This document shows positions 1-25,696 of a stretch of DNA of 25,696 nucleotides, piece after piece. The notes beneath the pieces are model-generated. The model was not told the origin of the DNA and ran no database searches. It worked only from the letters and a program-made list of their open reading frames with translations. Position numbers and translations under genes: made by a program. Position 1 is the stretch's first letter, and the number at the start of each line of letters is the position of its first letter. The DNA lies in IMG/VR virus record IMGVR_UViG_3300013131_000223, positions 1-25,696 of that record; one strand, given 5' to 3'. This stretch comes from a virus.

Positions 1-2
1 AC

Positions 3-359
3 AACTCGGCTACGAATCTCTTTGAGGTGGCAGTCGGCACAGATCAAGTGGCTGGCGGAGTCATTAAATTCTCGGTCAATGTCGTGGACACTACCAACCA
101 TAAAGTGCAAACCTATGTCGGCACAGTAAAATACGAAACGCACAACGAAAACGGAACGATCGGTGGAACGATCACCGAAGAAGCAAACCCGGTGACGTAT
201 CTTTCGGGTGGCACGCTCGCTACTACCTGGGCAATCACGGCCGGCTCTGGCAAGGTGACTATTTCTCTAAACGCCAATTCATCCTTGGCGGCCATTGCGA
301 CTGAGAAACTCGAATACTCGATTGAAAATTATTCAAGAAATGCGGTAACGCAACTTTAG
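3..359 (+). CDS. C-terminal part of a structural (probably tail) protein, cut by the window edge
   Basis: The reading frame is open from base 3, so the GTG at 27 is probably internal and the true start lies left of the window. The visible 118 residues are rich in Thr, Asn, Gly, Val and Ala with alternating hydrophobic positions, as in beta-rich phage fibres, and there is no catalytic motif. The gene is followed by a 175-base gap and then the recombinase/lysis block. In phages of this layout, that places it at the end of the tail gene group, which would continue from the tail protein cut at the right edge. The tail assignment is an inference from composition and position; no specific family is recognised. 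Confidence 0.6.
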   Translation, partial: NSATNLFEVAVGTDQVAGGVIKFSVNVVDTTNHKVQTYVGTVKYETHNENGTIGGTITEEANPVTYLSGGTLATTWAITAGSGKVTISLNANSSLAAIATEKLEYSIENYSRNAVTQL

Positions 360-429
360 TTTTTGGGAAAGGCGCGCCCTTAAAGAATGCCAAGACCTTT
401 GAAAAGAAAATAGAATTGATGTAAAATCC

Positions 430-525
430 TTAATGCAGTTTGTCCCGACGGGGACTGTAATTAGGGAGTTCGGGACTAGACGCCCGAGCTCCCTTCTGCG
501 TTAATAATAAATATTTCTCGTCTAG
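430..525 (+). ncRNA. Candidate structured leader RNA of the first recombinase gene (three-way junction plus pseudoknot)
   Basis: Bases 430-438 pair with 496-504 (9 bp, one G-U). Inside are two hairpins: 442-446/451-455 (GTCCC/GGGAC, loop GACG) and 464-474/483-493 (11 bp, one G-U, 8-nt loop). That 8-nt loop contains CTAGACG (476-482), exactly complementary to CGTCTAG at 519-525. The latter overlaps the AGGA ribosome-binding site (524-527) of the gene starting at 535. Both stem imperfections are G-U pairs, which suits an RNA. The 11-bp arms around an 8-bp centre could instead be a tyrosine-recombinase core site. No known RNA family is recognised. Confidence 0.6.
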
Positions 526-534
526 GAAATAGTT

Positions 535-1356
535 ATGCAAAACGCATACGCATCGTTTGAGCAGTTTTTAGTAGTGGCTAGGGGTTTGCAGTCGATTACC
601 ATTCACGGATACCTGGGATCGGTCAGGCGGATGAAAAAAGTGTTGGGAGAAAATCCAACGCACGAAAATCTGAATCAGTATATCCATAACCTCTACGCTT
701 CCGATTATTCTTACGCCCATAAAACCAATACGGCACTGGCCATCGAAAGATGGACGGAATATATGGGCAACCCGATTAAATTCGGCCGACAGAAAAAACC
801 GAGACAGATCGTCAAAGACACTCTAACCGAAGCCGAAATTACCAAACTTATATTCAACGCTCGCACCCTGCGGGACAAGGCGATGATAACCTTGCTCGCA
901 TATTCCGGGTGCAGAAATTTAGAACTCTGTCGGATCAAAGTTAAAGACTTTGATTTCGGCCGGAATACCTTGCGGATCATCAAAGGTAAAGGATTAAAAG
1001 ACGGCCTGGTGAATGTCTCGCCAGAATGCACTCGCATCCTCCTCGACTACCTAAAAGAATATCGGCGCGAAAGTGAGGACTTTCTTTTTGAAACCTATCA
1101 ACACAACCAACTCACTACCGGTACTGTGCGCAAACAGGTGCACGTGATCGCGAAAAGGGCGGGGATTACCAAGCGGGTATATCCGCACCTGATTCGCCAT
1201 TCGCTCGCTTCAAACTTGCTCTTGCGGGGAGCCAATATCATGCTCATCAAAAGCCAACTGCGCCACGCGCACCTGGAAACGACCCTGTGCTACATCAACT
1301 CTATTATCTTCGGCGAACGGAACGATTACGAAAAATTTTCGCCGAGTTATTTATAA
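535..1356 (+). CDS. Tyrosine recombinase, Xer/integrase-like (first copy)
   Basis: A 273-aa site-specific recombinase that would cut and rejoin DNA through a 3'-phosphotyrosine intermediate. An N-terminal SAM-like core-binding domain (about residues 1-85) precedes the catalytic domain. All catalytic residues are visible: Arg127 (SGCRNLEL), Lys152, His218 and Arg221 (HLIRHS), His244 (LRHAH) and Tyr253 (LCYIN). At 273 aa it is Xer-sized and lacks a separate arm-binding domain. The ATG at 535 is supported by AGGA seven bases upstream, one of only two clear Shine-Dalgarno sites in the window. Its leader (430-525) is predicted to fold over that site. A second recombinase lies at 3582. Roles could be integration, dimer resolution or inversion; no partner sites are proven. 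Confidence 0.93.
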   Translation: MQNAYASFEQFLVVARGLQSITIHGYLGSVRRMKKVLGENPTHENLNQYIHNLYASDYSYAHKTNTALAIERWTEYMGNPIKFGRQKKPRQIVKDTLTEAEITKLIFNARTLRDKAMITLLAYSGCRNLELCRIKVKDFDFGRNTLRIIKGKGLKDGLVNVSPECTRILLDYLKEYRRESEDFLFETYQHNQLTTGTVRKQVHVIAKRAGITKRVYPHLIRHSLASNLLLRGANIMLIKSQLRHAHLETTLCYINSIIFGERNDYEKFSPSYL

Positions 1357-1371
1357 ATTAAAAAAAATATC

Positions 1372-2739
1372 ATGTTTAATTTTCTAAAAAATTTGTTTTC
1401 CTCTAAACCCGCTTATGGCCTGGGAGCTTTTGATAGCCCAGTCGATACCAGGGACATCGATCTAGCCGGCATCCAGGTGCCGGTTGTTTTGCCGGACGAA
1501 TATAAAACAGATATGCCACCTGAAAAGAATCAGGGGATAAAAAGCAAATGTGTCGGGAGCGGAATGACTTTGATTGAAGAACTTTTTTTGAGCAAGAAAG
1601 CCGGAGAGTGGATCCTCTTGTCGGATGATGACTTGTATGAGCAGTGCAAACTCATGGATGGTATCCCAGACGTAGCCGGAACATATCCTGCAATCGGGGC
1701 AAAGATAGTAACAAAAAGCGGAGTGGCCACAGTAGAAGCTTATAACTCAAAAGACTTCAATAAAATTATGAAAAGTCGGGCGCAAAATAAACTGGAAGGC
1801 TATGCTTTCGTGGCGCCGGACTTCCTGGCTATCTGCCAAGCGATTTATCAAAACCTCGCCGTGACGGCCGTGTTTAGTGTAAGTTCTGATTGGTATCGAG
1901 GCAAGATTACGAAGGTTCTGACGTCAATCGGGAAACACTGCACGGTCTTGCACGGTTTTAAATTGAGCAACGAAAGTCTAAAAGGGCAGAACAGCTGGGG
2001 TGTCGGATGGATCGGGTATATTGCCGGGATCTTCAATAAGGACGTAAAGCCGGGGCATTTTGAGCTTGCCTGGGCTGATTACAAGGACAATATAACCGAC
2101 ATAATCGCTTTTACGCGCATTCCGGCCTATATCTTGGAAGAAGTAAAAAGCAGGCCGTATACCTTTACCCAGGATCTAAAAATCGGAATGACCGGCTACG
2201 AAGTTTTGAAGTTACAAGAATATCTCAGTGTGGCGCTGGCGACCGGATACTTTGGGCCCTTGACTCAGAAATTTGTAATGAGATTTCAACAGTCCAAGGG
2301 ACTAAAGGGAGATGGGATCATCGGGGCTAAAACTAGGGAGAAATTAAACATGAAAAAATCTTATATTGACGACTGGTGCGAAGCGATCAAGCAAATGGAG
2401 GGGGCAAAAGCGTATCGGAATAATCCGGGGAATCTGCGCTTTGTCGGGCAACAGTATGCGGTGAACGACAAGGGCTTCTGCAAATTTGATACCTATGAGC
2501 ATGGATACAATGCGCTCAAGAATCTTTTGCTCCGGGCGTGTACGGGGAAGAGTTCAAACTATGTTCCAGATATGACTTTGTACGAATTTTACGCCGGAGT
2601 TTCTGATGAGAAAAAATACGGAAGAAAAATATCTGGGTACGCACCAGATTCAGATGGAAATAATAGCCGTCGTTATTCTCAATTCGTGGCCGATGAATTG
2701 GGGGTGCCGGTAGAGACAAAGATTAAAAATTTAATTTAA
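1372..2739 (+). CDS. Three-domain lysin: papain-like peptidase, peptidoglycan-binding domain, muramidase/transglycosylase-like domain
   Basis: A 455-aa protein with no evident signal peptide. Residues about 20-250 match the C1A (papain) peptidase pattern: Gln54 in KNQG, nucleophile Cys60, His189 and Asn207 in QNSWG. Residues about 265-327 are a peptidoglycan-binding repeat of the PF01471 type (GMTGYEV, TGYFGP, GDGIIG). Residues about 330-445 contain RNNPGNLRF and a later F-T-YEHGYNAL segment, as in phage virion or lytic transglycosylase/muramidase domains. It sits directly before a holin-like gene, so it is most simply the endolysin. A virion-borne hydrolase that opens the wall at entry is an alternative. 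The peptidase and binding domains are solid; the exact bond cut by the third is not. Confidence 0.85.
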   Translation: MFNFLKNLFSSKPAYGLGAFDSPVDTRDIDLAGIQVPVVLPDEYKTDMPPEKNQGIKSKCVGSGMTLIEELFLSKKAGEWILLSDDDLYEQCKLMDGIPDVAGTYPAIGAKIVTKSGVATVEAYNSKDFNKIMKSRAQNKLEGYAFVAPDFLAICQAIYQNLAVTAVFSVSSDWYRGKITKVLTSIGKHCTVLHGFKLSNESLKGQNSWGVGWIGYIAGIFNKDVKPGHFELAWADYKDNITDIIAFTRIPAYILEEVKSRPYTFTQDLKIGMTGYEVLKLQEYLSVALATGYFGPLTQKFVMRFQQSKGLKGDGIIGAKTREKLNMKKSYIDDWCEAIKQMEGAKAYRNNPGNLRFVGQQYAVNDKGFCKFDTYEHGYNALKNLLLRACTGKSSNYVPDMTLYEFYAGVSDEKKYGRKISGYAPDSDGNNSRRYSQFVADELGVPVETKIKNLI

Positions 2740-2748
2740 AAATATTCT

Positions 2749-2994
2749 ATGAAAATATTTAACATGATCGGGGAGTGGTTGTGGTGGAGTAGCAAGAACC
2801 CAGACAAAGTTTCTTTGACGATCAAAGGGCTCTTGGGGTTTCTTGCCATTTTGGGAGTGAAAGGTATCGAAGATGCTGAGGGTTTCAGTAACGCGATTGT
2901 AAACGTGATCGTTCTTGTGGTTCAGATCTTTACTGCAATTATGGCCGTTTGGGGTTTTATTCGAAAGGTTTATATCACTTTCTTCACCAAATAG
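2749..2994 (+). CDS. Holin-like small membrane protein
   Basis: An 81-aa protein with two predicted membrane segments, about residues 22-40 (IKGLLGFLAILGV) and 47-72 (rich in I, V, A and ending AVWGFI), with a short charged tail (RKVYITFFTK). Size, topology and position nine bases after the lysin gene fit a phage holin, which permeabilises the inner membrane and times lysis. The N-terminal WLWWSSKNPDK patch is amphipathic. No holin family motif is diagnostic here, so the call rests on topology and context. The start is preceded by an A/T-rich stretch, not a Shine-Dalgarno sequence. Confidence 0.65.
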   Translation: MKIFNMIGEWLWWSSKNPDKVSLTIKGLLGFLAILGVKGIEDAEGFSNAIVNVIVLVVQIFTAIMAVWGFIRKVYITFFTK

Positions 2995-3005
2995 TTTTTT
3001 CATCA

Positions 3006-3032
3006 GGGCAGGTTCGACAGATTGGCCTGCCC
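3006..3032 (+). other. GGGCAGG/CCTGCCC hairpin after the holin gene
   Basis: A perfect 7-bp inverted repeat (3006-3012 with 3026-3032) with a 13-base loop. It lacks a following T-run, so it is not a standard terminator. A close relative starting with the same GGGCAGGT lies at 3280, on the other side of the small HNH-like gene, so the two hairpins bracket that gene. Confidence 0.55.
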
Positions 3033-3063
3033 GAATGAGAAAGTTATTCGAAAAAAGAATATT

Positions 3064-3279
3064 ATGACAAAGAATTCGCCATATCAGGAAACGAGGCATC
3101 ACATCGTCCCACAATCCCGAACCAAAGGAAAAGGAATCGAAGGCGTCTCGAAAGTAGTCCGCTACTTGCATGAACTTTACCACCATTTATTTGGAAACAT
3201 GATGCCGGACGAGATCCTCGAATGGCTGAATCAGACTTTTTGGAATAGCGGATACGAAATCACTATCCGAAAGAAATAA
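3064..3279 (+). CDS. Small HNH-like protein
   Basis: A 71-aa protein from ATG 3064; an upstream TTG at 3022 lies inside a hairpin and is less likely. It contains RHHIVPQSR (residues 11-19) followed by LHELYHHLFGN (35-45), a pattern of paired histidines found in compact HNH-type proteins, where the first HH belongs to the beta hairpin and a later histidine completes the metal site. The C-terminus is a short helix ending ITIRKK. It is much shorter than typical HNH endonucleases and has no zinc cysteines, so enzymatic activity is uncertain. It is bracketed by two GGGCAGG hairpins and ends directly in a terminator, like a self-contained added gene (moron). Confidence 0.6.
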   Translation: MTKNSPYQETRHHIVPQSRTKGKGIEGVSKVVRYLHELYHHLFGNMMPDEILEWLNQTFWNSGYEITIRKK

Positions 3280-3304
3280 GGGCAGGTCTTGTGCTTGCCC
3301 TTTT
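3280..3304 (+). terminator. Rho-independent terminator
   Basis: GGGCAGG (3280-3286) pairs with CTTGCCC (3294-3300) over 7 bp including one G-U, with loop TCTTGTG, followed by TTTT and an A/T-rich tail. It begins one base after the stop codon of the HNH-like gene and would end the lysis-cassette transcript before the second recombinase promoter. Confidence 0.8.
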
Positions 3305-3317
3305 ATATTTTCTATGG

Positions 3318-3326
3318 TGTGGATAA
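3318..3326 (-). promoter_or_regulatory. DnaA-box sequence
   Basis: TGTGGATAA on the + strand, which is a perfect TTATCCACA on the - strand. It lies six bases upstream of a TTGACA hexamer. The match to the bacterial DnaA box is seen directly; binding is inferred. Confidence 0.5.
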
Positions 3327-3332
3327 CTCATA

Positions 3333-3361
3333 TTGACATCTAAAATATAAAATTGTAATAC
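3333..3361 (+). promoter_or_regulatory. Probable sigma70-type promoter for the second recombinase
   Basis: TTGACA (3333-3338), a 17-base spacer, then TAATAC (3356-3361, 3 of 6 consensus). A perfect TATAAT (3386-3391) downstream has no good -35. Transcription from here would give a leader of about 210 bases before the ATG at 3582. Confidence 0.5.
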
Positions 3362-3499
3362 AAAACTGTAAGGTCGCTTATAAAATATAATATTGACCCA
3401 TTGTCCCCTAAAGGGATCAGCCGAAAGGCTTGATGCTAGCAATGGTTTGGAATGGTAATATTTTACTTTCTTTCTTGCCAAGAGTAAAATATAATTATC
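3341..3499 (+). repeat. Three copies of an A/T-rich 15-base repeat
   Basis: TAAAATATAAAATTG (3341-3355), TAAAATATAATATTG (3381-3395, 14 of 15 identical) and TAAAATATAATTATC (3485-3499, first 10-11 identical). The last also forms the 3' arm of a 10-bp inverted repeat with ATATTTTACT at 3458-3467. Such iterons next to an integrase gene could be arm-type recombinase sites or repressor sites; which one is unknown. Confidence 0.5.
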
Positions 3500-3574
3500 G
3501 AAGCTTTGCGAAAGCAGAGCGAGCGCTTTCGGAAGATAGCGCGCACAAACCCACTGACTAGCATCGGTGGGTTT
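3398..3574 (+). ncRNA. Candidate structured leader RNA (or attP) of the second recombinase
   Basis: A first block closes with CCATTG (3398-3403) pairing CAATGG (3440-3445). Within it are a TCCC/GGGA hairpin (3404-3416) and a 7-bp hairpin with a GAAA tetraloop and one bulge (3416-3434). A 10-bp hairpin follows (3458-3467/3483-3492), and finally a perfect 8-bp hairpin AAACCCAC/GTGGGTTT (3547-3554/3567-3574) ending seven bases before the ATG. The loop of that last hairpin holds CTAGCATC (3558-3565), exactly complementary to GATGCTAG (3432-3439) in the first block. Long-range pairing would tie the two blocks together. A recombination site is the main alternative reading. Confidence 0.5.
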
Positions 3575-3581
3575 CGTGTTT

Positions 3582-4478
3582 ATGAAAGTCAAAGATTCGT
3601 TTAGCAGTTATCTTTCTTATTGTGCCGCGTTTGGCGGGTTTAAGAATATGGGGAATACCAGCAAGACTCTTTACGAGAAAAAAAGATTTTTGTATGGGGC
3701 AATATTGAAGTCGGTCGGAGAAAAGGATTTCTCTGGTCTTAACGAATATGACATCGTGGCTGTCCGGGAAGCCGGAGTGATCCACGGTATGTACGGCGCT
3801 CAGAGATCGGTGCTCTATTTTCGGCAATTACTTGACTATGCCGAAACAAGACTTGGCCAAAGAGTGCCGTTCAATTATCGTAAAGTAAAAATTCCCTTCG
3901 TCCCGGAAAAGAAAGTGGAATATCTTACGCCGGAAGAATTGGAACGAGTACGTGGTGCGTTTGATATACAGACTATGGCCGGATTACGGACCCGAACCTT
4001 GATTGAATTTATGATGGGAACGGCTTTACGTATTGGAGAAGTATGTTCGATCAATAAAACAAACTTCGACCTAGAAACAGGGAAGTTTTCTTTTATCGAT
4101 AAATACGGCGAGGAACAGGAAATGACTTGTCCTGAAAATTCTACGTGGTGGGTTAAAATGTATTTGGCTAGCCGGCATGACGACTGTCCAGCATTATTTA
4201 TTTCTGGCCGAGCAAGACTTGCCCCCAATAGTTCCAAGGGGTATATTCGAACAAAATTAAAACCGCTTAATATTCCTAAAAAATGTTGCCACCATATTCT
4301 CCGAAAAACTTGCGGTACTAATTTATTGCTCGATACGGACATAAAAAGTGTACAAGAGTTTCTCCGGCATAAGGATCCGAAGACTACAATGAAGCACTAC
4401 ACGGCTATAACTCAATATCAAACCAGAGAAGCTACGGCCCGGAATTATACGAATAAATATGTTGTGGCAATGGCGTAG
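3582..4478 (+). CDS. Tyrosine recombinase, Xer/integrase-like (second copy)
   Basis: A 298-aa recombinase taking the ATG at 3582; the frame also has a GTG at 3567, but that lies in a hairpin stem. An N-terminal core-binding domain spans about residues 1-105. The catalytic domain carries Arg150 (ALRIGEVC), Lys174, His238 and Arg241 (HHILRKT), His263 (LRHKD) and Tyr273 (KHYTAI), so it should be active. It is clearly diverged from the first recombinase, as its active-site neighbourhoods differ, so the two are unlikely to be a recent duplication. It stands alone between a terminator (3304) and a new promoter element that overlaps its stop codon, with a long structured upstream region that may be the phage attachment site. 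Confidence 0.93.
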   Translation: MKVKDSFSSYLSYCAAFGGFKNMGNTSKTLYEKKRFLYGAILKSVGEKDFSGLNEYDIVAVREAGVIHGMYGAQRSVLYFRQLLDYAETRLGQRVPFNYRKVKIPFVPEKKVEYLTPEELERVRGAFDIQTMAGLRTRTLIEFMMGTALRIGEVCSINKTNFDLETGKFSFIDKYGEEQEMTCPENSTWWVKMYLASRHDDCPALFISGRARLAPNSSKGYIRTKLKPLNIPKKCCHHILRKTCGTNLLLDTDIKSVQEFLRHKDPKTTMKHYTAITQYQTREATARNYTNKYVVAMA

Positions 4479-4508
4479 GGTTTATTTTGTTGACATCTAT
4501 GTTATCAT
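4477..4508 (+). promoter_or_regulatory. Recurrent phage promoter element, copy 1
   Basis: AGGGTTTATTT (4477-4487), 15 bases, then TATCAT (4503-4508). The same box-spacer-box occurs at 10506, 11347 and 14435. The predicted transcription start (about 4515) coincides with the ATG of the next gene, so the mRNA may be leaderless. An internal TTGACA (4490-4495) has no well-placed -10. The tandem ATCATGAA sequence (4504-4519) spans the -10 and start codon and could be an autoregulatory operator. Confidence 0.55.
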
Positions 4509-4514
4509 GAAATC

Positions 4515-4652
4515 ATGAAACCACCTCGCAGAGATTTTAAGATGATAGCGAAAGTAAAAGAGTTCAGAAAAAAAGGACTCACTTTTCGCCAAATCGCTAA
4601 ACTCCTTGGAAAAGACCTAAAAACCCTTTATCGATGGGCTCATTATCAGTAG
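4515..4652 (+). CDS. 45-aa helix-turn-helix protein
   Basis: The short product begins MKPPRRDFKM. Residues 21-42 (GLTFRQIAKLLG followed by KDLKTLYRWA) form a compact helix-turn-helix of the resolvase/homeodomain-like kind. There is no room for another domain, so it would act as a small DNA-binding regulator, probably as a dimer or as a cofactor. It lies alone directly after the second recombinase and under a promoter element that would give a leaderless or nearly leaderless message. A directly repeated ATCATGAA overlaps promoter and start codon, which would suit autoregulation. Function beyond DNA binding is not known. Confidence 0.65.
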   Translation: MKPPRRDFKMIAKVKEFRKKGLTFRQIAKLLGKDLKTLYRWAHYQ

Positions 4653-4657
4653 GCAGT

Positions 4658-4666
4658 TATCCACAG
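4658..4666 (+). promoter_or_regulatory. DnaA-box sequence
   Basis: A perfect TTATCCACA, eight bases before the -35 of the small-RNA promoter. Binding by host DnaA is inferred from sequence only. Confidence 0.5.
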
Positions 4667-4674
4667 TAAGGGAC

Positions 4675-4703
4675 TTGCGTGCTTAAAATAGTTGGCATAT
4701 AAT
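4675..4703 (+). promoter_or_regulatory. Promoter of the small RNA
   Basis: TTGCGT (4675-4680, weak -35), a 17-base spacer, then a perfect TATAAT (4698-4703). The predicted start is near 4710. No good reading frame follows; the next element is a rod-like RNA ending in a terminator. Confidence 0.65.
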
Positions 4704-4709
4704 TATTAC

Positions 4710-4846
4710 GACAATGAAATAATCTTCTGTGTGTATTCGAGAAAGACATTTTAACACCACAGTGGAGCAAACGCTAAACGAGCTCCACAGTGGTTAAACG
4801 ATAAAATATCTTTCTTCAAAAGGCACACAGAAATGTGTGCTTTTTT
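4710..4846 (+). ncRNA. Candidate stand-alone small RNA or attenuator, about 137 nt
   Basis: It has its own promoter (4675-4703) and intrinsic terminator (4823-4846) and no convincing ORF. The predicted fold is a long rod: TTCTGTGTG (4725-4733) with CACACAGAA (4824-4832), 9 bp; GAAAGA/TCTTTC and ATTTT/AAAAT (4741-4752 with 4803-4814); CCAC/GTGG and GTGGAGC/GCTCCAC (4757-4768 with 4782-4793) around a single A-A mismatch. It is capped by a 13-base loop, AAACGCTAAACGA. The motif TAAACGA recurs at 4795-4801. The basal 9-bp stem uses the same CACACA as the terminator, so the two folds exclude each other, as in attenuators. A 6S-like or antisense role is also possible. Confidence 0.65.
4823..4846 (+). 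terminator. Rho-independent terminator of the small RNA
   Basis: GCACACA (4823-4829), GAAA tetraloop, TGTGTGC (4834-4840), then six T residues (4841-4846). A textbook intrinsic terminator with a perfect 7-bp stem. Confidence 0.9.
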
Positions 4847-4887
4847 CATTGTCTGGTCGAACATTAAAAACCAGATAAAAAAGTTCT

Positions 4888-4983
4888 ATGAAAAATCTTT
4901 ATTGGAAGATCAACGACAAATATGGTATTAAGATCGCCGTTGTTTGTCTCCTAGTAGGTCTCATAGTGGCTTCCTTAAAATAA
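4888..4983 (+). CDS. 31-aa membrane microprotein
   Basis: The ORF begins MKNLYWKIND, followed by one hydrophobic stretch (IAVVCLLVGLIVASL, residues 16-30) and a terminal Lys. That is a single predicted transmembrane helix with an N-terminal charged segment. It starts 41 bases after the small-RNA terminator, and its TAA is immediately followed by the ATG of the next micro-ORF, suggesting co-translation. The start lacks a Shine-Dalgarno sequence, like most genes here. The coding call rests on the clean membrane helix and the tight junction; function is unknown, though small phage membrane proteins often act on host processes or lysis timing. Confidence 0.45.
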   Translation: MKNLYWKINDKYGIKIAVVCLLVGLIVASLK

Positions 4984-5100
4984 ATGCCAAATATTTATTT
5001 TGTTGGAACCCCAAAAAGCCTACTTAGTTTTCTCGAAGAATACGAAAGCCTCTTCGAAGACAAAAGACGGGAGGAGGCCGATCAAGCAAATGTTTATTAA
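4984..5100 (+). CDS. 38-aa hypothetical protein
   Basis: The ORF starts directly after the preceding stop (TAAATG). It begins MPNIYFVGTP and continues with an acidic, helix-prone segment (SFLEEYESLFEDKRREEADQ) ending NVY. The composition looks like a real soluble peptide, with a beta-strand start and a charged amphipathic helix, but it is too short to assign. Coupling to the membrane microprotein is suggested by zero spacing. A 139-base structured gap separates it from the annealing-protein gene. Confidence 0.4.
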   Translation: MPNIYFVGTPKSLLSFLEEYESLFEDKRREEADQANVY

Positions 5101-5116
5101 AAGTCGAATATTAGCA

Positions 5117-5226
5117 GCGTTATATCTGTCTACCCTTGTTCATTTTAGATAACCGATATTCTGGTTTACTGGAATATGCGATTATCAGCACTACTTATAA
5201 CGCGGTGCGTATGAACGAGGATAGAC
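5117..5226 (+). ncRNA. Candidate structured leader of the annealing-protein gene
   Basis: GTCTACCCTTGTTCAT (5128-5143) pairs with 5211-5226 over 16 positions, with one mismatch and one G-U. Inside is a hairpin 5149-5161/5172-5185 with one mismatch and one bulge. GCGTTATA (5117-5124) is exactly complementary to TATAACGC (5196-5203), and this pairing crosses the long stem (order a-b-a'-b'). It is therefore either a pseudoknot or a switch between two folds. The region ends 14 bases before the ATG at 5240 and has no good long ORF. A very short ORF (MNEDRRKN, 5211-5237) overlaps the 3' arm. Confidence 0.5.
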
Positions 5227-5239
5227 GGAAAAACTAAAA

Positions 5240-6046
5240 ATGAAATCTAAACCTAAAAAAGTTTCAAAAAAGGTTTCGAAGAAAGAAACCAAAACAAAAA
5301 AAAGGGTAGTAAAAAAGACTACTCAAGAATTGAGAATTACGGTTGTCCCTCAACCAATTGTTCCTACAGTAGAAGAACTATCTCAGCCATTGACCACGTC
5401 TGGTAAAAAAATGGCCCTAGCTAAAACTTGGGTAAATTCTATCCAACTTATGAACTTGGTAATGCGAACTCCCAAGGAACATGTTTACTCTCGACCGGGG
5501 AAAGGCGGGCAAAAGTTTTCCTACGTTACCGGCAATTATGTCGAAAAAGTCCTTAACTTCGTTTTCGGATGGAATTGGGACTTTGAAGTTGTCGAACACG
5601 GCCAGACCGGGGATTTTATCTGGGTGCACGGCAAACTTACCGTGAAGAGCCCGGACGGAAAACAGACTATCACTAAGTCTCAATTCGGCAGGGCTGAAGT
5701 TAAATATCTTAGGAATGTAACCCACAAACCGGAGAACATGGTTGATTTCGGAAACGATCTAAAGGCTGCTTCTACCGATGCGCTTAAAAAGTGTGCCTCT
5801 TTGCTCGGGATTGCTTCTGATGTCTATGGAAAATCTGAATACAAGAGTGAGACCGGAAAGGACCCGATCGAACCTAAGGAACCTAGCGCTAATACTGATA
5901 CCGTGCCCGGTCCCGATGGTGAACCAGTGTTCACCTGCGCGATAGGGGATGAAATTGTGACACCTCAAGAGGCAGCATTTAGCAAAAAAGTATTCGGTAA
6001 GGTTCTATGTCGGGAACATCAGGCCGAGGCTAAGAGGAAAAAATAA
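5240..6046 (+). CDS. Rad52-family single-strand annealing protein
   Basis: A 268-aa protein. Residues 1-27 are a Lys-rich tail. The Rad52/Rad22-type core spans about 55-200, with SYVTGNYVEKVLNFVFGWNWDFEV (94-117) and STDALKKCASLLG (178-190), both hallmark segments of this fold. The C-terminus (229-268) has CAIGDEIVTPQEAAFSKK and ends near LCREHQ, a pattern like the zinc-finger-like tail of phage Rad52 homologues, though only two cysteines remain. It should coat and anneal single-stranded DNA during phage recombination or replication restart. The PD-(D/E)XK nuclease encoded two genes downstream is the likely exonuclease partner. It is the first gene of the replication/recombination operon, behind a structured leader. 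Confidence 0.85.
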   Translation: MKSKPKKVSKKVSKKETKTKKRVVKKTTQELRITVVPQPIVPTVEELSQPLTTSGKKMALAKTWVNSIQLMNLVMRTPKEHVYSRPGKGGQKFSYVTGNYVEKVLNFVFGWNWDFEVVEHGQTGDFIWVHGKLTVKSPDGKQTITKSQFGRAEVKYLRNVTHKPENMVDFGNDLKAASTDALKKCASLLGIASDVYGKSEYKSETGKDPIEPKEPSANTDTVPGPDGEPVFTCAIGDEIVTPQEAAFSKKVFGKVLCREHQAEAKRKK

Positions 6047-6048
6047 AC

Positions 6049-6231
6049 ATGGATTTAGACAAAGAATACGAAGCAGAGGTTATTGATTCGGGTACTACTT
6101 ATCCAGTAGTTCGTGTCAATTTCGAAGAAAAACTGGTTTATCTTAAAACCGGAGAACAAACATATTGTCGAAATGGAATAGAATCTTTTAGTTTTAATCA
6201 AGTAAAAATTAAAGAAAAAAGCCATGTCTAA
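6049..6231 (+). CDS. 60-aa hypothetical protein
   Basis: It begins two bases after the annealing-protein stop and overlaps the nuclease start by eight bases, so it is translated inside the recombination operon. The sequence is a small mixed alpha/beta protein (MDLDKEYEAEVI, VVRVNFEEKLVYLK, SFNQVKI) with alternating hydrophobic strands and one Cys, resembling a compact SH3- or OB-like barrel. No family is recognised. Its position between annealing protein and nuclease suggests an accessory role in recombination, but that is only context. Confidence 0.65.
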   Translation: MDLDKEYEAEVIDSGTTYPVVRVNFEEKLVYLKTGEQTYCRNGIESFSFNQVKIKEKSHV

Positions 6232-7147
6232 AGTCAAAGAAAAAGACGAGGAAAAGAAATACATAGAGGGAGAACTATATAAAGGAAAAGTGAAATATCG
6301 CTTTTATCCAATTTCTCACCAGTATTGGATCTCGGTCAATGGCAGTCCGTTTAAGAGAAAAACCGGGTCCACCACTTTTATCAGCATCAAAGACAAAAGT
6401 GTGCCTCTGGGAATCTGGCAACAAACGATGACGCTTGATTTTCTATTGAAACTCATTCATGCCGGCACTAAAGTTAACGAAGATTTAGCCATAGAATCGG
6501 TGATCCAAAACGATGTGGCTAAAGAAGAAGCGGTAGACATCGGTTTGGAAATGCACGATTGGCTGGAAAAATACGCACTGTTTAAAATGAAAAAAATTAA
6601 AGAGTTCCCAGAAATGCCCAAAATCAAGGAAGCCATCACTGGGGTAAATTCTTTTTTGCAGTGGGAAAGCGAACACAAAGTCAAATTCATTTCAGCCGAG
6701 CGCATTGTGTACTCAATGAAGCACGACTACATGGGAACGCTTGATCTTGAAGCGAAGGTGGACGGCGTGCATTGTTTGGTGGACTACAAGTCGTCTAATG
6801 GCCTTTACAACAGCGTGCGTATGCAGACCGCCTCTTATGTCGAGGCGGATCATGAAGAGAGAAAAGAAAAGGTGTATGAGGGGCGCTGGGCCTTGCGTTT
6901 TTCAAAGTACACCGAAGCAGAATATCTGCGCCGAGAAGAACGCAAAAAGATTCTAAAAGCCCATATTGCACGCATTAAGGGCAAAGAATCCAAGGACTAT
7001 CAGATCGTGCCTTATCAGGCATTTGAGGCTAGATTTCTGGATAAGAATAAAGGCATGTTGCCGGATGATATGGATGCATTCCTACATTGTGTCGGATTAA
7101 CGAATTGGAACAAGAGAACGGATTGGTTCTACAACCCAGAATATTAA
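6224..7147 (+). CDS. PD-(D/E)XK nuclease, RecB/Cas4-like
   Basis: A 307-aa protein with the ordered motifs of the PDDEXK exonuclease group: a helix with Gly107 and His111 (GLEMHDWLE), Glu159 (AERIV), Asp174 in GTLD, Asp187-x-Lys189 (DYKSS), and Gln201 to Tyr205 (QTASYVE). These provide the metal-binding and catalytic residues for processing DNA ends. The N-terminal 55 residues (H33 in SHQYWISVNG) resemble the leading segment of phage exonucleases of this class. It overlaps the upstream 60-aa gene and sits close to the Rad52-type annealing protein, making a two-component recombination system like Red or RecET. It lacks an Fe-S cysteine set, so it is not a typical Cas4. Confidence 0.85.
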   Translation: MSKVKEKDEEKKYIEGELYKGKVKYRFYPISHQYWISVNGSPFKRKTGSTTFISIKDKSVPLGIWQQTMTLDFLLKLIHAGTKVNEDLAIESVIQNDVAKEEAVDIGLEMHDWLEKYALFKMKKIKEFPEMPKIKEAITGVNSFLQWESEHKVKFISAERIVYSMKHDYMGTLDLEAKVDGVHCLVDYKSSNGLYNSVRMQTASYVEADHEERKEKVYEGRWALRFSKYTEAEYLRREERKKILKAHIARIKGKESKDYQIVPYQAFEARFLDKNKGMLPDDMDAFLHCVGLTNWNKRTDWFYNPEY

Positions 7148-7152
7148 ATTTT

Positions 7153-7962
7153 ATGGCGCAAAAAAGAATGATCGACAAAAAAATATCTGTCTCCGAGCAA
7201 ATCGCGGATCTCCAGGATTCTACTGTTCAGTTGTTCTTTACTTGGGCTATTCCGCAAGCGGACGATGCCGGGTTGTTGCCAAGATCAGCCCGGCAGTTGA
7301 AAGCCATGATCTTCCCGATGAAAGACGACATTACTCCGGTGATGGTAGAAGAAATAATAAAAAAACTTATCGGGGCCAAACTTTGCAAAGAGTACGAATA
7401 CAACGGGATTGTGTATTTGCAGATAATAAATTTCTACAAATTTCAGACCTTAAAGAGAGATAGGATGCCTCAAACTTTATTCCAATTACCGGACAAAATA
7501 AAGAAACCAAAGGACGCTTGGAACCATTTGGAAACCATTGGATTCCAGTTGGAAGACATTGGAAACCAAATGGAAGCTGAAGTGAAGAGAAGAGAAGAGA
7601 AGAGAAGAGAAGAGAATATAGACCTCCCTTTTGGGATAAATAAAAAGAAATGGGAAGAATGGGTAAGTTATTTAACAGAAAAAAAGAGGAAAAAACCAAC
7701 TAATCGTACTCTGAAACTACACCTGGGTAAACTTTCCAAAAATATAACTGGCCACATTGAGATGATCGACAGGGCGATAGATCGAGGATGGTCAAGTGTA
7801 TTTTTACCAGAAAAAGGATTTAATGGGAACTCTAATTATCAAAAAAGAGTTCGGGGGGCAGAAGAAGACCTGGACAGGAAACTCACCAAGGAAGAAGACG
7901 AAGCCCGCAAAAAAATAGAAAAACAGACTGCGCAGTTATTGGGGAAAATAACAACGATATAA
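7153..7962 (+). CDS. Winged-helix replication initiation/replisome organiser-like protein
   Basis: From ATG 7153 the protein has 269 aa; longer starts inside the nuclease gene are less likely. Residues 1-110 match the N-terminal winged helix of phage replisome organisers: RMIDKKISVSEQ, LFFTWAIPQADDAGLL, LKAMIFP, and YNGIVYLQIINFYKFQ. A charged linker (about 145-155, KRREE repeats) leads to a basic C-terminal domain with a helical tail. It probably binds the phage origin and recruits host helicase, since the window holds no phage polymerase or helicase. The linker is encoded by six tandem GAAGA units (7584-7616), where slippage would shift the frame and separate the two domains. Confidence 0.75.
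   Translation: MAQKRMIDKKISVSEQIADLQDSTVQLFFTWAIPQADDAGLLPRSARQLKAMIFPMKDDITPVMVEEIIKKLIGAKLCKEYEYNGIVYLQIINFYKFQTLKRDRMPQTLFQLPDKIKKPKDAWNHLETIGFQLEDIGNQMEAEVKRREEKRREENIDLPFGINKKKWEEWVSYLTEKKRKKPTNRTLKLHLGKLSKNITGHIEMIDRAIDRGWSSVFLPEKGFNGNSNYQKRVRGAEEDLDRKLTKEEDEARKKIEKQTAQLLGKITTI
7584..7616 (+). repeat. Pentanucleotide microsatellite (GAAGA), six full copies plus three bases
   Basis: GAAGA is repeated six times from 7584 to 7613 and followed by GAA, within the initiator gene. It encodes KRREE repeats. Because five is not a multiple of three, gain or loss of a unit changes the frame. Confidence 0.9.
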
Positions 7963-7965
7963 AAA

Positions 7966-8295
7966 ATGTACGAGGAAATTAAAAACAAGTTAAAAGATTT
8001 TCCAAAATTCCGAGAACGCCGGTTCCGAGTGGAGTATCTTACGATTTTGTCTTTAAGAAAACTTGGGTTTGAAAAGAAAGTAAAAAACGGTAGCACGCTC
8101 AGCCTGGAAGAACTAGCGGAGTTTGCCCCGACTTATGTCAGCTACGAAAGAATCTGGCGTTGGGTACTCCGGGACTTCCCGGATTTGCGTGGGAAAGATT
8201 ACGACACCAAGGAAGAAGTAGAACAGGAAAAAATGTTGAAAATGGGTTATGAGCCGGGATATTACCAAGACATGAAAAAATTATCACTTATTTAA
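7966..8295 (+). CDS. 109-aa hypothetical protein
   Basis: It starts three bases after the initiator stop and ends one base before the next ATG, so it is in the same operon. The protein is highly charged, begins MYEEIKNKLKDFPKFRERRF, and contains LSLEELAEFAPTYVSYERIWRWVLRDFPDLRGKDY (residues 45-79), which looks like a small helix-turn-helix-like bundle. I do not recognise a family. The order initiator, this gene, NinB-like and NinG-like genes suggests an early replication accessory role, from context only. Confidence 0.7.
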   Translation: MYEEIKNKLKDFPKFRERRFRVEYLTILSLRKLGFEKKVKNGSTLSLEELAEFAPTYVSYERIWRWVLRDFPDLRGKDYDTKEEVEQEKMLKMGYEPGYYQDMKKLSLI

Positions 8296-8296
8296 A

Positions 8297-8839
8297 ATGA
8301 CCCCATATCCTAAAAAAGAAAAATCAATCCCAACTTACGAATCGCAGCACTTTTTGGGTTTGGTAGTGGCTGATCCAATAACCGGGAAAAAGCGGATCAG
8401 AATAAACGATGAGATACGATATTCGTACTTTGTAAACCAAAAATGTCAGCGGGGAGATATTGTTTCCTTTTACATCACAAACAAAAGACCCAAAAGGACC
8501 GTGGCACAGGTGCATTATTTCTTCGAGTATCTTTCCTTGATTTCTCTTTCTACTGGGAATAGTACACAGGCCCTAAAAGCCTGGGTAACCAACACTTTTT
8601 TGCTTAAAGGAATTACGGAGGTTTTTGGAGAAACAGTAAGAATCGTACGAAGCATCACTGAATTAAATATAAGCGAAATGGCTGAACTAATCGAACGAAT
8701 TTCGGAAACAACCGGCATTCCGCCTCCTCCGACTGAACTTTTTAAACTTCCGCACTCGCCGGAGCAACATGAAAAATTAAAACAAGAAGAAAGGTCGATT
8801 TATCAAAATTACAAATGTAAAGTAAAGATAAAAGCGTAA
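8297..8839 (+). CDS. Possible NinB/Orf-like recombination protein
   Basis: A 180-aa protein. Residues about 65-165 follow the pattern of the NinB-like group: KRTVAQVHYFFEYL, a central LKAWVTNTF segment, then RSITELNISEMAELIERISETTG and a closing PPPP. NinB of lambda binds single-stranded DNA and assists recombination. The neighbouring NinG-like HNH gene supports the reading, since the two often travel together in phages. The N-terminal 60 residues look like a beta-rich module (LVVADPITGKKRIRI). The resemblance is by eye and could reflect another DUF; I hold it only moderately. Confidence 0.45.
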   Translation: MTPYPKKEKSIPTYESQHFLGLVVADPITGKKRIRINDEIRYSYFVNQKCQRGDIVSFYITNKRPKRTVAQVHYFFEYLSLISLSTGNSTQALKAWVTNTFLLKGITEVFGETVRIVRSITELNISEMAELIERISETTGIPPPPTELFKLPHSPEQHEKLKQEERSIYQNYKCKVKIKA

Positions 8840-8848
8840 TTTATACTT

Positions 8849-9163
8849 ATGACGTCTAGAACTATAACATTCGGACGCTTTAGAGAAATCAAACCATTGT
8901 TGCCGTTTTACAAATCAATTAAAACTATGCCGACAGAAGAAAGACTGGAATTTGGATTGATTATGCGGGATGGCAAAACAAACAAATACCGAACAGCTTT
9001 TATTGAAGGAGTAGGAGCAAGCATTAAAGATAGAACTTGGAACAGAAAAAAACATCAACACAGTTGTTGTGGAAGCAAAGTACCGTGGCGCCACCTCATA
9101 AACTGTTCCAAGGCTGTGAGAAACGCGCCAGACGATTTATCAGATTTAAAAGATTTATGTTAA
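8849..9163 (+). CDS. 104-aa hypothetical protein with a possible frame problem
   Basis: The first 66 residues (MTSRTITFGRFREIKPLLPF onward) look like normal coding sequence. After an A7 run (9046-9052) the frame becomes Cys/His/Arg-rich (HQHSCCGSKVPW) and less protein-like. One base less would give a tail reading NINTVVVEAKYRGATS and a stop near 9100. One base more would fuse it to the downstream HNH frame. So a homopolymer indel, a programmed frameshift, or simply an unusual tail are all possible. The stop overlaps the next gene's ATG (ATGTTAA), consistent with coupling as it stands. No family recognised. Confidence 0.55.
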   Translation: MTSRTITFGRFREIKPLLPFYKSIKTMPTEERLEFGLIMRDGKTNKYRTAFIEGVGASIKDRTWNRKKHQHSCCGSKVPWRHLINCSKAVRNAPDDLSDLKDLC

Positions 9164-9648
9164 AACGCAGTTATTTTAAAAGAAAAATCCATAAGCCGAT
9201 GAAAAGAACAAGATTACGAGTCGTAGGGGATAACGACACGGCTTTAAAAAAGCAGGATATTCAAGACATAGTAAGATTGATTTGTTGCTATCGAGACGGA
9301 GGGTGCATTTTAAGAAAACATAGATATTGTGGAGGTGAGGCGCATATTGAAAATGGAAAAATAATCAGCGATAACGTGATTCAGGCAGATCATCTTATCA
9401 CCCGGGCTAACTCCGCTACCTTTGCCGATACACGTTTGATTGTGTGCTTGTGTAAAAATTGCCACGGCTGGAAAGAATTTCACAAAGAAGAATATGACGA
9501 ATTGGTAAAAATAATTTTGCCGGCCCCGAGAGTAGCCCTTTGGGAAAAATGCGAAGCAGACATGCATGCACATAAAGTTTATAAAGCAGATTGGTCGTTA
9601 GAATTATTAGGGTTAAAAAGAGAACTAAAAACTTACGAAACAATTTAA
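9157..9648 (+). CDS. HNH-type protein resembling NinG/Rap recombination nucleases
   Basis: From ATG 9157, 163 aa; a GTG at 9085 in the same frame would add 24 basic residues. The core reads GGCILRKHRYCGG, then QADHLITRAN, then CLCKNCHGWKEFH, which places paired cysteines and a DH motif as in zinc-bound HNH domains. The spacing and the C-terminal helix (ELLGLKRELK) resemble NinG-like proteins that cut recombination intermediates. The basic N-terminus (KRSYFKRKIHKPMKRTRLR) would aid DNA binding. It closes the early recombination group. A general phage HNH endonuclease is the alternative. The start choice is uncertain because of the frame ambiguity upstream. Confidence 0.7.
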   Translation: MLKRSYFKRKIHKPMKRTRLRVVGDNDTALKKQDIQDIVRLICCYRDGGCILRKHRYCGGEAHIENGKIISDNVIQADHLITRANSATFADTRLIVCLCKNCHGWKEFHKEEYDELVKIILPAPRVALWEKCEADMHAHKVYKADWSLELLGLKRELKTYETI

Positions 9649-9818
9649 TTCAAAAGATTTTAGTATATAAGAAAAAGATAAACGGCTCGCATCCTACTGC
9701 GAAAGAGATGATCTATTTTTTATCAAAGTGTAAAAAGTTTCTGGCCGGGCTGAGTGAAAACGGACAAGTTATTGAATTTGAAGTTGCGGGGGGGGTGCGC
9801 CTAAAGAAGAAAAGATAG
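9591..9818 (+). CDS. Small winged-helix-like protein
   Basis: The convincing part begins around 9648 with LIQKILVYKKKINGSHPTAK, then EMIYFLSKCKKFLAGLSENG and IEFEVAGGVRLKKKR. A helix, the turn GSHPTAKE, a recognition-like helix and a two-strand wing resemble the LexA-type DNA-binding fold. The frame has no ATG; a TTG at 9591, inside the HNH gene, is the first common start, so the true N-terminus is uncertain. Its stop shares a base with the GTG of the next gene. It is probably a small regulator, assigned by fold pattern only. Confidence 0.55.
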   Translation: MVVRIIRVKKRTKNLRNNLIQKILVYKKKINGSHPTAKEMIYFLSKCKKFLAGLSENGQVIEFEVAGGVRLKKKR

Positions 9819-10132
9819 TGAAGAAGATTTATCGGAAGAGTAAGCCAAAAGTTAGAAAAATTAAAAAAGCGGGCAAGAAATTAAAAAAATCCGGGAGCAC
9901 GGAAGACATCAAAGAAGCTATCCGAGCAAACATGAAGCCGGCCGAGATAGCTGAAAAGTTTGGAAAGGCAGTCGGAGCGGTTTACGCTCTAAGGAACTAC
10001 ATGAAAAAAAGAGGCCAGCTGGTGCAGAAAGAAGAATCGGAACCAGAAGAAAAAGAAGAAAGCCAGTACGAAAAAGAAATGTATGATGAAGCACTAGAAG
10101 ATATTTTATCCCTTTTAACCCCTAAAGAATAA
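9818..10132 (+). CDS. Helix-turn-helix protein with basic N-terminus and acidic C-terminus
   Basis: A 104-aa protein read from GTG 9818, overlapping the previous stop by one base. Residues 1-26 are Lys/Arg-rich. Residues 29-64 (EDIKEAIRANMKPAEIAEKFG then KAVGAVYALRNYMKKRG) form a clear homeodomain-like helix-turn-helix of the kind that recognises DNA in small phage regulators. The remainder is strongly acidic (EESEPEEKEE). The charge-split design suggests a DNA-binding protein with an interaction tail. Its TAA overlaps the ATG of the next gene (TAATG), indicating an operon. Confidence 0.65.
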   Translation: MKKIYRKSKPKVRKIKKAGKKLKKSGSTEDIKEAIRANMKPAEIAEKFGKAVGAVYALRNYMKKRGQLVQKEESEPEEKEESQYEKEMYDEALEDILSLLTPKE

Positions 10133-10323
10133 TGTATAACAAACAAAAAATAACCGAAGTGAAACCGGTGATCGTAGAAAGGGTCGAATATCGTGTAGAG
10201 ACTGCCCTGTTTGGGCTTTTAAGGTGGGAACGGAAAGTCTGTGCAACTAAACTCGGCGATCGCCTAGAAATATATACTACCGAAGAACCGCAGGAAATTT
10301 ATCTTAACGGAAAACTCCTATAA
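10132..10323 (+). CDS. 63-aa hypothetical protein
   Basis: Its ATG overlaps the upstream stop by one base. The protein is beta-rich (ITEVKPVIVERVEYRVETA, RLEIYTT, EIYLNGKLL) with a middle LFGLLRWERKV segment. It shows no known motif, signal peptide or membrane helix. Tight coupling to the helix-turn-helix gene upstream is the only contextual hint. Confidence 0.55.
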   Translation: MYNKQKITEVKPVIVERVEYRVETALFGLLRWERKVCATKLGDRLEIYTTEEPQEIYLNGKLL

Positions 10324-10362
10324 AGAATAAAAAAAGTCGAATTATTAACCAATAAAAATACC

Positions 10363-10497
10363 ATGGAACAAAAATTAAAGTGGGACGAAGAAACAAACAA
10401 ATGTAGTTTAGAGACCAAGAACGATGATGGTTCGGTTTCGGTTGAACCATTGACCCCGGAAGAGGCCGCCGAATGGCAAGCAAAGAATAAATTTTAA
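10363..10497 (+). CDS. 44-aa acidic hypothetical protein
   Basis: A short ORF starting MEQKLKWDEE and ending EEAAEWQAKNKF. It is acidic and hydrophilic, with a probable C-terminal amphipathic helix (PEEAAEWQAKNK) and one Cys. Codon use (balanced, A/G-rich) resembles its neighbours. Its stop runs into the DnaA-box-like element and promoter copy 2, so it closes the upstream operon. Function unknown. Confidence 0.5.
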   Translation: MEQKLKWDEETNKCSLETKNDDGSVSVEPLTPEEAAEWQAKNKF

Positions 10498-10538
10498 TCC
10501 ACACCCGGGTTTATTTCCAGAAAAGCGGGTTATATAAT
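10495..10538 (+). promoter_or_regulatory. Recurrent phage promoter element, copy 2, with DnaA-box-like sequence
   Basis: TAATCCACA (10495-10503, one mismatch to the DnaA box), then CGGGTTTATTT (10506-10516), 16 bases and a perfect TATAAT (10533-10538). A second CGGG lies within the spacer. Copy 4 at 14424 matches over about 45 bases. The predicted start near 10545 serves the KH/deformylase pair. Confidence 0.65.
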
Positions 10539-10584
10539 TTAGAAAGAGAAGTCGCATTCTCATTTTACAAGTAAGCTTTTGCAA

Positions 10585-10857
10585 ATGGAAAAATTAAGCG
10601 ATTGGCTAAAATTAGTTGTCGGAGGATTGGTAAACAATCCCGATGAAGTACGGATTGTTGCTACGGAGGATGAACAAGGTGTTCTATTTACGGTTAATGT
10701 CGCTAAGGAAGATACCGGAAAGGTTATCGGCAAGAAAGGTTCTATTGCCGAGGCAATTCGAGTATTACTTCGATCGGCTGGCTATATGGAAGAAATCCGA
10801 GCTTCAATGAAAGTGGAGGCTCCTGGAAGTAGTTTTCAACTTAGAAACGAATTCTAA
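10585..10857 (+). CDS. KH-domain RNA-binding protein, KhpA-like
   Basis: A 90-aa protein from ATG 10585. It matches the small single-KH family: MEKLSDWLKLVVGGLVNNPD at the start, FTVNVAKEDTGKVIGKKGSI (residues 35-54) with the GKKG loop (49-52) that grips RNA, then AEAIRVLLRSAG. The usual family length is 75-85, so it is complete with a short extra tail (APGSSFQLRNEF). In bacteria, KhpA is an RNA chaperone that pairs with KhpB and affects mRNA stability. Here it is the first gene after promoter copy 2 and lies 15 bases from a peptide deformylase gene. A phage copy could steer host or phage transcripts; this role is inferred. Confidence 0.88.
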   Translation: MEKLSDWLKLVVGGLVNNPDEVRIVATEDEQGVLFTVNVAKEDTGKVIGKKGSIAEAIRVLLRSAGYMEEIRASMKVEAPGSSFQLRNEF

Positions 10858-10872
10858 ATATCCGTTCAAGTT

Positions 10873-11346
10873 ATGGAAATATTAAAACCGCTTGGAAATG
10901 AAAAATCTAAAAAGGTCAAAAACTGGCGCCAAATCAAAAAGGAAGCGTTAGAACTCCGAGATGTGATTGACCATAAAAGATTTACCGGGAACTGGGAAGA
11001 TGCATATGCGGTATCCCATGTCCAAGTATCCCGGCAACCCAAGAGTTTCTTTGTGGTAAACAAGCGGGTCCGTAAAAGTTTTGGTTCCTGGTGCATCGTA
11101 AACGCCAAAATTTTGAAAAAAGAAAAACAGTGTATCTTTCCCGAAGGATGTATGAGTTTCATGTACCGGACAGAAAAAAGGGTCGAACGGCATGCCAAGA
11201 TTCGAGTTTTTTACTGGATACCGGTATTCAACTTGTTTCTATTCCCAATGCTTAAAACTTTTGACGGAAACAAGGGACGCATTGAAGCATTTATCGTCCA
11301 GCACGAGATTGACCACGCGAACGGTATTAACATTTATGGATTATAA
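10873..11346 (+). CDS. Peptide deformylase
   Basis: A 157-aa metalloenzyme predicted to remove the formyl group from new proteins' N-terminal methionine. Motif 2 is EGCMS (91-95, metal ligand Cys93; usual EGCLS). Motif 3 is QHEIDHANG (143-151, ligands His144 and His148, catalytic Glu145). Motif 1, normally GxGLAAxQ, is degenerate (YAVSHVQV, 45-52), but Gln51 is kept. The region between 55 and 130 has the strand pattern of the family. Phage-encoded deformylases are known from marine phages. It forms a two-gene unit with the KH protein. The unusual motif 1 suggests altered substrate fit, and activity is not certain. Confidence 0.85.
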   Translation: MEILKPLGNEKSKKVKNWRQIKKEALELRDVIDHKRFTGNWEDAYAVSHVQVSRQPKSFFVVNKRVRKSFGSWCIVNAKILKKEKQCIFPEGCMSFMYRTEKRVERHAKIRVFYWIPVFNLFLFPMLKTFDGNKGRIEAFIVQHEIDHANGINIYGL

Positions 11347-11380
11347 CGGGTTTATTTTCGAAAGTAGGTAGTTTTATAAT
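11347..11380 (+). promoter_or_regulatory. Recurrent phage promoter element, copy 3
   Basis: CGGGTTTATTT (11347-11357), 17 bases, then a perfect TATAAT (11375-11380), directly after the deformylase stop. No DnaA box precedes it. The predicted start is near 11387. Confidence 0.65.
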
Positions 11381-11399
11381 TAAGGGAGATGTTCGTTTA

Positions 11400-11597
11400 T
11401 TGAATCAATCGGGGTTTCAAATCTTAAAGGTCGGCACCTTAAACCCAGATAGCGCGACACCGAGAAAATGCTTAAGACATTTATCGGCTAACTATCCGGT
11501 AGAGAGATGGAGGAGAAATCCCATTGATCCAGTAAATGAGCTTTCCAAGCAAAAATATGTTAAAAAAAGTGATACAGTTTCTTTTAAAAAAGTTTAG
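11400..11597 (+). CDS. Doubtful 65-aa ORF or leader region
   Basis: A TTG-started frame beginning MNQSGFQILKVGTL, basic and rich in Arg, Lys and Pro, overlapping the next gene by 62 bases. GGGAG lies 11 bases upstream. Against it, the segment also contains a neat hairpin (AAGGT/ACCTT, 11427-11440, loop CGGC) immediately enclosed on its 3' side by GGGTTT/AAACCC (11412-11417/11441-11446). It may therefore be an untranslated leader for the gene at 11536. The sequence resembles no family. I list it because otherwise nothing fills 11387-11535. Confidence 0.25.
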   Translation: MNQSGFQILKVGTLNPDSATPRKCLRHLSANYPVERWRRNPIDPVNELSKQKYVKKSDTVSFKKV

Positions 11598-11856
11598 TGG
11601 TAAAGAGTATCTTTCTCATATTAAATTTCGTCCTGATATAAAAGCCTTGGCCATGGAAACTTATAAAGGCGTGGATATTTTCTATCTAGCTAAGCCGAAC
11701 ACTGATCCAACCAAAGACCCCGAAGGATACCAACCTATCTATCACTGTTTTTATAAAAAACAATTTTATTTCGGAGAGGCAGATACTTTAGAAGAACTAG
11801 AAACCCTAGCCCATGCTGATATAGACGATAAGTTTAGAAGTAAAAAATATGAATAA
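11536..11856 (+). CDS. 106-aa hypothetical protein
   Basis: It starts at ATG 11536 (MSFPSKNM); ATG 11557 is an alternative that would remove seven residues. The N-terminal 20 residues are a basic amphipathic helix (LKKVIQFLLKKF). Then follow TYKGVDIFYLAKPNTDPTKD and YHCFYKKQFYFGEADTLEEL, with alternating strands and a closing acidic helix. The ATG of the zinc-ribbon gene lies inside its last codons, so the two are coupled. No family recognised. It is the first secure gene under promoter copy 3, ahead of the terminase. Confidence 0.65.
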   Translation: MSFPSKNMLKKVIQFLLKKFSGKEYLSHIKFRPDIKALAMETYKGVDIFYLAKPNTDPTKDPEGYQPIYHCFYKKQFYFGEADTLEELETLAHADIDDKFRSKKYE

Positions 11857-12028
11857 AAAGGAACCTAAAAAAGAAGAGCCTGTTTGGAAAAAACCTATAT
11901 TAGCGGTACTCCTCCCCAAGGCTATGACTCTCAACGAACCTATCTTAATGAAATGTTCCAAATGCAAAATGCATATCGAGGTTCGATGCACAAACCCAAC
12001 ATGCGAAAACAATGTAAGCAAGTTTTAA
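11849..12028 (+). CDS. 59-aa zinc-ribbon microprotein
   Basis: A short ORF overlapping the previous stop (ATGAATAA) and ending one base before the small-terminase ATG. Residues 36-52 carry Cys36-x2-Cys39 and Cys47-x4-Cys52 (KCSKCKMHIEVRCTNPTCEN), a likely zinc knuckle. The N-terminal 20 residues are basic and Pro-rich. Zinc ribbons of this size usually mediate nucleic-acid or protein contacts. Position suggests a packaging or transcription accessory, which is only an inference. Confidence 0.65.
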   Translation: MNKKEPKKEEPVWKKPILAVLLPKAMTLNEPILMKCSKCKMHIEVRCTNPTCENNVSKF

Positions 12029-12029
12029 T

Positions 12030-12584
12030 ATGGAGAAGAAAACAAAAAATAAACAACCACTCGAAAGACATAAAAAAATCTTGGAAAATCTAGGAAAGGG
12101 TAAAACCCTAGGAGAAGCTATGAAAGATGCCGGATATTCTCAAAACTATGCTGACAATCCGCAACAGTTAAGAAAAACCAAAAGTTGGGAAACTTTAATA
12201 GAAACAGTTTTGTCAGACGATAAACTTATTCAGGTTCACAGTGAATTATTAAACTCTTCGACAATTGATCACTTAACCTTTCCTGTTTTTATTGAAAGCA
12301 AATCAAAAAAGAAAAAAGTAAAAGGGGAACAGTTGACTGATGAAGAGATTACGGAACTTCTTAAAAGCGTTAACTGTGTCGTAAAAAAGATAGTTCACGG
12401 AGAACAAGCAAGACATGTATATTTTTGGAGCGCTGACAATATGGCTCGCGATAAGGCTTTGGACAAAGCTTATAAACTTAAAGGGAAATACGAACCAGAA
12501 GAATACAACTTGAAGTTCAAAGGATTTTCAAAAGAGCAATTAGTCGATTTGATTTTAGGAAAAATAACCAAACAAAAACAATGA
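12030..12584 (+). CDS. Terminase small subunit
   Basis: A 184-aa protein. The N-terminal region (KGKTLGEAMKDAGYSQNYADN, about residues 23-43) is the helix-turn-helix typical of small terminases, followed by LRKTKSWETLIETVLSDDKL and a long helical middle, with a C-terminal KLKGKYEPEE and LVDLILGK tail. It recognises phage DNA and loads the large subunit. Its stop overlaps the next ATG (ATGA), and the large subunit follows one small gene later, as expected for a packaging operon. Confidence 0.75.
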   Translation: MEKKTKNKQPLERHKKILENLGKGKTLGEAMKDAGYSQNYADNPQQLRKTKSWETLIETVLSDDKLIQVHSELLNSSTIDHLTFPVFIESKSKKKKVKGEQLTDEEITELLKSVNCVVKKIVHGEQARHVYFWSADNMARDKALDKAYKLKGKYEPEEYNLKFKGFSKEQLVDLILGKITKQKQ

Positions 12585-12874
12585 TTGATTCAAGCAAGGT
12601 AAACATAAATGATGTACCAAAAAACTTTTGCGAAGGAGGATTGTGCGGACACAATAAAGAAGCTTTTATGTTTCTCTTGTATTCTGGCCAGCAAATAATT
12701 GGCTTTGCTACTACTCCTACCCAAATGAAATCGATCGTTGAGATGTTTGATACCCAGATTGCCGAATATGAAAAGAAATTCGGGAAAATTGAAATACCGA
12801 AACCTGGCACAGAACAGTTGATTATAAGTCCGTTTCAACCTGGTAGAGGGGATACGGATAACCCGGGAATTTAA
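12581..12874 (+). CDS. 97-aa protein, possibly DUF3467-like
   Basis: It begins with a 4-base ATGA overlap. The segment IIGFATTPTQMKSIVEMFDT followed by QIAEYEKKFGKI (about residues 39-70) resembles the conserved core of DUF3467 proteins, small proteins of unknown function in which a strand-loop-helix ends with a YE..FG motif. The N-terminus has NFCEGGLCGHN with two cysteines. The tail is Pro/Gly-rich. It lies between the terminase subunits, so it may assist packaging, though this family is not specifically tied to that. Confidence 0.5.
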   Translation: MIDSSKVNINDVPKNFCEGGLCGHNKEAFMFLLYSGQQIIGFATTPTQMKSIVEMFDTQIAEYEKKFGKIEIPKPGTEQLIISPFQPGRGDTDNPGI

Positions 12875-12876
12875 AA

Positions 12877-14421
12877 ATGAGTAAAAACTCCATCGACACA
12901 GTCCGAGAAAAGTTGGAAAAACTCAGCGTTGAGGAGTTGCAAGAAATGGCCGAGATCGCTGAAGAGTTAGAAGAGAGGGACTCAATGGAAGCGGCCAAGT
13001 ACTACGTACCGAACGGTAAAGCGGAAGAGTTTATAAAAATGGTGGGCGCCAATGAGCATTTTGTGAATATGTTTATTGGGGCCAATGGAACGAGCAAGAC
13101 CGGAACCGGAGCGAATATTGTAGCTAGTATAGTCTTTGGCCCGCAGAGTGATTGGTTTAATCACCCACTCTTTCAAAGATTTCCGTATATCAAAAAAGGG
13201 CGTATCATTTCGGACCCGACTACGATCAAGGAAAAGATAATACCGGAGCTGATAAAATGGCTCCCACGCAATACTTACAAGAATTTCCCAGAGAAACTTT
13301 ACGAAACACAGAAAGAGGGAAAATACTACGCTTCCAAATTTATTTTCAACAATGGCTGGGTGATCGACATAATGTCCAATGAACAGGACTTAAAAAGTTT
13401 TGAATCAGTGGACTTGGGTTTTGTTTGGATTGACGAGCCAATGCCGAAAGATAAATTCTTGGCTACGCTTGCTCGCGGACGTTTGGGTATGATCGTCTTT
13501 TGGAGTTATACTCCACTCTTTGCGAGTGGTTGGATTAAAGAATGGATGGACGAACATGTGGCAAGCGGACTGGCCGATTACGTTGAAGCAGAGGCAGAAG
13601 ATAACTGCAAGATACATGGAGTACGTGGCTTCTTTGAACATAAATATATCCAACAAATGGCAGATTCATACCCGGAGGACGAGAAGCAAGCACGAGTCTT
13701 CGGAAAGTTTGGGCACTTGCTTGGCCGAGTGCATAAACGTTTCAACCGCAAAGTGCACGTTATCAAACCGTTTCCAATAAACGAAAAAGATTGGACAACT
13801 TATAAAGCGCTTGATCCACATCCGCGCGTGCCGGATCACGTGCTGTATCTTTCGGTAAATAAACACGGAACCAAAATAATTACTGCTGAACTGGTAAGCG
13901 AAGGTTTAATTAAAACACTTTACTCTCGGATGATAGACCTGGAATCAAAAATGCACTTTCGTATCGAGAGCCGAATCATTGACCCTTCCGCTTACAATGA
14001 CGACCAACATCGTGGAGAAAAGAGTATCGGGACTCAATTATTCGACCTAGGAGAAACCTGGATTAAGGGAAGCAAAGACCTGATTGCTGGCATTAAACGC
14101 ACTGAGGACGCTTTTAATTTTGAAATGGTAGGCGGAAAACTAATCAAAGCGCCAGAATTGTATATTTTTGACACTTGCTTAACCACCATAAAGCAATTGG
14201 AAGAATATGTCTGGGCTGAATATAAAGGCAATACGGCGGATAGCCGAGAGAAGTCTGGCCGACCCCAGGACAAAAACGACCATATGCCCGAGAACTTACA
14301 CCGCTTGCTTTTGGCTGAACCAAAATTCGTGCCTTATCAGCTTCGGAACTATAACCTAGAAGCCTTGAGCACTTCAGGGATGAGCGAGGTGGCTAAAAAC
14401 GACTTTGATCCATACGATTAG
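12877..14421 (+). CDS. Terminase large subunit
   Basis: A 514-aa DNA-packaging motor. The ATPase domain has a Walker A-type loop GANGTSKTG (68-76) and Walker B with catalytic Glu in FVWIDEP (182-188), then a coupling motif region near WSYTP (209-213). The C-terminal nuclease domain shows acidic metal ligands of the RNase H fold: Asp313 (ALDPHP), Asp369 (IIDPSAY) and Asp468 (DKNDHMPENL). It pumps DNA into the capsid through the portal and cuts concatemers. The N-terminal 40 residues are acidic and helical. The start follows an A-rich run without a Shine-Dalgarno sequence. Confidence 0.93.
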   Translation: MSKNSIDTVREKLEKLSVEELQEMAEIAEELEERDSMEAAKYYVPNGKAEEFIKMVGANEHFVNMFIGANGTSKTGTGANIVASIVFGPQSDWFNHPLFQRFPYIKKGRIISDPTTIKEKIIPELIKWLPRNTYKNFPEKLYETQKEGKYYASKFIFNNGWVIDIMSNEQDLKSFESVDLGFVWIDEPMPKDKFLATLARGRLGMIVFWSYTPLFASGWIKEWMDEHVASGLADYVEAEAEDNCKIHGVRGFFEHKYIQQMADSYPEDEKQARVFGKFGHLLGRVHKRFNRKVHVIKPFPINEKDWTTYKALDPHPRVPDHVLYLSVNKHGTKIITAELVSEGLIKTLYSRMIDLESKMHFRIESRIIDPSAYNDDQHRGEKSIGTQLFDLGETWIKGSKDLIAGIKRTEDAFNFEMVGGKLIKAPELYIFDTCLTTIKQLEEYVWAEYKGNTADSREKSGRPQDKNDHMPENLHRLLLAEPKFVPYQLRNYNLEALSTSGMSEVAKNDFDPYD

Positions 14422-14423
14422 AG

Positions 14424-14467
14424 TTATCCACATTCGGGTTTATTTCTATAAAACGGGCTTTTAAAAT
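14424..14467 (+). promoter_or_regulatory. Recurrent phage promoter element, copy 4, with a perfect DnaA box
   Basis: TTATCCACA (14424-14432), CGGGTTTATTT (14435-14445), 16 bases, then TAAAAT (14462-14467). It lies just past the large-terminase stop. The predicted transcription start (about 14474) is within two bases of the next ATG, so translation may be leaderless. Confidence 0.65.
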
Positions 14468-14475
14468 ATGAGTAT

Positions 14476-14736
14476 ATGGTTAAAGGAATCGCACAAAGTG
14501 AAAGGGACAACTCGTGGCATAAAAAACATTTACGCCAAACAAAAGTAAAAAAAGTTTTACATGTAAAAAGATTACTCGCTTATCAAAAACTAGGAGGAAG
14601 CAGATTCATGGCCAAGCGAGAATATGCAATCAAAAAAATGGAGAGACAGCGAGAGAAAGATATTCAAAAAGGCATTTTTAAAAAACCATCATTCTTTAGC
14701 AGATTATTTAATTTTAAAAGACAAACCTATGCTTAA
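14476..14736 (+). CDS. 86-aa very basic hypothetical protein
   Basis: It begins MVKGIAQSERDNSWHKKHLR and is Lys/Arg-rich throughout (KKMERQREKDIQKG, KKPSFFSRLFNFKRQ). Mostly helical, with no membrane segment or cysteine pattern. High positive charge suggests nucleic-acid or capsid-interior contact. It is the first gene after promoter copy 4, and its stop lies inside the next gene's start. No family recognised. Confidence 0.6.
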   Translation: MVKGIAQSERDNSWHKKHLRQTKVKKVLHVKRLLAYQKLGGSRFMAKREYAIKKMERQREKDIQKGIFKKPSFFSRLFNFKRQTYA

Positions 14737-15058
14737 GCTAAAAAAAATTGAAGTCAAAAAAAATAAAGACATGGAAAATAAGCCGACCATGGATGAGGAG
14801 ATGATGTCTTATCCTCCGAGTTTCTCTGCCAATGAAAAGCAAATACCGGAAATCGTTGATTGTAAAGTTGGGGAAAAATATAAAATAGTTTTAGAAATAG
14901 AAATGAAACGGATGAGTTCTTACGACAACGGAACCAAAAAAAGCACAGACGCTTCTTTTGATGTTTTGGCTTACCAAATGTTAGACGATAAAAAATCTGT
15001 AGACGACATGTCAGACGAAGAAATAGAAGCGATGCAGGGTGAGGGTTTAAAAAGTTGA
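14729..15058 (+). CDS. 109-aa hypothetical protein, possibly virion-associated
   Basis: ATG 14729 gives MLKLKKIEVKKNKDMENKPT; a longer in-frame start at 14624 would lie inside the previous gene. The middle (PEIVDCKVGEKYKIVLEIEM then SFDVLAYQML) is a beta-sandwich-like strand series, and the end is acidic (DDMSDEEIEAMQGEG). Similar small beta proteins occur near phage portal genes, but I know no function. Overlaps on both sides indicate one transcript. Confidence 0.6.
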   Translation: MLKLKKIEVKKNKDMENKPTMDEEMMSYPPSFSANEKQIPEIVDCKVGEKYKIVLEIEMKRMSSYDNGTKKSTDASFDVLAYQMLDDKKSVDDMSDEEIEAMQGEGLKS

Positions 15059-15060
15059 TT

Positions 15061-15333
15061 ATGCGAATGAGCGTTTTAAGAAAAACTGAATATGATGGAT
15101 ATACCGTTTATGTGATGCAGTTCGGTTTTATATTTCAATACTTATTTGCAGATAAAAAAGGACGGAACATTTACCAAGATCACATTGAAATGAAACCAAG
15201 GCTGGTCGACAGACTGAAATACAAATTTGGGATTACGGATAGCCCATACAGTGAAGAAGATTTAGAGGCCAGCGAGCAGATAGTGCTTTCCGGGGCAATC
15301 AAAACAATTGACGCTTTGAAGAATATCGACTAA
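15061..15333 (+). CDS. 90-aa hypothetical protein
   Basis: From ATG 15061 (MRMSVLRKTEYDGYTVYVMQ); a TTG at 15055 overlapping the upstream stop is an alternative. The first half is beta-rich and aromatic (FGFIFQYLFADKKGR), the second a charged helix (EEDLEASEQIVLSGAIKTI). No motif is recognised. The 46-base gap before the portal has a weak hairpin (GAATC/GATTC, 15343-15360) but no clear promoter. Confidence 0.6.
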   Translation: MRMSVLRKTEYDGYTVYVMQFGFIFQYLFADKKGRNIYQDHIEMKPRLVDRLKYKFGITDSPYSEEDLEASEQIVLSGAIKTIDALKNID

Positions 15334-15379
15334 AGCCACGGGAATCAAGTCGCCGATTCATACAGCCTCGGGAACATAA

Positions 15380-17344
15380 ATGGCTGATACAAAAACCAAA
15401 CTAAAAATAAAATTTGAAGATATAGAAAGAACCATTGTAGAGAATGACGAAGTGGTGGATGATGTCGTGGATGTCGCCACTCAAACGGCTATTATCAAGC
15501 AAGTACAAAGCGAGTACAGTGTAGCCTATCCATTCAACCAGGCCAAACGGAAAAAGAATCTGGCCCGGCTAAAACTCTACAATAACCAAATGAAAGAAGA
15601 CAAGGCGGTGGGTGATCCGCTTATGTTTACTGTTTTCAATACAGTGCATGCTTCGCTTTATGAAGATCGTCTAATGAATGTCTGGGAAGGACGTGGTGGC
15701 CGGGGAGACGAGGATGTGGAGAGCAATTTAAACGCTGTTTCTGAGTATGACTACGATCTGATGCAGAAACCAGAGATTGACTATTACTGGAACTGGGATG
15801 CGGAATTCTTTGGGCGTGGACTTTTGCTCAATATGGACTTCGATCGTTCGGAAAGTCGAATGTGTCCGATACCGGAAAATATTGATGCTTCAACATTTAT
15901 CCGCGATCCACGAGCTTCTTCGGTTAACGGAAACGTGGCCGGGAAAGGATCAATGCGTTTCGGTGGGTGGGAAGTTGGGGCTACTTATTACGAACTAAAG
16001 GGTTTGCCTGGATATTTTAATTTAAAACTTCTCCGAAAAACCAAGGACGAGCCGGAAGACTTACTTGACGAATTGCGTTCAGCGCATCGTCAGGCGCAAG
16101 GGTTGGAAGATTTTTCTAACCGAGAAGAATCCCTTGGAAAATATGAAAATTACGAATTTCGATTACTTAATTGGTTTACAACTATCAAGGGACAAAAATA
16201 TCTAGTTACACTCGGAAATGCTCGAAGCGTACTGGTGCGCCTGGTGAAGTTAGACTATAACGGCAAGTGGCCGATTAACGACCGCGCTCTTTATCCTATG
16301 GCTTCCAATTGGGATGGAGTATCAATACCTGACCTAACAGAAGACAAACAAAGGGGACGCGCGAAGCTTTTGAATATTGCAATGGAATCTGCCACAGCCG
16401 AAGTAACACCAAGTTATCTTTTTGACCAGACACGAATTAAAAACAAAAATGATTTGAATCTGCGTATCAATAAATTTATTGCGGTGGACGGCCGGGTAGA
16501 TAACGCTATGATGCCGGTACAGAAATCTACTGCGCACCAATTTGCCACGCTCATTATGGATGTGCTTGATCAGTCTGCCCAAAGGGCTACAGCTGCCACC
16601 GAATTGCGCCAAGGAGTCCAAAGCAAGGTTGGTAGAACACTAGGGGAACAACAAATGGCAATTGCGGGTGGAGATACTCGCTTTGGAATGTCTGCCAAGA
16701 TTTATGGCTGGAGCGATCGCGCTTTCTGGCTCCAGTGGTATGTCCTTTACAAAAAACATTTCAAGGATGGCATCGACAAGAAAGTAGTGCGTATCCAGGG
16801 GGCAATGGCTCCGACCTGGCGTGAATTTACCCGAGAAAATCTTATCTCAACCGTTGACCCAGATGTGCGAATCGAATCCCGGATTGTTTCCGAATACAAA
16901 AAACAGCGTGATCGAGACAGTTTTAGTAATTTCGTTTCTGTGGCAATGCAAGACCCGGAAGTAAACAAAAGATTCTTAGAGAAGAGATTGGCAAAGTTAA
17001 ATGGGATGTCTAAAGAAGAAATTGACTTAGCATTTCCTCCTACCGTAGACGAGATTCAGGCCGAAGACGAAAACAAACTTTTGAACAACAAGCAATTGCC
17101 AAAGATTTCGGTGATGGATGATCATATGACCCACATTGATATTCATTCAAAAGCAAACCAAAACGCTTGGAGTTTGGCGCATATGCAAGCGCATAAGAAA
17201 TTAATGGTGACCAAGCGGGACCGAACAGATCTATTTCCTCCAAAACAAGGATTACAAATTAAGGAAACCGCTTCACAGCAAACGGGCGCACCTGTGGTAG
17301 AAACCGCATCCGCTCCGGTTGCTGCTCCAGCGACCATAGAATAA
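15380..17344 (+). CDS. Portal (head-tail connector) protein
   Basis: A 654-aa protein between terminase and scaffold/capsid genes, the standard portal position. It starts MADTKTKLKIKFEDIERTIV; the early region (AKRKKNLARLKLYNNQ, then DPLMFTVFNTVHASLYEDR) and long central alpha/beta body suit portals of large podoviruses. The helical segment around 380-460 (TAHQFATLIMDVLDQSAQRA) would correspond to the stem, and the end is a flexible Ala/Pro/Val tail (VVETASAPVAAPATIE). Twelve copies would form the DNA channel at one capsid vertex. No sequence motif is diagnostic, so the call rests on length, context and this pattern. Confidence 0.78.
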   Translation: MADTKTKLKIKFEDIERTIVENDEVVDDVVDVATQTAIIKQVQSEYSVAYPFNQAKRKKNLARLKLYNNQMKEDKAVGDPLMFTVFNTVHASLYEDRLMNVWEGRGGRGDEDVESNLNAVSEYDYDLMQKPEIDYYWNWDAEFFGRGLLLNMDFDRSESRMCPIPENIDASTFIRDPRASSVNGNVAGKGSMRFGGWEVGATYYELKGLPGYFNLKLLRKTKDEPEDLLDELRSAHRQAQGLEDFSNREESLGKYENYEFRLLNWFTTIKGQKYLVTLGNARSVLVRLVKLDYNGKWPINDRALYPMASNWDGVSIPDLTEDKQRGRAKLLNIAMESATAEVTPSYLFDQTRIKNKNDLNLRINKFIAVDGRVDNAMMPVQKSTAHQFATLIMDVLDQSAQRATAATELRQGVQSKVGRTLGEQQMAIAGGDTRFGMSAKIYGWSDRAFWLQWYVLYKKHFKDGIDKKVVRIQGAMAPTWREFTRENLISTVDPDVRIESRIVSEYKKQRDRDSFSNFVSVAMQDPEVNKRFLEKRLAKLNGMSKEEIDLAFPPTVDEIQAEDENKLLNNKQLPKISVMDDHMTHIDIHSKANQNAWSLAHMQAHKKLMVTKRDRTDLFPPKQGLQIKETASQQTGAPVVETASAPVAAPATIE

Positions 17345-17345
17345 A

Positions 17346-17648
17346 ATGTCTGATTTTACGAAGGAACCACAAAGAGCTATAGCAATTTTAAAAGAAGGAA
17401 CCAAGAGCGATTTTTGGAAGATCATTATCGAAGCGCTCGAAGATAGTCGACATTTTATCGAAGAACAACAGGAGTCTGAAGATATGCAGGAACTTTTGCC
17501 AGAGCAATACAAATTTACCAATGAACTGTATAAAGCCAAAAAAGAATTTCTGAGCACTCTGATTAAGACACCCGAGAATATCGTTTCTTGGCTCGAGAGT
17601 CCGCCAGAAGAAAGAGAGAAAGAGTTTGACCCATATGACAAGGGATAA
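17346..17648 (+). CDS. 100-aa hypothetical protein
   Basis: It begins one base after the portal stop. It is all-helical and acidic (EALEDSRHFIEEQQESEDMQ, LYKAKKEFLSTL) and ends EREKEFDPYDKG. The FDPYD ending echoes the large terminase C-terminus (DFDPYD), which may be coincidence or a shared docking tail. It is likely virion-assembly related by position; unassigned. Confidence 0.6.
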   Translation: MSDFTKEPQRAIAILKEGTKSDFWKIIIEALEDSRHFIEEQQESEDMQELLPEQYKFTNELYKAKKEFLSTLIKTPENIVSWLESPPEEREKEFDPYDKG

Positions 17649-17689
17649 AAAGTTCTTTAAAACTAAATAGTCAGACCAAGGAGCAAGAA

Positions 17690-17791
17690 GGATTCAAGCC
17701 GGTAGCAATAAATTTGCTTTCGCCTTGAGTCCTAACCGGCTCAACATTATCCGTCTAGCGAAATTGTTTTCTCGCCATTTCATTTTCGCTA
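17690..17791 (+). ncRNA. Candidate pseudoknotted leader of the scaffold gene
   Basis: GGATTCAA(G) (17690-17698) pairs with (C)TTGAGTCC (17724-17732), with one G-U. GCCGGT (17698-17703) pairs with ACCGGC (17735-17740). The order is crossing, as in an H-type pseudoknot, with a small AGCAA/TTGCT hairpin (17704-17718) between. A separate perfect 8-bp stem TAGCGAAA/TTTCGCTA (17756-17763/17784-17791) ends 19 bases before ATG 17811. The 162-base gap has no credible gene. Confidence 0.5.
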
Positions 17792-17810
17792 TGTTTAACC
17801 TAAAAACACT

Positions 17811-18593
17811 ATGGCAGAAGAAAATAAGAATGCCGCTCCGACCGAAGAGTACAACGATGATGGGTCTAAAAACCCTGATTACGTTCCTCCGAAAACCGGA
17901 AGCGAGGGTGCAGACGCCGGCACCGAAAAGAAAGGCGCAGACAATAAGGATGATAAGGGAACAGGAGAAGGGGACGACAAGGGAACGGTAGAGTTTGACG
18001 ACACTATCAATCCTGAGAAGCCTCCCGAGATACCGATTCGGAAGAGTACTGCTCAGCATATAATCGCTCGCAAAAACGAGAAGATTAAAAAACTGCAGCA
18101 GAAAAACAAGGAGCAAATGCCAGAAAATAATGACGATGGCGAAGAAGATGATGGCGAAGGATCCGGGGATGATACGACCAAGGACACTAAAAATGAAATT
18201 GGCCGACAAGTCCAAAAGACCCTAGCTCCTTTACTCGATAAGTTAGCCAACGATGAAGACGAAAAGGAACTGCAAAATCTTTTCACGACTGAACCAGAAT
18301 CCGAGAAGTACGCGAATCACATTCGGGCGTATATGGCGCACGACGTGTATAAAGGAGTCTCACCGGCAGTTATCTACCACCATTTGGCTTTCACTACAGC
18401 TCAAGCTTTGGGTGTGAAGAAAAAGCAAACGGCTGACCTGGAAACTAAAAATCTGAAAGGAGGCGGTAGAACGATTGTTGATAATGGGAGTACGACAGGC
18501 CTGCCTTCCGCCGAAGATATAGCCAATATGTCTGAGGAGGAATTCGGGAAGATGCAGGAAAATGTTTTGCAGGGTAAATTCCTCAAAAATTAA
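17811..18593 (+). CDS. Scaffolding-like protein
   Basis: A 260-aa strongly acidic, hydrophilic protein directly before the capsid gene. Residues 1-75 are low-complexity Asp/Glu/Gly/Lys, then a coiled-coil-like helix (RKNEKIKKLQQKNKEQM), a second acidic run (NNDDGEEDDGEGSGDD), a helical block (IGRQVQKTLAPLLDKLANDE) and a C-terminal SEEEFGKMQENVLQGKFLKN. Such composition and position fit internal scaffolds that shape the procapsid and bind the capsid protein through the C-terminal helix. No protease motif is visible. Starts after TAAAAACACT, without a Shine-Dalgarno sequence. Confidence 0.75.
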   Translation: MAEENKNAAPTEEYNDDGSKNPDYVPPKTGSEGADAGTEKKGADNKDDKGTGEGDDKGTVEFDDTINPEKPPEIPIRKSTAQHIIARKNEKIKKLQQKNKEQMPENNDDGEEDDGEGSGDDTTKDTKNEIGRQVQKTLAPLLDKLANDEDEKELQNLFTTEPESEKYANHIRAYMAHDVYKGVSPAVIYHHLAFTTAQALGVKKKQTADLETKNLKGGGRTIVDNGSTTGLPSAEDIANMSEEEFGKMQENVLQGKFLKN

Positions 18594-18663
18594 CGTTACG
18601 GAATTATCCACTTAAAACGTCCGTTAGAACTATGCCGATTAAAGGCAAAATCTAGCAAAAAAA
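18594..18663 (+). promoter_or_regulatory. Short intergenic region with DnaA-box-like sequence
   Basis: TTATCCACT (18604-18612) differs by one base from the DnaA box. There is no GGGTTTATTT box and no clear -10; a small TGCC/GGCA hairpin lies nearer the ATG. This may be a weak regulatory site ahead of the capsid gene. Confidence 0.3.
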
Positions 18664-19620
18664 ATGGCTGATACCACAACTACTGATGTTGCGGCTGGCG
18701 TAAATAATTTTTACTCCAGAGTTATGCTGAAGGCGGCTCGTCCGCTTTTGGTTCACCTGAAATGGGCGCAAGTAAAGGACATTCCACGGAATAACTCTAT
18801 GGTTATCAAATTCCGCCGGTACGGTTTGCTTTCTGCAAATACGACCGCCCTTTCCGAAGGGGTGACCCCGTCTGGTACTTCGCTTTCCGTTACTGATGTT
18901 TCCGCTACGTGCGCGCAGTATGGCGATTATGTAACTTTGACCGACGTTCTCCAGTTCTCAACCTTGGATCCGATTCTTACCGAAACTGCGGATCTCTTGG
19001 GTCAACAGGCTGGAAACTCACTCGATCAAATTTGCCGCGATGTTCTCATTGCCGGCGCTTCTCACCAATATGCTTCAAGCGCAACGTCTTCCAACACCGT
19101 GACTGCAACTATGACTCTTACTCGCGATGAAATCCGAGAAGCTGTCAGAACTTTGCAGAATAACGATGCCCAGAAGATTACCCGAATGGTGAATCCTTCA
19201 ACCGGATTCAATACTTCTCCTATCAACGCCGCTTTTATTGGAATAGTTGATGCTTATACTCTTTATGACCTAAAGAGCGAGGCAGGTTTTATCCCGGTGG
19301 AAGAATACGCCAACCAGGCCGGCGTGATGGAAGGAGAAGTAGGAGCTATGGATGATGTCCGTTTCGTTATGACAACGAATGGATACAGTGTAGCTGCTTC
19401 TCTTACTACAGTTCACAAGACTCTGATTATTGCCCAGAACTTTTATGGGATTTCCCGAATTTCTGGCGAAGCAATGAAGAATATTGTGAAGCCTCTCGGT
19501 TCAGCCGGAACTGCCGATCCTTTGGATCAGCGTTCAACTTCCGGTTGGAAGGCTACGTTCGTCGCAAAAGTTCTCAACAGCAACTTTGGAGTCGCTATTG
19601 AGCACGGTGTTACAGCCTAG
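18664..19620 (+). CDS. Major capsid protein, N4-gp56 type
   Basis: A 318-aa protein with hallmarks of the N4-gp56 capsid family (HK97 fold): ALSEGVTPSGTSLSVTDVSA, then QYGDYVTLTDVLQFSTLDPI and LTETADLLGQQAGNSLDQI in the first 120 residues, a helix with TLTRDEIREAVRTLQNN, and a C-terminal GWKATFVAKVLNSNFGVAIE. It would form the icosahedral shell. It follows the scaffold gene and carries GC-richer, smoother codon use than its neighbours, consistent with high expression. No N-terminal cleavage signal is evident. This is the best marker that the phage is podovirus-like. Confidence 0.88.
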   Translation: MADTTTTDVAAGVNNFYSRVMLKAARPLLVHLKWAQVKDIPRNNSMVIKFRRYGLLSANTTALSEGVTPSGTSLSVTDVSATCAQYGDYVTLTDVLQFSTLDPILTETADLLGQQAGNSLDQICRDVLIAGASHQYASSATSSNTVTATMTLTRDEIREAVRTLQNNDAQKITRMVNPSTGFNTSPINAAFIGIVDAYTLYDLKSEAGFIPVEEYANQAGVMEGEVGAMDDVRFVMTTNGYSVAASLTTVHKTLIIAQNFYGISRISGEAMKNIVKPLGSAGTADPLDQRSTSGWKATFVAKVLNSNFGVAIEHGVTA

Positions 19621-19654
19621 TTCGTTCATTACCAAATAATTAACCAAATTAGTT

Positions 19655-20125
19655 ATGGCCAAACCGAAAAAGTTGACCCCTAAGGAAGACAAACCGAAAA
19701 AGTTGGAGGAAGAAATTCCGACCAAGCTTTCTTCCCAAGAGGTCGAGGACGATGTGGAGTACGAGGAAGAGTCGGGGGATGGAGATTATCTCCGACAGTA
19801 CCAGTACAAAAAGGTTAACAACAGACCAATGACCGGCGGAGAGTTAACCGACCCGGACAAGGGAAGTAAGGCAGAAAGAATGAAAGCAGCTCTACTCGAG
19901 CAGGAGAGCGTAACCATGCTTATTCCACTGCCTGAAGGTACGGACCCAAAAATTCCGTATTCTGTTTCTCTGAACGGCTATCGCCTGGATTTTCCTACCA
20001 ATACTTATATCCAAGTGCCAAAGCAGGTCGCCGAAGTTATTAGCGAAGCTAATAACCAGACCCGCGTTGCCTTGGAACAGTTTAAGATTGGTGGCAATAA
20101 GAAAAAGGAAGACGCATTACAGTAA
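19655..20125 (+). CDS. 156-aa hypothetical virion protein
   Basis: The N-terminal 70 residues are charged and disordered (MAKPKKLTPKEDKPKKLEEE; DDVEYEEESGDGDY). The C-terminal part (SVTMLIPLPEGTDPKIPYSV, SLNGYRLDFPTNTYIQVPKQ, VAEVISEANNQ) is a compact beta unit with a NGY turn and a VP-x-x-VAE helix, often seen in small proteins encoded next to phage capsid genes. It might be a decoration or completion protein; this is an inference from position. Confidence 0.6.
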   Translation: MAKPKKLTPKEDKPKKLEEEIPTKLSSQEVEDDVEYEEESGDGDYLRQYQYKKVNNRPMTGGELTDPDKGSKAERMKAALLEQESVTMLIPLPEGTDPKIPYSVSLNGYRLDFPTNTYIQVPKQVAEVISEANNQTRVALEQFKIGGNKKKEDALQ

Positions 20126-20150
20126 AGGTTTTATCAGGTTTCTTTAATCA

Positions 20151-20189
20151 CTCTCCGCCGAAAGTCCGAAAGGAGCGAAAGTAGGAGAG
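20151..20189 (+). promoter_or_regulatory. Hairpin enclosing a strong ribosome-binding site
   Basis: CTCTCC (20151-20156) pairs with GGAGAG (20184-20189), covering the AGGAG Shine-Dalgarno of the gene at 20197. Within is TCC-GAAA-GGA (20165-20174) with a GNRA tetraloop, flanked by two further CGAAAG sequences. This is the strongest Shine-Dalgarno in the window. Confidence 0.55.
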
Positions 20190-20196
20190 GAAACAA

Positions 20197-20526
20197 ATGG
20201 CTATTACCTCAACACAGGTAAAAAATTCAGCCTCAGTCGTCCAAATCGCAGTCGGACGTTATATTGATACAGGAACTGCGGCCGCTTTCACTATCACTAT
20301 CGGCTTTAAGCCGTTGTTTGTGGAAGTGTTGAATTGCTCTTCCGGGGATGAATATAAATGGGCGCATGGCATGGCTGCTGCTTCCGCTTTTAAGCGGGTA
20401 ACGGCTGGTACCTCGTCTATTATTACTTCTCTTGGAATCACGCAACTCTCTTACGGATTCACTGTTGGGTTGGATACAGATATAAATGTTTCCAGCGAAC
20501 AGCTAACTTGGGTCGCTCTGGGCTAG
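20197..20526 (+). CDS. 109-aa small virion protein, possibly capsid decoration
   Basis: A Ser/Thr/Ala/Gly/Val-rich beta protein starting MAITSTQVKNSASVVQIAVG and containing FTITIGFKPLFVEVLNCSSG and TQLSYGFTVGLDTDINVSSE. It has no signal peptide, membrane helix or charged clusters. It has the best ribosome-binding site seen here (AGGAG, nine bases before ATG), suggesting high output, as for decoration or tail-tube components. The site may be masked by the 20151-20189 hairpin. Function inferred from composition, position and likely abundance only. Confidence 0.6.
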   Translation: MAITSTQVKNSASVVQIAVGRYIDTGTAAAFTITIGFKPLFVEVLNCSSGDEYKWAHGMAAASAFKRVTAGTSSIITSLGITQLSYGFTVGLDTDINVSSEQLTWVALG

Positions 20527-20551
20527 TGATTACAAATGCCGTGTTCTGGTA

Positions 20552-20589
20552 TCGCCCGGTCGTGCAGCGGCCACGTAACAGCCGGGCGA
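20552..20589 (+). other. GC-rich hairpin between structural genes
   Basis: TCGCCCGG (20552-20559) pairs perfectly with CCGGGCGA (20582-20589), and inside CGTG (20561-20564) pairs with CACG (20572-20575). No T-run follows. It could act as an RNA-processing site, an mRNA stabiliser or a leader for the next gene. Confidence 0.6.
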
Positions 20590-20599
20590 ATAAAACCAA

Positions 20600-21562
20600 A
20601 TGAATTTTGAAACTAAAATTGCTGATGCGGTCCGCCTAGCGGTACACGATGATACTCTCCGCGCCAGTGTTCTCACTACCGGGGAAGTATTCTTTGTGGT
20701 TGAAGATTCTGATACTGAATATGCCAAAATGGCCCAACGTTATGGAAAAAAGAGAGTATTTTTAACTCTCAACGAAGCCTATGATGCGAGCACTGAAAAT
20801 AGAGGAGACTCAATTTTCATGAGCGCTTCTACCACTCATTCTCTCTCGGCTGGCATTACCTGGTCAAAGAGCAGAATAAATGTGATTGGCCTAGACGGTG
20901 GGGGCAGGTCTATTCAGCAAGGTACTAAAGTTGATTATACCGGGGATGGAAATTATGCTGCCACAATCAGCATTACCGGAACTCGCAACAGCTTTAGAAA
21001 TCTGAAAGTCACCAATAATGGAACACACGCGAATAGCATTGCGGCCATTATTGATGCCGGAGAAGGAACCCTGATCGAAAACTGTTCTGTTCAAAAACTT
21101 ACCGACCTTGATCAGACTACAGTGGCAGATTTTATCTGCCGATCGGATTCTGCCACTTACACCAACATTGAATTCGGGTTTGACACCCTGGTTCAAACGG
21201 CAGCCCGAAATACGTTTTGGGTTGACGGAGTCACTAAAATGAAAAACCTGCGCATGAAGGATTGCAGATTTATCTCTGCTTGTACTTCGGCCAGCAAGAT
21301 TCATTTCAAGTGTGCTGCCAATTCTTTCTTGTTTACCAACATTGTAGAGAATTGTATGTTCATTAATTCTATTAATGGAACCCAGGCAGCTATCCAGGCT
21401 ACGGTTGCGGCCGAAAGCGATGCTTCCAATGTGGAAGGAGTGATTTTGTTCGCTACTCCACATTGCCAGTCTGCTTCATTCGCCACTACTTCCACTGGAT
21501 TTGTGGTGACTATGACCCCGACTTCGACCACTAACGCATTCGAAGGCAGGACTCCGGCCTAG
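20600..21562 (+). CDS. Beta-helix-like phage structural protein
   Basis: A 320-aa protein. A short N-terminal domain (MNFETKIADAVRLAVHDDTL) is followed by repeated strand-turn units with GTRNSFRNLKVTNNGTHANS, GTLIENCSVQKL, MKNLRMKDCRFIS and FTNIVENCMFINS, where Asn/Cys-containing turns recur about every 20-25 residues, as in right-handed parallel beta-helices of the pectin-lyase type. Such folds are common in tail spikes and capsid fibres. A lyase active site is not evident. Placed among capsid and connector genes, it may be a head fibre rather than a tailspike. Confidence 0.6.
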   Translation: MNFETKIADAVRLAVHDDTLRASVLTTGEVFFVVEDSDTEYAKMAQRYGKKRVFLTLNEAYDASTENRGDSIFMSASTTHSLSAGITWSKSRINVIGLDGGGRSIQQGTKVDYTGDGNYAATISITGTRNSFRNLKVTNNGTHANSIAAIIDAGEGTLIENCSVQKLTDLDQTTVADFICRSDSATYTNIEFGFDTLVQTAARNTFWVDGVTKMKNLRMKDCRFISACTSASKIHFKCAANSFLFTNIVENCMFINSINGTQAAIQATVAAESDASNVEGVILFATPHCQSASFATTSTGFVVTMTPTSTTNAFEGRTPA

Positions 21563-21575
21563 TTTGTTTGTTCTC

Positions 21576-21637
21576 TTTGCTTCTCTGTTTCCGCTCGGGA
21601 ATTTCGACCAGGGAGGCGAGAGGGAGCAAAAAAGCTC
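21576..21637 (+). other. Structured gap before the 165-aa gene
   Basis: TTTGCTTCTCT (21576-21586) pairs with 21619-21630 with one G-U and one bulge. GAGC-AAAAAA-GCTC (21624-21637) then T-rich sequence is a competing weak terminator-like hairpin. The remainder up to ATG 21663 is A/T-rich with TATAAATTAA. Confidence 0.4.
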
Positions 21638-21662
21638 TATTTTATAAATTAATTTTAAAATT

Positions 21663-22160
21663 ATGAAAGCAACAAATATATCACTTAAGGAACTGTCAAA
21701 GACTTCTCTAGATGCATTTAATATCCTCAAATGCGATCCAGGTTCTTTCGCTGGTGGGACATCCAACGCGCGCGGAGATAAAGACGGAACCAAAGCCGTC
21801 TTGCCTCTGTTTAAAGTAACGGGAACAGTTTTGGTTCGAATTTTCGGAGTGTGCACCTTGACTCTTGTGGGTGCCGGAACTATCGAAGTAGGAGTAGCGG
21901 GAAATACGGCCGCTCTTTTGGCTCAAATTGCTGATGCTACCAACCTGGCAACTGGAGAGATTTGGAACGATGCCACTCCAACTGATTTAAAAGTAAGCCT
22001 ATTATCCGATGTACTCGGGCCATATATTGTTTCGGGTGGAAATGCTACCGTGACGATCGATGAAAAAGTTGCCTCTGCCGATATTACTGCGGGCGGTTTG
22101 CACTATATTCTCCTTTGGCGTCCGTTGTCGCCGGATGGAAACGTAGAATCCTTACTCTAA
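21663..22160 (+). CDS. 165-aa hypothetical structural protein
   Basis: It begins MKATNISLKELSKTSLDAFN, then an Ala/Gly/Thr/Val-rich beta domain (VTGTVLVRIFGVCTLTLVGA, GTIEVGVAGNTAAL, ATVTIDEKVASADITAG) that ends LLWRPLSPDGNVESLL. Pattern and position resemble small phage virion beta proteins between capsid and connector genes. No catalytic motif or membrane helix. Role unassigned. Confidence 0.6.
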   Translation: MKATNISLKELSKTSLDAFNILKCDPGSFAGGTSNARGDKDGTKAVLPLFKVTGTVLVRIFGVCTLTLVGAGTIEVGVAGNTAALLAQIADATNLATGEIWNDATPTDLKVSLLSDVLGPYIVSGGNATVTIDEKVASADITAGGLHYILLWRPLSPDGNVESLL

Positions 22161-22169
22161 AAAACTGAT

Positions 22170-22898
22170 ATGACTTCCACAGAATTTGCAACCTTGATAC
22201 GGTATAAAACTAAAACCAACTCGACTACTTTTACAGATGCCCAAATTTTACTCTTGGCAAATATTTTCAAGAATGAAATAGCCGGGAAAATAGTTGATCG
22301 AAATTTAGGATATTTTCTATTGCCTTATACCTTTAACCTGGTTGCGAGTTCTTCTTCGCGCGAGTATGCTTTCCCGGCCGACATTTTGAATCGGATGCAT
22401 AAACTAGAGATCAAATTTTCGACAGATGACGCTAGGTTCCCTTCAACTTATATCAAAGATTACCAGGGTTCAGAAACAGAAAGCGAAATAGTCAAAAATT
22501 TCTCCAATAGTCAGGGAGGTTTTGCGCACACAATTCGCCGGCAAAAACTGTTTATTTTGTCTGGAACGATCTCGGCTGTAACCAGCGGGGGAAATTTGTG
22601 GTATCACATTTTCCCGGCAGACCTTTCCTCACTCGTAGGTTCTACAGATATGTCAGTTGATCCGAGTTCAACCTCCTTCGGATTCCCGAAACAATTTCAT
22701 GAACTCCTGGCCAGGCGGGTCTCGATCGAATGGAAGGGCGCTCAACCTAAACCGCAACCACTTAATCGGCACGAACTTAATTACGAAAATGATTTGCAAC
22801 TTGCTTTGGATTCCTTGTCGCACCCGGATAATTCGGCGGAGATAATCGGAAATAGTTTACCGATTGAAGAAACCGGAAATAATGGATGGAATTATTAA
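22170..22898 (+). CDS. Probable head-tail adaptor protein
   Basis: A 242-aa protein. Its start, MTSTEFATLIRYKTKTNSTT then FTDAQILLLANIFKNEIAGK, is the helical pattern of phage adaptor proteins that bind the portal. A beta domain (YTFNLVASSSSREYAFPADI) and a closing helix (LNRHELNYENDLQLALDSLS) follow. It sits after capsid genes and before the tail proteins, as gp4/gp6-type adaptors do. The assignment is by pattern and order; another connector subunit is possible. Confidence 0.5.
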   Translation: MTSTEFATLIRYKTKTNSTTFTDAQILLLANIFKNEIAGKIVDRNLGYFLLPYTFNLVASSSSREYAFPADILNRMHKLEIKFSTDDARFPSTYIKDYQGSETESEIVKNFSNSQGGFAHTIRRQKLFILSGTISAVTSGGNLWYHIFPADLSSLVGSTDMSVDPSSTSFGFPKQFHELLARRVSIEWKGAQPKPQPLNRHELNYENDLQLALDSLSHPDNSAEIIGNSLPIEETGNNGWNY

Positions 22899-22910
22899 TT
22901 AACCCAAAAC

Positions 22911-23180
22911 ATGACTTCATTTATCAAAAAAATGAAAGGACAGGTGCAACTTGTAACGGTAATTGTCGGAGCGGGGCTTTCCATGGTCGGTAGTTTAGCG
23001 ATCTCAACTGTTTCTGCAACTTATACAGCCAATACTAAAGTTCAAATAGTGGAAGAAAGGGAAAATAACCACTATTCCGAAATTCAAAAACAGTTTTCGG
23101 ATTTGCAAACTCAGATGAATGAAAACAACAAAAATACCAATCAAAAATTGGATCGTTTAATAGAATTACATATCAATTGA
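22911..23180 (+). CDS. Small membrane protein with coiled coil
   Basis: An 89-aa protein. One transmembrane segment about residues 12-36 (VQLVTVIVGAGLSMVGSLAI) is followed by a hydrophilic helix with heptad spacing (EIQKQFSDLQTQMNENNKNT, then QKLDRLIELHI). This layout suits a spanin-like, pinholin-like or tail-associated membrane protein. It lies between the adaptor and a large tail protein, so it may belong to the virion's DNA-entry apparatus. Evidence is topology only. Confidence 0.6.
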   Translation: MTSFIKKMKGQVQLVTVIVGAGLSMVGSLAISTVSATYTANTKVQIVEERENNHYSEIQKQFSDLQTQMNENNKNTNQKLDRLIELHIN

Positions 23181-23182
23181 TA

Positions 23183-24622
23183 ATGGCTTTAATTTTTAAT
23201 GGACAATTTCAAGGATTAGCAGACAGCAAATGGAGTGGGGTTCCGGGTAGTTTTTATGCGTCTGTGGGAATTGACGGGCACTCTATTCCAGGAGCAATTA
23301 CTGTACACCAAAAACTTGCCAAAGAATCGGGTGCAACTGTAACCGAACTTTGTAAAGTGAAAGTGGCTTGCTCAAATGGATATTCTTTTTGGTTTTCTTC
23401 CGAATCTGGGAAAATCTGGGCACGCAGTTCGGCTGGTTCCTGGAGTTTAGCTCTGACTACTACGGCCGCGGCTGGGGAAGTGAAATGTCTTGGGGCTAAA
23501 GAGTACGAAGGTTATATTTACTGGGCAACACAAAGTAGACTTCATAGAATTGCAGTAGCCAACGCAGATGATGCCTGGAGTGGGCAGGAATTAAATTGGG
23601 CAACTTTCTCAGTGACGAATCAATACTATCACCCAATGGAAATTCAAGATGCTCGGCTTTTTATTGGAGACGGAAACGTGGTGGCATCAGTAGACCCAGA
23701 CTATACCAGCGGAACACCAACTACTTTTAATAATAATGCTCTAGACATCTCAAGCCCGCTCGTGATCAAGACTATGATCAAATATCAAATTGATCTCTTG
23801 ATTGGCACAGTGGTTGGAACTACAGCAACCGTGAATAATACCGAACTAATCCGCTGGGATTGCACTTCGCCTTCTTGGAATACTTCCGATCCAATAGAAG
23901 AAGCGGGAATAAACGCTTTTATTCGAGACGATAACTATGTATATGTGAACGCCGGGCGTGCCGGAAATATTTACTACTACAACGGCGAACAACTGGAACC
24001 GTTCAAAAGAATTCCCGGAGCTTATTCTAATTCAGTCTATGGATACGTTCACCCAGATGCGGTGGCTAACTACAAAGGTATCCCGGTATTTGGCTTTTCC
24101 AATGGATCAGGGAATCCGGCCCCTGAGGGAGTCTATAGTTTCGGCTCCTATTCACGAGACTATCAGAAAGTACTGGACTTGAGTTGGGTAATTTCGGCCG
24201 GAGTCACTTCGGGAGTGGAAATAGGAGCTGTTTTGGTATCCGATTTTACTTTATTGGTTTCCTGGAAGACAGCCACGGCAGTAGGCATAGATGCCATTGA
24301 TTATTCCAATAAATATGCAAGCGCATATTTTGAAACTAGAATGCTTTTTCAAGATCAAAGAGATATTCAAAAAACCTTGCGCGAAATAGCCGCCTATTAT
24401 AATTCAATGCCGGCAAACTGCGGTTTTACTTTTTCTTACAGTGTCAATGGCGCTGCCTATGTGGCGATTGTAGCTGGGGAAACTTTCAACGATACGGATT
24501 CTGCCAGAGTATATGTCCAACCGGGCGTTTCTGAGGTGGGGTCTTTGATGATTAAAGTCGCGTTTACTGTTTCGGGCAATACTGCTCCGGTGCTAGAAGC
24601 GCTGGGAGCGGATGCTAATTGA
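23183..24622 (+). CDS. Large beta-rich tail protein (tail-tube or nozzle-like)
   Basis: From ATG 23183, 479 aa; the frame also has a TTG at 23177. Many WD-like or blade-like strand motifs occur: GYSFWFSSESGKIWARSS, YEGYIYWATQSRLHRIAV, DARLFIGDGNVVASVDP, NYVYVNAGRAGNIYYYNGE and GIPVFGFSNGSGNPAPEGVY. This suggests a beta-propeller body, as in T7-type gp12 nozzle proteins of podoviruses, followed by an Ig-like C-terminus (FTFSYSVNGAAYVAIVAGET). It would form the tail tube below the adaptor. The fold is inferred from repeated patterns, not from a family match. Confidence 0.55.
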   Translation: MALIFNGQFQGLADSKWSGVPGSFYASVGIDGHSIPGAITVHQKLAKESGATVTELCKVKVACSNGYSFWFSSESGKIWARSSAGSWSLALTTTAAAGEVKCLGAKEYEGYIYWATQSRLHRIAVANADDAWSGQELNWATFSVTNQYYHPMEIQDARLFIGDGNVVASVDPDYTSGTPTTFNNNALDISSPLVIKTMIKYQIDLLIGTVVGTTATVNNTELIRWDCTSPSWNTSDPIEEAGINAFIRDDNYVYVNAGRAGNIYYYNGEQLEPFKRIPGAYSNSVYGYVHPDAVANYKGIPVFGFSNGSGNPAPEGVYSFGSYSRDYQKVLDLSWVISAGVTSGVEIGAVLVSDFTLLVSWKTATAVGIDAIDYSNKYASAYFETRMLFQDQRDIQKTLREIAAYYNSMPANCGFTFSYSVNGAAYVAIVAGETFNDTDSARVYVQPGVSEVGSLMIKVAFTVSGNTAPVLEALGADAN

Positions 24623-24642
24623 TTAATAATTAATTTAAAAAT

Positions 24643-24846
24643 ATGGAATACATCATAGGAATTTTAATAGGACTCGGGGCTTTGGCAGTGTGGCAGATTT
24701 TTGGCTTTTTTATTCGCAAGGGATACAAAATGGGAGTCAAAAGCGGAACGAATCAAGTGGTGAAATATATTTTTGAGCAGATTCAAGAAAAAGGACAAAT
24801 TGATTTAATTTTGGATGGGCAAAAAATAACGGTAACCACAAAATAA
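24643..24846 (+). CDS. 67-aa membrane protein
   Basis: It begins MEYIIGILIGLGALAVWQIF, a single N-terminal transmembrane helix, then IRKGYKMGVKSGTNQVVKYI and a short amphipathic tail ending ITVTTK. It could be an accessory tail or entry protein, or a small lysis-related membrane protein. It is encoded eight bases before the large tail protein. No family recognised. Confidence 0.55.
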   Translation: MEYIIGILIGLGALAVWQIFGFFIRKGYKMGVKSGTNQVVKYIFEQIQEKGQIDLILDGQKITVTTK

Positions 24847-24854
24847 AAAGAAAA

Positions 24855-25696
24855 ATGGCAGACCTTAATCCACAACCTTTACCGACTCCGACCACTAGAA
24901 CTACCTTTCAACAACTAAGGCAGTCTTTTCAGAATTTGACTGTAAAAATAACTAAAGAAGCCCTAAACTCTTCAAATTATCTTCCGAATACGCGAGGTTG
25001 GAAAATAGACGCAAATGGTGATGTGGAATTTTTTAACGGAGTATTTCGAGGTGCGCTCTCGGCCGCTACGATCGACATCGGCGGAGCGGATACTTCTTCT
25101 TTTCACGTCGATATAAACGGCAATCTCTGGGCCGGAGCGGCGACTTTCGATATAAATACGAATCCATTTGCCGTGTCGAACGCGGGAGTTCTGCGAGCCG
25201 TTTCCGGCTCGATAGGTGGCTGGGGAATTTCTGATACCGCTTTGTCGACAGGTGCTTTCGATACTTTGAATAAAATGTATTTTGGGACAAGCGGTATTTC
25301 GCTTTCAAATACCTTTAAGGTTACTTCTACTGGCGCCTTGACTGCCACTTCTGGGCAGATTGGCGGATTTACCCTTAGTTCTACTTCACTTTACGGCGGG
25401 ATAATCAAAACAGCCCAAACGGTCGGGGTTGGAAATAATGGAGTGATCATGGATACTGCCGGGCTACGCGGGTATGACAGTGTGCTTGGCTTGGTTTTCA
25501 ATATTCCTACAGACGGATCGGCTCCAACTTTTTCCTCAGGGATAATCAACAGTACTATTTTTGAAATAAACACCAATGCAATTATGAGAACTTCGGCGAC
25601 TGTCGGAGATGGCTCAGCTGATTCGGCTGGTATTTTAATAAACAACACCGGTCTATATGCCTGCGAAGCGAACCAGTCCCTGGCCAATGCTAATGT
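24855..25696 (+). CDS. N-terminal part of a repetitive tail/host-recognition protein, cut by the right edge
   Basis: The open frame runs from ATG 24855 to the end of the window (280 codons). The first 35 residues are Pro/Thr-rich, then GWKIDANGDVEFFNGVFRG (about 55-73), a motif widely seen in phage tail-tip and fibre proteins, followed by repeated units such as FAVSNAGVLRAVSGSIGGWG and FKVTSTGALTATSGQIGGFT, about 55 residues apart. These probably make a trimeric beta shaft. It most likely begins the receptor-binding apparatus whose end appears at the left edge as a different gene or fragment. Confidence 0.65.
   Translation, partial: MADLNPQPLPTPTTRTTFQQLRQSFQNLTVKITKEALNSSNYLPNTRGWKIDANGDVEFFNGVFRGALSAATIDIGGADTSSFHVDINGNLWAGAATFDINTNPFAVSNAGVLRAVSGSIGGWGISDTALSTGAFDTLNKMYFGTSGISLSNTFKVTSTGALTATSGQIGGFTLSSTSLYGGIIKTAQTVGVGNNGVIMDTAGLRGYDSVLGLVFNIPTDGSAPTFSSGIINSTIFEINTNAIMRTSATVGDGSADSAGILINNTGLYACEANQSLANAN

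What the first reader, a model, noticed from the sequence alone, without database searches (positions are those of the whole stretch)
430..534. Three-way-junction RNA with a loop that can seize the ribosome-binding site of a recombinase gene
Seen directly: a 9-bp closing stem, two inner hairpins (5 and 11 bp), and an 8-nt loop whose CTAGACG is perfectly complementary to CGTCTAG at 519-525, touching the AGGA of the recombinase start. The two imperfections are G-U pairs, as expected of RNA and not of a DNA palindrome. This would be a compact translational switch controlling integrase expression, of no class I recognise. The 11-bp arms and 8-bp centre also mimic a recombinase core site, so the same sequence might serve both purposes.
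Basis: partly seen in the sequence, partly recalled or inferred. Interest (0 to 1): 0.78.

Follow-up and report, generated by a model that had tools for sequence, protein, structure and literature searches.

The report
Kissing-loop leader RNA before phage recombinase
The recombinase messenger of this phage begins with a folded RNA whose hairpin loop pairs exactly with the loop of a second hairpin at the start codon; eight related phages keep the pairing while changing the letters, so it is a real RNA structure in no RNA catalogue searched, probably controlling when the DNA-joining enzyme is made.

Summary
Eight phage contigs (recombinases 51-63% identical to the window's) carry the same leader. 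A -10 box lies 6-9 nt before the first helix in 7 of 8. The B and C loops are perfectly complementary in 8/8 although the letters differ (48/48 canonical cells; 5 of 6 pairs change on both sides; only the true pairing of loops to tails among 40,320 permutations scores this high). No Rfam family matches. The window's second Xer-like recombinase, and those of three other phages, have a different leader built on the same rule: a strand complementary to the centre of a palindrome just before the start codon. The best reading is a cis-acting kissing-loop leader controlling recombinase translation; its direction (repress or activate) and any ligand are unknown. Palindrome C also resembles a Xer-type core site, so RNA-assisted recombination is not excluded but is untested.

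The parts
399..427 (+). sigma70-type promoter TTGAAA-17-TAAAAT; start of transcription expected at about 433-435, inside the first helix
   Evidence: -10 box 6-9 nt before the P1 core in 7 of 8 homologues
430..504 (+). three-way junction closed by helix P1 (430-438/496-504)
   Evidence: P1 core CAG/CTG, AGG/CCT, CGG/CCG, TGG/CCA, GCG/CGT in homologues
442..455 (+). hairpin A, GUCCC-GACG-GGGAC; GACG loop in 5 of 8, GUCG in 2, UAAC in 1
456..462 (+). joining strand UGUAAUU with a conserved GUAAU-like motif
   Evidence: alignments A7, A10
463..494 (+). hairpin B, 12 bp with one G-U, apical loop 475-482 ACUAGACG
   Evidence: in 8 members 90 WC, 7 G-U and 1 mismatch cells
512..531 (+). hairpin C (UAUUUC/GAAAUA) with loop 518-525; loop bases 519-525 CGUCUAG pair with loop B 476-482 CUAGACG
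   Evidence: C arms 51/56 WC in 8 phages against 21.5 +/- 3.4 shuffled
535..1356 (+). Xer-like tyrosine recombinase, 273 aa
   Evidence: Pfam PF00589 E 2e-29; XerA/XerC/XerD models; best solved relative XerA 5hxy
3398..3445 (+). leader of the second recombinase: three-way junction closed by CCATTG/CAATGG; strand GATGCTAG 3432-3439 complementary to the loop of 3547-3574
   Evidence: same layout in G004, G005, G006
3547..3574 (+). 11-6-11 hairpin AAACCCACTGA-CTAGCA-TCGGTGGGTTT, 7 nt before the ATG of the second recombinase
3582..4478 (+). second Xer-like tyrosine recombinase, 298 aa from ATG 3582
   Evidence: Pfam PF00589 E 2e-20; NCBIfam

Best explanation
The 430-534 region is the 5' leader of a phage Xer-like recombinase mRNA and works as a cis-acting RNA regulator. 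Transcription starts at the foot of helix P1. The RNA folds into a three-way junction (P1, hairpin A, hairpin B), followed about 35 nt later by hairpin C, whose 3' arm runs up to or into the start codon. The 6-7 nt loops of B and C kiss. That contact fixes the start region in a structure in which the 30S subunit cannot load normally, so recombinase output depends on whether the kiss is made; its usual role is probably to hold the recombinase low. Shown: the fold, the covariation and the promoter position. Inferred: transcription in vivo, control of translation, the repressing direction, and that the conserved GACG/GUAAU part is what a protein or ligand reads.
For: Eight homologues (window, L001, L003, L012, L013, L055, L056, L057) have loop B perfectly complementary to loop C: CTAGAC/GTCTAG, ATATAC/GTATAT, ACACAC/GTGTGT, CCAGAC/GTCTGG, CTATAC/GTATAG, GTACGAA/TTCGTAC, CTACGAA/TTCGTAG, GCGCAAT/ATTGCGC. 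Own loop-tail matches are 6-7 nt; mismatched pairs average 3.4; 1 of 40,320 permutations reaches the observed sum. 48/48 cells are canonical, 5/6 pairs change on both sides, best of 1000 shuffles 36/48. C arms 51/56 WC against null 21.5, slid controls 16-27. Hairpin B has 7 G-U and 1 mismatch, as expected of RNA on this strand. A mechanical scan recovers all eight, 31-36 nt apart in seven (65 in L056), 4-12 nt before an ATG; about 15 scattered other matches in 1.7 Mb of strand. A -10 box lies 6-9 nt before the P1 core in 7/8. A second, unrelated leader with the same rule precedes other recombinases of these phages. No Rfam match.
Against: No expression or probing data. Most homologues lack a recognisable SD, so what is being hidden is less clear. 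The pairing could activate rather than repress, as reported for the repZ pseudoknot of IncI-alpha plasmids. Palindrome C has conserved half-site letters, which a pure RNA hairpin does not need. Recombinases below about 50% identity lack the leader, and L063 (53%) has a different one.
Confidence: 0.6

Rival explanations
1. RNA-guided or RNA-assisted recombination: palindrome C (and the 11-6-11 palindrome of the second recombinase) is the attP core; its centre is the overlap; the leader RNA carries in a loop or strand the exact complement of that overlap and helps the recombinase choose or synapse matching DNA, in the manner of a bridge RNA.
For: Two unrelated RNA scaffolds both carry the complement of the centre of a Xer-geometry palindrome beside the recombinase start. 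The centres vary between phages and the RNA strand follows. C half-sites are conserved (p 0.0015 or below). In the second leader the palindrome arms stay similar while the recombinases are 22-29% identical.
Against: No host attB or integrated copy was found, so recombination at C is not shown. The pairing is already satisfied inside the RNA. The G006 palindrome has a one-base bulge, awkward for a symmetric DNA site. No paper on RNA-guided tyrosine recombinases was found in the library searched.
Confidence: 0.1
2. A DNA-level site: palindromes B and C are recombinase sites or folded single-stranded DNA, as with integron attC, and the RNA is incidental.
For: Palindromes of Xer size lie between the last upstream gene and the recombinase, where attP is usual; C half-sites are conserved.
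Against: B arms are not conserved in sequence (p about 0.1) and their irregular pairs are G-U rather than A-C; a promoter is placed exactly at the foot of the fold.
Confidence: 0.15
3. A transcription attenuator: hairpin B, or the palindrome before the second recombinase, terminates transcription, and the kissing strand modulates it.
For: The second-leader hairpin is G+C-rich and followed by T-rich sequence, above all in G006.
Against: Hairpin B is followed by TTCTG or TTTCC, not a U run, and the terminator scan does not call it.
Confidence: 0.1
4. Chance palindromes and chance complementarity.
For: In a single sequence the 7-nt match is not significant.
Against: 8 of 8 homologues with different letters; permutation, shuffle and slid controls.
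Confidence: 0.01

Closest known systems
repZ/repA pseudoknot leaders of IncI-alpha, IncB and IncL/M plasmids (Asano and Mizobuchi 1998, known here only through the reference list of PMC10724649 and from memory)
   Same: An apical hairpin loop pairs through about six bases with a segment next to the ribosome-binding site of one gene and so switches its translation.
   Different: There a leader peptide and an antisense RNA drive the switch and pairing activates; here neither was found or tested, the partner is a hairpin loop, the gene is a recombinase, and the sequences are unrelated.
Lambda int retroregulation by sib (from memory)
   Same: RNA structure next to the attachment site controls integrase expression.
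   Different: sib lies 3' of int and works through RNase III; this lies 5' and overlaps the start codon.
IS110-family bridge RNA (PMC11208160)
   Same: A structured RNA from its own promoter beside a recombinase gene, with loop bases matching recombination DNA.
   Different: Different recombinase family; two guide loops with target and donor shown experimentally; here a single 6-7 nt complement that pairs inside the RNA.
STAXI motif RF01728 (PMC2864571)
   Same: A pseudoknotted RNA candidate near XerDC-type integrases.
   Different: STAXI is tandem pseudoknots with UUCG loops; single copy here and no Rfam match.
Xer dif core sites
   Same: Palindromic core with about 6 bp centre; XerA-like enzyme.
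   Different: Recombination at palindrome C has not been shown, and its complement in a transcribed loop has no known counterpart in dif.

Membership tests
Any Rfam 15 family | covariance-model score at or above the gathering cut-off | tested here: not met
   no match in the window; none to E 5 in 300-700
STAXI motif | two or three tandem pseudoknots with UUCG loops matching RF01728 | tested here: not met
   no Rfam match; one copy, GACG loop; definition from PMC2864571
Kissing-loop or pseudoknot start-site leaders (repZ-like) | apical loop complementary to a segment at the ribosome-binding region of the gene | tested here: met
   8 of 8 homologues
Kissing-loop or pseudoknot start-site leaders (repZ-like) | translation depends on the pairing | not testable with these tools
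   needs reporter mutants
Kissing-loop or pseudoknot start-site leaders (repZ-like) | leader peptide and antisense RNA | not tested
   no systematic search for a short leader ORF or antisense promoter was made
IS110 bridge RNA | encoded with an IS110 (DEDD/transposase 20) recombinase | tested here: not met
   neighbouring enzyme is a tyrosine recombinase, PF00589
IS110 bridge RNA | separate loops complementary to target and donor DNA | tested here: inconclusive
   one loop complementary to the centre of palindrome C; no target DNA known
Xer/dif-type core site (palindrome C) | inverted recombinase half-sites around a centre of about 6 bp | tested here: met
   inner 6-8 bp inverted and TAATTT half-sites conserved; outer positions not clearly conserved
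Xer/dif-type core site (palindrome C) | strand exchange occurs there, with a matching attB | not testable with these tools
Intrinsic terminator (hairpin B) | G+C-rich hairpin followed by a U run | tested here: not met
   not called at 463-494; followed by TTCTGCG

The most novel reading that the evidence does not exclude
The leader RNAs are guides of tyrosine recombinases: a 6-9 nt loop or strand matches the overlap of the attachment site and takes part in choosing or pairing recombination sites, which would be an RNA-guided tyrosine recombination system.
Probability: 0.08. Interest if true: 0.95.

Novelty: new variant of a known kind. Interest (0 to 1): 0.72.

Why it matters
It is a leader RNA in none of the catalogues searched, with strong covariation, attached to recombinases of uncultured phages. 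It makes two testable claims: that these phages control recombinase output with an intramolecular kissing loop at the start codon, and that two unrelated leaders in the same phages follow one rule, the complement of a palindrome centre next to the start codon. If the palindrome proves to be the attachment site, the link between overlap sequence and RNA loop would need a new explanation, possibly RNA participation in tyrosine recombination.

Tried and rejected
Rfam at gathering and permissive thresholds: nothing. Two GTDB genome scans for related recombinases, to find integrated copies and attB: none, then one remote relative, L008, 25% identity. Relatives cannot be drawn for a virus record. 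An exact-pattern scan for the hairpin A motif found only the two known contigs. BLASTN of the second leader, and of a G006 stretch overlapping it, against GenBank phages: nothing usable. Repeats of hairpin B elsewhere in the window or the phage genomes, expected for an invertible switch: none. R1 hits in G010 (13863) and G013 are other hairpins. Generalising the rule to all related recombinases: rejected; most more distant ones (L014-L032, L060-L069) and eight Xer-like recombinases of GenBank phage records show no convincing case. L063's different leader and L005's truncated contig were examined and left open. Literature: no report of this leader or of RNA-guided tyrosine recombinases found; the library is open-access only.

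Full report
Observation. The irregular pairs are one G-U in the closing stem and one in hairpin B. The same fold shows a further small hairpin at 512-531, TATTTC/GAAATA, whose loop is the complementary segment. In a single sequence a 7-nt complement between leader and start region is not significant (p about 0.3), so everything rests on comparison.

Homologues. The recombinase at 535-1356 is a 273-aa Xer-like tyrosine recombinase. Searches of IMG/VR found related recombinases. Seven of the closest (51-63% identity), L001, L003, L012, L013, L055, L056 and L057, have the same leader. L005 (53%) begins only 80 nt before its gene. L063 (53%) has a different leader, and more distant relatives lack it. 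No Rfam family matches the window.

What is conserved. In order: a -10 box; helix P1 with a 3-bp core that changes in compensation (CAG/CTG, AGG/CCT, CGG/CCG, TGG/CCA, GCG/CGT); hairpin A with GACG (5), GTCG (2) or TAAC (1); a GTAAT-like joining strand; hairpin B of 10-14 bp; 31-36 nt (65 in L056) to the loop of hairpin C; and the ATG 4-12 nt later. The -10 box ends 6-9 nt before the P1 core in seven of eight, so the transcript should begin at the foot of the fold; L013 has an insertion there, with a 12-nt strand that could compete with hairpin B.

Loop-loop pairing. Loop B and loop C are perfectly complementary in all eight, with letters CTAGAC, ATATAC, ACACAC, CCAGAC, CTATAC, GTACGAA, CTACGAA and GCGCAAT in loop B. 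Own pairs match over 6-7 nt, swapped pairs over 3.4 on average, and only 1 of 40,320 permutations reaches the observed total. All 48 cells are canonical, with both-sided changes at 5 of 6 pairs; 1000 shuffles reach 36 at most (the L001 row of hairpin B is out of register in that table, so the hairpin B count is the better one). The arms of hairpin C pair in 51 of 56 cells against 21.5 +/- 3.4 shuffled and 16-27 when slid. A mechanical scan for hairpin B, hairpin C and loop complementarity over 1.7 Mb of strand recovers the eight leaders plus about 15 scattered matches, roughly the shuffled rate (4 in 0.56 Mb), without the constant geometry. The structural alignment used for these counts was made by hand.

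RNA or DNA. Hairpin B has 90 Watson-Crick, 7 G-U and 1 mismatch cells and no A-C. Drift of a DNA palindrome should give A-C about as often as G-T on a given strand. Its arms are not conserved in sequence (p about 0.1), unlike a recombinase site. The half-sites of C are conserved (TAATTT next to the centre, p 0.0015 or below), so C may also be read as DNA, for example as a Xer-type core. The tract 360-534 is the only non-coding space between the upstream gene and the recombinase, where an attP would be expected (inference).

A second leader with the same rule. Before the window's other recombinase (ATG 3582), a junction closed by CCATTG/CAATGG carries GATGCTAG, complementary to the loop of AAACCCACTGA-CTAGCA-TCGGTGGGTTT, 7 nt before the ATG. 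The same layout is in G004 (AGGCTAA; AAGCCCTCCGA-TTAGCC-TCGGAGGGTTT), G006 (GATGAGAG; centre CTCTCA) and G005 (GACTGCTAC; centre GTAGCA), with closing stems CCACTG/CAGTGG, CGTTG/CAACG and CCGCCG/CGGCGG. Apart from G004 (79%), these recombinases are only 22-29% identical to the window's. A mechanical scan of all fetched loci finds three of the four plus one AT-rich match; G006 is missed because its hairpin has a bulge.

Mechanism. The most economical account is a cis-acting leader: hairpin C abuts or includes the start codon, its loop is held by loop B, and recombinase translation depends on that contact. Position, geometry and covariation are shown. Translation control, its direction and what reads the conserved GACG/GUAAU part are inferred. 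The closest mechanism recalled is the repZ pseudoknot of IncI-alpha plasmids, where pairing activates; a related paper of the same authors is not in the library, and only the citations were seen. The same data leave open a link to recombination, because the paired segment is the centre of a palindrome of Xer size; no integrated copy or attB was found to test it.

Verdict. Its function remains to be tested.

Noticed in passing
window 4720-4850: Another strongly folded intergenic stretch (z -6.5 for 4680-4860) ending in a terminator-like hairpin and T run; the G004 contig has a similar CCACAGTGGAGC-containing stretch after its second recombinase. Possibly a separate non-coding RNA.
   Followed up: partly
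L069 638-685: CATATACAACT is complementary to AGTTGTATATG, which contains the recombinase start codon: a different start-sequestering leader in a more distant relative.
   Followed up: partly
L013 about 3275-3345: A 12-nt strand GTGCTCAATTAC at the 5' end is complementary to GTAATTGAGCAC (joining strand plus 5' arm of hairpin B), so an alternative fold that would break hairpin B is possible.
   Followed up: no
L005 1-91: The contig begins 80 nt before the recombinase; TTTATCT/AGATAAA complementarity is present but no long hairpin B. It could be an integrated (attL/attR) copy or simply truncated.
   Followed up: partly
window 1-359; G004 reverse complement 23514-24902; L003 1-255: The recombinase follows a gene that looks like a tail-fibre or structural gene in several of these phages, and several contigs break within about 450 nt upstream of it.
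   Followed up: no
window 1372-2739: Putative endolysin with a peptidoglycan-binding domain (PF01471) directly downstream of the recombinase; PHROGs also matches a peptidase family weakly.
   Followed up: no

Follow-up and report, generated by a model that had tools for sequence, protein, structure and literature searches.

The DNA analysed here (the window) is the whole of a 25.7-kb uncultivated virus record, IMGVR_UViG_3300013131_000223, positions 1–25,696. It evidently derives from a tailed phage, judging from its terminase and its SU10-type portal and capsid genes, and it also encodes a peptidoglycan-binding protein and two tyrosine recombinases. One recombinase, int1 (273 amino acids, 535–1356), has a counterpart of 63% identity in a related phage, L002. 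The only close relative found for the other, int2, is in L002 as well, a phage that also carries the element described below. Behind int2 and a gene for a small helix-turn-helix (HTH) protein, a stretch of 235 nt separates the pair from an early operon; this region had been described as lacking a gene, and an ORF scan of the window indeed found no frame of at least 40 amino acids within 4653–4887. Arranged in order along this stretch are a TTATCCACA box, a promoter, a rod-like fold (4725–4832), an intrinsic terminator and the leader GGTCGAACATTAAAAA. No further copy of the element was found in the record, and a repeat or mobile element was rejected on this ground. The features, all on the plus strand, are as follows.

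3582–4478, +: int2, tyrosine recombinase (Pfam PF00589, E = 1.7e-20), upstream of the putative attenuator
4515–4652, +: 45-amino-acid HTH protein (Pfam HTH_23, E = 2e-5), between int2 and the putative attenuator
4657–4665, +: TTATCCACA box, ~30–40 bp upstream of the promoter −10
4675–4703, +: predicted promoter TTGCGT-N17-TATAAT; L002 has TTGTCT-N17-TATAAT at the equivalent place
4710–4719, +: predicted transcript 5′ end and 5′ half of an outer stem; pairs with 4844–4853 (U-run and following bases)
4725–4733, +: 5′ arm TTCTGTGTG of the base stem (antiterminator); pairs with 4824–4832
4739–4816, +: rod with stems GAGAAAGA/TCTTTCTT, ATTTTA/TAAAAT, ACCAC/GTGGT and GTGGAGC/GCTCCAC (z −7; fold also in L002)
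4757–4793, +: conserved 37-nt core CCACARTGGNNYAAACGNTAAA....C.CCACAGTGG; 27 of 37 positions identical to L002 7250–7286 without gaps, counted by eye
4769–4781, +: apical loop AAACGCTAAACGA, 13 nt, from sequence and fold
4793–4806, +: second, partly unpaired motif copy on the 3′ side of the rod, GTTAAACGATAAAA; L002 counterpart AGCAAGAGGTAAAAT
4823–4846, +: intrinsic terminator GCACACA-GAAA-TGTGTGC-TTTTTT, exclusive with the base stem; L002 counterpart GCACTC-GAAA-GGGTGC-TTTTTTT
4855–4870, +: operon leader GGTCGAACATTAAAAA; L002 shares the motif, which in L004, L006 and L007 follows the promoter directly
4888–4983, +: first ORF after the putative attenuator, a 31-amino-acid protein with a hydrophobic stretch (translation; phrog_35112, E = 0.0025)
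4984–5100, +: 38-amino-acid small ORF (translation; no match in the PHROG search)
5240–6046, +: Rad52-like annealase (Pfam Rad52_Rad22, E = 3e-8)
6224–7147, +: exonuclease, after the annealase (PHROGs)
7087–7962, +: replication-initiation protein, after the exonuclease (PHROGs)

The TATAAT promoter named in the preliminary description is present, with its −10 at 4698–4703, TTGCGT at 4675–4680 and a 17-bp spacer. Transcription would start near 4710, so that a transcript ending at 4846 measures ~137 nt, the length proposed earlier. A simple promoter scan with a threshold of at least 4/6 matches per hexamer did not list the window promoter; it did list that of L002 (TTGTCT-17-TATAAT, 10/12). The TTATCCACA box, which we take to fit the DnaA-box consensus, also lies upstream of the corresponding early promoters in L002, L004, L005, L006 and L007. 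The sequence AGTTATCCACA occurs three times in the window (4657, 14424 and, on the minus strand, 3318), against 0.1 expected, and repeatedly lies ~30–60 bp upstream of promoter-like sequences in the window, L002, L004–L007, L056, L057 and L064; it is possibly a site at which DnaA or another host factor serves as a promoter regulator. In L056 (2014–2110), a promoter with a TTATCCACA box lies behind the terminase gene, and a hairpin resembling a terminator (GTCCGC...GGCGGATTTATTTTTTT) follows it within ~50 nt; promoter-proximal terminators may thus recur in this phage group.

The segment 4711–4846 has a predicted folding energy of −47.1 kcal/mol (z = −7.05), equalled by 0 of 200 shuffles, and 4675–4846 gives z = −5.77, in line with the earlier description of a rod with a 9-bp base stem and a 13-nt loop. 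The base stem joins TTCTGTGTG to CACACAGAA (4824–4832) and overlaps the 5′ arm and loop of the terminator, which is as perfect as had been noted; the two folds are therefore mutually exclusive. This competition for the same bases had also been claimed, and it recurs in L002 in changed letters. Among upstream segments, the best complement of the terminator arm is 10 bp long, a length reached in 0.05% of dinucleotide shuffles (P = 0.0005), and the L002 arm has an upstream complement of 8 bp (P = 0.008); these are simple-shuffle values for a region that the preliminary description had already singled out, those for L002 being independent of that choice.

In both phages, the predicted energies of the two states differ by no more than ~3 kcal/mol, which makes the states nearly isoenergetic. 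At the end of the U-run, the anti-termination and termination folds come to −44.3 versus −47.3 kcal/mol in the window and −35.3 versus −37.3 in L002; once 4854 has been reached in the window they come to −53.5 versus −53.6, and a few bases on in L002 to −38.8 versus −37.3. The outer stem comprises ten contiguous pairs (−12.4 kcal/mol; matched in 4 of 1,000 shuffles) and is weaker in L002 (33 of 1,000). A stem that uses bases past the terminator is what would be expected if read-through RNA were a real product. In prefix folding, a thermodynamic argument that involves no kinetic simulation, the base stem was part of the best fold at every 3′ end checked, from 4830 up to the closing of the terminator at 4842.

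L002 was the one relative found with the same int2 (integrase 80% identical over the int2 reading frame, terminase 73%). It has the same order of int2, a small ORF, TTATCCACA, a TATAAT promoter, rod, terminator and GGTCGAAC leader; its next larger ORF belongs to the replication-initiation type, not to Rad52, and its leader region holds further inserted structure. The two rods align without gaps over 114 nt, with 60 identical and 54 changed columns, and the folds agree, 31 of 39 pairs lying no more than 1 column apart, with helices slipping by one base. When the 54 variable letters of L002 were permuted, 4 of 1,000 permutations had an energy as good and 6 of 1,000 a fold overlap as good; for the variable letters of the window, neither was equalled in 1,000. 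Homologue alignment, which had been proposed as a check, thus found the stems kept (n = 2). Five pairs are changed on both sides, a count made in a register picked to fit both sequences, so that the 100% pairing of the consensus holds by construction. On the plain alignment, RNAalifold favoured the terminator and missed most of the rod, owing to a one-base shift in register between the two rods. The best-conserved part has the common form CCACARTGG..(Y)AAACGNTAAA....CCACAGTGG, and in both phages its AAACGNTAAA lies unpaired in the apical loop; it is likely to be the contact site for a putative signal. Because of the L002 permutation results and the 8-bp complement, we conclude that, in these two phages, the rod and the base-stem/terminator competition appear to have been kept, beyond chance, while the letters changed.

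Integrase and DNA-pattern scans of viral contigs and a DNA search of phage records returned L002 as the only further homologue, and neither scanning bacterial and archaeal genomes for the integrase nor running a covariance model over 18 phage records added a member. A broad DNA pattern matched 35 stretches, one of them in the record of L002; the other 34 did not have such a layout. A boxA-like ACATTTTAACA of the window is absent in L002. The insert of L002 (7374–7550) places ~180 nt, apparently structured, between its leader and first ORF; within it CCTCCCTTGTCTATGG pairs with CCATAGACGGAGG and GGGGATCGACTCCC forms a hairpin, and it was neither a tRNA by ARAGORN nor a meaningful match to Rfam.

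How the operon is reached bears directly on what the element does. In L004, L006 and L007, which have related Rad52-type operons, the TTATCCACA box and a promoter-like sequence lead to a GTCGAA(Y)ATTA leader with no terminator between; the window and L002 have the rod and terminator inserted at this point. No good promoter candidate was apparent between terminator and leader, by sequence or promoter scan, in either phage, and the operon would therefore be reached through the terminator. It is mainly for this reason that we prefer a cis-acting element to a free-standing small RNA. The element is, we think, probably a transcription attenuator in the 5′ leader of an early recombination and replication operon, presumably controlling the two small ORFs, Rad52, the exonuclease and the replication-initiation gene. 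An intrinsic terminator lies between the promoter and the first ORF at 4888, an alternative fold uses its bases in two phages, and both folds are conserved in the one relative. An attenuator for the downstream operon was among the options raised previously and is well supported by the competition kept in L002, the lack of an obvious promoter between terminator and leader, and the relatives in which promoter and leader are adjacent. Against it stand the small number of sequences carrying the element, two, with correspondingly thin covariation, and the failure to recognise a ligand or leader peptide.

In the model that we propose, transcription would start near 4710 and the nascent RNA would fold into the long rod, whose base stem could form once 4824–4832 has been made, before the 3′ arm of the terminator exists. 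As long as the base stem held, the terminator would be blocked and polymerase would continue through the leader to the genes for the small proteins, Rad52 and replication. Opening the stem or preventing it from forming, for instance by a protein or RNA bound at the AAACGNTAAA loop or at the 5′ arm, would let the terminator form, and only the ~137-nt RNA would be made. Read-through would then be the default and a rod-opening signal would bring about termination; transcription, the direction of control and the signal itself are what we infer. The 45-amino-acid HTH protein may be the regulator.

Several other readings of the locus were weighed against this one. The hairpin could be a plain terminator of int2 and the HTH gene whose competition with the base stem is fortuitous, yet the same competition recurs in L002. 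Leader-peptide attenuation was rejected: a GTG-started frame of 22 codons runs through the window rod but is not conserved, the L002 frame being different in both sequence and length and lacking a clear start signal. A DNA-level element beside int2 (attP, origin or cruciform), with the TTATCCACA box as part of an origin, would account for the adjoining integrase gene and DnaA-type box, and the minus strand of the window folds about as well as the plus strand; in L002 the plus strand folds better. Strand bias in folding does not tell an RNA role from a DNA role. We regard a DNA-level element as improbable, given a promoter and a T-run terminator on one strand, the conserved terminator/antiterminator competition and a box that also precedes other promoters of these phages; an origin was also sought by GC skew, which has no switch at 4.7 kb. 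The 6S-like RNA suggested in the preliminary description, which would bind RNA polymerase, shares a long rod with its own promoter and terminator. Such RNAs are 180–200 nt long; the rod here is ~110 nt and has no large symmetric central bubble. The Rfam search that had been proposed to decide this gave no match at the gathering score (Rfam 15, whole window) and nothing meaningful, for 6S or any other family, at E up to 5 in the element region of the window and L002, so that a 6S RNA can be practically discounted.

The architecture does not support the independent small RNA that had been put forward as the primary identity, although the terminated short form could still act in trans. A trans-acting phage RNA that pairs through its AAACGCTAAACGA loop, with read-through incidental, is compatible with the locus having its own promoter and strong terminator and with the conservation of the loop sequence in L002. 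For the earlier antisense proposal there is one suggestive lead: GCTAAACGA of the loop is perfectly complementary over 9 nt to TCGTTTAGC at 3597–3605, codons 6–8 of int2, the longest match of the apical loop within the window. A match of this length is found in 0.16% of 50-nt windows, a figure that is uncorrected for the many loops and sites tried. The match is not conserved, as the longest complement at the int2 start of L002 is 5–6 nt. Such an RNA would not need a base stem able to disable its terminator, but exactly this is conserved, and the operon behind it has no evident second promoter; we consider this reading unlikely. More doubtful again is a dual-function locus like IsrK of Gifsy-1, which has the same architecture (PMC4825925); here the short RNA and the read-through mRNA would both be functional, and the short form would act on the long form or on the integrase mRNA. 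The same sequences fit an attenuator as well as a loop with an upstream target, but no conserved target was found in the window and L002. Less probable still, and speculative, is that the ~137-nt RNA founds a new family of phage switches, gating the early replication operon through the terminator/antiterminator choice and, in its terminated form, acting in trans via its loop on the mRNA of the neighbouring int2; if so, a single RNA fold would set replication against integration.

The attenuator that we favour can be compared with known systems. Like attenuators and transcriptional riboswitches, it would be a leader with two exclusive folds, one of them an intrinsic terminator, between a promoter and an operon; it differs from them in using the stem that closes a ~110-nt rod as its antiterminator. 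The element had no recognisable leader peptide or T-box, no known aptamer and no known protein site, and Rfam gave no match. It is best placed among terminator/antiterminator leaders, as new to the attenuator class and unassigned within it. In satellite phage P4, leader termination depends on CI RNA, a processed antisense RNA, and the put RNAs of HK022 modify polymerase and are not known to compete with a terminator; the likeness is that a structured leader RNA and termination control early phage transcription. Gifsy-1 IsrK is a phage RNA whose short form ends at a promoter-proximal terminator, and partial read-through gives a second, mRNA isoform for downstream small ORFs; its alternative folds are likewise nearly equal in predicted energy, but they control translation (orf45-anrP), not the terminator (PMC4825925). 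In the arbitrium system of phi3T and SPbeta, a promoter-proximal terminator in the lysis/lysogeny region, the aimP-aimX terminator, decides downstream expression by read-through, and it is antiterminated by DNA-bound AimR, whereas here the switch seems to be built into the RNA (PMC10769878). The likeness to IsrK and aimX is one of architecture; neither is known to share this rod, and no sequence relation with IsrK is expected. No AimR-like gene was recognised among the genes examined around the element.

Two further structured leaders were observed in both phages. One (window 5114–5232, L002 7735–7825; z −4.7 and −5.1, no Rfam match) immediately precedes the start codon (ATG) of the next large gene, which is Rad52 in the window and the replication-type ORF in L002. 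It forms a three-way junction closed by CTGTCTACCCTTGTTCAT/ATGAACGAGGATAGACGG, with GCATTATA/TATAATGC and changed stems in L002, and its hairpin loop TATAACGC could pair with the upstream GCGTTATA. The other is the int2 leader (window 3395–3581, L002 5868–6017; z −5.4 and −5.3, no meaningful Rfam match), which has a closing stem CCATTG/CAATGG (CCACTG/CAGTGG in L002) and a GAAA tetraloop. Before the ATG it has a terminator-like hairpin whose loop CTAGCATC (TTAGCC in L002) is complementary to the leader segment GATGCTAG (GGCTAA in L002); the start of the integrase may thus be under pseudoknot control.

The attenuator makes precise, testable predictions (two stems and one loop motif) and, given more members, could seed a new Rfam family. 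It lies in a group of uncultivated phages for which gene control has not been described. Whether the replication and recombination genes of this phage are read would probably be decided by a two-way fold. If this is right, the element would be an RNA-based decision point between the integrase module and the replication operon, and the layout of int2 with a small HTH gene hints at a lysis/lysogeny switch operating through termination.
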